Shown: piece after piece, positions 1-46,524 of the stretch
Layout: each line of letters begins with the position of its first letter
How positions within the stretch are numbered: the first letter of the stretch is position 1
Source: an uncultured Lachnospiraceae bacterium
GTDB lineage: Bacteria; Bacillota; Clostridia; Lachnospirales; Lachnospiraceae
NCBI GenBank assembly: GCA_934394615.1
Contig: CAKRRJ010000006.1
Location: forward strand, 1 to 46,524
DNA length: 46,524 bases
Reading direction: 5' to 3'
Translations under genes and position numbers: made by a program
Notes under the pieces: generated by a model
What the model saw: only the letters and a program-made list of their open reading frames with translations
Told to the model about the DNA's origin: nothing
Databases searched by the model: none

Positions 1-58
1 TCATTTCTATAATTTGATTTTTGTATTGCAAACTGCCTTTCATTAATTTTAATGCCAT
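1..58 (-). CDS. Start of an unidentified gene, cut by the window edge
   Basis: Reading leftwards from base 58, an ATG is preceded by a good GGAGGG ribosome site about nine bases upstream. It opens a frame of 19 codons (MALKLMKGSLQ...) that runs off the window. I do not recognise the product. It lies just downstream, on the same strand, of a broken nucleoside phosphorylase remnant, and the DNA is much richer in A+T than the genes to the right. This suggests acquired or mobile DNA at this edge. The frame is too short for firm support. Confidence 0.35.
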   Translation of the reverse strand, partial: MALKLMKGSLQYKNQIIEM

Positions 59-62
59 GAAT

Positions 63-278
63 TTACTCCCTCCAAATTCCACTAGAAATTATAGCTCTAA
101 AAGAAGATACTTGTTTCGTGTCAGATTTGTCAGCATACTCATCTATATAATTACCAAGAAGTGCGAACACACACTTTTTCGGAAGATTGAGTTGTAAATT
201 TTCACGTACAGGACTTATGACGACTGTCTATTCTGTATCAAACTCCAATATCGGTATAGCATTTTTTATAATTCCCAT
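63..278 (-). pseudogene. Nucleoside phosphorylase remnant with in-frame stop
   Basis: On the minus strand an ATG at 278 follows a GAGG ribosome site and gives MGIIKNAIPILEFDTE, then a TAG at codon 17 (228-230). The same frame continues as TVVISPVRENLQLNLPKKC, CVFALLGNYIDEYADK and so on, until a TAA at 63-65. From memory this resembles the first 60 residues of a clostridial phosphorylase-superfamily protein. There the residue at the stop is often Gln, so one C-to-T change (CAG to TAG) would explain it. The rest of the gene, with the catalytic core, is missing, and likeness ends after about codon 60. It is therefore a double-broken remnant. The family assignment is from memory and moderately sure. 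Confidence 0.5.
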
Positions 279-380
279 ACTCTTACCTCACACATATTTC
301 ATTAAGACCAAAATCAATCACATCAACAATTTCGATTTGTTTCTCCCAAAATCATACCACAAAAACAATTAACTGGAAAG

Positions 381-1055
381 ATGGCAGAAAAAATGATGAA
401 CGCCCGGTTATTTCGGGCGGCGACAGTTCAGCTGATGCGGGAACAGCATATAGAGGGTGTTCTCGATGTGATTCCGGCATTCTGTTCTCTGCTGATCAAC
501 TATGATCCGCGCGTGATTTCTTACAGCGAGATCACAAAGCGAATGAAAAAGCTTTTGAAAGTGGAGACAAAGGCGGGAGAGAAGAGAAAAAAAGTTTTTG
601 AGATCCCGGTTTGCTACGGTGGAAAGTATGGTCCGGATCTGGCATACATCGCAGAGCATGCGGGTATGACGGAGGAGGAAGTCATTGCCCTGCACAGCTC
701 GACGGATTATCTGATCTATATGCTCGGATTCCTTCCGGGATTCTGTTACCTTGGCGGACTCGATGAGCGTCTTCACACCCCGAGACTGGCAACGCCGAGA
801 ATCAAGATTGACGCGGGAAGCGTCGGAATTGGCGGTTCTCAAACCGGTATTTATCCGATGGATTCACCGGGTGGCTGGCAGCTGATGGGAATGACTCCGG
901 TGAAGACTTACGATCCGGAGCGCGAAGTTCCGATTCTCGTGGAAGCCGGCGACTACATTCGATTCGTTCCGGTGGACGAAGAAGAATATTTGCGGATTAA
1001 GGCACTGGTTGATCAAGGAACCTATGAGTGTACTGTTCGCGAAGGTGAGGTGTAA
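381..1055 (+). pseudogene. pxpB: 5-oxoprolinase subunit B (KipI family), N-terminus truncated
   Basis: In the PxpABC complex, PxpB works with PxpC and PxpA to open 5-oxoproline to glutamate using ATP. The 224-residue frame keeps the KipI core: GVLDVIPAF near residue 27, LGFLPGFCYLGG near 114, GSVGIGGSQTGIYPMDSPGG around 147-166, and GDYIRFVPV near 191. Known family members begin with a GDSA...FG segment about ten residues longer than what is present here. That segment is absent, and homology starts near residue 7, just where the AT-rich DNA ends. No convincing ribosome site precedes 381. The C-terminus looks complete, and GGTGAGG inside it would serve the next start. I score it as a 5'-truncated gene; a shortened but translated protein is possible. 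Confidence 0.7.
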
Positions 1056-1056
1056 T

Positions 1057-2332
1057 ATGGGAATCCGCAGTGTTGCGGTGTATTCCAGGGAAGACCAGAA
1101 CAGCCTTCATGTCCAGCTCGCGGACCAGAGAATCTGTATCGGTGAGGGACCTGCAAAGAACAACTACTTAAACATGGATCAGATTATCATGGCAGCTAAG
1201 AATATGGGTGCGGATGCGATTCACCCGGGTTATGGTTTTCTGTCTGAGAACAGCGAGTTTGTGAGACGCTGTAAAGAAAACGGCATTGCATTCATCGGTC
1301 CGGATGCAGATGTCATCGACCGGATGGGAAACAAGTCCCATGCGAGAAAGACGATGATGGACGCAGGCGTTCCGGTTGTTCCGGGCACGAGAGAACCGGT
1401 CTACGATGCAGAAGTCGGAAAGAAGCTGGCAAAAGAGATCGGTTATCCGGTCATGATCAAGGCCTCTTCCGGAGGCGGCGGAAAGGGCATGCGTGTCGCT
1501 GAGAATGAGGATGAGTTTGAGTTCCAGTTTGGCATGGCACAGAGAGAGTCTGCAAATGCATTTGGTGATGATACCATGTATATTGAACGCTTTGTGCAGA
1601 ATCCGCGCCATGTTGAGATTCAGATCATGGCGGACTCCTTCGGAAATGTGGCTGCTCTCGGAGACAGAGACTGTTCCGCGCAGAGAAATCACCAGAAGCT
1701 GATCGAGGAATCCCCTTCTCCGGCAGTTACCGATGAGATGCGCGCGGAGATGAACAAATATGCGATCCTCGCAGCGAAGACGGTTGGCTACACGAATGCC
1801 GGAACGATCGAGTTCATTGTTGATTCGAATGGACACTTCTATTTCATGGAGATGAACACGAGAATTCAGGTTGAGCATGGTGTTACGGAGATGGTGACCG
1901 GAACGGATCTGATTATCGAGCAGATCCGCGTGGCAATGGGAGACCGCTGAGCTTCACGCAGGAGGATGTGCGCCCGAGAGGTCACGCGATCGGGTGCAGA
2001 ATCAATGCGGAAATTCCGGAGAAGAACTTTATGCCGAGCCCGGGTGTTGTCAGACACCTTCATCTTCCGGCAGGAAATGGAGTTCGTGTCGATACCGGAC
2101 TTTATACCGGATACAAGATTCCATCGGAGTACGACTCGATGATCGCGAAAGTGATCGTGCATGCTCCGACGAGAGAGGCAGCACTGATGAAGATGCGTTC
2201 GCACTCAATGAGATGCTTGTGATCAGTGTGGAGACGAATCTGGATTTCCAGTATCAGATTATGGGACATCCGGTTTTTGCAGAAGGAAAGGCAGATACCG
2301 GATTTATTGAGAATGCCATGCATATCAAGTAA
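1057..2332 (+). pseudogene. Biotin carboxylase remnant (N-terminal deletion, two frameshifts)
   Basis: This is an AccC-type biotin carboxylase, the kind found in clostridial pxp operons. The text from MGIRSVAVYS matches the family from about residue 24 onward; the usual start with the IANRGEIA motif is missing. The ATP-grasp glycine loop (SSGGGGKGMR), the HVEIQI segment and the MNTRIQVEHGVTE segment are present. Reading then breaks twice. After MGD at about 1943 one base is missing, and the frame resumes with PLSFTQEDVRPRGHA. At about 2200 another base is missing (expected RSALNEMLV), and the frame ends at ENAMHIK, 2332. No neighbouring biotin carrier protein remains. It is non-functional as read; single-base sequencing errors could mimic the two shifts but not the missing N-terminus. 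Confidence 0.85.
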
Positions 2333-2366
2333 ATGGCATGTTATAACAGGACGGGAGGAGAAGACA

Positions 2367-3260
2367 ATGTATTGTGTAGATTTAAACAGCGATCTTGGAG
2401 AGAGCTTTGGACGTTATACACTCGGAATGGATGACAAGGTGATTCCGTTAATCACATCTGCAAATGTGGCATGCGGATTTCATGCATCCGATCCGGTTGT
2501 AATGAAAAAGACGATTGAGATGGCAAAGGAGGCAGGCATCCGTGTCGGAGCACATCCGGGATATCCGGATCTGATGGGATTCGGCCGTCGAAACATGAAT
2601 GTCTCTCCGGCGGAAGCGAAAGCCTACACCTTTTACCAGATTGGTGCTCTGGACGCATTCTGCAAGGCATCCGATGTGGAGATGCAGCATGTAAAACCGC
2701 ACGGCGCTTTCTATAATATGGCAGCAAAAGATTACAAACTCGCAAAAGGAATCTGTGAGGCAATTGCGGAGTACAATCCAAAGCTGATTCTGATGGCACT
2801 TGCGGGAAGTGAGATGATCCGTGCGGGACAGGATTGTGGACTGCGGACGGCATCTGAGGTGTTTGCGGATCGTGCCTACGAGGAAGACGGAACGCTTGTG
2901 GCCAGAACGAAAGAGGGCGCGATGATCACCGATGAGAATGAGGCGATTGCGCGCGTGATTCGCATGGTCAAAGAGCAGAAGGTTCAGGCGATTACCGGTG
3001 CAGAAGATGTGCACCAGAAACTGGCAGATCATAAGATTGACGGCTTTGTGCTGAATGAATCTCCGCAATGGGAGGAGGATAACCTTTCTGCCATCACACG
3101 GATTGGTGCTTCCTGCAATTATTTTGTCATCAGCAGGAACCGTCCCGATCTGAAAGCGGATCTGGATATTGCCATGCAGAAAATAGCGCATGATTTTTGC
3201 ACGATGTTTCCAGCGAAGTACTTTACAAATCGGAATGCCTATAATATAATGGCGAAATGA
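2367..3260 (+). pseudogene. pxpA: 5-oxoprolinase subunit A fused to a solute-binding fragment
   Basis: PxpA (LamB/YcsF family) starts at ATG 2367 behind GGGAGGAG. Residues 1-211 are an orthodox PxpA: VDLNSDLGESFGRY, ANVACGFHASDP, GAHPGYPDLMGFGRR, HVKPHGAFYN, EVFADRAYEEDGTLV. At VQAITG (residue 211, base ~2997) family likeness stops. The expected ending with its CVHGD motif is absent. The last ~86 residues (KIDGFVLNES, ISRNRPDLKADLDIAM, PAKYFTNRNAY) instead resemble the end of a family-3 periplasmic solute-binding domain of the kind found in sensor GGDEF/EAL proteins. The total of 297 residues exceeds the usual ~255. The partner subunits are broken or absent, so activity is unlikely. The frame itself is open, so a stable chimera may be made. 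Confidence 0.7.
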
Positions 3261-3335
3261 GTTGTTTTTTCTGGAAACGTTGAAGCACTGCGTTTATCTG
3301 GGCACCTGCGCAGCGCTGAGTGAGTGGTGCAACCG

Positions 3336-3393
3336 GCCAGGAGGCTTCTGTTGTTTGATTGGGTCAGACAATAGGGGCTTTCTGGCATTTTTT
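3336..3393 (+). terminator. Strong intrinsic terminator after the pxp remnants
   Basis: An 11-bp outer stem (GCCAGGAGGCT with GGCTTTCTGGC, some G-U pairs) encloses an inner 8-bp stem (TTGTTTGA with TCAGACAA). It is followed by A and six T. It separates the pxp remnants from the polysaccharide operon. A second small hairpin (3399-3415) with its own T-run follows directly, just before the ribosome site of the MotA-EAL gene. It may be a second terminator or a leader attenuator. Confidence 0.8.
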
Positions 3394-3455
3394 GGTTTTC
3401 CGGCTGAAAAGCGGAATTTTTTGTTATGAATAAAGATAAGGAAAGGTGAAATACC

Positions 3456-5018
3456 ATGCAAAGAAGCCTGATGACATTTGTAATAACAGTTCTCGCGGGC
3501 GGAGCAGTTCTGATCGCATACGCTCCGGACGTTTTATCCATGCTTTTTATCGCGATCATGGAGGCAATCCTGGTTGCTGGTGTGTTTTGCGGCGTGCTGC
3601 CGGTCATCCGTTATAATCAGGCACTGCAGCGCGGAGTATGGAATATTCAGCGCGCAACAGGAGTTCAGACCAGTTCTACCTGGTCCGCGGTTCTCGGATA
3701 TGAGAGCTTTTTCCAGCAGCAGACTCTGGACGACTTTTTTGATGAATACCGTGCCAAGGTGAAGACTCAGCAGTCGTCCGGACAGATTCTGTGCGATATC
3801 ACGGAATATATCAATGAAGATGAACTGGCACTGCACAGCTGGCAGAGTCTGGTCCGCCAGATTCCGGGCATGATGACGAGCCTTGGTATCCTCGGTACGT
3901 TCATCGGTCTTCTGATCGGTATCCGCGGCATTGGCTTCAGTACAGTCACGGATGCGCTTACCAGTGTCCAGACACTTCTCTCCGGTATTCAGGTGGCGTT
4001 CTATACTTCCATTGCCGGTGTGATTTTATCTCTTTTGTTCAACATTGTTTACGGGGTCGCATGGAATATGATGCTCCGTAATCTGGGCATGTTTACGGAT
4101 TCCTTCCATAAAAATGTGATTCCGTCCGTAGAAGAGCAGACCCTTTACCGGGAACGCAGGGAGTACAGCCGGATCGTGGATCTGTTAGAGCGTCTTCCGA
4201 AGATTCCGGAGTATTCTACATCCAACCCGGCATCCTCTGTCACAGGAGCGGAACACGAAAAGATCCTGATGCCGCAGATTCTGGCCGGATTACAGAACGG
4301 GGAATTTACGTTCCAGCTTCAGCCGAAGTTCGACATCAATACACGAAAGATCATCGGCGCGGAAGCACTGGTGCGCTGGAATCACGGGAAAATGGGCGTG
4401 ATGCTCCCATCGGTGTTTATTCCGGTTTTAGAGCAGAACGGATATATCACAAAGCTGGACCAGTACATATGGGAGTCCGTCTGCAGCACGATCCGCCAGT
4501 GGATTGATGCAGGAATGCGGCCGGTTCCGCTTTCCATCAATGTAACAAAAATGGACATCCTTGCTATGGATGTGGTGGAGTATTTCACAAACCTTGTAAA
4601 AAAATACCGTGTTCCGCCGCGTTATCTGGAAATTGAGATCGCAGAGACCGCGTATCTCAATGCCGCGCATTCTGTCATGGAAATCGAAGAACAGCTTCGC
4701 GCGGAAGGATTCCGCGTTGTCATCGATGGATTCGACGGAGATTTCATTGTATTAAAAGATATGGACAATATTTCCGCGGATGCGCTGAAACTGGATCTGC
4801 GCCGTTTTGCCGGAAAACAGAGCCCGGAGGCAATCGCGGAACTGTTTGCGCACGCGCGCAGGCGGAAGCTGAATCTGACAGCGGAGGGGATCGAGAGTAT
4901 GGAACAGCTTACGCTTCTGCGCAAGTGCGGGTGTTCGGAAGGACAGGGATTCCTGCTTTCCAAACCGATCACGGTACAGGAGTTTGAGGAGCTGACGAAC
5001 AAGGAGACGATGAAATGA
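3456..5018 (+). CDS. MotA/TolQ/ExbB-like channel fused to a degenerate EAL domain
   Basis: This is a 520-residue membrane protein. Residues 5-23 and 28-51 are membrane helices. The MotA/ExbB core follows, with helices near 137-157 (GTFIGLLIG) and 176-203 (AFYTSIAGVILSLLF), the latter keeping the Thr/Ser pattern of proton channels. Residues 268-515 form an EAL domain: EAL at 303-305, N362, the E392/E394/E397 region, K445, E478 and Q497. The usual DDFGTG loop reads DGFDGD at 424-429, so one of the paired metal-binding aspartates is lost. It probably binds c-di-GMP without cutting it. It heads the polysaccharide operon and overlaps the next gene by four bases (ATGA), so the pair is probably translationally coupled. 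The ribosome site is AAGGAAAGGTG. The fold calls are firm; the gating role is inference. Confidence 0.85.
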   Translation: MQRSLMTFVITVLAGGAVLIAYAPDVLSMLFIAIMEAILVAGVFCGVLPVIRYNQALQRGVWNIQRATGVQTSSTWSAVLGYESFFQQQTLDDFFDEYRAKVKTQQSSGQILCDITEYINEDELALHSWQSLVRQIPGMMTSLGILGTFIGLLIGIRGIGFSTVTDALTSVQTLLSGIQVAFYTSIAGVILSLLFNIVYGVAWNMMLRNLGMFTDSFHKNVIPSVEEQTLYRERREYSRIVDLLERLPKIPEYSTSNPASSVTGAEHEKILMPQILAGLQNGEFTFQLQPKFDINTRKIIGAEALVRWNHGKMGVMLPSVFIPVLEQNGYITKLDQYIWESVCSTIRQWIDAGMRPVPLSINVTKMDILAMDVVEYFTNLVKKYRVPPRYLEIEIAETAYLNAAHSVMEIEEQLRAEGFRVVIDGFDGDFIVLKDMDNISADALKLDLRRFAGKQSPEAIAELFAHARRRKLNLTAEGIESMEQLTLLRKCGCSEGQGFLLSKPITVQEFEELTNKETMK

Positions 5019-6709
5019 AGCCGAGAAAAAGGCAGAATGATGATGAATTGAATTTCTGGCAGCCTGCGACGGATATGTTCAGCGCACTGATGCTGGTATT
5101 GCTGCTTGTAATCCTGCTGCTGGCTCTTTATCTGGTCAACGTTCCGGATCATGATGGAATTGATGAAACTGGAAATGTGACGGCAACGCCATCGGATGCT
5201 GTTGGAGACGGCATTGGTGCCGCTATAAAGCGCCCAGAGACAAACAGCGGCGGCAATCCGGACGACAACGGCAATGGCGGAAGCGAACACGGCGAAGACG
5301 GCGGTGAGCAGGAATACGAAGGCAGCGGCGGCGAGGAAAAGCACGACGGAAGCAACGGAGGCGGCGGAGGCGGCTCTGGAACCGGACCAGGAACCGGACC
5401 GGGAGAGGGACTGAAATCGGCGGTGTATGTTGTTATGGTTGATGCGGAGACAGACCGGACCATCAAGGAACAGGGCGTTCAGTTTGAGCTGTACGGCGCG
5501 GACAATTCGCTGCAGGTACTGAATGTCTATTATCCGGAAAAGATTTCGTTCCGTTCCTACGAGACAACGGAACAGGGAACCTTCTACTTCCCGGAAAAAC
5601 TCTGGCAGGGAGAGTATATTGTACATGAGCTGACCGAACCGGCCGGATATGACGCGGCAGAAAACCAGTATTTTGACTTAAACAACATCTACGACTGGCC
5701 GGAGCCTTTTGTAGTCAAGGTTCCGCTGAATCCGTCCAGAAACATCATCCGGATCCAGATGAACGACGCGGAAACTGCACAGCCTGTGGAAGGCGGCACG
5801 TTTGAGGTCATCGCGGGCGAGGACATTATCACACAGGACGGCACGCTGCGCTACCATGCGGGACAGGTTGTAGGAACAATCGCCTGCGACGAAAAGGGCT
5901 ACGGTACCAGCGATGAGCTTTACCTCGGAAAGTACATTGTCCGGGAGAAAGATATTCCGGAGTATTACGTTGGTCAGGAGTCTGATCTGGACTGCAGCGT
6001 GGAAAAGAAAACCGAGGTGGAAGTGCCGTTAAATACGCTTACCTCTAAGCTCAGCCGCGTGACATTGAATCTGAAAGATGAGCTTTACAATACAAGACCG
6101 ATCGCCGGCGCGGTTTACCAGGTAACACCGGATCACGGCGTTTCCAGGGAGGTAACGACCGATGCTTCCGGACAGATCATTCTGGATCAGTTAGACAAAA
6201 ATACGACTTATACCATCACACAGACAGAAACTGTGGATGATTATGAACCGGATACCCAGGAGCATACCTTCAGCGTTGCGGCAGATGGAAGGATCAGTGG
6301 ACAGGATGAGCTGAAACTGGATCTGACAAACCGTATGATCCGTGTGGAGATCGGAGCGTCAAAGAATCCGTTAGGCCGTCAGAGTGCCGGAGTTGACATG
6401 CAGCTCTTCGATGCTTCCGGCAATGAGATTCAGGCATGGACAACCAGTACGGTGCCGGTTACCTTTACAAACTTGAAGTCTGGCAGCTATTATATCGTGA
6501 TGGATGGAAATACGCAGAAGAAATATCCGCTTCAGGTAAATGATCAGGCTGCAGTACAGAGCGTACTTGTCGGATCCGGACAGTATATGCGTTATATTCT
6601 TGCGGGAGCAGGTGTATTCGGCGTGATTATGGTCCTGGCTGTTCTGCTTACGGGTCTCTTTAAAAAGGAAAAAACAAAAAATAAGAAAGCGAAAAAAGGT
6701 GACGTATAA
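5015..6709 (+). CDS. MotB/TolR-like stator protein with Cna_B (SpaA-type) repeats
   Basis: This 564-residue protein begins with a basic head, then NFWQPATDMFSALMLVLLL. This is a MotB/TolR/ExbD-type anchor with a single aspartate (D20) at the mouth of the membrane helix, the position of the proton-binding residue in that family. Residues 45-133 are an acidic, Gly-rich linker (GGGGGGSGTGPGTGPG). Four beta-sandwich repeats of Cna_B/prealbumin type follow, at about 135-242, 243-342, 345-440 and 441-512 (for example VDAETDRTI...GVQFELYGA, GEYIVHELTEPAGYD). A second helix (525-549) and a Lys-rich tail inside the cell end the protein. There is no OmpA peptidoglycan-binding domain and no LPXTG signal. 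It overlaps the MotA-EAL gene by four bases and the next gene by one (TAATG). It is probably the stator partner of that channel, reaching into the cell wall. Confidence 0.75.
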   Translation: MKPRKRQNDDELNFWQPATDMFSALMLVLLLVILLLALYLVNVPDHDGIDETGNVTATPSDAVGDGIGAAIKRPETNSGGNPDDNGNGGSEHGEDGGEQEYEGSGGEEKHDGSNGGGGGGSGTGPGTGPGEGLKSAVYVVMVDAETDRTIKEQGVQFELYGADNSLQVLNVYYPEKISFRSYETTEQGTFYFPEKLWQGEYIVHELTEPAGYDAAENQYFDLNNIYDWPEPFVVKVPLNPSRNIIRIQMNDAETAQPVEGGTFEVIAGEDIITQDGTLRYHAGQVVGTIACDEKGYGTSDELYLGKYIVREKDIPEYYVGQESDLDCSVEKKTEVEVPLNTLTSKLSRVTLNLKDELYNTRPIAGAVYQVTPDHGVSREVTTDASGQIILDQLDKNTTYTITQTETVDDYEPDTQEHTFSVAADGRISGQDELKLDLTNRMIRVEIGASKNPLGRQSAGVDMQLFDASGNEIQAWTTSTVPVTFTNLKSGSYYIVMDGNTQKKYPLQVNDQAAVQSVLVGSGQYMRYILAGAGVFGVIMVLAVLLTGLFKKEKTKNKKAKKGDV

Positions 6710-8496
6710 TGCAAAGCAGTAGCGTTCAGATTCGTGTTAGTGATATGATTTTTGTGCTGAAAAAGCGCTGGAAGATGCTTCTGTCTCTCACCATGACAGG
6801 ACTCGTGTTTGGCCTGCTTCTGCTTGCGGTGACGTACATTCAGAATTCGCAGCAGAGTTATGTGGCAGGTGGTTCGTTTGCAATTTCAACGCGGAACGCG
6901 GAAGGTGTTTATGTGAACGGGGCACAGATTGCAAACAACAATGACTTTCATCTGGCCGAGGATATGGCAGATGCAGTGCGCTATGTGGTCAGCAGCGACC
7001 ATGTTCTCAATCAGGTGATTGCGGATCAGGGCCTTTTGGGCGTGACTCCGGAGGAGCTGCGCACAAAGCTCACTCTGACCCAGTACCAGGCAACGCAGAT
7101 CATGGAGATGCGTTTTACTTGGAATAATGCAGAGAACGCAGTCAATATCTGGCGTTCGATCGTAAATGTGGCCAGCAGTGCCATGCCGTCTACCCTGCAG
7201 ATTGGCCAGCTTGCCATCATCAATGAACCAAAGGCAGAGCAGGTAGGAACCAGCAGGGCAAGCAGGCTGCTCCCGGTAATTCTTTCTATGCTTGGTTTCT
7301 GCTGTGGAATCGGATTTGCCGTGATCGAGCTGATTATCCGCCCAACGCTGAACAACGCGAAAGACGCGGAAACCATGTTCGGACTGGAAACAATTGGTAT
7401 TATCCCGCGGGATGATGCCTATTTCCGGCACCATCAGAGATCCATTCTTGTCAGCGATGAGAACGAGCGTTCCGTTGTGCTGCAGAATTATTCAGCGGCA
7501 GCGTACATTCTGCGCAACCGCCTTGGAACCAAGGAGCAGCATCACTGTTTCTATGTGACAAGTTCCGCTGCGGGAGAGGGAAAATCGACAGTGGCAGCAA
7601 ATTTGGCCATTCAGCTTTCGGATATGGAGCACAAGACGCTGCTGATCGATTTCGACATGCGCAATCCGAGTCTTGGAACTTTATTTATGGAAAAGGTGGA
7701 TTATGCCCATTCCCTGAATGCGCTTTACCGGAATGAGGCGACTGAGGAAGATGCGATCACAACACTGACCGGTTATCTGGACCTTCTTCCGGCGGTGCTG
7801 GAGCATAACGCCATGGCAATGGACGGCACGATCACCGAACTGATCCAGCGCCTGCGTGAAAAATATGAGTACATCATTCTGGATTCTGCTCCGGTCGGTG
7901 AGGCATCTGAGACTTTAAGCTTAAACCGTGTGGCAAATACCGTTTTATTTGTGATCGCGTATGACAGCACGCCGCTTCCTGTGATTCAGAATTCTCTGGA
8001 AAAACTGGATAAATCCGGTATCCGCGTACTTGGCTGTGTGGTCAATGCAGCAGGAGAGGGCGGACGGAAAAACACCAGAAAAGACAATATGGCACCGGCG
8101 CATTCCGACTATGCGGGTTCTTCCGCAAAGCCGCCGAAAACACCGAAACCGCCAAAACCGAAAAAGACAAAAAAACGGAAAAAGCAGAATATGTCCCCGG
8201 CAGAAGAAACGCAGCGGGTGACTGAGGCACCGGCACCGCTTCTGGACCTGGATCCGGATCCTGTGCAGCCCGCATCACCGGCACCGCAGGCACCGGAACC
8301 GTCCAAGCAGAAACAGGCGGAAGAATCCTATGAAAACCACCGGGATGTCCTGTCTGAGCTGATGGCGGAAGAAACAGCCGGGGCGGAGAAAGAGTCCCCG
8401 CGTCTGTCAGACAGTTCCATTGAGGATCTGCTGCGGATGTTTGAGGATGACTCACAAAATGAAGGAACAAAAAATGAAGGAACTGGAGAGGAATAG
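6709..8496 (+). CDS. Wzz/Wzc-like BY-kinase for polysaccharide assembly, long tail
   Basis: This 595-residue chain-length and tyrosine-kinase protein is of the fused type. Helices at about 22-45 and 187-211 flank the extracellular Wzz region. The cytoplasmic kinase has Walker A SSAAGEGKST (285-294), Walker A' LLIDFDMRNP (311-320) and Walker B YIILDSAP (388-395). After residue ~450 comes an unusual ~145-residue tail. It is first Pro/Lys-rich (KPPKTPKPPKPKK), then acidic, ending in an amphipathic SIEDLLRMFEDD. BY-kinases normally end in a cluster of tyrosines for autophosphorylation; here only two tyrosines are in the tail. It probably controls polymer length with the ligase/polymerase at 9252-10571. 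No matching tyrosine phosphatase gene is in the window. Confidence 0.88.
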   Translation: MQSSSVQIRVSDMIFVLKKRWKMLLSLTMTGLVFGLLLLAVTYIQNSQQSYVAGGSFAISTRNAEGVYVNGAQIANNNDFHLAEDMADAVRYVVSSDHVLNQVIADQGLLGVTPEELRTKLTLTQYQATQIMEMRFTWNNAENAVNIWRSIVNVASSAMPSTLQIGQLAIINEPKAEQVGTSRASRLLPVILSMLGFCCGIGFAVIELIIRPTLNNAKDAETMFGLETIGIIPRDDAYFRHHQRSILVSDENERSVVLQNYSAAAYILRNRLGTKEQHHCFYVTSSAAGEGKSTVAANLAIQLSDMEHKTLLIDFDMRNPSLGTLFMEKVDYAHSLNALYRNEATEEDAITTLTGYLDLLPAVLEHNAMAMDGTITELIQRLREKYEYIILDSAPVGEASETLSLNRVANTVLFVIAYDSTPLPVIQNSLEKLDKSGIRVLGCVVNAAGEGGRKNTRKDNMAPAHSDYAGSSAKPPKTPKPPKPKKTKKRKKQNMSPAEETQRVTEAPAPLLDLDPDPVQPASPAPQAPEPSKQKQAEESYENHRDVLSELMAEETAGAEKESPRLSDSSIEDLLRMFEDDSQNEGTKNEGTGEE

Positions 8497-8501
8497 ATAA
8501 C

Positions 8502-9209
8502 GTGGAAACTCAGAATTTACTGGCGATCGCAATGATCTTTCTGCTGCTGGCCAGATGTTACTTTGCCACGCTGCGGGTATTCATGCAGCGTTCGGAGGTT
8601 CAGAACGCATTTCCGGCGGTAACGGTGATCCTTCTGGTTATTTATATTCTGGTGGGAGGCGTGCTTGCATTTATCGCTGTGCTGATAGGGGCGGAGCTGG
8701 TCCTGGTGACGCTGATCATGATGATCGCGCTCGGAACGCTGTGCCTGTCTGTTCTGTTTGTGGCACAGAATTTCCGCACCCTTCACCTGGGAAGCCTGGC
8801 ACTGCTGTTATGCTATCTTCTGGCAGTTGCGTACATTACCATGTTTTCCAGAGACAGTGCAGGAGACCACCGGATCTCCATGATCCGGACAGACCTGTTT
8901 GTGAGGGCAGCGCAGATGCATTCCGCGGAACCGCTGCGGCATGTATTTTTGAATATTGCCATGTTTCTTCCGGTGGGATTTCTGCTTCCGCTGGTACAGC
9001 CGGAAAAATTAAAGCCGCTCACCCATGTGCTCTTCCTCAGCCTCACGCTCAGCATCCTGATCGAGACGGTTCAGCTGGTGCTGCAGATCGGGCAGGCAGA
9101 CCTCACGGATGTGCTTGCCAATACACTCGGCGGGATCGTGGGTTATCTGGTCTGCCGTCTCTGTTTCCGGAGCGCGTTTTCTGAGGACGGTTCCGACCAG
9201 GACTTTTAG
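8502..9209 (+). CDS. VanZ-like membrane protein
   Basis: The start is GTG at 8502, with GGAGAGG upstream. The 235-residue protein has about seven membrane helices. The C-terminal half carries the VanZ signature: NIAMFLPVGFLLP, a SILIETVQLVLQIG segment and GQADLTDVLANTLGG. VanZ proteins affect glycopeptide sensitivity by an unclear route, and related domains are common in polysaccharide loci. Here it sits between the chain-length kinase and the ligase/polymerase, five bases after the former. This suggests a part in handling lipid-linked glycans rather than drug resistance. No van resistance genes are nearby. Confidence 0.8.
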   Translation: METQNLLAIAMIFLLLARCYFATLRVFMQRSEVQNAFPAVTVILLVIYILVGGVLAFIAVLIGAELVLVTLIMMIALGTLCLSVLFVAQNFRTLHLGSLALLLCYLLAVAYITMFSRDSAGDHRISMIRTDLFVRAAQMHSAEPLRHVFLNIAMFLPVGFLLPLVQPEKLKPLTHVLFLSLTLSILIETVQLVLQIGQADLTDVLANTLGGIVGYLVCRLCFRSAFSEDGSDQDF

Positions 9210-9251
9210 CAGCCGGATATGAAGATACAATGCAGGAAAGCAGGGATACCT

Positions 9252-10571
9252 ATGGAAAAAGCAGTGAAAAAAGCAGAATACGAGACAGGCAAAAATGCAG
9301 TCATTGACTTTTGGGTAGTCTGCTGCCTGGTGTGCCGTCTTGGATTTCCCGGAATCTTATCGGAGTACAGCGGCATGTTAACGCCGTTGTTTGATTATGG
9401 TTCTTCCCTGCTGCAGATCTGTCTCATGATGATCGCGAGCGGAGATACGATCGGGGAGATCCGGCTGCTGGACTGGAAGAAAAAATACACGGCGGTTTAT
9501 CTGATGCTTCTGTTTCTTGGAGTCCAGTCGGTTCTTGTTGCCAGCAATAAGACCGGGGCACTGACTGCCAGTATTCGTTTTTCTATCACGGCGCTGTTTG
9601 GATTGTGGCTGGCAGACCGCTATGAGACGAAACGGCTGTTTGAGATTATCAGTAGCGCTTTGGCGATTTTTGTCGCGATGAATCTTCTGCTGTTTTTTGT
9701 GTTTCGCGGCATTGGGTTTTATTATGACGAAGAGGGACGTTACATGTTCCGCGGTCTGCTGACCCGGAAGAATGCGATGGGAGAGGAACTGGCGTATTGT
9801 CTGGTTCTGCAGGTGGCTTTGTTTTGCATGAAGTGGAATGATGTGGAGCGGATCGAAAAGCGGTATCTGCTGCTTCTGGCTGCCCAGGTATTTCTGCTTC
9901 TGGAAACGCAGGCGACAGGAGCATTGTTTACTGCCCTGATCCCGTCGGTTTTTCTTCTTTTAAGGCAGTGGAACCGCTGGAAATTCCCGCGTGTTCCGTG
10001 GGGATATGTCTATATCATCGCTTCGGTTGCTTTTTTGATTGTTGCACTGACGGTTCTCCCGTTTTTTGCTCCCTTGTTCGAGATGCTTGGCAAGGATGCG
10101 ACGCTTTCCAATCGTACCTATCTTTGGGAGCAGGTAATCCCGTTTATGATGGACAGCCATACCTTCACCGGCTATGGTCTTCTGATGTTCTGGTACGATG
10201 AAACTGCGCTGCAGAATCTGCAGAACCGTTTCGACCGCAACAGCTGGTTCCGCGAGATGACATACGGTTCCCATAATACGCTGCTGGAAATGTGGCTGGA
10301 CACAGGGCTGATTGGCATTGCGGTCTTTTTCCTGGTACTTTTATACAGCTTCCGCCATGTGCGCCAGTTTCGCGAGGACCAGTATCAGGCCTGCTCCGCG
10401 TTTATGATGCCGCTGCTGATCCGCGGACTCACGGAGCGGTCCTTTACGAATGCGAATTATCTGACGCTGTTTTTGTTCGTCATGCTTGGAATCGCGTGTA
10501 CTGGAAATGTGATGGATCCGCCACGTTATCCGCGAAGACCGTTCCTGAACCGGGAAAGCGCGGAAACATAG
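9252..10571 (+). CDS. O-antigen ligase / Wzy-type polymerase family protein
   Basis: This is a polytopic protein of 439 residues with about eleven membrane helices. The Wzy_C/WaaL-type loop lies late in the chain: SNRTYLWEQVIPFM, then GYGLLMFW, SHNTLLEMWLDTGLIG, with the conserved His and Gly residues. It probably polymerises or transfers the lipid-linked repeat units made by the downstream glycosyltransferases. I prefer ATG 9252 because AGGAAAGCAGGGA precedes it; an in-frame ATG at 9219 would add eleven residues but has no clear ribosome site. Polymerase versus ligase cannot be told from sequence. Confidence 0.8.
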   Translation: MEKAVKKAEYETGKNAVIDFWVVCCLVCRLGFPGILSEYSGMLTPLFDYGSSLLQICLMMIASGDTIGEIRLLDWKKKYTAVYLMLLFLGVQSVLVASNKTGALTASIRFSITALFGLWLADRYETKRLFEIISSALAIFVAMNLLLFFVFRGIGFYYDEEGRYMFRGLLTRKNAMGEELAYCLVLQVALFCMKWNDVERIEKRYLLLLAAQVFLLLETQATGALFTALIPSVFLLLRQWNRWKFPRVPWGYVYIIASVAFLIVALTVLPFFAPLFEMLGKDATLSNRTYLWEQVIPFMMDSHTFTGYGLLMFWYDETALQNLQNRFDRNSWFREMTYGSHNTLLEMWLDTGLIGIAVFFLVLLYSFRHVRQFREDQYQACSAFMMPLLIRGLTERSFTNANYLTLFLFVMLGIACTGNVMDPPRYPRRPFLNRESAET

Positions 10572-10607
10572 AGAATCAGGAAGTTTGGAAAAGGAGTTTT
10601 ATTCATT

Positions 10608-11612
10608 ATGGAAGAAACAAAACAGCCAGTCCGGGTTGCCTACCTGGACGCGGTAAAAACAATTGCGCTTCTTCTCGTGTTTGCGCTTCATACGCAGAGA
10701 GAACCTGTTGTTACGCAGCCAGCCCATAATCCGGTCCTGTTTTATGCGGCCCGCTGCTGTATGCCACTGTTTTTCATGGTAAATGGCAGTCTGATCCTCA
10801 GAAAAGCCACTTTCCCGTTTTCCTATTACAAAAAGAAGTTAGGCGGGATTGCGCAGGCACTGGTGTTCAGCGGCCTGTTGATTGGTGTGTATGTAAAGAT
10901 TGTGCATCATTTCTCTGCATTCAAGGCGGGAAAAGAAATGCTGAAAGGGTTTCTTTCCTATACGCCGTATGCGTTTTTGTGGTTTTTTTACACATTTGCC
11001 ATGATCTATACGCTGCTGCTGGCTGTGTTTCCATGGATCAAGAAGCACATCTGCCTGGTGACAGGAAGTTTGCTGCTGGTTTGTCTGTGCGCTGCCCTGG
11101 CTTCGGATTATTCGATCGCGCATGGCGGATTTTTTATCCAGGACCGTGTGACACAGCGCCTTCGTCTCTGGACATGGCTGTTTTATTTCTGCCTTGGGTA
11201 TCTGCTCAGTACGGCGGACCTGAAAAAATGGAACGCGCAGGGAATCCGCTTTCTCGCGGTTGTGTTTACCATCGTGTGTGTCGGATGGCAGTACTGGCTG
11301 TGCTGGCGCGTGACCGGGCAGATCGAGTCCAACTACATGTATGACAGCCTTCCGGTCATGGTGTGGTCGGCCCTGGTATTCTTAAGCTTCCGGGTATCGC
11401 CTGGGATATCCGCAGCCCTCGCGCGTTTTGCTCCGTACAGCTACGGCGCGTTTTTACTGCATGGATTTCTGGTAGATGGTTTTCAGCTTCAGAGCGCGGT
11501 CCACGGTGCACCGGCATCCACGCTGGTATGGATCCTGCTGTCTGCCGTCTGTTGGACTGCGTCCTGGATGTTAAGCAAAGTGCCTGTGGTCAGCCGGTTT
11601 TTCCGGTATTAA
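10608..11612 (+). CDS. Acyltransferase family 3 membrane protein
   Basis: This 334-residue protein with about ten membrane helices starts after AAGGAG. The N-terminus has the family pattern YLDAVKTIALLLVFALHT, with the conserved His in the first helix, and CMPLFFMVNGSLIL in the second helix region. Such proteins move acetyl or other acyl groups onto sugars of surface polymers. Its place inside the polysaccharide operon suggests O-acylation of the repeat unit. The acyl donor and the target sugar cannot be read from the sequence. Confidence 0.85.
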   Translation: MEETKQPVRVAYLDAVKTIALLLVFALHTQREPVVTQPAHNPVLFYAARCCMPLFFMVNGSLILRKATFPFSYYKKKLGGIAQALVFSGLLIGVYVKIVHHFSAFKAGKEMLKGFLSYTPYAFLWFFYTFAMIYTLLLAVFPWIKKHICLVTGSLLLVCLCAALASDYSIAHGGFFIQDRVTQRLRLWTWLFYFCLGYLLSTADLKKWNAQGIRFLAVVFTIVCVGWQYWLCWRVTGQIESNYMYDSLPVMVWSALVFLSFRVSPGISAALARFAPYSYGAFLLHGFLVDGFQLQSAVHGAPASTLVWILLSAVCWTASWMLSKVPVVSRFFRY

Positions 11613-11636
11613 AATTTAGGAGAGAGGTGATTTCCC

Positions 11637-12479
11637 ATGGAACAACATCGTGTTACGGCTGTGATCACGACTTACCGCCGGAGCTGGAGCATGATCCTCC
11701 GGGCGGTGAACAGCATTCTGCAGCAGACGGTCCCGGTATATGAACTGCTGATCATAGATGACAATGGACTGGGGAGTCCGCTGCAGCAGGAGATTGAGCG
11801 GGAATGTGCGAAGATCAGCCAGATCCGCTATCTTGCGGCGGAGCACAACGGCGGTGTCGCGGCTGCCCGGAACCGGGCGATTGCCAGCGCGAAGGGCGAT
11901 ATTCTTGGCTATCTGGACGACGACGACGAATGGTGCCCGGATAAACTGGAAAAACTTCTTCCGCTTTTTGACCAGTCTTCGGATACCGGCCTGGTGTTCG
12001 GCACCGGCCATGTGATCAAGCACGATACCGGGAAAGAGCATTACAACTGGCAGTGGGAAGTGTTCAAACCGGAACCGGATTTTTCGGACATGCTCTATAC
12101 CGATTATGTGGGTTCTGCTTCCGCGCCGCTGATTCGTACGGAAGTCCTGCGAAAGACCGGAGGGTTTTTAACAGAAAACCAGCCAGCCGCGGAGGATTAT
12201 GAGTTATGGATCCGGATCGCGAAAGCGTACAGGCTGCGCGGGACACGGGATGTCGTATTCATCAAGCACGATGAGACGAGTGATCATGTCTCCGGAAGCC
12301 TGCGCCGGGTCGGAATGGGATTCCGGAATATTTACCGGGTCTACCGCAGTGATTACCGCACGCGCCCGAGGGCACGGACGGCAATTTTATGGAATATCTC
12401 CCGCACGGGTGTGCGGGGACTGGATGTGACAGTCATTCCCTATGTGTTTGCATGGCTGTGGAGCCGGATCAGAAAGTAA
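11637..12479 (+). CDS. Family 2 glycosyltransferase
   Basis: 280 residues with a GT-A fold: VTAVITTYRR at the start, LLIIDDNG, GGVAAARNRAIASAKGD, and the metal-binding acidic run YLDDDDEW near residue 97. The PAAEDYELWIRIAK segment holds the usual late acidic ED motif. It is a cytoplasmic, membrane-associated enzyme that adds a sugar from a nucleotide donor to the growing lipid-linked unit. The ribosome site AGGAGAGAGGTG is strong. The sugar is unknown. Confidence 0.88.
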   Translation: MEQHRVTAVITTYRRSWSMILRAVNSILQQTVPVYELLIIDDNGLGSPLQQEIERECAKISQIRYLAAEHNGGVAAARNRAIASAKGDILGYLDDDDEWCPDKLEKLLPLFDQSSDTGLVFGTGHVIKHDTGKEHYNWQWEVFKPEPDFSDMLYTDYVGSASAPLIRTEVLRKTGGFLTENQPAAEDYELWIRIAKAYRLRGTRDVVFIKHDETSDHVSGSLRRVGMGFRNIYRVYRSDYRTRPRARTAILWNISRTGVRGLDVTVIPYVFAWLWSRIRK

Positions 12480-12501
12480 AGGAACAAAGGAGGAATGCGG
12501 G

Positions 12502-14046
12502 ATGGAAAAAACGGAACGTCCAAAAAGCAAATATTTTCGTTTGATGCAGACCGTGGCAGTATCGGGCGGCGCGCTGGTCATCAATACGCTGATCACCCTT
12601 TTACTGGTTCCCATGATCACAGATACGCTTGGAAGCGATGCCTATGGCTTTGTAACATTGGGAAAAAATATAGCGCAGTATGCCATGATGATCACAGCGG
12701 CGTTAAATTCCTTCGCGGCCCGCTATATCGTGGTGGCTTATCATAAAAATGACCAGCGGGAAGCACGGATGTTTTTTACATCTACGTTTTACGGGGATCT
12801 GTTTCTCGGAACAGCCCTGTTCGCGGTTGCGGCAGGATGCACGTTCCAGCTGGAAAAACTGCTTGTCATTCCGGAAAAACTGGTTCTGGATGTACAGCTT
12901 TTATTTTTGTTTGTATTCCTGAACTTCTGGCTGGTCACGATCTCCACCGCGTTTTCCGCGTCCGCCCATATCAAAAACAAGCTCTATATTGCGGGAATCT
13001 TCAAAACCTTATCGTATGTCGGTGAGGCGGCAGTCCTGATCATCTGCTTCCGCTTTTTCCCGCCGCATGTATTTTATGTCGGACTGGGACTGGCTGTGGC
13101 AGCCTTTGTTACCGCAATGGGAAACTGGAGCATCTGCAGGCGCTATACACCAGAGCTGAAAGTGGAAGAGCGGTATTTCTCGTTTTGGGCGATCAGACAT
13201 CTGGTTGTGGATGGAGTCTGGACTTCCCTCAACTCTCTCGGCGATGCGTTAAACAGCGGTCTGGATCTTCTGATCTGCAACCTGCTGCTTTCCACAGCGG
13301 CCATGGGACAGCTCGCGGTCTCCAAGACCTTTTATTCCATGTTTGCCAGTGTGTTTGTCCTGGTGGGGCAGGCGTTTGAGCCGATGTACTTAAAAAGCTA
13401 CGCAACCGGAAAAAAAGAAGTGCTGCTGAGTGAGTTCCGCGTGGCAATGAAGCTGTCCGGCATGATCTCCAACATCGTGTTCGCCGGATTTGTGGCTCTG
13501 GGAATGGCATTTTACCGTTTGTGGCTCCCGCGGGCCGATGTTGCGCTGATCTACACCCTGACCGTGATTAACAATATGGTCACGATTCCGGGCGGGCCAA
13601 TGCAGCCCCTCTACTATATTTATGTGCTGACCCTGAAGAAAAAGATTCCGACTCTGATTACCATTGCCGGAGGCCTGGTGAATGTTCTGGGGATGTATCT
13701 GCTGATCCGTTATACCGGACTTGGCGTGTACGCAGTAGTCTGGACCACCGTTGGGGTTATGGCGGTGATCAACTTTGGAACGAATCCGCTCTATATGGCC
13801 CATGTCCTTCATCTGCCATGGTGGACATTTTATCCGGGAATTTTGAAAAATCTGGTTTCATGCGGTGTGCTCACGCTGGTGTTCCTGGGACTTGGCCGGC
13901 TGTACATGCCGGATTCCTGGATCACTCTGATCCTGTCAGCTCTGGTGCTTGCCGCGATCGGCGCGGTTCTTCATCTGTTTATTGTGTGCAGCCGGGAAGA
14001 CTGGGAACTGCTCCGAAAGAAACTGCCAAGGAGGTATTCTGTATGA
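12502..14046 (+). CDS. Wzx-type polysaccharide flippase (MATE/MOP superfamily)
   Basis: 514 residues and about 14 membrane helices typical of RfbX/Wzx flippases. The N-terminal segment with GALVINTLITLLLVPMI and DTLGSDAYGFVTLGKN matches the family's first two helices. It would move undecaprenyl-linked repeat units across the membrane for the polymerase. The start ATG 12502 sits behind AAAGGAGG; the frame is open further upstream, but there it overlaps the previous gene. The end overlaps the next start by four bases (ATGA). Confidence 0.85.
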   Translation: MEKTERPKSKYFRLMQTVAVSGGALVINTLITLLLVPMITDTLGSDAYGFVTLGKNIAQYAMMITAALNSFAARYIVVAYHKNDQREARMFFTSTFYGDLFLGTALFAVAAGCTFQLEKLLVIPEKLVLDVQLLFLFVFLNFWLVTISTAFSASAHIKNKLYIAGIFKTLSYVGEAAVLIICFRFFPPHVFYVGLGLAVAAFVTAMGNWSICRRYTPELKVEERYFSFWAIRHLVVDGVWTSLNSLGDALNSGLDLLICNLLLSTAAMGQLAVSKTFYSMFASVFVLVGQAFEPMYLKSYATGKKEVLLSEFRVAMKLSGMISNIVFAGFVALGMAFYRLWLPRADVALIYTLTVINNMVTIPGGPMQPLYYIYVLTLKKKIPTLITIAGGLVNVLGMYLLIRYTGLGVYAVVWTTVGVMAVINFGTNPLYMAHVLHLPWWTFYPGILKNLVSCGVLTLVFLGLGRLYMPDSWITLILSALVLAAIGAVLHLFIVCSREDWELLRKKLPRRYSV

Positions 14047-15566
14047 GTTACGAAAAACAATTTGCGATCTTAAAGTATGCGCTGGATCTGCCTGGATTTC
14101 AGTCCCGCCAGCTTCCGGGCGGATGGGTGCTGAATTTCCAGGAAAATCTGAGGGTCCGTGTGAGTGTGGACGGGCGCTTTGTCCTGCTTGGGCTGGCATG
14201 GCAGTTTCTGCCGGAACGAAAAACGCCGATGGAAGAAGCGGAACTGCTCTGCAGCCGTTTTCCGGACGAGATTCCGCAGGAAGAAATTTTAAACATGGAA
14301 GAAACCTGGTGCGGAAGATATGTGCTGCTGTACCGGGACCAGATCGTTACCGATACCTGCGCGCTCTTTCCGGTTTATTATTCCACGCTGGGCGTTTCCA
14401 GTGACTGTACGCTGCTTGCTGAACAGATGGGCATGCCGCGAAACAATTATCAGATGCCGCCAAAGCGTGTCATGAACTGGATGCCGGGACCGCGCACGCA
14501 GTATGATCAGATCTTCCGGCTTCTGCCCTCCCAGATTTATCGCTGGGAGACCGGAAAAACAGAGCCAGGGCCGCTGCTTGCCACAGGATACGAAGGCATT
14601 TCCGATCAGGGAGAGCGCCTGGAGCGCATCATCGCGTGCTTTGATGCCTCCCTGCGCAATCTGCAGGCCGAACTGCCGGATGCGAAACTTCTGGTTGCCA
14701 TCACAGGCGGGCATGATTCCCGTACGCTGCTTGCGCTGGCGAAACACGCAGGGGTGGATTTTGATGCCTACACGCTGTTATATGACCTGATCTATGAGGG
14801 CGATGTGACCGTTCCGAAAGAACTCTGTAAGGCAGCCGGAATCACGCATCATGAGATCCCGCGCGATAAGAGCCTCTATTCCGAAGCGCGGGAACAGGAA
14901 TATCTGGATCATATTTCCGGCATGGTTTACGATGAGGACCGCGTTTATTATGCGTGCAGGCAGTTTGATCCCCTGGTAAAGGAATTTGGGAATGTTGCGG
15001 TGCTGCGCAGCGGTGTCTGGCCGAATGTTATGGAGTGGTACCGCCGCAGTTTCACACCGACCGGTCCGGGATTCGACTGTTATGACTGGTTTGGCGCCGA
15101 AAAGGGATCGCTGGAAGAAACGGCTCTGCAGGAATATTTCGCGTGGAATGAGAAACATCCGCAGCGCGGGCTGTCAGCCTGCAATGTCTTTTACTGGGAG
15201 CAGCGAAACGGCTGCTGGCTTTCGGAGATTGAGACAGGCTTTGACCTGATGGAGCATGTGACCTCCCTGCAGCCGGCCAACTGCCGCTATCTGATGTCGA
15301 TGCTCATGGAATTTCCGGAGGATGAGCGGATCATGAACTATCATCAGTTCCGCATCGTAGAACAAGCCTGCCCGGTCATGGCGAAGATCCCGTTTGGAGG
15401 AAAAAAGCGCCAGAATGAATCTGCCGGACGGGTCCTGTACGACAAGATGAAGCGCGGCATTCACCGGCTGCGTACACTTGGAATCCGAAAAACGTTAAAG
15501 ACGTACGCAAGCATGCTGCAGACCAGAAAACAGGAGAAGCAGCTGCAGGAAAAATTAAAGCAGTAA
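14043..15566 (+). CDS. Asparagine-synthase-like protein without glutaminase cysteine
   Basis: 507 residues. The C-terminal half has the ATP pyrophosphatase loop in altered form, ITGGHDSRTLLAL (residue ~220; usually SGGxDS), followed by an AsnB-like synthetase fold. The N-terminal half resembles a glutaminase domain (EETWCGRYVLLYRD, DTCALFPVYYS) but lacks the Cys2 nucleophile: the chain starts MSYEKQ. Such proteins occur in surface polysaccharide clusters, where they may amidate uronic acids or act with another ammonia source. It is coupled to the flippase gene by an ATGA overlap. It is unlikely to make free asparagine. Confidence 0.7.
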   Translation: MSYEKQFAILKYALDLPGFQSRQLPGGWVLNFQENLRVRVSVDGRFVLLGLAWQFLPERKTPMEEAELLCSRFPDEIPQEEILNMEETWCGRYVLLYRDQIVTDTCALFPVYYSTLGVSSDCTLLAEQMGMPRNNYQMPPKRVMNWMPGPRTQYDQIFRLLPSQIYRWETGKTEPGPLLATGYEGISDQGERLERIIACFDASLRNLQAELPDAKLLVAITGGHDSRTLLALAKHAGVDFDAYTLLYDLIYEGDVTVPKELCKAAGITHHEIPRDKSLYSEAREQEYLDHISGMVYDEDRVYYACRQFDPLVKEFGNVAVLRSGVWPNVMEWYRRSFTPTGPGFDCYDWFGAEKGSLEETALQEYFAWNEKHPQRGLSACNVFYWEQRNGCWLSEIETGFDLMEHVTSLQPANCRYLMSMLMEFPEDERIMNYHQFRIVEQACPVMAKIPFGGKKRQNESAGRVLYDKMKRGIHRLRTLGIRKTLKTYASMLQTRKQEKQLQEKLKQ

Positions 15567-15595
15567 TCTATTATATACAACAAAGAGGGAACAGT

Positions 15596-16453
15596 ATGGA
15601 AAAAGCGTTTGTATCTGTCGTCATTCCAACTTACAACCGTGCGGCAACCATTGAAAAAGCAGTGCGGAGTGTGCTGGAGCAGACCTATGATACGCTGGAA
15701 GTGATCGTTGTGGACGATGGTTCCACGGACAACACCCGGCAGATCATAGAAGAAATCGGAGATCCGCGCCTGCGGTATCTCTGGCAGGAAAACAGCGGCG
15801 CCTGCGCAGCCAGAAATCATGGCGCAGAGCAGGCAAAAGGCGCGTATATCGCGTTTCACGACAGCGATGATATCTGGCATCCGGACAAACTGGAAAAGCA
15901 GATGAAGCTGCTGGAAAAGACAAAGGCAGATGTTGTCGTATGCAAGATGGCCATGTACCGTCCGAACGATACCATCGTTTATTATCCGAAACGGATCCGG
16001 GAGGGCAGGGTACCGTGTGGGGCCGATCTGTTCGGGATTGGCACGCAGACGATTGTGGCCCGTGCCAGGGTCCTGAAACAGGAACCATTTTTTACCGGAC
16101 TGCCGCGTTACCAGGATCTGGAGTGGATTTACCGTGTTGTCCAGAAATTTTCGGTTTATTTTCTGGATGAACCGCTGGTGGATTACCGGATCGGAGAGGA
16201 CTCGATCAGCAAAAGCCCGGAAAAAATGTTCCGCGCGCTCACGATCATGCGGGAACTTCATCCAGATCTTAAAATGAAATCTCCAGCACTGGCACTTCAT
16301 ATGGTCCGGGATCTGTTTTCCGGATGGAGGGAGATGCAGCGTAAGGCTCCTGCGCAGAGCAGGGATTATGTGAAGCTGATGCGGGCATACTATCCGGGGC
16401 TGGTGCGGTATCTTTGTGGAACGATAAGAATGAGTGGAAAAAGCGAAAAATAG
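15596..16453 (+). CDS. Family 2 glycosyltransferase
   Basis: 285 residues with a classical GT2 domain: VSVVIPTYNRAATIEKAVRS, VIVVDDGSTDNT, SGACAARNHGAEQAKG and the acidic motif FHDSDDIWHPDK near residue 92. A YQDLEWIYRV segment later fits the ED-type catalytic site. It probably adds one sugar to the repeat unit. It begins 29 bases after the asparagine-synthase-like gene, with an AGAGGGA ribosome site. The donor is unknown. Confidence 0.88.
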   Translation: MEKAFVSVVIPTYNRAATIEKAVRSVLEQTYDTLEVIVVDDGSTDNTRQIIEEIGDPRLRYLWQENSGACAARNHGAEQAKGAYIAFHDSDDIWHPDKLEKQMKLLEKTKADVVVCKMAMYRPNDTIVYYPKRIREGRVPCGADLFGIGTQTIVARARVLKQEPFFTGLPRYQDLEWIYRVVQKFSVYFLDEPLVDYRIGEDSISKSPEKMFRALTIMRELHPDLKMKSPALALHMVRDLFSGWREMQRKAPAQSRDYVKLMRAYYPGLVRYLCGTIRMSGKSEK

Positions 16454-16467
16454 CAGAGGGATTAATT

Positions 16468-17721
16468 ATGCAGCATATTTTTTTAGTTGGGGCAAAATCA
16501 CTGGGGACGTATGGGGGATATGAAACATTTGTTTACAAGCTGACAGAATACCATCAGAATCTTTCGGATGTGAAGTATCATGTGGCCTGCAAGGCCAACG
16601 GAGACGGATGCGTGGATGAGAGCAAACTGCCCGGTGTACGGGAAATTTCGGATACGGAGTTTGAATGCCATCGTGCGCATTGCTTTAAGATCCATGTACC
16701 GCAGATCGGTCCTGCGCAGGCGATCTACTACGATGTGGCGGCGCTCGAAGCATGCTGCAGGTACATAAAGAAACATCAGATCGAGCATCCGATCGTGTAT
16801 ATCATGGCATGCCGCATCGGACCGTTTATGCATCATTTTTATAAAAAGATCCATAAACTGGGCGGAGAGGTTTATTTAAATCCGGATGGACATGAATGGC
16901 TGCGCCAGAAGTGGGCACCGCCGATTCGGAAATACTGGAAACTGTCTGAGCGCCTGATGGTCCGCTATGCGGATCTGGTGGTCTGCGACAGCGTTCATAT
17001 TGAGGATTACATTTTGAAGGAATACGGAGCATACCATCCGAAAACCACGTATATCTCATACGGAGCGGAGATCAAGTCGTCGCCGTTATCCGATCAGGAC
17101 AGCTCCTACACGGGATTTCTGGAGAAGCATGGACTTTCCGCGGAAAATTATTACCTGGTTGTCTGCCGCCTTGTTCCGGAAAATAACTTTGAAACGATCA
17201 TCCGGGAGTTTATGCAGAGCAGGACCGAGAAGAAACTGGCGCTGATCACCAACTCAAACGGAAAATTCTTCCGGTATCTGAAGGAAACGCTGCAGTTTGA
17301 GAAAGATCCGCGGATCGTGTTTACCGGCGCGGTCTATCAGCCGGATCTTTTACAGAAGCTGCGGGAGCATGCGTATGCTTACCTGCATGGTCATGAGGTT
17401 GGCGGGACGAACCCGAGCCTTCTGGAAGGACTTGGCGCCACAAAGCTGAATCTGCTTCTGGACGTTTCCTTTAACCGGGAAGTCGGGCAGGATGCGGCGT
17501 TTTACTGGACCAAGGAACCGGGCAGTCTTGCGGCGTGCATCGAACAGGCGGAGACATTGTCGGAGGAAGCGCGGACTGAAATGGGAAGACGCGCGAAAGA
17601 GCGGATCCGCACCGCCTATTCCTGGCCGCAGATCGCGCGTCAGTATGAGATGATCTGGCAGAACCGGGAGACAGAGAGAGGGGAAGCACATGGGGAAAAA
17701 GTGTTTGATTGTTGCGGGTAA
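16468..17721 (+). CDS. Rhamnosyltransferase-like glycosyltransferase (DUF1972/Cps2T type)
   Basis: 417 residues. The N-terminus IFLVGAKSLGTYGGYETF and the later NPDGHEWLRQKW and DLVVCDSVHIEDYI segments are the marks of the DUF1972 GT4 group that includes the pneumococcal beta-1,4-rhamnosyltransferase Cps2T. The GT4 C-terminal donor-binding region is present (EVGGTNPSLLEGLGATKLN). The start is taken at ATG 16468 after AGAGGG; the open frame further upstream overlaps the previous gene. A rhamnose substrate is inferred from the family only. No dTDP-rhamnose genes are in the window. Confidence 0.75.
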   Translation: MQHIFLVGAKSLGTYGGYETFVYKLTEYHQNLSDVKYHVACKANGDGCVDESKLPGVREISDTEFECHRAHCFKIHVPQIGPAQAIYYDVAALEACCRYIKKHQIEHPIVYIMACRIGPFMHHFYKKIHKLGGEVYLNPDGHEWLRQKWAPPIRKYWKLSERLMVRYADLVVCDSVHIEDYILKEYGAYHPKTTYISYGAEIKSSPLSDQDSSYTGFLEKHGLSAENYYLVVCRLVPENNFETIIREFMQSRTEKKLALITNSNGKFFRYLKETLQFEKDPRIVFTGAVYQPDLLQKLREHAYAYLHGHEVGGTNPSLLEGLGATKLNLLLDVSFNREVGQDAAFYWTKEPGSLAACIEQAETLSEEARTEMGRRAKERIRTAYSWPQIARQYEMIWQNRETERGEAHGEKVFDCCG

Positions 17722-18721
17722 TCCGGTCCCCGAAGACTGGGAATTTCAGCGCGGCATGGCTGATACAACGGAGCAGGACTGGCAGGTTATGCGCTGCTGC
17801 ATCAATGAGTATAACGGAATCAAAAAATACACGCGGTATCTAAAGTATGTGTTTTTCCCGGTTTATCTGACGGTTGTCCGGAACCGCTACAGAAAGATCA
17901 TCGCCTGGGAGCAGTTTTTTGGACTGGTCATGGCATGTTACCTGCGGCTGCTCCACGTCCGGACCTGCCCGGAACTGGACATTATGACCTTTATCTACCG
18001 TCCGAAAAAAGGACTGGTGGGCCGGATCTATTACCGGTTTGTCCGCTATGCGGTGACATCGAAGTACATTCATAAGATCTACGTGTTCGGAACGAGCGAG
18101 ATCGACCACTATGTGTCTTTGTTTGGCGTACCCAAAGAACGATTCGCGGCAGAAATTCTTGGAATTGCCGATGTGGCAGAGGAAGTGCTTGCGATGCCGC
18201 AGAAGCGCACGGACCGCTTTTACATTGCGCCGGGCCGGAGCAACCGCGATTACGATTTCCTGCGCTCGGCATGGGAAACAGAGCAGGACAGCCTATGCAT
18301 CGTGTGCGATGTAGAGACAGCGGAAGATTCCCCACGGATCCATTACGAAAAGAACCTGCACGGAAACGAGTATCTGCGGCTGCTTGCGGATTCCTATGCG
18401 GTTCTTGTGGTGTTAAAATCGGAAAACTTCTCATCCGGCCAGCTGGTGCTGCTTCAGGCGGCAATGCTCGGAAAGCCGGTCATTGTGACAAAGAATGATA
18501 CGGTGTATGATTACCTGACCGATGGGGAGACTGGTTATATCATCGGAAAAGACCCGGAGGAGCTGCACCAGGCTCTGGAAAAATTAAAAGATCCGGAAAA
18601 CTACAAGCAGATCAGCGCGAATGCGCGTCGGAAATTTGAAGAATGCTTCAGCCTGTATGAGCTTGGATGCCGGGTAGGACGACAGCAGGGAGACTGTTTA
18701 TTTAAACCCCTCAAAAATTGA
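17690..18721 (+). CDS. Glycosyltransferase, GT4-like
   Basis: 343 residues, overlapping the previous gene by 32 bases with a strong GAGAGAGGGG ribosome site. The C-terminal half has a GT-B donor site: VLKSENFSSGQLVLLQAAMLG, KPVIVTKNDTVYDYL and DGETGYII, the pattern of family 4 enzymes. The N-terminal half is diverged and carries a hydrophobic, basic stretch (LKYVFFPVYLTVVRNRYRK) that may touch the membrane. It is the last gene of the polysaccharide operon. A CCCTCAA/TTGAGGG hairpin covers its stop codon but lacks a T-run. Confidence 0.7.
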   Translation: MGKKCLIVAGNPVPEDWEFQRGMADTTEQDWQVMRCCINEYNGIKKYTRYLKYVFFPVYLTVVRNRYRKIIAWEQFFGLVMACYLRLLHVRTCPELDIMTFIYRPKKGLVGRIYYRFVRYAVTSKYIHKIYVFGTSEIDHYVSLFGVPKERFAAEILGIADVAEEVLAMPQKRTDRFYIAPGRSNRDYDFLRSAWETEQDSLCIVCDVETAEDSPRIHYEKNLHGNEYLRLLADSYAVLVVLKSENFSSGQLVLLQAAMLGKPVIVTKNDTVYDYLTDGETGYIIGKDPEELHQALEKLKDPENYKQISANARRKFEECFSLYELGCRVGRQQGDCLFKPLKN

Positions 18722-18779
18722 GGGTAGATAGGAAAAGAAAAGTAGGATATAATGATTCCTGTTTGCAGAGAAGCGCAGC

Positions 18780-18808
18780 TTGACAACGCTCATTATATGT
18801 ACTAAAAT
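18780..18808 (+). promoter_or_regulatory. Promoter for the LysR-type gene
   Basis: TTGACA (18780-18785) and TAAAAT (18803-18808) are separated by 17 bases, close to the sigma-A consensus. Transcription would start near 18815, leaving a leader of about 115 bases before the LysR start. That leader contains a terminator-like hairpin at 18869-18902. Confidence 0.65.
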
Positions 18809-18868
18809 AAAACAAGTTCGTGATAGAAAAAACAAAGGCAGACAAATTCAGATACACAGAGTGCAAAG

Positions 18869-18902
18869 AGGCTGGGATCCTGAGAACGGGAACAGCCTTT
18901 TT
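18869..18902 (+). terminator. Terminator or leader attenuator before the LysR gene
   Basis: AGGCTG pairs with CAGCCT across a partly paired interior, followed by TTTTTG. It lies between the LysR promoter and the LysR start codon. It therefore could end transcripts from the polysaccharide operon, end a short leader RNA, or attenuate the regulator gene itself. Confidence 0.6.
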
Positions 18903-18928
18903 GCGCATCATCTGCAGGGAGGGATCAT

Positions 18929-19840
18929 ATGGACATTGTCCAGTTGAAGTACTTTAAGGCCGTCGCGGAAACCGGACACCTGACAAACGCGGCAAAACAG
19001 CTTAACGTGGCGCAGCCCGCGCTCAGCGTCAGCATCAGCCGTCTGGAAAATGAGATTGGCGTACCGCTGTTTGATCGTCAGGGGCGCCGCATCGCGCTGA
19101 ACAGTTATGGAAAAACATACCTGAGTTATGTGGAGCAGGCACTGGCAATTCTGGAGCGCGGCCAGAATGAAATTCAGGCACAGAGTGAGAAAAATGAAAA
19201 CGTGCTGAACCTTGGTCTTGTGAGCAAGCTCTTTTCCCAGATGGTTCTGATCGGCTTTAAGGAGCTTTATCCGGAAAGCCGCATCCGCTCTTACGATATT
19301 ATGGCGGATGGCATTGATGAGGAACTTTTAAAGGGCGATGTCGATTATGTTCTCGCGAGCCGGCTCCGGCAGAATCCGGAGATTGTGGGGGAGGAAATCT
19401 TCCGGGAACGTTATCTTCTGGCGGTTTCATCGGATAGTACCTACGCTTCCTGCAGGGAAATCAGCCTGAAAGATATCCGGGGGGAGGAGTTCATCAGCCT
19501 GCCAAAAGGATATGAGCACCGGATTATCACAGACGGGCTCTGCGAAAAATATGGTTTTGCTCCGAATGTAACGACCGAATGCTTCCACTGCCATATGGCG
19601 GGACTGGTTGCGTCTGGCACCGGAGTGGCATTCATGACAGAGAGTCAGGCAGAGAAAAACCGGGCGAATAAACAGTTGTCTTTTATTCCGTTTACGGAAG
19701 CTGACTGTGTCCGCCACTACTACATTCTGTGGAAAGCAGACCGGCATTTCAATAAGGTTTCCGAAGGATTCCGCAATTATGTGCGGAATTATTATCAGGC
19801 TCACGGCATGCAGGATCCCTGCATCTGCGAACCGCATTAG
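18929..19840 (+). CDS. LysR-family transcriptional regulator
   Basis: 303 residues. The N-terminal winged helix-turn-helix is classical: QLKYFKAVAETGHLTNAAKQ, then LNVAQPALSVSISRLENEIG and PLFDRQGRRIALNSYG. The rest (from ~90) is a periplasmic-binding-like effector domain. The ribosome site GGGAGGGATC precedes ATG 18929. It ends at a strong terminator and lies directly upstream of the peptide transporter operon, so it probably controls that operon. The effector could be a peptide or amino acid, which the sequence does not show. It is not divergent from its likely target, unlike many LysR genes. Confidence 0.9.
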   Translation: MDIVQLKYFKAVAETGHLTNAAKQLNVAQPALSVSISRLENEIGVPLFDRQGRRIALNSYGKTYLSYVEQALAILERGQNEIQAQSEKNENVLNLGLVSKLFSQMVLIGFKELYPESRIRSYDIMADGIDEELLKGDVDYVLASRLRQNPEIVGEEIFRERYLLAVSSDSTYASCREISLKDIRGEEFISLPKGYEHRIITDGLCEKYGFAPNVTTECFHCHMAGLVASGTGVAFMTESQAEKNRANKQLSFIPFTEADCVRHYYILWKADRHFNKVSEGFRNYVRNYYQAHGMQDPCICEPH

Positions 19841-19871
19841 ACGATATATACGAAAGAAAATAAAGTGCGAT

Positions 19872-19912
19872 GGGCAATTTTGGGGGATATTTCCCCGGAT
19901 TGCTCTTTTTTT
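19872..19912 (+). terminator. Terminator of the LysR gene
   Basis: GGGCAAT pairs with ATTGCTC around an inner GGGGA/TCCCC stem, followed by seven T. This is a well-formed rho-independent terminator that separates the regulator from the transporter operon. Confidence 0.85.
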
Positions 19913-19949
19913 CTAAAATTAATCACGAATGTGTATAAGTTTATATGTT

Positions 19950-19973
19950 TTATTCGCTTTTTATTATGAATAA
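19950..19973. promoter_or_regulatory. Possible LysR operator
   Basis: An inverted repeat TTATTC-N12-GAATAA fits the T-N11-A type of LysR binding sites. It lies about 15 bases upstream of the putative -35 box of the transporter operon. The region is AT-rich, so chance occurrence is possible. Confidence 0.4.
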
Positions 19974-19987
19974 ATAATAATTCTATA

Positions 19988-20017
19988 TTGGACATAGTCA
20001 GAAAATTTTGTTAAGAT
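19988..20017 (+). promoter_or_regulatory. Putative promoter of the peptide transporter operon
   Basis: TTGGAC (19988-19993) and TAAGAT (20012-20017) are 18 bases apart. Both boxes are imperfect, as expected for an activator-dependent promoter. The start codon at 20086 would follow a leader of about 60 bases. Confidence 0.45.
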
Positions 20018-20085
20018 ATTCTCAATAATACAACATGTGTTTTATTAAAACACGTGGGGAAAAAGGTCTGGAGGGATTAAAGAAG

Positions 20086-21504
20086 ATGAAAGACAAATTA
20101 GACAAACTGATGAGTCGCGCCTTTGGAAAACCGATGTACCGTGTGGCGATGATCGTTCTCGGCTTTCCTACCATCCTGGTAGCGTTCCTCGCATTCCTGA
20201 TGAACCGCGGAAAAGAATCCGCTGTTTACACAGCAGATATGGATGCGGTGAAGAAGAGTGCGGAAGAGGATGGTACCTTAAAGCGGATTCGTGAGAACGC
20301 CCGGTATTATCTGACCAGCAAATACCAGCATTTTGGGAAAAAAGCGGACAGTCCCGAATTTGAGAAAGAGCTGGACAAACAGATTAAAAAAGATATCGAC
20401 ACAGAACTGGAAGCAAGGCTTGCCGCCCTGTACGCAAAAGAAGGAAAACGCGGCCGCCAGTCCTTTATCCAGTTTTTATGCAGGGCTTTAAACAATCATG
20501 GACTTCTGGTATTGTCCGTGATTACATCCTTCCCGATGTACATCCTGCTTCTGATCTTTGCAAACCCGTACACCCGCTACATATTTGAGCGTCTCATCAT
20601 GATGATCTTCGTAGCATTCGGCGTAGTCATGGTGGTATTTACCATCCTGCATTTCGCGTCATCCAACCCGGCGCTGAACGTGCTCGGTGAGTATGCGACA
20701 GAGCAGCAGGTTGCAGACTTCAACCACATGCATGGCCTGGATCAGCCGTACATCATCCAGCTGCTCCGGAACTTTAAGAACCTGGCAACCTTTAACCTGG
20801 GCAACTCCTATCAGGGCAACGAGGATGTTATGGCAACCATCATGAGAAAGTTCCCGGTTACGGTACAGATGAGTGTGTACGCATTCCTGATCGCAGTTGT
20901 GATCGCAATTCCGATCGGTGTTGTATCCGCAATCAAACCGAACACCGCGTTCGACTACATCTTCATGTTCCTCGCACTGGTTGGCCTGTCCCTTCCGGCT
21001 TTCTGGTTCGGCATGATCATGATCTTGAACTTCTCGATCAACACCCACATCCTTCCGTCTTCTTACGTCGAAGGAAACAAGTTATCGCTTTTGATGCCTG
21101 CGATCGTAGCCGGTACGAACCTGGCGGCGAGCCTGGCGCGAAACACTCGTTCCGCACTGCTTGAGGTGCTTGGACAGGATTACATCGTAACCGCAAAGGC
21201 AAAGGGCTTAAGCAATGCGCGCGTGATCTTAAAGCATGCGCTTGGCAATGCCATGATCCCGATCGTAACCGTTGCAGGCTTACAGTTTGGCGGAACCCTT
21301 GGCGGATCTGCCATCATTGAGAAAGTATTTAACGTAATGGGTATCGGAAGCTACATCATTGAGAAACAGTTCCTTCCGGATATTCCGGCTATCCTGGGCG
21401 GTGTTGTATATGTCTCCATCGTCATCAGCCTTGTGAACCTGGCTGTGGATCTTCTGTATGTATACCTGGATCCGCGTATCAAGTCCAGACTGAAGAGCCA
21501 GTAA
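20086..21504 (+). CDS. Peptide ABC transporter permease (DppB type), N-terminally extended
   Basis: 472 residues, whereas DppB-type permeases are usually about 310-340. The canonical part begins near residue 162 (YIFERLIMMIFVAFGVVMVV), contains HGLDQPYIIQ, the coupling EAA loop LGQDYIVTAKAKGLSNARVI, and ends YVYLDPRIK. The extra N-terminus has two more membrane helices (about 19-38 and 139-158) around a ~100-residue charged, soluble segment (residues 42-130). I chose ATG 20086 behind GGAGGG; the frame is open upstream to 20035. It works in the membrane with the next gene's permease and the two ATPases. Confidence 0.85.
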   Translation: MKDKLDKLMSRAFGKPMYRVAMIVLGFPTILVAFLAFLMNRGKESAVYTADMDAVKKSAEEDGTLKRIRENARYYLTSKYQHFGKKADSPEFEKELDKQIKKDIDTELEARLAALYAKEGKRGRQSFIQFLCRALNNHGLLVLSVITSFPMYILLLIFANPYTRYIFERLIMMIFVAFGVVMVVFTILHFASSNPALNVLGEYATEQQVADFNHMHGLDQPYIIQLLRNFKNLATFNLGNSYQGNEDVMATIMRKFPVTVQMSVYAFLIAVVIAIPIGVVSAIKPNTAFDYIFMFLALVGLSLPAFWFGMIMILNFSINTHILPSSYVEGNKLSLLMPAIVAGTNLAASLARNTRSALLEVLGQDYIVTAKAKGLSNARVILKHALGNAMIPIVTVAGLQFGGTLGGSAIIEKVFNVMGIGSYIIEKQFLPDIPAILGGVVYVSIVISLVNLAVDLLYVYLDPRIKSRLKSQ

Positions 21505-21519
21505 GGGAGGAGGAGAAAC

Positions 21520-23031
21520 ATGAAAAGCGAAAATTTCTTTGTGAAAAAAGCAAACCAGAGAAAGCTGAACCGCTTTCAGGAACCTGGATCTCTGGCATTC
21601 GCAGCCGGAGCATCCACGATTTTAACCCTGGTTGCGGTTATGATGTCCTTTGATATCAAGACCAGAACATTTGGAACCACCGCACTGGGTGTGGCAGCAG
21701 TCTTCTTAATGGAAGCTGCCATCGCGCTTGGCATCTGCATGCTGGTGAGAAACCAGATATTAAAGAACAATGAGATCTCCAGAGGCGTGCGTCTCTTAGG
21801 CATCCTTCTTATCGCAACCGTTGCAAATGGCAATATCTTCTGCGCACTGGCAGGACTGATGCTGATCAAGAAAAAGAAAAACCTGGAATATCAGGTTGGA
21901 AGCTATATGCTTCTGGTAGAAGTTCTCATCATCATGGTTTCCGCAATGAACGTGTTCAAACCATATGTGTGTGATACCTTCTTCCTTGGCATGGGCGTTC
22001 TGGCCGTGGTCATTCTGATCCACGCAGTCAGCCTTCCGCTCGTGGCATCCCATGTAAACGGAAACCGCGCGGATAAGTGCATGATCCCGCTTGGCATCAT
22101 CCTGATCGCGACGACCGTGACCGGCAACCTGCTTTCCCTGCTTCTCGGCATCATCCTGATCCGGAAGGCATACACCAAAGACGATTACGTTTCCATCGGA
22201 TGGATCGACGTGGTAAAACGTCTGTTCCGCAGCCAGATGGCAGTGCTTGGAGCATTCATCATCGTGTTCCTGCTTACCCTTTCCATCTGCGCGACCTTAA
22301 CTTTTGATTACAGCATTGCGGTAGATAACGACTATTCCTTAATCCTTCAGAATCCGAGCCTGGCTTACCCGTTCGGTACCGATGATTACGGACGCTGCGT
22401 ATTTACCCGTGTGGTATTCGGTGCGAGAATCTCCTTAACCGTTGGTATCCTTTCCACAGCAATCTCTATCGTGGCAGGTATCCTGTTAGGCGCGATCGCA
22501 GGTTTCTACTCCGGCAGCACCGATAACATTATCATGCGTGTTCTGGATGTCTTCATGGCAATCCCGGGCCTGCTGCTTCCGATCGCGATCATCGCGGCAT
22601 TTGGTACCAGCACGGCAAACATCACCATCGCACTTGGCGCGGGCGCGATCCCGGGTTATGCGCGAACCATCCGTGCATCTGTGATGACCCTTTCCGACGC
22701 GGAGTTCGTTGAGGCGGCGAGAGCGTGCGGAGCAAAAGATAAGGTTATTATTTTCAAACATATTTTACCGAACTCCATGGCACCGCTCATCATCCGCGCG
22801 ACCCTGGGTATCGGCGCAGGTGTCACTGCAGTCAGCTCCTTAAGCTATCTGGGACTTGGTATCGCGCCGCAGATTCCTGAGTGGGGCAACATCTTAAAGG
22901 CAGGAAGTTCCTATCTGGAGACCAACGCTTATATGGCAATCTTCCCGGGTCTTGCAATCGTAGTCCTGGTACTGGCTTTCAACTTCCTGGGTGATGGTCT
23001 TCGTGACGCCCTTGACCCGAAACTGAAATAA
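21520..23031 (+). CDS. Peptide ABC transporter permease (DppC type) with extra membrane module
   Basis: 503 residues against the usual ~300. The canonical DppC part starts near residue 230 (VVKRLFRSQMAVLGAF), has YPFGTDDYGRCVFTRVV, the EAA loop DAEFVEAARACGAKDKVI and ends GDGLRDALDPKLK. The first ~220 residues add about six helices. Inside them a motif is repeated: LGILLIATVANGN (93-105) and LGIILIATTVTGN (191-203), each followed by a helix ending LIKK or LIRK. This points to an internal duplication in the extension. The ribosome site is GGGAGGAGGAG. The role of the extension is unknown. Confidence 0.87.
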   Translation: MKSENFFVKKANQRKLNRFQEPGSLAFAAGASTILTLVAVMMSFDIKTRTFGTTALGVAAVFLMEAAIALGICMLVRNQILKNNEISRGVRLLGILLIATVANGNIFCALAGLMLIKKKKNLEYQVGSYMLLVEVLIIMVSAMNVFKPYVCDTFFLGMGVLAVVILIHAVSLPLVASHVNGNRADKCMIPLGIILIATTVTGNLLSLLLGIILIRKAYTKDDYVSIGWIDVVKRLFRSQMAVLGAFIIVFLLTLSICATLTFDYSIAVDNDYSLILQNPSLAYPFGTDDYGRCVFTRVVFGARISLTVGILSTAISIVAGILLGAIAGFYSGSTDNIIMRVLDVFMAIPGLLLPIAIIAAFGTSTANITIALGAGAIPGYARTIRASVMTLSDAEFVEAARACGAKDKVIIFKHILPNSMAPLIIRATLGIGAGVTAVSSLSYLGLGIAPQIPEWGNILKAGSSYLETNAYMAIFPGLAIVVLVLAFNFLGDGLRDALDPKLK

Positions 23032-23048
23032 TGAATGAGGAGGCAACC

Positions 23049-24059
23049 ATGGAACAGCAGGATAAGAAATGTATTCTGCAGGTAAAAAACCTGCATGTGC
23101 ACTATATCACAGAGGAAGAAGAGGTCTATGCTGTTAACGGAATCAGCTTTGATTTAAACGAAGGAGACAGCATCGGACTGGTAGGCGAGACCGGCGCGGG
23201 AAAAACCACTACCGCAATGGCAATCATGCAGCTGATCCCGGATCCGCCGGGGGTCATCACCGACGGCGAGATCTACTTTAAAGGCAAAAACATGATCACC
23301 AACACCGAGAAAGAGAACCAGAAGATCCGCGGAAACGGTATCTCCATGATCTTCCAGGATCCGATGACGGCGTTAAACCCGACCATGACGGTTGGTGACC
23401 AGCTGATCGAGGTTCTGCTCCGCCATAATAAGGGCATGAGCAAGGCTGAGGCAAAGAAGCGCTGCATCGAGATGCTGGAAATGGTCGGCGTGAAAGCAGA
23501 ACGTTTTGATGACTATCCGCATCAGTTCTCCGGCGGTATGAAACAGCGAGTGGTTATCACCATGGCGCTGCTGTGCAGCCCGGACCTGCTGATCGCCGAT
23601 GAGCCGACTACCGCACTGGATGTTACGATCCAGGCACAGGTTCTGGACATCATGATGGACTTAAAAAAGAAATTCAACATGGGCCTGATCATGATCACCC
23701 ACGACCTTGGTGTTGTTGCCGAGACCTGCGACAAGGTAGCAATTGTTTACGCGGGCGAGGTGGTAGAGTCCGGTACCGTGGAAGAGGTGTACTTAAACCC
23801 GCGTCATCCGTACACCTGCGGACTGTTTGATTCCATCCCGAAGCTGGATGAGGACAGCACAAGACTCGTGCCGATCGAGGGCATGACCCCGAACATGGCA
23901 GAGCCGCCGACCGGCTGCTACTTCCATCCGCGCTGCAAATACTGCCAGGAGATCTGCAAGACCCAGTCTCCGGCCATGACAGAGGGCAGCCACCGCTTCA
24001 AATGCTTCTTCCCGTTAGGCAGGGAAGTGGACGAAAAATTAGAGAAGGAAGGAGAGTAA
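23049..24059 (+). CDS. Peptide ABC transporter ATPase (DppD/OppD type)
   Basis: 336 residues. Walker A is GETGAGKTT near residue 48, the Q-loop MIFQDPMTALNP follows, then the signature FSGGMKQRV, Walker B LLIADEPTTALD and the H-loop MITHDLG. The C-terminal oligopeptide extension has the Cys-rich FHPRCKYCQEICK, which in this family can hold an iron-sulfur cluster. The start is set at ATG 23049 after GAGGAGG; an upstream ATG overlapping the previous stop lacks a ribosome site. It forms the motor with the next gene's ATPase. Confidence 0.93.
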   Translation: MEQQDKKCILQVKNLHVHYITEEEEVYAVNGISFDLNEGDSIGLVGETGAGKTTTAMAIMQLIPDPPGVITDGEIYFKGKNMITNTEKENQKIRGNGISMIFQDPMTALNPTMTVGDQLIEVLLRHNKGMSKAEAKKRCIEMLEMVGVKAERFDDYPHQFSGGMKQRVVITMALLCSPDLLIADEPTTALDVTIQAQVLDIMMDLKKKFNMGLIMITHDLGVVAETCDKVAIVYAGEVVESGTVEEVYLNPRHPYTCGLFDSIPKLDEDSTRLVPIEGMTPNMAEPPTGCYFHPRCKYCQEICKTQSPAMTEGSHRFKCFFPLGREVDEKLEKEGE

Positions 24060-24062
24060 GCC

Positions 24063-25052
24063 ATGAGCACAACACTGGAAGTTATCGGATTAAAAAAATA
24101 TTTTAATGTTGCCAACGGCGGACTTCTCCATGCAGTTGACGATGTAAGTTTTAAGATCGAGCGCGGCGAGACGCTTGGTATCGTAGGTGAGTCCGGCTGC
24201 GGCAAGAGTACTCTTGGCCGTACCATTTTACGCCTCCATGAGCCGACCGCCGGCAAGGTCATTTTTGAGGGCATGGATATCTGCTCCTTCGATAAAGAGG
24301 AAATGCGCCAGATGCGTAAGGAAATGCAGATCATTTTCCAGGATCCGTATGCATCCTTAAATCCGCGTTTTACCATTTCCCAGATCATTGAGGAGCCGTT
24401 AAAGCTCCACAATATCTGCAAGACCGCAGCAGAGCGCAGAGAGAAGGTTGAGGAGCTGATGGCCCTCACCGGACTTTCCAAACGTATGTACAATATGTAC
24501 CCGCACGAGTTCGACGGCGGCCGCCGCCAGCGTGTGGTTATCGCGAGAGCCCTTGCCTTAAACCCGAAATTCATCATCTGCGATGAGCCGGTATCGGCGC
24601 TGGACGTATCCGTGCAGGCGCAGATCATCAACCTGATGATGGAACTTCAGGAAAAACTGGGACTGACTTACGTGTTTATTTCCCACGATATGTCCGTCAT
24701 CAAACATATTTCCACCAACATCGGTGTCATGTACTTAGGACAGATGATCGAGAAGGCCTCCAAGAATGAGATCTTCAAACATCCGCTCCATCCGTACACC
24801 ATCGCCCTTCTTTCCGCGATCCCGTCTGTCAACATCCGGGAGAAGAAAGAAAAGATCATCTTAAAAGGTGAGATCGGTTCTCCGGTAAATCCGAAGCCGG
24901 GCTGCCGTTTCGCACCGAGATGTCCGTTCGCGACCGAGCAGTGCCGGAGAGAGAATCCGGTATTCCGCGAGGTACAGCCGGATCATTTCGTAGCCTGCCA
25001 CCGCGTCGATGAGATGTTAGAGGGCAAGTTACAGTTCCCGGGCAGAGCTTAA
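24063..25052 (+). CDS. Peptide ABC transporter ATPase (DppF/OppF type)
   Basis: 329 residues, beginning three bases after the previous stop. Walker A is GESGCGKSTLG near residue 43, the Q-loop IIFQDPYASLNPR, Walker B FIICDEPVSALD and the H-loop FISHDMS. The signature reads EFDGGRRQR in place of the common FSGGQRQR, a variant I recall from clostridial OppF proteins and not taken as damage. The C-terminal zone has the Cys pattern CRFAPRCPFATEQC. It pairs with the DppD-type ATPase upstream. Confidence 0.93.
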   Translation: MSTTLEVIGLKKYFNVANGGLLHAVDDVSFKIERGETLGIVGESGCGKSTLGRTILRLHEPTAGKVIFEGMDICSFDKEEMRQMRKEMQIIFQDPYASLNPRFTISQIIEEPLKLHNICKTAAERREKVEELMALTGLSKRMYNMYPHEFDGGRRQRVVIARALALNPKFIICDEPVSALDVSVQAQIINLMMELQEKLGLTYVFISHDMSVIKHISTNIGVMYLGQMIEKASKNEIFKHPLHPYTIALLSAIPSVNIREKKEKIILKGEIGSPVNPKPGCRFAPRCPFATEQCRRENPVFREVQPDHFVACHRVDEMLEGKLQFPGRA

Positions 25053-25056
25053 GAGG

Positions 25057-25089
25057 TATATAAAGATTCTTTTATATAAAAACTTTTTT
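25057..25089 (+). terminator. Hairpin between the ATPase and binding-protein genes
   Basis: TATATAAA pairs with TTTATATA (8 bp, six-base loop), followed closely by TTTTTTC and then AAGGAGG. It is AT-only and thus weak. It may be a partial terminator or an mRNA processing/stability stem that lets the binding-protein message accumulate above that of the membrane parts. Confidence 0.4.
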
Positions 25090-25104
25090 CAAGGAGGAAA
25101 TACT

Positions 25105-26952
25105 ATGAAAAAAAGAAGAATGGTTGCACTTGGCTTATGCGCAACAGTCGTTGCATCTTCCATGGCAGGATGCGGCGTAAAAACCAAGAGTGACACCACC
25201 AAAGCAGCAGCAGAGGCAGGCGGAGAGACCGAGGCAGATCCGAACGCAGACGTGGAGATCGGCGATGTGGATTTAAACTTCCTCTACACCAGCAGCGATG
25301 AGAACGTGGCAAACGTTATTCGTGACCAGCTGACCAAAGCAGGTTTCAACGTTAAGATGAGTGCTGCATCCGATGGCGCAACCTTCCGTGAGCAGGAGGG
25401 CAACGGCAACTTCGATATTTCCCTGGCAAGCTTCGCAAACCCGGTAGGTACTCCGGACTATGGTATCCGCGGCGTGTTCTACAGCAAGGGCGACAGCAAC
25501 TACACCGGCGTGAATGATCCGGATCTGGATAAGCTCATCGACGATGCTGCAACCGTAACCGCTGATAAATACGCAGAAGCATACGGTAAAGTAGAGCAGC
25601 TTGGTGTCGGCGAGAAAGCTTACTTTGCTCCGGTATATCTGGGCGTGAACGGCCGTGCTTTCAGCAATGTTCTGAATCCGGACAGCGTTTTAAACAACCA
25701 GAGATGGGAAGATTTCGACTACGCAGATCCGTCCCAGGATGACAGCAGAACTTTAAACCTGACCCAGACCGGCAACACCATCACCACCTGGGATCCGATC
25801 CGTGCAGATGACCAGAGTTCCGGTTACGCACTCGATCACATGTACATCCATCTGCTGACCTTAATGCCAGACTGGTCCGTAAGCACCGATGCTTCCCTGT
25901 CTTACAACTATGCGATCGCGGATGACAACAGCGAGTTCTATTTCATCTTAAGAGATGACTGCGGATTCGCAAGAATCGACAAGGACGGAAACGTTTACGA
26001 CTCCGGCGTGAAAGTAGCAGGTGAGGACGTTGTTTATTCCCTGAACCGCGCGAAAGACAAAGATTCCACCCCGATGCACATGACCTACAGCATGTACACC
26101 AACCTGGATACCGTTGAGATGGTTACCGATATCTCTGAACTTGAGAACAAGAAGACCGCAGACGGTGAGAGCGTAAAAGACGTTCTGGAAAAAGACATCA
26201 CCCCGATCAGCAATCTGGTGGATTCCAGAGACGCAGTGGACAACGCAGCTGGTAACTATCAGGTAATCCGCTGCACTACCACCATGCCGTACCCGCAGAT
26301 CTTAAACGCACTGACTTTCCATGGCGCAGGCATCGTGGACAGCGAGTGGGTTGAGAAGATGAACGAGGGTGTTGATATTGCAACCTACGACGCAACCAAA
26401 GACAAACTGTACGGCGACGGCGTTACCACCAGAGAGGGCGCTGCCTTTGATAACCAGCTGTCCTTAAGCGGTACTTACGTTCTGACTTCCATGAACGACT
26501 ACCAGATGAACTTCAAGGCTAACCCGTACATCCGCACCAACGATCCGGACTGCGTAAAGATCAAAACCCTGGTAAACAAATTCATCGCAGATAAAGACAC
26601 TGCACTTTCTTCCTTACGAAGCGGTGATGTGGATTACTGCTACACCATCAACTCCACCAAGTACGATGTAGTAGAGGGCGACTCTAACTTAACCTTAAAG
26701 AAATTCCCGGGCATCCGTGTTTACATGCTTGGATTCAACCTGCACGGCAATTCTGCAGTATCTGATTCTGTAGATTTAAGAAAAGCAATCTCTTCCGCAA
26801 TCAACTTTGAGGATGTGAAAGCTGTTCTGGCAGGCAACGCATACGAGGCATACAGCTTCATGGCAAGCTGCCTTGACTGCGGCAACAAGGTTGACTGGAA
26901 ACCTGGCGATACCGAGCGTTATCTGAGAGCTTACTTCGCAGAGAAACAGTAA
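25105..26952 (+). CDS. Peptide-binding lipoprotein with circularly permuted SBP family 5 domains
   Basis: 615 residues with a lipoprotein signal (basic head, SMAGC, Cys23). In normal family 5 proteins the N-terminal domain with the LDP and EDV(V/Y)SLNR segments comes first and the C-lobe last. Here residues 54-205 read like the C-lobe (NVANVIRDQLTKAGFNVKM, YTGVNDPDLDKLIDDAATVT, YAEAYGKVEQLGVGEKAYFA). The N-terminal part follows: TLNLTQTGNTITTWDPIRAD (216-235), GEDVVYSLNRAKDK, NPYIRTNDPDCV. The chain ends with the mid-protein helix DSVDLRKAISSAINFEDV and stops soon after. This order amounts to a circular permutation. It probably captures peptides for the preceding permeases. Codon choice (many AAC, ACC) suggests high expression. 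Confidence 0.82.
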   Translation: MKKRRMVALGLCATVVASSMAGCGVKTKSDTTKAAAEAGGETEADPNADVEIGDVDLNFLYTSSDENVANVIRDQLTKAGFNVKMSAASDGATFREQEGNGNFDISLASFANPVGTPDYGIRGVFYSKGDSNYTGVNDPDLDKLIDDAATVTADKYAEAYGKVEQLGVGEKAYFAPVYLGVNGRAFSNVLNPDSVLNNQRWEDFDYADPSQDDSRTLNLTQTGNTITTWDPIRADDQSSGYALDHMYIHLLTLMPDWSVSTDASLSYNYAIADDNSEFYFILRDDCGFARIDKDGNVYDSGVKVAGEDVVYSLNRAKDKDSTPMHMTYSMYTNLDTVEMVTDISELENKKTADGESVKDVLEKDITPISNLVDSRDAVDNAAGNYQVIRCTTTMPYPQILNALTFHGAGIVDSEWVEKMNEGVDIATYDATKDKLYGDGVTTREGAAFDNQLSLSGTYVLTSMNDYQMNFKANPYIRTNDPDCVKIKTLVNKFIADKDTALSSLRSGDVDYCYTINSTKYDVVEGDSNLTLKKFPGIRVYMLGFNLHGNSAVSDSVDLRKAISSAINFEDVKAVLAGNAYEAYSFMASCLDCGNKVDWKPGDTERYLRAYFAEKQ

Positions 26953-27022
26953 TCCGGTTTTCCGAATGTGAATGCGCAAGAGGAGCGTTCACAAAAGCAA
27001 GATACAATAGGATTAAAAGAAC

Positions 27023-27066
27023 GGCTCTCCGTCGCTTAACTGGCGGCGGGGAGCCTGTCTTTTCTT
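27023..27066 (+). terminator. Terminator of the peptide transporter operon
   Basis: A 13-bp stem (GGCTCTCCGTCGC with GCGGCGGGGAGCC) has a seven-base loop and is followed by TGTCTTTTCTTT. It is one of the strongest hairpins in the window. The downstream M20 gene starts 95 bases later, so it probably has its own promoter or depends on read-through. Confidence 0.85.
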
Positions 27067-27160
27067 TCAGGCGCGGGAATGCGCTCTGGCACATTCTCTT
27101 TTGAAGGGGAATCCGCAGTGCGGGTCCCATATTTCATGAAATGACAGAAGGTTGAAGATT

Positions 27161-28603
27161 ATGGAAAAAATGGAACTGATGAATCAGGTTGAGCAGTACA
27201 TCAGCGATCACCGCACTGAGATCCTGGAGAATCTAAAAACGCTCGTGCGGTTTCCAAGTGTCAGCAGAGAGGGGGCAGACGGCCTGCCGTTTGGCAGGGA
27301 ATGCGCAAGAGTCCTGGACAAGGCACTCGCGATGGCTGAGGAAAATGGCTTTCAGGTCAACAACCATGATTACTGGTATGGAACTGCCTTTCTTAGCAGT
27401 GAGCAGAATGACAAGGGGCTGATCGGCATCTTCTCGCATCTGGATGTCGTAGAGGCGGGAGACGGTTGGATCTACGACCCGTTTGAACCGACCGAGGTCG
27501 ATGGCTTTCTGATCGGGCGCGGAGCCGGAGACAACAAGAGCGGTGCCATCATCGGCATGTACACCATGAAGATTCTGCAGGAGCTGCAGATTCCGTTAAA
27601 AAGCAGTGTTATGCTTTATTTCGGCTGCAATGAGGAACATGGCATGAAGGACGCGGAGAAATTCGCGAAGGAATACCTGATGCCGGATTATTCCATGGTG
27701 CCGGATCTGTTTTTCCCGGTGTGCCACGGAGAAAAGGGAAATCTGAAATTTAAGATCGTGCCGAAAACCGGTTTTTCCATGGTCACTTCCGTTTACGCGG
27801 GCGATGCGGAAAATAAGATTCCGGGACAGGCAGAGGCTGTGGTCCCATATAGCGACAGCCTGTTTGCGCAGCTGCAGACCATGGCATCCAAACGCCAGGA
27901 TATCCATGTGACCCAGAAAGAGAAGAACATCCGGATCACTGCGCTTGGAAAAGGCGGACACAGTGCCATGCCGAAGGGAACCGTCAACGCGATCTGGCTG
28001 CTGATGGGCTTTTTGAAAAACGCGGATGGTCTTCCGGACCACGACCGCACGATTGCGGCGGCTTACGAGAACCTGCTTTCCGACACCGAGGGCATTGCGC
28101 TTGGCATCGACTGGAGTGACGAGCCGTCCGGTTCCCTGGTATGTTCCGCCGTCATGGCAAGAACAGAAGGCAATGTTCCGAATATCCTGTTCAGTGCCCG
28201 CTATCCGGTGACAGATTTCCGTGAGCGCATTGAAAACGCGCTGGAAGCAGCCATCGATCCGGTTTTATTTGAAGTGCGGATCGTATCCAACAACGATCCG
28301 ATGTACATTCCGGAAGATGACCACTATGTGCAGACCCTCATGAAGGTTTACTATGAAGTGACCGGAAATACGGAGAAAAAGCCGTATATCATCGATGGCG
28401 GAACCTACGCGCGCAAGCTCAAAAACGCGGTCGGCTACGGCGGCGGAAACGGTGTGAGCGCAACGTTTCTCCCGGAGGGACATGGACGCGTGCACCAGCC
28501 GGATGAGGCGAGAAGTATTCAGGGCATTCTGGAGGCCATCAAGGTATATGTCATGTCCGTGATTGAGATCGATCGGATGATTCAGGCAGAAAAAGGAGCG
28601 TGA
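27161..28603 (+). CDS. M20 family metallopeptidase (PepV/Sapep-like dipeptidase)
   Basis: 480 residues. The zinc-site motifs are clear: SHLDVVEAGDGWIYDPF near residue 95, GRGAGDNKSGAIIG near 122 with the bridging Asp, and CNEEHGMKDAEKF near 157 with the catalytic Glu. A lid domain inserts in the middle (GKGGHSAMPKGT). GHGRVHQPDEA near the end gives a late metal His. The start ATG 27161 follows AGAAGG; an in-frame TTG lies nine bases upstream. It is cytoplasmic and probably splits di- or short peptides brought in by the transporter just upstream. It overlaps the next M20 gene. Confidence 0.87.
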   Translation: MEKMELMNQVEQYISDHRTEILENLKTLVRFPSVSREGADGLPFGRECARVLDKALAMAEENGFQVNNHDYWYGTAFLSSEQNDKGLIGIFSHLDVVEAGDGWIYDPFEPTEVDGFLIGRGAGDNKSGAIIGMYTMKILQELQIPLKSSVMLYFGCNEEHGMKDAEKFAKEYLMPDYSMVPDLFFPVCHGEKGNLKFKIVPKTGFSMVTSVYAGDAENKIPGQAEAVVPYSDSLFAQLQTMASKRQDIHVTQKEKNIRITALGKGGHSAMPKGTVNAIWLLMGFLKNADGLPDHDRTIAAAYENLLSDTEGIALGIDWSDEPSGSLVCSAVMARTEGNVPNILFSARYPVTDFRERIENALEAAIDPVLFEVRIVSNNDPMYIPEDDHYVQTLMKVYYEVTGNTEKKPYIIDGGTYARKLKNAVGYGGGNGVSATFLPEGHGRVHQPDEARSIQGILEAIKVYVMSVIEIDRMIQAEKGA

Positions 28604-28605
28604 GT

Positions 28606-29799
28606 TTGTTGAATATTGCAGAACTTGCGGAAAAGTACGAGAATTACATCATTGAAATGAGACGCTATTTCCACCAGCACCCGGAGACGGTCTGGGAGGA
28701 ATTTGGCACTACGGACCGCATTCAGGAAGAACTGGAAAAACTGGGTTTAATGGTACACAGACTTCAGGAAAATACCGGTCTGTGGGCCGATATCCGCGGC
28801 GGGAAAGCAGCTGGAACAGAGACAGTGCTGCTGCGTGCGGATATCGACGCGCTTCCGATCCAGGAAGCAACAGGACTTCCTTATGCAAGCCAGGTCCCGG
28901 GAAAGATGCACGCCTGCGGACACGACTGTCATGCAGCGATGCTCCTTGGCGCGGCGAAGATTTTTATGGAGATTCAGAGTGAACTTTCCGGTACGGTGCG
29001 CCTTTTATTCCAGCCCGCGGAAGAGGGCGGACGGGGCGCGCAGGCCTGCATCAAACAGGGCGTTCTGAAAGATGTGGTGGCTGTCTATGGCTGCCATGTG
29101 GGAGCCGGGATCGAGGCACCGTATTTCAATCTGGAATCCGGTCCGCGTACCGCCAGCGCGGATGACATTGACATTACCATCTACGGATACGCGGCGCATG
29201 CCAGCGCCCCGCACCGCGGCCATGACGCCGTGCTTGCGGCGGGAAATGTGCTCATGTGCCTGCAGACTCTGGTATCGCGCTGGAACAATCCGCTCAATCC
29301 GCTGGTTGTCACCATGGGAACCATAAACGGCGGGAGCAAGCGCAACATCATTGCCGATGAAGTAAAACTCGAGGGGACCGTACGCACGTTCTCCAACGAA
29401 CTGCGAAAAGAACTGCCTGGCATGATCACGCAGATCGTGCAGAACGCGGCTGCGGTGTGCGGCTGCACGGCGGAGGTCCGCTATGAGCCAAAGATCGGCG
29501 TCATTATTCACGATGATCCGAAAACCCTGCAGATCGGTCTGGAGGCGGCAAAGAAACTGTACGGAGATACGTTCCTGGTTCCGTCCGAAAAAGTAACGGC
29601 CAGCGATGATTTTGCGGATTATCTGGAACATGTGCCGGGCATTTATCCGTCCCTTGGAATCCGAAATGAAGAGAAAGGCTGCATTTACGGCCACCACAAC
29701 GGAAAATTCTGTGTGGATGAGAGCGCATTGAAGCGCGGCACCGCGATGTTTGTACAGTTTGCGGTGGATTGTCTGGACGATTTTCAGAAAAACAGATAG
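28606..29799 (+). CDS. M20 family amidohydrolase (N-acyl-amino-acid / hippurate hydrolase type)
   Basis: 397 residues. The M20D marks are present: RRYFHQHPETVWEEF, LRADIDALPI, the metal-binding MHACGHDCHAAMLLG and PAEEGGRGA, and the late HHNGKFCVDE. Enzymes of this group hydrolyse N-acyl amino acids or small amides. I place the start at TTG 28606, six bases after AAGGAG; a GTG at 28600 overlaps the previous stop (GTGA) but sits too close to that ribosome site. Together with the previous gene it suggests a peptide and amino-acid salvage unit. Confidence 0.88.
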   Translation: MLNIAELAEKYENYIIEMRRYFHQHPETVWEEFGTTDRIQEELEKLGLMVHRLQENTGLWADIRGGKAAGTETVLLRADIDALPIQEATGLPYASQVPGKMHACGHDCHAAMLLGAAKIFMEIQSELSGTVRLLFQPAEEGGRGAQACIKQGVLKDVVAVYGCHVGAGIEAPYFNLESGPRTASADDIDITIYGYAAHASAPHRGHDAVLAAGNVLMCLQTLVSRWNNPLNPLVVTMGTINGGSKRNIIADEVKLEGTVRTFSNELRKELPGMITQIVQNAAAVCGCTAEVRYEPKIGVIIHDDPKTLQIGLEAAKKLYGDTFLVPSEKVTASDDFADYLEHVPGIYPSLGIRNEEKGCIYGHHNGKFCVDESALKRGTAMFVQFAVDCLDDFQKNR

Positions 29800-29954
29800 C
29801 GATCACGGTTCCTTTTTCATAACCGGTTTTTCCTTTTGTGTAGAAGTAATAGCGGGCACGGCGCAGGCCTTCCGCGCGGATTGTGCCGAACGGGCGCTCC
29901 TCTTTTTCAGCATGGTAAACAACCTCATTTGCAATAAAAAAATGGTATAAAAAA

Positions 29955-30154
29955 ATCGGAGGAAACTGCTTTGCGGCAGGCGTCCCTCCGATGTGCTGGT
30001 CGCAGGCTGCTGCAGGCAGTTACGGCTGAAAAGCCGGTGCATGTGCTGCGCAGCAGCCCTTAGGATGGTAACGAAGAAAGGGATGCGTTATTCTTGAGCG
30101 AAAATAACGTGCATTTACTGTAACACAAAAAAGGAGGCTTGTCACCTCCTTTTT
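29955..30154 (+). ncRNA. Candidate structured non-coding RNA
   Basis: Four stems follow one another. ATCGGAGG/CCTCCGAT (29955-29962 with 29985-29992) encloses CTGC/GCAG. GGCTGCTGC/GCAGCAGCC (30005-30013 with 30050-30058) encloses CGGCT-GAAA-AGCCG, a GNRA tetraloop hairpin. ATGCGTTATT pairs with AATAACGTGCAT near 30083-30114. GGAGG/CCTCC with a T-run ends it. The GAAA loop favours the plus strand, and an extended -10 box sits just upstream. On the minus strand the first stem is followed by seven T and would act as a terminator, so direction is not certain. I cannot match it to a known RNA family. Confidence 0.45.
30127..30154. terminator. Bidirectional terminator
   Basis: AAAAAAGGAGG and CCTCCTTTTT flank a seven-base loop. 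Reading minus it ends the FKBP gene with six T; reading plus it ends the candidate RNA with a T-run. Confidence 0.85.
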
Positions 30155-30185
30155 CTAAAAAAATGATAGATTGTATAAAAAAGTG

Positions 30186-30632
30186 TTAGTTTTCTTTCAC
30201 TTCAACAAGCTCAATCTTGAAATTCAGCTCTTTTCCAGCCATCTCATGGTTGGCATCGAAGGTGATGACAGTCTCGGTCTTTGCGGTTACGGTAACCGGG
30301 AAGTGCTGGCCGTTCTGGTTCTGCAGGTAGATGCGCTGGCCAACAGTGAGTTCCTCAGAACCCGGAAGGTCTGCGATCTCCACATCGAAGACAGCGTTCG
30401 GGTCCGCCTGTCCGTAAGCCTCCTCCGGCATCAGATGGATCTCTTTGATCTCACCGACTTCCATATCTGCCACGGCAGCGTCAAAGCCTTTGATCATCTG
30501 TCCTGCTCCGCATACGAACTCTAACGGCTCGCCGCGGTCGTAGGAAGAGTCAAACTGGGTTCCGTCGTTGAATGTGCCTTTGTAGTGGGTGCGGCAGGTC
30601 TTGCCGACATTGCGTCCTGTTAAGGTATCCAT
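30186..30632 (-). CDS. FKBP-type peptidyl-prolyl isomerase, SlyD-like
   Basis: 148 residues. The FKBP part is split by an IF chaperone insert as in SlyD: YKGTFNDGTQFDSSYDRGEP, FVCGAGQMIKGFDAAVADM, MPEEAYGQ, then the insert, and DANHEMAGKELNFKIELVEV. The His/Cys-rich metal-binding tail of enterobacterial SlyD is missing, as is common in Firmicutes. It is a cytoplasmic foldase. It is a single gene with its own promoter (30668-30696), a GGAGG ribosome site and a two-way terminator. Confidence 0.9.
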   Translation of the reverse strand: MDTLTGRNVGKTCRTHYKGTFNDGTQFDSSYDRGEPLEFVCGAGQMIKGFDAAVADMEVGEIKEIHLMPEEAYGQADPNAVFDVEIADLPGSEELTVGQRIYLQNQNGQHFPVTVTAKTETVITFDANHEMAGKELNFKIELVEVKEN

Positions 30633-30667
30633 AAATTATTCCTCCATATTAGGTAAAGTATCTGTCT

Positions 30668-30696
30668 AGTATACCTGATATGGGAGGTTTTTACAA
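30668..30696 (-). promoter_or_regulatory. Promoter of the SlyD-like gene
   Basis: On the minus strand TTGTAA (30696-30691) and TATACT (30673-30668) are 17 bases apart, about 35 bases before the start codon and close to the vegetative consensus. Confidence 0.6.
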
Positions 30697-30708
30697 GCAG
30701 AACGCGCG

Positions 30709-31563
30709 TCAGTGCTTCGGCTGGTAGCGCATGTCGGATACATTATAAATGGTAATGAAGGCGAGCGGATCCTCGCGGCTGATATAGCTCATCAGCTTCT
30801 GGTACTCACTTTTGTTCACAATGGTAATGATCTCGTTGTGCTTTTCCATGTTGTAGGCACCGTACGCCTCATAGACGGTAGCGCCGCTGTGCAGGTCGTT
30901 CAGGATGAACTGGCGAAGCTCCTCCTCTTTTTTCGTGATGATGCAGACGCGCCGCTTCACGTTGTGGTTGAAAATAAAGTGGTCGAGGATGATGCCGTTA
31001 AAGTAGGTGCCGAGGATACTTAAAACTACAGTTTTTTTATCGTAGACCAGCGCCGCGGAGAGCGCGACGCACATGCCGGAGAGGGACATGGCGCGGCCAA
31101 GGTCCATATGCAGGTACTTGTTCATGATCTTCGCCACAATGTCGAGGCCGCCGGAAGAAGCGTTCCGGTTAAACAGGATGCTTAAGCCCACGCTTACGAC
31201 CAGAATGTAGCAGAGAACGTCGAGCTCCTGGCTGTCGGTCAGCGAGCCGATTGCCGGAAAGAGCCGTTCAAACAGGGCGATAAAAAGCGGCAGCAGAATA
31301 CTGGTGTAAACGGTCTTTGCGCCAAATTCTTTTCCGCAGGTGAAAAAGCCGATGATCAGCAGCACCACATTTAAGATCATGGTGATGGCGGAGAGCGGAA
31401 GCGGAACAAAGTTGGAGAGTACGATGCCGAGACCGGAAATGCTGCTGACCGAGGCGTGGCTTGGCAGCAGGAAGAAGTAGACAGCCGCCGCGATAATAGC
31501 TACCGCCACAGTCAGAATGGCAGCCTCTTTCAGAAATTCCACACAGGAATGCTTTTGTTTCAT
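30709..31563 (-). CDS. YitT-family membrane protein (DUF161 + DUF2179)
   Basis: 284 residues. About six helices form the N-terminal YitT part (AILTVAVAIIAAAVYFFLLP, LSNFVPLPLSAITMILNVVL, GLSILFNRNASSGGLDIVAK). The C-terminal DUF2179 domain starts near residue 200 (RRVCIITKKEEELRQFI, GATVYEAYGAYNMEKHNEI). The function is not established for the family. The start at 31563 is chosen for its GGAGG site (TGTGGAGGTTCTGTT before ATG); the frame is open 31 codons further upstream without one. The promoter may be TTGACA-N17-GACAAT at 31737-31709. Confidence 0.85.
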   Translation of the reverse strand: MKQKHSCVEFLKEAAILTVAVAIIAAAVYFFLLPSHASVSSISGLGIVLSNFVPLPLSAITMILNVVLLIIGFFTCGKEFGAKTVYTSILLPLFIALFERLFPAIGSLTDSQELDVLCYILVVSVGLSILFNRNASSGGLDIVAKIMNKYLHMDLGRAMSLSGMCVALSAALVYDKKTVVLSILGTYFNGIILDHFIFNHNVKRRVCIITKKEEELRQFILNDLHSGATVYEAYGAYNMEKHNEIITIVNKSEYQKLMSYISREDPLAFITIYNVSDMRYQPKH

Positions 31564-31708
31564 AACAGAACCTCCACAAAGAAAAATAGAAAAATTCCTG
31601 CTCATTTTATCACAGAGGAAAAGCAGGTTCAATAGGAAAGCGCGCTTACTGTACACGGGTAGGCATTTTCAGTTCAGAAAATGCCGTATGATGCAGCGGT
31701 GGCAGCAG

Positions 31709-31737
31709 ATTGTCACATTTTTCTGAATTTTTGTCAA
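31709..31737 (-). promoter_or_regulatory. Putative promoter of the YitT gene
   Basis: On the minus strand TTGACA (31737-31732) is followed after 17 bases by GACAAT (31714-31709). It lies back to back with the promoter of the V4R gene, with only 16 bases between the two -35 boxes. Confidence 0.45.
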
Positions 31738-31753
31738 AAAACGGGCAATAAAA

Positions 31754-31783
31754 TTGACAGACACGGGTCCTTTTTGGTATAAT
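31754..31783 (+). promoter_or_regulatory. Consensus promoter of the V4R-GGDEF genes
   Basis: A perfect TTGACA (31754-31759) and a perfect TATAAT (31778-31783) are separated by 18 bases. The V4R gene starts 73 bases downstream. Both boxes are full consensus, which suggests a fairly strong constitutive promoter. Confidence 0.8.
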
Positions 31784-31856
31784 GCAGATAATGTTAAGAA
31801 AACGTAAAGAAATGAAAAATATTTTATTTATGAAATGAAAAGAGGTTTATTACAAT

Positions 31857-32393
31857 ATGGGAGATAACATTTTTCTGGCAGACACAAAACCGATCACATT
31901 TGGAGAGTATCTGCAGTACGATCACAGCTGCCGCGGAAATCTTGGAGATGAGCTTCCGGTTTTGGTGTACCGCATGCTGGAGTATTCCATGAAAGACGAG
32001 CTCATCCGCCGTTTTGGAAAAGAAACACAGGTCGATATTTTCCGCCAGGCAGGGCGCAAAACCGGAGAGCATTTCACAAAGCATTTTCTGGATATGACGC
32101 TGCCGTTAGACCAGTTTGTCGGCGCGCTCCAGCAGAAACTTCAGGAGTTAAAGATTGGCGTGCTCCGCATTGAGGATGTTAACGAGGAGACCGGAAAAAT
32201 CATTCTGACTGTATCAGAAGATGCGGACTGTTCCGGGCTTCCGGTGCTTGGAGAGACGGTATGCAACTACGATGAGGGATTTATCGCAGGAATTTTATCC
32301 CTGTATTCCGGAAAAACTTATGAGGCAATCGAAGTGGACTGCTGGGCAACCGGCGACCGCGTGTGCCGCTTCCGGGCAGAAGTAAAAGAGTAA
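31857..32393 (+). CDS. V4R (4-vinyl reductase-like) domain protein
   Basis: 178 residues. The C-terminal half has the V4R pattern: VLGETVCNYDEGFIAGILS, then YEAIEVDCWATGDRVCRF, with Cys and Gly-Asp positions typical of this small-molecule-binding domain. The N-terminal part holds conserved-looking DHSCRGNLGDELP. V4R domains sense small molecules, and some bind metal, heme or hydrocarbon ligands. The adjacent downstream gene on the same strand encodes a diguanylate cyclase, so this may be its input sensor. The ligand cannot be read from sequence. Confidence 0.7.
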   Translation: MGDNIFLADTKPITFGEYLQYDHSCRGNLGDELPVLVYRMLEYSMKDELIRRFGKETQVDIFRQAGRKTGEHFTKHFLDMTLPLDQFVGALQQKLQELKIGVLRIEDVNEETGKIILTVSEDADCSGLPVLGETVCNYDEGFIAGILSLYSGKTYEAIEVDCWATGDRVCRFRAEVKE

Positions 32394-32427
32394 CCATGGA
32401 AACAAAACAGATCAGGGAGTCCTGCGT

Positions 32428-33309
32428 ATGGATGATAAACGAAACTGCGATTTGTTATTTGACTATCTGAGAAGCATCCTGTACGATGCAAAGCCGGAAA
32501 CGCTCGATGTGAATGAGCTGGATGAGCCCTTTCAGAAGCTTGGGATGGGCCTGCAGTATCTGGACCAGGCAGTCAGGGAAATGAAATCCTACTCCGCGGC
32601 GCTCTCCAACGGCATTCTCTCAGTTGAGGCGCCGGGAAGGGATAATTTTCTCTGCGAGAACCTGAAAAATATCCATGCGAACCTAAACCACCTGACCTGG
32701 CAGGCCAAGCAGGTCGCAAAAGGCGACTATTCCCAGAAAGTATCTTATCTGGGAGAGTTCTCTGAGGCGTTCAACAGCATGACAAAACAGCTGCAGGAGC
32801 GGGAGGGAGTACTGAAAGAAGAGGCAAACCAGGAGAAGAAGCAGGCGTCCATCGATCCGCTGACCCAGGTGGGAAACCGCTATTATTTCCAGCGGGAAGT
32901 GGAAGAACTGTTAAAGACCGATGAGGAACTGGTTTTCTGTTACTGTGACCTGGATCATTTAAAATACGTCAACGATAATTACGGGCATCTGGAAGGCGAC
33001 TGCTATCTGCGCCATTTTACGGATTCTGTCAAGAAAGTGATTCGTGAAAAAGACCTGTTTGCCCGCATTGGTGGCGATGAGTTCTGCATTATTTTAAAGG
33101 AATGTCCGCAGGAAGTTGCCTACAGCAAAATGTACTGGATCCAGCATGATTTTGCGAAGCAGTCCGGCAAACCATATGAAAAGAGTTTCAGCTTTGGTAT
33201 CGTGCGTCTTCCGGCAAACCATGGAGAGGTGGATCTGGAAAAGCTGCTGCACGAGGCGGACCATGCCATGTACAAACAGAAACACGCGCATAAACTGGCA
33301 CGCCATTGA
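32428..33309 (+). CDS. HAMP-GGDEF diguanylate cyclase, soluble
   Basis: 293 residues with no membrane helix. A HAMP-like coiled region (VAKGDYSQKVSYLGEFSEAF, about residue 96-125) leads into a GGDEF domain starting DPLTQVGNRYYF. The active site reads ARIGGDEFC, with an RxxD product-inhibition site (REKD) five residues before it. CDLDHLKYVNDNYGHLEGD is also orthodox. It should make c-di-GMP and stop when product builds up. It begins 34 bases after the V4R gene and shares its promoter. It could feed the EAL-linked channel at 3456-5018. Confidence 0.9.
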   Translation: MDDKRNCDLLFDYLRSILYDAKPETLDVNELDEPFQKLGMGLQYLDQAVREMKSYSAALSNGILSVEAPGRDNFLCENLKNIHANLNHLTWQAKQVAKGDYSQKVSYLGEFSEAFNSMTKQLQEREGVLKEEANQEKKQASIDPLTQVGNRYYFQREVEELLKTDEELVFCYCDLDHLKYVNDNYGHLEGDCYLRHFTDSVKKVIREKDLFARIGGDEFCIILKECPQEVAYSKMYWIQHDFAKQSGKPYEKSFSFGIVRLPANHGEVDLEKLLHEADHAMYKQKHAHKLARH

Positions 33310-33357
33310 CCATGAGTGTGTATTTTGCATAAAAAAAGATGACAAATATTGTCAACT

Positions 33358-33394
33358 TTGTGCACACTTTTCTTTTGGGATATGATACTATAAT
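33358..33394 (+). promoter_or_regulatory. Possible promoter upstream of the Sfp-type gene
   Basis: TTGTGC (33358-33363) and TATGAT (33381-33386) are 17 bases apart, and a perfect TATAAT lies at 33389-33394 without a good -35 box. The 215-base gap after the GGDEF gene has this promoter zone and one large hairpin (33454-33483). Confidence 0.4.
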
Positions 33395-33453
33395 GGACGT
33401 AAACCCCCCAATACATTATATAGTTTTTGCAACAAAACGAAATACCTTCTCCT

Positions 33454-33490
33454 GAAATGACCGGTTCCCCAACCGGTCATTTCTCATTTT
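33454..33490 (+). terminator. Perfect 13-bp hairpin upstream of the Sfp-type gene
   Basis: GAAATGACCGGTT pairs perfectly with AACCGGTCATTTC around CCCC, followed by TCATTTT. It can terminate read-through from the GGDEF gene. With the promoter just upstream, it could also end a leader of about 80 bases. Confidence 0.65.
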
Positions 33491-33524
33491 ACGGGAATGA
33501 AAACATTTTATTCAGGGAGCTGTC

Positions 33525-34208
33525 ATGGAAGTATACGTGTATATGATGAGTGTGAACAGTCCGCTCACACCGTCCGAGGAAGAAGACTTAAGAAAACGTC
33601 TCTCAGAAGAACGGCAGAACAAAATAGATAAACTGCGCTTTGAGGCAGACAAACGCCTCTCGCTTGGCGCCGGGATCCTGCTTGACTATGGATTAAAGCG
33701 GTATGGGCTCCGGGAACGCAGCGAGGAATTTGCGAAGATTGAAAATGGAAAGCCGGTGTTAAAGAATCACCCGGACATCCAGTTCAACCTGTCGCATTCC
33801 GGAGATATGGTCATGGCAGCGTTTACAAAAGACTGTCCGCTGGGATGCGACGTGGAGCGCAGGCAGAGCGCCCGCATGGACGTTGCGAAGCGCTTTTTTG
33901 CCCCGTCAGAACAGCGTGTGCTCATGGCAGCAGGAAACGGGGAAAAAAGAGACCTTCTGTTCAGCCGTCTCTGGACTCTGAAGGAAAGCTATATCAAGGC
34001 GGGCGGACAGGGCATGGCCATGGCGCTCGACAGTTTTGCCGTAGAGTTAGGCACAAGTCCCAGGATTCTTGGCCCGGATGCGCCGTTTTACCGGTTTCAG
34101 GAGTTTTCGCTTCCGGGTTATTGTGCCTCGGTGTGTGTGAAGCGGCAGGACCCGGCAAAGGGCGTGACGTTTTTTTTCTCTTTTCAAAATCTGCAAGATA
34201 TGGTATGA
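33525..34208 (+). CDS. Sfp-type 4'-phosphopantetheinyl transferase
   Basis: 227 residues. The family motifs are present in order: FNLSHSGD (~89), LGCDVERRQ (~108, metal-binding), FFAPSEQ, and WTLKESYIKAGGQG (~147, catalytic). It moves phosphopantetheine from CoA onto a carrier protein. No nonribosomal peptide or polyketide genes are in the window, so the substrate may be the fatty-acid acyl carrier protein or a carrier encoded elsewhere. Its end lies 35 bases before pyrH. Confidence 0.92.
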   Translation: MEVYVYMMSVNSPLTPSEEEDLRKRLSEERQNKIDKLRFEADKRLSLGAGILLDYGLKRYGLRERSEEFAKIENGKPVLKNHPDIQFNLSHSGDMVMAAFTKDCPLGCDVERRQSARMDVAKRFFAPSEQRVLMAAGNGEKRDLLFSRLWTLKESYIKAGGQGMAMALDSFAVELGTSPRILGPDAPFYRFQEFSLPGYCASVCVKRQDPAKGVTFFFSFQNLQDMV

Positions 34209-34243
34209 TACGATATAGAATTAAAAAGGAGATTTATGACCAT

Positions 34244-34948
34244 ATGGACATGAAACGAGTGTTTTTGAAGTTAAGCGGCGAGGCGCTTGCCGGACCGAAA
34301 AAAACCGGTTTTGACGAGGATACAGTCAAAGAGGTTGCCAGACAGGTAAAGCTTTCCGTAGATGCAGGCGTGCAGGTCGGCATTGTTATTGGCGGCGGCA
34401 ACTTCTGGAGAGGCCGTACCAGCGACGCGATCGAGCGCACCAAGGCAGACCAGATCGGCATGCTGGCTACCATCATGAACTGCATTTATGTTTCGGAGAT
34501 TTTCCGCAACGCAGGCATGAAGACAGAGATCTTAACCCCGTTCACCTGCGGAGCCGTAACCGAGCTGTTCTCCAAGGATAAGGCAAACCGCTATTTTGAG
34601 GAAGGCAAGGTGGTATTCTTTGCGGGCGGTACCGGCCATCCGTATTTCTCTACCGACACCGGCATCACCCTGCGTGCGGTAGAAATGGACGCAGACTGCA
34701 TCCTGCTTGCAAAATCCATCGATGGCGTATACGACAGCGACCCGGCAAAGAACCCGGACGCAAAGCGTTACGATACCATCAGCATTCAGGAGGTCATCGA
34801 CAAGAAGCTTGCGGTTGTGGACCTTACCGCATCCATCATGTGCCTGGAGCACAAAATGCCGATGGCAGTATTCGATCTCAACGAAAAAGACAGCATTGCA
34901 AACGCAATGCAGGGAAAAATAAACGGCACCATCGTGACCGTCGATTAA
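34244..34948 (+). CDS. pyrH: UMP kinase
   Basis: 234 residues; phosphorylates UMP to UDP in pyrimidine nucleotide synthesis. The N-terminus VFLKLSGEALAGP, the glycine-rich VGIVIGGGNFWRG, and the hexamer-type C-terminal half (AKSIDGVYDSDPAKNPDA) are typical of the bacterial amino-acid-kinase-fold enzyme. The start ATG 34244 lies behind AAAAAGGAG. The reading frame is open far upstream over the Sfp-type gene, but that part is not family-like. It is followed twelve bases on by frr, as in many bacteria. Confidence 0.96.
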   Translation: MDMKRVFLKLSGEALAGPKKTGFDEDTVKEVARQVKLSVDAGVQVGIVIGGGNFWRGRTSDAIERTKADQIGMLATIMNCIYVSEIFRNAGMKTEILTPFTCGAVTELFSKDKANRYFEEGKVVFFAGGTGHPYFSTDTGITLRAVEMDADCILLAKSIDGVYDSDPAKNPDAKRYDTISIQEVIDKKLAVVDLTASIMCLEHKMPMAVFDLNEKDSIANAMQGKINGTIVTVD

Positions 34949-34960
34949 CAGGAGGAAACT

Positions 34961-35515
34961 ATGCAGGAACACTTAAAGTTATATGAGGACAAAATGGAGA
35001 AATCCCTGGACGTGCTGCTCGATGAGTACGCATCCATCCGCGCAGGCCGTGCCAACCCGCACGTACTGGACCGCTTACGCATCGATTATTACGGAACCCC
35101 GACCCCGATCCAGCAGGTCGGCAACGTAACCGTTCCGGAGGCGCGCATGATCGTGATCCAGCCGTGGGAGAAGAGCCTGTTAAAGGAGATCGAGAAAGCA
35201 ATCCTGGTTTCTGATCTGGGCATTAACCCGACCAACGACGGCAACGTGATCCGCCTGGTATTCCCGGAGCTGACCGAGGAACGCCGTAAAGATCTCGCAA
35301 AAGATGTAAAGAAAAAAGGCGAGGGCGCTAAGGTTGCGATCCGCAACATCCGCCGTGACGCAATCGACAGCATCAAGAAAATGGAAAAAGCAGGAGACAT
35401 CTCCGAGGATGATTTAAAGCAGGGCGAGGATAAGATCCAGAAAATCACCGACAAGATGATCGAGAAAGTGGACAAGGCCATTGAGACAAAGACTAAGGAG
35501 ATCATGACCGTCTAG
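34961..35515 (+). CDS. frr: Ribosome recycling factor
   Basis: 184 residues, the family length. Releases ribosomes from mRNA after termination, with EF-G. The family segments are clear: EYASIRAGRANPHVLDRLRI, YYGTPTPIQQVGNV, WEKSLLKEIEKAI, NPTNDGNVIRLVFPELTEER and a long C-terminal helix hairpin. Strong AGGAGGAAACT ribosome site. It forms a pair with pyrH and ends at terminators. Confidence 0.97.
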   Translation: MQEHLKLYEDKMEKSLDVLLDEYASIRAGRANPHVLDRLRIDYYGTPTPIQQVGNVTVPEARMIVIQPWEKSLLKEIEKAILVSDLGINPTNDGNVIRLVFPELTEERRKDLAKDVKKKGEGAKVAIRNIRRDAIDSIKKMEKAGDISEDDLKQGEDKIQKITDKMIEKVDKAIETKTKEIMTV

Positions 35516-35545
35516 TCCTTTGGAACCATGAAAGCCGAAAAGGGT

Positions 35546-35575
35546 GGGGGAGAGTGATCTTCCCCATTTTCTTTG
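35546..35575 (+). terminator. Terminator after frr
   Basis: GGGGGAGA pairs with TCTTCCCC (one G-U) around GTGA, followed by ATTTTCTTT. It ends the pyrH-frr transcript. A second perfect 14-bp hairpin (TTTGTATGATAGGA with TCCTATCATACAAA, 35572-35606) follows directly. Confidence 0.8.
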
Positions 35576-35626
35576 TATGATAGGAAATTGCGTCCTATCA
35601 TACAAAAAGCGCTCCGCAGGGATGCG

Positions 35627-35701
35627 CACTCGGCGCAATGGTAGATGGTTGCCGAAGCAACCGCGCCTCGGCGCGAGAATCCGGCAAGCCGGATTCTTTT
35701 T
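35627..35701 (+). other. Nested hairpins ending in a terminator before uppS
   Basis: GGCGC/GCGCC (35632-35636 with 35663-35667) encloses GGTTGC-CGAA-GCAACC. This is followed by GAATCCGGC-AA-GCCGGATTC and five T (35677-35701), a textbook terminator. A weak promoter with TATAAT at 35726-35731 may then start the uppS transcript. The block could be a small RNA, a repeat element or a stacked insulator between two housekeeping operons. Confidence 0.55.
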
Positions 35702-35767
35702 CACAGTTTATTTCTGCTTCGGATTTATAATTTATAAAATACGGAAATGAATTTTGGGAGGAATAAC

Positions 35768-36496
35768 ATGTCGGAACGATTAGAGGGAATGGTGATCCCA
35801 AAACATGTGGCGCTTATTCTGGACGGAAACGGACGATGGGCGAAAAAACGCGGTCTGCCGCGATCCATGGGACACAAGCAGGGCTGCGTTACGGTGGAGA
35901 AGACCGTAGAGATCGCTGCCCGCATGGGAATTGAGTATTTAACGGTATATGGCTTTTCGACCGAGAACTGGAAGCGCTCTGCCGAGGAAGTCGGCGCGCT
36001 GATGCAGCTGTTCCGTTACTATATGGTACGCCTGTTAAAAGTGGCTTCTGCCAACAATGTGCGGGTAAAGATGATCGGTGACCGCACCCGCTTCGATCAG
36101 GACATCATCGACGGCATCAACCGTCTGGAAGCTGAGACGAAAGACAATACCGGCCTTACCTTTGTCATTGCCGTAAACTACGGCGGCCGCGACGAGATCA
36201 CCCGCGCCATGAAAAAGCTGGCTGCGGACTGCGCAGGCGGCGCAAGGAACGCGGAGGACATTACCGAGGCGGTTGTGGCGTCCTACCTGGATACCGCAGG
36301 TATGCCGGACCCGGATCTTCTGATCCGCACAAGCGGCGAGCTTCGCCTTTCCAACTACCTGTTATGGCAGCTTGCATACACGGAAATTTATGTAACAGAC
36401 TGCCTGTGGCCGGATTTCGACCAGGAAGAGCTGGAGACGGCGATCATTGCCTACAATCAGCGTGACCGCCGCTACGGCGGAGTGAAAAAAGCATAA
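35768..36496 (+). CDS. uppS: Undecaprenyl diphosphate synthase
   Basis: 242 residues. Adds isoprene units in cis to make the C55 lipid carrier used for peptidoglycan and for the polysaccharide made by the upstream operon. The catalytic LDGNGRWAKKRGLPRSMGH motif holds the key Asp, and YGFSTENWKRS, VNYGGRDEI, LIRTSGELRLSNYLLWQ and the late EIYVTDCLWPDF are family marks. The C-terminal RFGG is RYGG here. The start ATG 35768 follows GGGAGG; upstream in-frame codons are not family-like. Confidence 0.96.
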   Translation: MSERLEGMVIPKHVALILDGNGRWAKKRGLPRSMGHKQGCVTVEKTVEIAARMGIEYLTVYGFSTENWKRSAEEVGALMQLFRYYMVRLLKVASANNVRVKMIGDRTRFDQDIIDGINRLEAETKDNTGLTFVIAVNYGGRDEITRAMKKLAADCAGGARNAEDITEAVVASYLDTAGMPDPDLLIRTSGELRLSNYLLWQLAYTEIYVTDCLWPDFDQEELETAIIAYNQRDRRYGGVKKA

Positions 36497-36508
36497 GGAG
36501 GGGACCCG

Positions 36509-37309
36509 ATGTTTACAAAACGGCTGGTGAGCGGTATTATTCTTGTGATTCTTGCTATTATAATAGTGGGGCAGGGTGGGCCGCTCCTGTATGGCGTCAC
36601 CGCGCTGATTTCCATGATCGGCCTGTTTGAGCTATACCGGGTGCTGAAAATTGAAAAAAATGCGATGGGCGTTGTCGGGTATATCACGGCACTTTCCTAT
36701 TACGGTTTGGTATGGTTTGACGGCCGCCATTATGTGACGTTAATGGCGATTGCAGCATTAATGGTTATGATGGCCATCTATGTTTTCACATTCCCGAAAT
36801 ACCGGACGGAAGAAGTGGCGGAATCGTTTTTTGGCGTGTTTTATGTGGCAGTCATGCTGTCTTATCTGTATCAGGTCCGGGCTATGGGCGACGGAAAGTA
36901 TCTTGTCTGGCTCATTTTCTTAAGTTCCTGGGGCTGTGATACGAGCGCGTATTGTGTCGGCATGCTCATTGGAAAGCATAAGCTGGCTCCGGTCTTAAGC
37001 CCGAAAAAATCCATCGAGGGAGCAGTCGGCGGTGTGGCAGGCGCTGCGCTTTTGGGCTTTTTATTCGCAACGGTGTTTGGCGGAAACATGGCGGAGCTGA
37101 TGTATCCGCGCCTGGCCTGCACGCTGTCCTGTGCGATTGCGGCAGTTATCTCCCAGATCGGCGATCTGGCGGCTTCCGCGATCAAGCGCAACCACAACAT
37201 TAAGGACTACGGCAATCTGATCCCGGGACACGGCGGCATCCTGGACCGCTTTGACAGCATGCTGTTCACGGCCCCGGCAATCTTTTTCGCACTGCTGTTT
37301 CTGCCGTAG
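36509..37309 (+). CDS. cdsA: Phosphatidate cytidylyltransferase
   Basis: 266 residues with about eight membrane helices. Makes CDP-diacylglycerol for phospholipid synthesis. The family signature reads SAIKRNHNIKDYGNLIPGHG followed by GILDRFDS near residue 223-250, with the metal-binding aspartates. GCDTSAYCVGMLIGKHKL is also typical. It begins 12 bases after uppS with AAGGAGGGG. Confidence 0.95.
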   Translation: MFTKRLVSGIILVILAIIIVGQGGPLLYGVTALISMIGLFELYRVLKIEKNAMGVVGYITALSYYGLVWFDGRHYVTLMAIAALMVMMAIYVFTFPKYRTEEVAESFFGVFYVAVMLSYLYQVRAMGDGKYLVWLIFLSSWGCDTSAYCVGMLIGKHKLAPVLSPKKSIEGAVGGVAGAALLGFLFATVFGGNMAELMYPRLACTLSCAIAAVISQIGDLAASAIKRNHNIKDYGNLIPGHGGILDRFDSMLFTAPAIFFALLFLP

Positions 37310-37366
37310 AGCAGGAAAAGGTATATGCGTGGCAGGAATTTTCTGAACGGAAAGGAAATATTACAA

Positions 37367-38509
37367 ATGAAACGTATTGCGATTTTAGGTTCTACCGGTT
37401 CCATCGGAACCCAGACCCTGGAAGTAGTAGAGAACAATCAGGATATTCAGGTAACGGCGCTTGCGGCCGGAAGTAACATCAAACTGTTAGAAGAGCAGAT
37501 CCGCAAATTCCATCCGGCGCTTGCCTGTGTATGGGATGAAAAGAAAGCCGCGGAGTTAAGAACGAACATTGCGGATCTTTCCGTGAAGGTCGTAAGCGGC
37601 ATGGACGGACTGTTAGAAGTTGCAGTCCAGCCGGAGGCAGAGATCCTGGTAACGGCTATTGTCGGCATGATCGGCATCCGCCCGACTATCGCGGCCATGA
37701 AGGCGGGAAAGGACATTGCGCTCGCAAATAAAGAAACACTTGTCACGGCCGGACACATCATTATGCCGCTCGCGAAAGAGCTGGGCGTAAAGATCCTTCC
37801 GGTGGACAGTGAGCACAGCGCCATTTTCCAGAGCTTAAACGGTGAGGACAAAAAGGCCATCGACAAGATCCTGTTGACCGCGTCCGGCGGCCCGTTCCGC
37901 GGATGGACGAAAGAGCAGCTTGCCGGCGTCCGCCCGGAGGACGCGTTAAAGCACCCGAACTGGACCATGGGAAGAAAGATCACCATCGATTCCTCCACCA
38001 TGGTAAACAAAGGCCTGGAGGTCATGGAAGCACGCTGGCTCTTTGGCGTGGAGATGGACCAGGTTCAGGTGGTCGTGCAGCCGCAGAGTGTCATTCACTC
38101 TATGGTGCAGTTTGCGGACGGAGCAGTCATCGCGCAGCTTGGCACGCCGGACATGAAGCTGCCGATCCAGTACGCGCTGTATTACCCGGAACGCAGATTT
38201 CTGCCAGGAGAGAGTCTGGATTTCGCGAAATTGGGAAGCATTACCTTTGAGAACCCGGATATGGAAGTGTTCCGCGGTTTAAAGCTGGCTTACGCGGCTG
38301 GAAAGCGCGGAGGCTCCCTGCCGACCGTCTACAATGCGGCCAACGAGTACGCGGTTGGAAAATTCTTAAACCGCGAGATCTCCTATCTGACCATCATAGA
38401 CATGATCGAGGGAGCTATGGAGCATCATAAGGTTGTGGAGAACCCGGATGTGGACGAAATCCTTGCGGCAGAGCGGGAGACTTATGAATATATAGAAAGC
38501 AGGTGGTAG
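37367..38509 (+). CDS. dxr: 1-deoxy-D-xylulose 5-phosphate reductoisomerase
   Basis: 380 residues, the usual length. It is the first committed enzyme of the MEP isoprenoid pathway, which supplies UppS. NADPH site LGSTGSIGTQTLEVV near residue 6, then LANKETLVTAG, the substrate and metal site VDSEHSAIFQ, GGPFRGWTKEQL and the catalytic-lid SSTMVNKGLEVMEA region. The start ATG 37367 sits behind GAAAGGAAAT; an upstream in-frame ATG (37325) would add 14 unusual residues. Confidence 0.96.
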   Translation: MKRIAILGSTGSIGTQTLEVVENNQDIQVTALAAGSNIKLLEEQIRKFHPALACVWDEKKAAELRTNIADLSVKVVSGMDGLLEVAVQPEAEILVTAIVGMIGIRPTIAAMKAGKDIALANKETLVTAGHIIMPLAKELGVKILPVDSEHSAIFQSLNGEDKKAIDKILLTASGGPFRGWTKEQLAGVRPEDALKHPNWTMGRKITIDSSTMVNKGLEVMEARWLFGVEMDQVQVVVQPQSVIHSMVQFADGAVIAQLGTPDMKLPIQYALYYPERRFLPGESLDFAKLGSITFENPDMEVFRGLKLAYAAGKRGGSLPTVYNAANEYAVGKFLNREISYLTIIDMIEGAMEHHKVVENPDVDEILAAERETYEYIESRW

Positions 38510-38510
38510 A

Positions 38511-39560
38511 GTGCTGAACATTCTTGCAGCAGTTCTGCTTTTCGGATTTATTGTACTGGTGCACGAATTTGGACATTTCCTGCTGGCGAAATGCAGCGGG
38601 ATCGGAGTTGTGGAGTTTTCTGTGGGCATGGGGCCGCGCCTTTTCAGTGTGAAAAAGGGCGAGACCCGCTATTCCATCAAGGTGCTTCCGTTCGGAGGCT
38701 CCTGCATGATGGTGGGAGAGGACGCGGAAAATCCGGATCCAAAGGCATTCAATAACAAGCCGGTATTATCCCGCATCGCGGTCATTGCGGCGGGACCGGT
38801 ATTTAACTTTATCCTGGCCTTTCTGTTTGCCATGGTCATTGTGGCACAGGTCGGCCACGACGCGCCGGTTCTGACCGGTGTCATGGAGAATAGTCCGGCA
38901 CAGGAGGCGGGACTTCAGGCGGGAGACTGCATCACAAAGCTTAACAACCGGAAGATCACTGCTTACCGTGACATTATGCTGTATACGTTTTCCCATCCGG
39001 GCGAAGAGCTGAACGTTCAGTTTACAAGACCGGATGGAGACACAAAAACGACAGGCATGGTGGTGCTGACCCCGCGCTACAGCGAGGAATACCATTCCTA
39101 CATGATGGGTGTGCAGTTTGGCGGTTATCAGAAAGTGCATGGCATCGGGAAACTCATTCATTACAGTGCCTATGAGGTACAGTACTGTGTTACTTCCACC
39201 ATAGACAGTCTCGGCATGCTGTTCCGGCACCAGATCCGCGCGGACGAGGCAGTGACAGGACCGGTCGGCATTGTAAATATGGTCGGTGACAGCGTGCAGG
39301 AGAGCCGCCAGATCGGCGCGCGCGCAGTCATCCTGGTTCTGTCGAACTGGGTGCTGCTCTTAAGCTCCAGCCTTGGCATCATGAACCTTCTTCCGATTCC
39401 GGCGCTGGACGGAGGCCGTCTGGTATTTCTGCTCATTGAGCTGGTGCGCGGAAAACCGGTGGACCCGGAGAAAGAGGGCATGGTGCACATGGCAGGCATG
39501 GCCGTACTCATGACACTTATGATTCTGGTATTGTTTAATGATATTCGAAATCTGTTATAA
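38511..39560 (+). CDS. rseP: RseP-type site-2 intramembrane zinc protease
   Basis: 349 residues; the start codon is GTG with AGGTGG upstream. HEFGH near residue 18 is the zinc site in the first helix, a PDZ domain lies at about 115-190 (PAQEAGLQAGDCITKLNN), and ALDGGRLVFLL near residue 298 carries the third zinc ligand. It cuts membrane-spanning anti-sigma factors or signal peptides. It lies one base after dxr in the conserved Clostridia order. Confidence 0.95.
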   Translation: MLNILAAVLLFGFIVLVHEFGHFLLAKCSGIGVVEFSVGMGPRLFSVKKGETRYSIKVLPFGGSCMMVGEDAENPDPKAFNNKPVLSRIAVIAAGPVFNFILAFLFAMVIVAQVGHDAPVLTGVMENSPAQEAGLQAGDCITKLNNRKITAYRDIMLYTFSHPGEELNVQFTRPDGDTKTTGMVVLTPRYSEEYHSYMMGVQFGGYQKVHGIGKLIHYSAYEVQYCVTSTIDSLGMLFRHQIRADEAVTGPVGIVNMVGDSVQESRQIGARAVILVLSNWVLLLSSSLGIMNLLPIPALDGGRLVFLLIELVRGKPVDPEKEGMVHMAGMAVLMTLMILVLFNDIRNLL

Positions 39561-39575
39561 AAAGGGGAATCGCAA

Positions 39576-40649
39576 ATGGAACGCAAAATGACAAAGGAGA
39601 TCCGGATCGGAAACCGCAAGATCGGCGGAGGCAACCCGATCCTGATCCAGTCCATGTGTAACACCAAAACCGAGGACGCGGCTGCGACGGCGGCCCAGAT
39701 CCTGCGTCTGGAGCAGGCAGGCTGCGACATCATCCGCGTGGCGGTGCCGACCATGGAGGCAGCAGAAAGCTTAAAGGCCATCAAACGCCAGATCCACATT
39801 CCGCTGGTGGCGGACATTCACTTCGATTACCGTCTTGCCATTGCGGCAATGGAATGCGGCGCGGACAAGATCCGCATCAACCCGGGCAACATCGGAAGCC
39901 GGGAGCGCGTACAGGCCGTTGTGGATAAGGCGAAAGAGTATGGCGTGCCGATCCGTGTCGGCGTCAACAGCGGTTCCCTGGAAAAAACGCTCATCGAAAA
40001 GTACGGCGGCGTGACGGCTGAGGGCATCGTGGAGAGCGCACTGGAGAAGGTAGCCATGATTGAGCAGATGGGCTACGACAATCTCGTCATTAGCATCAAG
40101 TCCTCTGATGTCTTAATGTGCGTCAAAGCACATGAACTCATCACGAAACAGACCAATTATCCGCTGCATGTCGGCATTACTGAGTCCGGAACCTTGACAT
40201 CCGGCAACATCAAATCCGCAGTCGGCCTTGGCATCATCCTGCACGAGGGAATCGGCGACACCATCCGTGTTTCCCTGACCGGCGATCCGGTTGAGGAGAT
40301 CAAGTCCGCAAAGCTCATCTTAAAGACACTCGGCCTGCGAAAGGGCGGTGTGGAGGTTGTCTCCTGCCCGACCTGCGGCAGAACGAAGATCGACCTCATC
40401 GGACTGGCAAACCAGGTAGAGAACATGGTAACGGAATTTGACCAGCTTGACGTGAAGGTGGCGGTGATGGGCTGCGTGGTCAACGGGCCGGGCGAGGCGA
40501 AGGAAGCCGATCTTGGCATCGCGGGCGGCTGCGGCGAGGGACTTCTGATCCGCAAGGGCGAAGTCATCCGCAAACTGCCGGAAGACCAGCTCCTTTCCGC
40601 GCTTCACGAGGAGCTTTCGTTACTTGCGAAGGAACAGGGGAAGTTGTAA
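39576..40649 (+). CDS. ispG: 4-hydroxy-3-methylbut-2-enyl diphosphate synthase (flavodoxin/ferredoxin)
   Basis: 357 residues, the short bacterial form. It is the seventh step of the MEP pathway and uses a 4Fe-4S cluster. The cluster ligands are seen in SCPTCGRTKIDL (two Cys) and AVMGCVVNGPGEAKEADLG (third Cys and the conserved Glu). The TIM-barrel N-terminus has IGGGNPILIQSMCNTKTED. It is preceded by AAAGGGG and followed three bases on by polC. Confidence 0.96.
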   Translation: MERKMTKEIRIGNRKIGGGNPILIQSMCNTKTEDAAATAAQILRLEQAGCDIIRVAVPTMEAAESLKAIKRQIHIPLVADIHFDYRLAIAAMECGADKIRINPGNIGSRERVQAVVDKAKEYGVPIRVGVNSGSLEKTLIEKYGGVTAEGIVESALEKVAMIEQMGYDNLVISIKSSDVLMCVKAHELITKQTNYPLHVGITESGTLTSGNIKSAVGLGIILHEGIGDTIRVSLTGDPVEEIKSAKLILKTLGLRKGGVEVVSCPTCGRTKIDLIGLANQVENMVTEFDQLDVKVAVMGCVVNGPGEAKEADLGIAGGCGEGLLIRKGEVIRKLPEDQLLSALHEELSLLAKEQGKL

Positions 40650-40652
40650 TAC

Positions 40653-43600
40653 ATGAAAGCATTTTTGGAAGTATTTCCGGGATTACATATGACAGACCAG
40701 ATGCAGGAGCTTTTAACCCTGGTAAACGTGGACCGCGTGTCCATGACCAGGGATAGAAGCTCTCTTCGTGTTTATATCGTAAGTCCGCGCCTGATCGACA
40801 AGCGCAACATCTGGTCTTTGGAGAAGGGCATCCGCGAGCAGCTGTTTCCCGGAAAACAGATTCAGATCCGTATTTTTGAGAAATATACCTTATCCGAACA
40901 GTACACGCCGGAGAAGCTTCTGACGGCGTACCGCGACAGCCTTTTAGCAGAGCTGAAGGAATACAGCATCGTGGAGTATTCCATCCTGCGGAAAGGCGCA
41001 TGCACGTTTCCAAAACCAGATGTGCTGCACATGACGGTGGAGGACACCATGGTAAACCGCGAAAAAGCAGTGGAGCTCAAACGTGTGCTGGAAAAAGTCT
41101 TTCACGAGCGCTGTGGCCTTCCGGTCGATGTGGAATATGAGTATGTTCCGCCGGTCCGTGCGAAGGCTTCCATTCAGAGGGAACTGCAGGCACAGCAGGA
41201 GGCGGAGCGCATGACAGCCCGCGTGGCTTCGGTGCTTGGCTTAAACGAGGCAACCGGGACAGACGGCGCGTTTGCGCCTTCCGGTGATGGCGCAGGGGAT
41301 GCCGCGTCCGGAAACGCCCAGGCAGGCAGTGCGGGGGCAGCCCATGTGGGCAAGACAGCGGCTGCAGGAGCCGGAAAAGCAGGAAAGAATGCCGCCGGGG
41401 ACAGAAATGGCGGAGCCGGAAAAGGCGCTGGCGCGAACGCCCAGGGCACAGGAAAATCCGGAAACGCCGCAGGCGGCGATGCCAAAACGGGATCGTTTCG
41501 TTCCGGCCGGAAAGACTTTAAGAAAAACGACTGGAGTTCCGGCGGCTACCGCAAAAAATCCGACAATCCGGATGTGTTGTTCGGGCGTGACTTCGAGGAC
41601 GATTTCACTGAGATTGAGAAGATTGAGGGAGAGATCGGTGAAGTTACCATCCGCGGCAAGATCCTCGATAAGGACAGCCGTGAGCTGCGGAGCGGAAAGA
41701 CCATCATCATCTTTCACATCACAGACTTTACCGATACCATTACGGTTAAGGTATTCGCGAACGAAGACACGCTGGAAGACCTGAATGCGGCCATCAAGCC
41801 GGGAACCTTTATCCGTCTCTGCGGCATGACAACCATCGACCGCTTCGACGGCGAGCTGACGATCGGCTCCGTGCGCGGCATCAAAAAGTCGGAGGATTTT
41901 ACCAGCAAGCGTATGGACCACAGCCCGGTCAAGCGTGTGGAGCTGCACTGCCACACAAAGATGAGCGATATGGACGGGGTGTCCGATGTGGCAGGCATCA
42001 TCAAGCGGGCAAAGGAGTGGGGCATGGACGCGCTGGCGGTCACTGACCACGGCTGCGTGCAGGCCTTCACCGAGGCAAGCCATGCCCTCGACAAGAACGA
42101 CCCCTTCAAGATGCTCTACGGCGTGGAGGGTTACCTCGTGAACGATATGAAGGAGCTGGTGGAAAATTCCAAAGGCCAGAACTTCGAGGATCCGTTCGTA
42201 GTGTTCGATATTGAGACCACCGGCTTCAGCCCGGAGAAGAATAAGATCATCGAGATCGGCGCGGTGAAAGTGGAAAAAGGCGTCATCACCGATAAGTTCA
42301 GTACCTTTGTCAACCCGGATGTGCCGATCCCGTTTGAGATCGAGCAGCTGACCAGCATCAACGACAGCATGGTGCTTCCGGCACCGAAGATCGATGTCAT
42401 CCTGCCGCAGTTTCTGGAGTTCTGCAGCGGCTGCAGCCTGGTAGCGCACAACGCGTCGTTCGATGTGAGCTTTATCGCGCACAACGCGGAACTTCTCGGC
42501 CTTCCGTTTGAGCCGACGGTGCTCGACACGGTTGCCATGGCAAGACACCTGCTGCCGAACTTAAACCGCTTTAAGCTTGACACGGTCGCGAAAGCGCTGA
42601 ATGTTTCTCTGGAGAACCATCACCGGGCGGTCGATGACGCAGGCTGTACGGCAGAAATTTTCGTGAAGTTTATTCAGATGTTAAAAGAGCGCGGCGTGGA
42701 AGACTTAGACCAGCTCAACCGCATGAGTGCGCTGAGCGCGGACATGATCAAGAAGCTGCCGACAAACCATGTCATCATCATCGCGAAGAATGAAGTGGGG
42801 CGCATTAATCTTTACCGCCTTGTATCCTGGTCGCACATCGACTATTTCGCGAAAAAACCGCGCATCCCGAAGAGTGTCCTGAACCAGTACCGGGAGGGTC
42901 TGCTCATTGGCTCGGCGTGCGAGGCAGGGGAACTGTACCAGGCGCTGCTTCGTGGCCTGCCGGAGGCGGACATCATCAAGATCGCGAATTTTTACGATTT
43001 TCTGGAGATCCAGCCCCTTGGCAACAACGCCTTCATGCTGCGTGATGAAAAGAGCACGGTGAAGACGGAAGAGGACTTAAAAGATTTAAACCGCCGCATT
43101 GTAAAACTCGGTGAGACGCTTGGAAAACCGGTCTGCGGCACCTGCGATGTGCATTTTTTAAATCCGGAGGATGAGGTTTACCGCCGCATTCTGATGGCAG
43201 GCCAGGGCTTCTCGGACGCGGACCAGCAGGCGCCGCTGTATCTGCGGACCACAGAGGAAATGTTAAAGGAATTTGACTATCTTGGCCCGGACAAAGCGGA
43301 AGAGGTCGTCATCACCAACACCCGCATGATCGCGGATATGTGCGAGAAGATCTCGCCGGTGCGCCCGGATAAATGCCCGCCGGTCATTGAAAATTCCGAT
43401 GAGACGCTGCGTAAGATCTGCTACGACCAGGCACATGAGATGTACGGCGAGGACCTGCCGGAGATCGTTTCGGCGCGTCTCGAGAAGGAATTAAACTCCA
43501 TTATTTCCAATGGTTTCGCTGTAATGTATATTATTGCGCAGAAACTGGTGTGGAAGTCGAATGAGGATGGCTACCTGGTTGGTTCGCGAGGTTCCGTTGG

Positions 43601-45269
43601 TTCATCCTTCGTCGCGAATATGGCCGGTATCACGGAGGTAAACTCCTTAAGCCCGCATTACCTGTGCCCGAAGTGCCATTACTCCGATTTTGATTCCGAG
43701 GATGTAAAAAAATTCTCTGGTATGGCGGGCTGCGATATGCCCGACATGCGCTGCCCGAAGTGCGGCTCCATGATGACGAAACAGGGATTTGACATTCCGT
43801 TTGAGACGTTCCTGGGATTCAAGGGAGATAAGGAGCCGGATATCGACTTAAATTTCTCTGGTGAGTACCAGAGTAAGGCGCATGACTACACGGAGGTTAT
43901 CTTCGGAAAAGGACAGACCTTCCGCGCGGGAACCATCGGTACGCTGGCAGATAAGACGGCGTTCGGTTTTGTAAAACGATACTACGAGGAGCGCGGCATC
44001 CATAAGCGAAACTGCGAGATTGACCGCATCGTGCAGGGCTGCGTGGGTGTGCGGCGTACCACCGGACAGCATCCGGGCGGCATCGTTGTGCTGCCGATCG
44101 GCGAGGAAATCTACTCCTTCACTCCGGTCCAGCGTCCGGCAAACGATATGACGACCTCCACAGTCACCACGCATTTCGATTACCACTCGATCGACCACAA
44201 CCTGTTAAAACTGGATATCCTGGGGCATCAGGACCCGACCATGATCCGCATGCTGCAGGATTTAACCGGCCTGGACCCGGTAAAAGACATTCCGCTGGAT
44301 TCGCCGGAGGTTATGTCCCTGTTCCAGAATACGTCGGCGCTCGGCATCACGCCGGATGATATCGGCGGCTGCAAGCTTGGCGCCCTCGGCATCCCGGAGT
44401 TCGGTACAGATTTCGCGATGCAGATGTTACTTGACGCGCAGCCGAAATATTTTTCCGACCTTGTCCGCATTGCCGGACTGGCACATGGTACGGATGTATG
44501 GCTGGGCAACGCGAAAGACCTTATCTTAAGCGGCCAGGCGACCATTCAGACCGCCATCTGCTGCCGAGACGATATCATGGTGTACCTGATCCAGATGGGA
44601 CTGGAGGAAGGCCTTTCCTTCACGATCATGGAGAGCGTGCGAAAAGGCAAGGGCCTAAAGCCGGACTGGATCGAGGAGATGAAAAAGCACAATGTGCCGC
44701 AGTGGTACATTGACTCCTGTTTAAAGATCAAATACATGTTCCCGAAGGCGCACGCGGCGGCGTACGTTATGATGGCGTGGCGCGTGGCATATTGTAAGGT
44801 ATTCTATCCGCTGGCCTACTACGCGGCATTCTTCAGTATCCGCGCGAACGGCTTCTCCTACGAGCTGATGTGCCAGGGAAGGGATAAGCTGGAGTACCAT
44901 CTGGCAGACTTTAAGAAGCGGGCAGATTCCCTGTCCAAGGCCGAGCAGGATACCCTGCGCGACATGCGTATCGTGCAGGAAATGTACGCCCGCGGTTTTG
45001 ACTTTATGCCGATTGACATCTACCGCGCGCAGGCAGACCGCTTCCAGGTGATTGAAGGCAAGCTGATGCCGTCGTTAAGCAGTATTGCCGGTTTGGGACT
45101 GAATGCGGCGGAGGGCGTGGTGTACGCGGCGAAAGACGGCCCGTTCTTATCGAGAGAGGACTTCCGGAACCGCACCAAAGTCAGCAAGACAATCTGCGAT
45201 CTGATGAACGATCTGGGACTTTTGGGCGACCTGCCGGAGAGCAACCAGCTGTCGCTGTTTGATTTCTAG
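40653..45269 (+). CDS. polC: DNA polymerase III alpha subunit, Gram-positive type
   Basis: 1538 residues. Domain order: N-terminal domain (1-195), a low-complexity Ala/Gly/Lys linker (about 200-285), OB fold (330-410), PHP domain from LHCHTKMSDMDGVSD (431), an inserted DnaQ-like 3'-5' exonuclease from VVFDIETTGFSPE (516), then the polymerase with GSRGSVGSSFVANM, the zinc Cys pairs CPKC...CPKCGSMM, and the catalytic PDIDLNFSGEYQ. It copies the chromosome and proofreads itself. It is about 100 residues longer than the B. subtilis enzyme, mostly because of the linker. The frame is intact. Confidence 0.97.
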   Translation: MKAFLEVFPGLHMTDQMQELLTLVNVDRVSMTRDRSSLRVYIVSPRLIDKRNIWSLEKGIREQLFPGKQIQIRIFEKYTLSEQYTPEKLLTAYRDSLLAELKEYSIVEYSILRKGACTFPKPDVLHMTVEDTMVNREKAVELKRVLEKVFHERCGLPVDVEYEYVPPVRAKASIQRELQAQQEAERMTARVASVLGLNEATGTDGAFAPSGDGAGDAASGNAQAGSAGAAHVGKTAAAGAGKAGKNAAGDRNGGAGKGAGANAQGTGKSGNAAGGDAKTGSFRSGRKDFKKNDWSSGGYRKKSDNPDVLFGRDFEDDFTEIEKIEGEIGEVTIRGKILDKDSRELRSGKTIIIFHITDFTDTITVKVFANEDTLEDLNAAIKPGTFIRLCGMTTIDRFDGELTIGSVRGIKKSEDFTSKRMDHSPVKRVELHCHTKMSDMDGVSDVAGIIKRAKEWGMDALAVTDHGCVQAFTEASHALDKNDPFKMLYGVEGYLVNDMKELVENSKGQNFEDPFVVFDIETTGFSPEKNKIIEIGAVKVEKGVITDKFSTFVNPDVPIPFEIEQLTSINDSMVLPAPKIDVILPQFLEFCSGCSLVAHNASFDVSFIAHNAELLGLPFEPTVLDTVAMARHLLPNLNRFKLDTVAKALNVSLENHHRAVDDAGCTAEIFVKFIQMLKERGVEDLDQLNRMSALSADMIKKLPTNHVIIIAKNEVGRINLYRLVSWSHIDYFAKKPRIPKSVLNQYREGLLIGSACEAGELYQALLRGLPEADIIKIANFYDFLEIQPLGNNAFMLRDEKSTVKTEEDLKDLNRRIVKLGETLGKPVCGTCDVHFLNPEDEVYRRILMAGQGFSDADQQAPLYLRTTEEMLKEFDYLGPDKAEEVVITNTRMIADMCEKISPVRPDKCPPVIENSDETLRKICYDQAHEMYGEDLPEIVSARLEKELNSIISNGFAVMYIIAQKLVWKSNEDGYLVGSRGSVGSSFVANMAGITEVNSLSPHYLCPKCHYSDFDSEDVKKFSGMAGCDMPDMRCPKCGSMMTKQGFDIPFETFLGFKGDKEPDIDLNFSGEYQSKAHDYTEVIFGKGQTFRAGTIGTLADKTAFGFVKRYYEERGIHKRNCEIDRIVQGCVGVRRTTGQHPGGIVVLPIGEEIYSFTPVQRPANDMTTSTVTTHFDYHSIDHNLLKLDILGHQDPTMIRMLQDLTGLDPVKDIPLDSPEVMSLFQNTSALGITPDDIGGCKLGALGIPEFGTDFAMQMLLDAQPKYFSDLVRIAGLAHGTDVWLGNAKDLILSGQATIQTAICCRDDIMVYLIQMGLEEGLSFTIMESVRKGKGLKPDWIEEMKKHNVPQWYIDSCLKIKYMFPKAHAAAYVMMAWRVAYCKVFYPLAYYAAFFSIRANGFSYELMCQGRDKLEYHLADFKKRADSLSKAEQDTLRDMRIVQEMYARGFDFMPIDIYRAQADRFQVIEGKLMPSLSSIAGLGLNAAEGVVYAAKDGPFLSREDFRNRTKVSKTICDLMNDLGLLGDLPESNQLSLFDF

Positions 45270-45272
45270 TGT

Positions 45273-45363
45273 AACTCTAGGGAAACATTTTTCGACAGAA
45301 TACGCAAAAGGGATTTACAACCGGTGGTTTCCCTGGTTATAATAAATTAGTTAGAGTTTTTTT
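45273..45363 (+). terminator. Long-range terminator overlapping the next promoter
   Basis: AACTCTA-GGGAAAC (45273-45286) can pair with GTTTCCC (45327-45333) and TAGAGTT (45352-45358), followed by a run of seven T. The promoter of the sugar kinase lies inside the loop and bulge of this structure, so one sequence seems to end polC transcripts and start kinase transcripts. Confidence 0.55.
45314..45343 (+). promoter_or_regulatory. Promoter of the PfkB-family kinase gene
   Basis: TTTACA (45314-45319) and a perfect TATAAT (45338-45343) are separated by 18 bases. The start codon is 54 bases downstream. Confidence 0.6.
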
Positions 45364-45396
45364 GAAAATGAATATAGGGAAAGTGAGAAACAAAAG

Positions 45397-46326
45397 ATGG
45401 GAATTGTAGTGATCGGTGCTGTATTTATGGACCTGAAGGGGTATTCCACATCCCCGTACATCCCGTCCGGACGCAATGCCGGAACCATCGTTCAGAATCA
45501 TGGCGGTGTGGCAAGAAACGTGGCGGAGGATATCGCGAACGTGGAGTTAAAGCCAACGTTTGTGAGCCTGGTGGACAATAACTCCATGGGCGAGGATGTG
45601 ATCCGCAAACTGGAGCGCCACAAAGTCAATACCGACTATATCCGCAAGCTGCCGGATGGCATGGGAACCTGGCTTGCGGTATTTGACCACGAGGGAGATG
45701 TTGTGGCATCTGTCTCCAAACGCCCGGACCTTGCTCCGATCGGTGACATTTTAGACCAGCAGGGCGATGAGATCTTCAAGGACGCGGACAGCATTGCTGT
45801 GGAAATCGACATCGATAAGGATATCATCAAAAAGATCTTCCACTATGCAGAGAAATACCAGAAAGATGTTTACGCGCTGGTATCCAACATGACCATTGCG
45901 GTAGAGCGCAGAGACTTTTTAAGAAAGACTTCCTGTTTTGTCTGCAACCAGCAGGAGGCAGGCATTCTCTTCTCCGAGGATTACGAGAACCTGACTCCGC
46001 AGCAGATGGCGGACACTCTGGCAGAGCGCATTAAGCCTGCGCGCATTTCCCGCATGGTGGTAACCATGGGCGAAAACGGAGCGGTTTACGCGGACTGCGA
46101 AGGAAACCGCGGCTGCGTTCCGGCTCTGAAGGTAGATGTTGTAGATACCACCGGAGCAGGAGACGCTTTCTTTGCAGGAGTCTGCATGGGACTGACTTAC
46201 GGAAAGACGATGGAAGAGGCCTGCAAAATCGGTACCCGCCTGTCATCTACCGTCATTACAACCTCTGAGAACATCTGCCCGCGCTTTATGCCGGAGGAGT
46301 TTGGCTTAAAGGCAGTGCAGGAATAA
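45397..46326 (+). CDS. PfkB-family carbohydrate/nucleoside kinase
   Basis: 309 residues. The ribokinase fold is shown by NHGGVARNVAEDIA near residue 37, RMVVTMGENGAVY near 218 and the PfkB signature VDTTGAGDAFFAGVCMG near 247, with the anion hole and catalytic Asp. The substrate cannot be set; pseudouridine or another sugar or nucleoside is possible given the MDLKGYSTSPYIPSGRN start. It is a single gene with its own promoter. Confidence 0.85.
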   Translation: MGIVVIGAVFMDLKGYSTSPYIPSGRNAGTIVQNHGGVARNVAEDIANVELKPTFVSLVDNNSMGEDVIRKLERHKVNTDYIRKLPDGMGTWLAVFDHEGDVVASVSKRPDLAPIGDILDQQGDEIFKDADSIAVEIDIDKDIIKKIFHYAEKYQKDVYALVSNMTIAVERRDFLRKTSCFVCNQQEAGILFSEDYENLTPQQMADTLAERIKPARISRMVVTMGENGAVYADCEGNRGCVPALKVDVVDTTGAGDAFFAGVCMGLTYGKTMEEACKIGTRLSSTVITTSENICPRFMPEEFGLKAVQE

Positions 46327-46456
46327 ATCTGACAGAATCATTGCGGTCCGGCTGTTTTGGACTGCCGCATATGTGCCATCAGGAGGAAACTTTAAGTAAC
46401 TGAATAAGTTGTCAAATGTGATAATATGTGTTTAAATATACTCATTAAGGTATACT
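46327..46456. other. Intergenic junction with an orphan ribosome site
   Basis: An imperfect hairpin (TGCGG...CCGCA, 46342-46370) follows the kinase gene. AGGAGGAAAC at about 46381-46390 is a strong ribosome site of the local style, but no start codon follows at useful spacing. The DNA then turns AT-rich up to the IS607-type gene. This looks like a mobile element inserted between a ribosome site and its gene. Confidence 0.45.
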
Positions 46457-46524
46457 ATGAATACATCAAATATCACAAATTACAAGCCAAAAGATTTTGC
46501 TGAATTGCTAGGTGTTTCTGTCAA
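46457..46524 (+). mobile_element. Start of an IS607-type serine recombinase gene, cut by the window edge
   Basis: ATG 46457 opens NTSNITNYKPKDFAELLGVS (22 codons seen). KPKDFAELLGVSV is the N-terminal MerR-like helix-turn-helix of IS607-family TnpA recombinases. The surrounding 130 bases are AT-rich, unlike the kinase gene before it. Only the first helix of the protein is visible, so a related MerR-type resolvase cannot be excluded. Confidence 0.65.

Follow-up and report, generated by a model that had tools for sequence, protein, structure and literature searches.

The window, as we call the whole stretch of DNA that was analysed (46,524 nt; contig CAKRRJ010000006.1 of assembly GCA_934394615.1, forward strand), comes from an uncultured Lachnospiraceae bacterium. 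It carries a motor-like membrane pair with a c-di-GMP-type domain, which was found across uncultured Clostridia of the gut and rumen. The two genes, here called A and B, share four bases (ATGA), and both their coordinates and this overlap had been given exactly in a preliminary description of the DNA. Downstream, the Wzz-like, Wzy-like and glycosyltransferase genes stand in a single run, which identifies a Wzy-dependent polysaccharide operon. The features are:

3222-3250, + strand: promoter-like TTTACA-17-TATAAT, a consensus match only (11/12 positions; 1 site against a mean of 0.4 in shuffles)
3264-3347, + strand: aptamer of a c-di-GMP-II riboswitch (RF01786), 108 nt ahead of A
3338-3384, + strand: terminator-like hairpin of 20 pairs, its 5' arm overlapping the 3' strand of aptamer P1
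3456-5018, + strand: gene A, 520 aa; ZorA-like MotA_ExbB channel with a C-terminal EAL domain
4284-4967, + strand: degenerate EAL domain (A residues 277-504; Pfam E 4e-48)
5015-6709, + strand: gene B, 564 aa; ZorB-like helix, Gly-rich linker, prealbumin/SpaA-type domains and hydrophobic C-terminal helix
5057-5137, + strand: N-terminal membrane helix of B (residues 15-41), Asp20 at 5072-5074
5414-6571, + strand: beta domains of B (residues 134-519)
6578-6697, + strand: C-terminal helix of B (residues 522-561), hydrophobic with a basic tail
6709-8496, + strand: fusion of a Wzz-like chain-length protein and a BY-kinase-like ATPase whose tail lacks a Tyr cluster
8502-9209, + strand: VanZ-like membrane protein (Pfam E 3e-21)
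9219-10571, + strand: Wzy/O-antigen ligase-like polymerase (Wzy_C, E 2e-16)
10608-11612, + strand: acyltransferase (Acyl_transf_3, Pfam)
11637-12479, + strand: family 2 glycosyltransferase (Pfam)
12442-14046, + strand: Wzx-like flippase, read from the translation (0 Pfam families matched)

The channel pair and its relatives

Residues 90-201 of A match the Pfam family MotA_ExbB (PF01618; E 4e-7, 30.2 bits against a cut-off of 22.9), and the fusion of such a channel to an EAL domain, proposed from the sequence at the outset, was thus upheld. When the PDB was searched with a profile of the first 262 residues of A, the top six matches were ZorA chains (8vvn, E 3e-14; 8qy*, from 7e-11; 8vvi, 2e-6); a designed TPR protein in seventh place (E 7e-4) was dismissed as chance. 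Residues 1-45 of B matched ZorB of 8vvn (E 9e-5), 8vvi (2e-4) and 8qyd (0.002), with the next match at 0.15. By our own count, Asp20 of B aligns with ZorB residue 24 in 8vvn and residue 21 in 8vvi; an excerpt of PMC11890865 describes Asp24 and Asp21 of ZorB as packing on a Ser/Thr ring, and D24, the residue of type I ZorB, as crucial for defence. In A, the residues T141, T148, T184 and S185 are conserved and align with ZorA at the level of sequence, Thr184 being kept in 117/118 alignment rows and Ser185 in 118/118. Asp occupies position 20 of B in 119/120 rows, the window counted. At E <= 0.001, 749 database proteins match residues 1-262 of A and 754 match B (7993 candidates scored), so the pair is no product of chance; the relatives detailed here are the best 120 of the 749 and the best 120 of the 754. 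The listed matches of a structure search with A were EAL domains only, spanning 260-520, and this search is silent on the MotA part. The family PF28082 is precomputed for these proteins in the database and was absent from our own Pfam scan.

As modelled by AlphaFold2 (pLDDT 80), B has a helix at 15-41, a low-confidence linker at 46-131, strands at 137-519, which on our reading of the model appear to form four domains, and a helix at 522-561. Pfam places SpaA prealbumin-like matches on three stretches (E 6e-30) and no OmpA domain, and B has no recognisable peptidoglycan-binding domain. Pfam and the model together bear out the architecture described earlier, namely an Asp20-bearing helix, a Gly-rich linker, four beta domains and a second helix, without OmpA. 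A hydrophobic stretch lies within the last 60 residues in 38/38 complete copies of B and probably crosses the membrane as a second helix. The beta domains, which have many conserved positions, show a likeness to Gram-positive pilins and adhesins. Covalent isopeptide adhesin domains usually have a Lys at a set place in the first strand; on a reading of the sequence, the four domains of B appear to have none there.

The MotA_ExbB domain of A, together with the Asp-bearing N-terminal helix of B (by sequence and single-chain model), places the pair in the superfamily of 5:2 ion-driven motors (MotAB/TolQR/ExbBD/ZorAB), a homology that is well supported. ZorAB (8VVN, 8VVI, 8QYD) provides the closest homologues found of the channel and axle helix, with the aligned Asp, the channel Thr/Ser and adjacent genes. 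Unlike ZorAB, A has an EAL domain where ZorA extends far into the cytoplasm, the peptidoglycan-binding domain is replaced in B by SpaA-type domains and a second hydrophobic helix, and the genes have polysaccharide neighbours, with no Zorya effector found among 10 neighbour proteins. As the nearest named relatives are ZorA and ZorB, the pair could be read as a Zorya-type anti-phage system that stands beside polysaccharide genes by accident. This is extremely improbable: the best NCBIfam ZorA score was 57.3 against 100 bits, below every ZorA cut-off listed, B carries SpaA instead of an OmpA-like domain, and the constant partner is Wzz/kinase. Neither ZorC/ZorD nor ZorE was detected among the 10 neighbour proteins at E <= 0.001, the sole other candidate there being a weak match of the Wzz protein to the PDC-M28B model (E 4e-4). 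We therefore rejected a Zorya defence system on the ZorA cut-off, the OmpA-like domain and the effector alike.

With MotAB and the generic ion transporters (GIT) the pair shares the MotA_ExbB superfamily and the A-B operon. A difference from MotAB is that none of the 22 genomes of relatives examined has a FliG match (FliG_C, with 4/14 controls positive), and a flagellar stator was rejected on this ground. In an excerpt of PMC12505986, GIT proteins likewise have extra domains on the A subunit; a term search of its main text returned 0 hits for EAL, c-di-GMP, polysaccharide and SpaA.

Probable inputs from c-di-GMP

The EAL domain had been recognised correctly in the preliminary description, which overlooked that its active site is degenerate. 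Loop 6 of A reads DGFDGDF, compared to DDFGTGY in active enzymes. The catalytic metal-ligand Asp is replaced by Gly in 117/118 rows, and by Gly or Ser in all 38 EAL-bearing loci, so that A, reading DGF, lacks the pattern DDFG(T/A)GYSS with both metal-binding Asp that marks an active phosphodiesterase. In those 38 loci E303, R307, N362, D424, K445 and Q497 are retained. The row alignment extends this, E303, R307, N362, E394 (or Asp), D424, K445, E477 and Q497 being mostly kept, which would also suit a phosphodiesterase tethered to the membrane, lowering c-di-GMP in its vicinity and using the channel as a scaffold. We consider such an active enzyme very unlikely, given the loss of the second metal Asp, the rewritten loop 6 and the replacement of E477 in L063 (Asn) and L098 (Ser). 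Since the ligand residues are kept and the catalytic metal ligand is lost, the EAL domain of A is probably a c-di-GMP receptor rather than an enzyme. Loop 6 is reported, in an excerpt of PMC7290235, to aid the binding of Mg and c-di-GMP in active enzymes, and with this loop lost, binding by A is not a given.

LapD and FimX provide the nearest parallel: the structure search with A also matched their EAL domains, they too have lost the catalytic loop and kept the pocket residues, and in them c-di-GMP is coupled to an envelope process. A differs in that its EAL domain is fused to an ion-channel subunit, that Pfam detects no GGDEF domain in it and that its c-di-GMP binding is predicted. One could suppose that A-B is an inside-out receptor of the LapD type, in which c-di-GMP on the EAL ring reshapes A-B and the outer domains of B with no sustained ion flow or rotation; the structural matches and the degenerate EAL domain favour this, loop 6 of LapD likewise being described as not conserved (excerpt of PMC3032553). 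However, a mere signalling helix would have no need of the near-invariant Asp20 and channel Thr/Ser, and the Asp of B and Thr/Ser of A are retained in L030, an A-B-Wzz cassette whose A has no EAL. We therefore find this reading improbable.

EAL-less relatives of A branch outside the EAL-bearing ones, and the EAL domain probably joined a pre-existing channel once. Their existence also means that the A-B pair can do without c-di-GMP sensing. All but one of the 22 genomes that carry the system showed a GGDEF protein, the exception being G010 (locus L014).

The c-di-GMP-II riboswitch at 3264-3347, just upstream of A, had escaped the earlier description. It is the sole covariance-model match at gathering score within the window (RF01786; 73.4 bits against 53.5, E 9e-15, full length at 1-84/84), and its identification is well supported. 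The segment 3264-3460 folds with a z of -4.2. The hairpin at 3338-3384 would be the expression platform of an ON switch; C. difficile class II riboswitches are described as transcriptional ON switches with one exception (excerpt of PMC11477304). In L095-L097 a c-di-GMP-I riboswitch, unrelated to class II, lies directly before A; these loci are close relatives and probably represent one event. Both the class I and the class II matches are full-length in Rfam and have overlapping terminator hairpins. Unlike known c-di-GMP-I and -II riboswitches, those found here stand ahead of a motor-plus-polysaccharide operon.

At gathering score, no c-di-GMP riboswitch was detected in L001-L031 (the contig of L026 begins inside A, that of L007 about 0.5 kb before it), which limits RNA control to some lineages, nor was any found in L092-L094; a riboswitch common to all members was thus rejected. 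RF01786 was found in none of 22 genomes (G022 and 21 that carry the system), a count made uninformative by 0/14 in controls. RF01051 was present in 11/30 genomes and 0/14 controls, comprising 10/10 genomes reached via the genus or family of G020 and 1/20 of the others. It lies near the operon in only five of the 10 G020-related genomes (L095-L097, L098 and L102), with a gene that reads as TetR-like intervening in L098, and a small ORF and a VanZ-like gene in L102.

Gene order and the Wzz/kinase neighbour

In 39/39 loci from other genomes B directly follows A with its Asp20 intact (judged by eye in L030), so that separated genes or a missing D20, named earlier as what would speak against the pair, were never seen. 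A Wzz/BY-kinase-like gene adjoins B in each of the 38 loci whose contig extends past it. The expectation that Wzz and Wzy genes always accompany the pair thus held for Wzz; Wzy was only usual, with a tblastn match in 23/30 loci (L001-L030), some of whose contigs are cut. No other polysaccharide gene was recognisable among ten neighbours scanned around L030.

BY-kinases are tyrosine autokinases with a C-terminal Tyr cluster. Such a cluster (3 Tyr per 12 in the last 150 residues) was absent from 28/28 complete neighbours as well as from the protein of the window, and all three kinase motif patterns occurred in 13 of these 28. The operon resembles a Wzy-type capsule or exopolysaccharide operon with Wzz/BY-kinase in its Wzz-kinase-like, Wzy-like, glycosyltransferase and acyltransferase genes, and differs in opening with a motor pair and in a kinase tail without the Tyr cluster.

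A possible motor for polysaccharide assembly

As first proposed, a c-di-GMP-gated motor would turn or strain B as an extracellular rod and drag, export or anchor polysaccharide outside the membrane. Several components of this proposal were supported: the ZorAB/MotAB-type pair, a c-di-GMP input through the degenerate EAL domain and the riboswitches, and the polysaccharide genes. For the rod itself one can cite the conserved pilin- or adhesin-like beta domains of B and the Wzy-like and glycosyltransferase genes of the same operon; against it, the hydrophobic end of B, probably a membrane helix, would hinder free rotation, and we think the rod unlikely. On account of this C-terminal stretch, it is equally conceivable that the moving part could be a cytoplasmic EAL ring acting on Wzz/kinase.

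We hold it to be about evenly balanced whether A-B is a c-di-GMP-controlled ion-driven motor of the 5:2 type that acts on the Wzz co-polymerase. In this scheme the gene order, the homology, the conserved residues and the riboswitch matches are observed, and we infer how A and B assemble, that ions flow and c-di-GMP binds, which way the switch acts and what work is done. A pentamer of A would surround a dimer of B, forming an ion-driven motor nearest to ZorAB, in which, by homology, the ion path would lie where Asp20 of B meets the Thr/Ser ring of A. With one degenerate EAL domain per A, a ring of putative c-di-GMP receptors would face the cytoplasm, and c-di-GMP bound there may start, stop or couple the motor. 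Through the riboswitch, c-di-GMP would also turn the operon on in the lineage of the window and some others. The beta-domain arm and second helix of B may hold the axle. Its candidate partner is the Wzz/BY-kinase-like product of the next gene downstream, and the motor would thus act on the assembly or release of polysaccharide chains.

No publication on the A-B pair was found in the literature searched, preprints lying outside its scope; in a term search, the portion of PMC9389320 covered had no mention of EAL, c-di-GMP or polysaccharide, and PMC11800159 matched only through its reference list. More tentatively, and with the balance somewhat against it, the pair may be a rotary ion motor, switched by c-di-GMP through the EAL ring and in some lineages the riboswitch, that mechanically drives or times how the Wzz co-polymerase assembles polysaccharide chains in single-membrane bacteria. 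It would then be the first motor in a capsule or exopolysaccharide machine, and also the first of the 5:2 motors to have a second-messenger receptor built in. If true, an ion motor can power polysaccharide assembly in such bacteria, and a motor can be gated by c-di-GMP bound to its rotor. The jobs of non-flagellar stator-type motors are often unknown, above all in Firmicutes. In the A-B family, such a motor comes with c-di-GMP as its likely signal, with a genetic switch in some lineages and with Wzz/kinase as a constant neighbour, which makes its job directly testable. As a channel that already existed seems to have gained its EAL domain in one event, the EAL-less members offer a natural comparison, and at least L030 already has B and Wzz adjoining.

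Gene order and the probable core

The genes considered here are as follows.
3456-5018 (+): A, 520 aa, a ZorA-like MotA_ExbB channel with a C-terminal EAL domain (residues 277-504)
5015-6709 (+): B, 564 aa, a ZorB-like helix with Asp20, a Gly-rich linker, SpaA-type beta domains and a C-terminal hydrophobic helix
6709-8496 (+): Wzz/kinase, a Wzz-like protein fused to a BY-kinase-like ATPase

Protein database searches returned 749 matches to the N-terminal part of A and 754 to B (best 120 listed for each), and scanning a single genome for each species yielded 31 loci, all with MAG or uncultured in their titles. In 29 of these A carries the EAL domain; L030 has an A without it, and L031 holds a distant ZorA/ZorB-OmpA pair. 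With nine further loci (L063, L092-L098 and L102) added to L001-L030, the system was represented by 39 loci besides the window. B directly followed A in all 39, its frame opening at most 73 bases past the A stop, and the hydrophobic C-terminal stretch of B was present in 38 of 38 complete copies. A Wzz/BY-kinase-like gene came next in 38 of 38 loci (sets of 30 and 8, the gene being cut by a contig end in two and one of them, respectively); L008, whose contig ends inside B, is outside this count. VanZ, downstream of Wzz/kinase, and Wzy were each detected by tblastn in 23 of the 30 loci L001-L030, several contigs of which end early. Since the L030 cassette stands without any other recognisable polysaccharide gene among the ten neighbours scanned (two without a Pfam match), the core of the system appears to consist of A, B and Wzz/kinase.

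Across the Wzz/kinase proteins of the window and the loci, many C-terminal tails share a motif resembling RN-V/L-MDDL followed by an ALLxMG-like stretch, possibly a docking motif, and by reading the protein of 12 loci ends in an additional hydrophobic segment. The sugar genes 3' of the motor in L018 (15595-20747) are nearer to those of the window than are those of other loci (tblastn scores of 684 bits for the Wzx-like gene, 397 for Wzy and 363 for the acyltransferase) despite only 57% identity in A, which suggests that the sugar cassette was exchanged.

A putative 5:2 motor related to ZorA/ZorB

NCBIfam and PADLOC models named A as ZorA, with a score below the NCBIfam cut-offs, and matched ZorB weakly in the first 40 residues of B. 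Profile searches gave ZorA chains as the six best PDB sequences for A residues 1-262 (top 8vvn, E 3e-14), the seventh, a designed TPR protein (7e-4), being a chance match. For B residues 1-45, ZorB chains took the first three places (8vvn, 8vvi and 8qyd), and hhalign of B N-termini against those of ZorB-like proteins from the fetched loci gave a probability of 97.6. Counted along the printed alignments, Asp20 of B aligns with residue 24 of the 8vvn chain and residue 21 of the 8vvi chain. Asp24 of type I ZorB and Asp21 of type II ZorB pack against a ring of Ser/Thr residues in ZorA, and D24 is crucial (PMC11890865).

By homology, A and B would form an A5B2 motor. The preliminary description had taken the extracellular rod of B to be the moving part, which we consider less likely than the following. 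Since no peptidoglycan anchor is recognisable in B, which does have a second hydrophobic helix, we propose that this helix and the beta arm hold the axle, and that the A pentamer, carrying five EAL domains, would move. The constant gene neighbourhood, our sole guide here, suggests that the motor works on the Wzz/kinase protein.

Literature searches found no description of the A-B system. Non-flagellar A subunits can carry extra domains (PMC12505986, section 14), and a term search of that article's main text found no EAL, c-di-GMP or SpaA. We rate the system as a variant of the 5:2 motor not described before.

Probable inputs from c-di-GMP

Loop 6 of the A EAL domain reads DGFDGDFIV, whereas the EAL domains of MorA and BifA, for example, have DDFGTGYSS. 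The second Asp has given way to Gly in 117 of 118 rows, the window among them, and to Gly or Ser in all 38 EAL-bearing loci (30 and 8). In active enzymes both Asp residues bind metal, and loop 6 is required for dimerisation, Mg binding and c-di-GMP binding (PMC7290235). The ligand residues E303, R307, N362, D424, K445 and Q497 are retained in all 38 loci; E477 is missing in L063 and L098. With the second Asp lost and the ligand residues kept, hydrolysis is unlikely and binding plausible, the more so since LapD binds c-di-GMP through a degenerate EAL domain whose loop 6 is likewise not conserved (PMC3032553). Binding remains putative, because loop 6 matters for it in active enzymes. The LapD parallel could be carried further, to an A-B pair that signals without ion flow, a version that we consider less likely than the ion-driven A5B2 motor. 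One of the 22 genomes with the system, G010, had no GGDEF match, which counts against a c-di-GMP receptor; the other 21 had 2 to 51 each. On the window's own contig, 32428-33309 encodes a GGDEF-type protein (RIGGDEF by reading) that may make c-di-GMP. The EAL-less cassette is immediately preceded by L030:9228-9854, the gene for a response regulator whose DNA-binding domain is of the LuxR type, perhaps a substitute input.

The sole Rfam match at gathering score in the window was a full-length c-di-GMP-II aptamer (3264-3347), 108 bases 5' of A, with a promoter-like site upstream ending at 3250. A terminator-like hairpin of 20 pairs follows (3338-3384), and its 5' arm overlaps the 3' strand of aptamer P1. 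Because the two structures are predicted to exclude each other, ligand binding should permit read-through. Class II riboswitches in C. difficile are transcriptional ON switches, with one exception (PMC11477304). The related loci L095, L096 and L097 have a c-di-GMP-I aptamer instead, 56-139 bases 5' of A, and a predicted hairpin with a T run starts inside the 3' end of the aptamer; in L098 and L102 one or two other genes separate a class I aptamer from A. Chance hardly accounts for two unrelated riboswitch classes 5' of the same gene, given that each genome of L095-L097 contains three class I matches (one of G424's below cut-off). Most other loci had no c-di-GMP riboswitch. A Clostridiales-1 RNA-like match lies 5' of A in L001 (3119-3302; 35.6 bits, gathering score 48, E 4e-4).

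Distribution and history of the EAL fusion

The system is patchily distributed across sampled whole genomes. Centre genomes included, it occurred in 9 of 64 from the genus of G020, and strong matches numbered 2 of 397 in the family of G020 and 2 of 396 in the order to which G013 belongs; a third, weaker match in the family sample (1e-32) is a candidate member only. The window's IspG (named by reading) shares 79% identity with the G020 protein, 77% with its counterpart in the Fusicatenibacter MAG that holds L031 and 71% with the one in the Blautia MAG that holds L001, which points to Lachnospiraceae. Titles of the other named loci gave Ruminococcaceae, Oscillospiraceae, Christensenellaceae, Clostridiales, Eubacteriales or Clostridia.

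A quick maximum-likelihood analysis of the channel part, with 60 rows, gathered every EAL-bearing row (30 with the label EAL plus two listed with EAL in the database) into one clade and left the 13 EAL-less rows outside; the clade's support of 95 is SH-aLRT, not bootstrap, long branches drew a warning from the program, the outgroup did not fall on one side of a branch, and some short database rows may be fragments. This topology fits a single fusion of EAL onto an older channel. An EAL-less A with B and Wzz alongside was seen in one locus, L030.

A second, distant ZorA/ZorB-like pair occurs in L062, L064-L079 and L081 (e.g. L062, oriented 8079-11166). Its A has a long cytoplasmic tail, its B, by reading, a W-I/T-S-Y/F-S-D helix, a coiled coil and an OmpA-like end, and a protein with one helix, some 160-175 aa long, often follows. 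Such a second match was present in 14 of 22 main-system genomes (two of the 14 weak, and two of the 14 read). L031:9638-14306 encodes a ZorA-like protein and a ZorB that carries an OmpA domain, with an FtsW/RodA-type protein encoded immediately after them, possibly a motor beside cell-wall synthesis.
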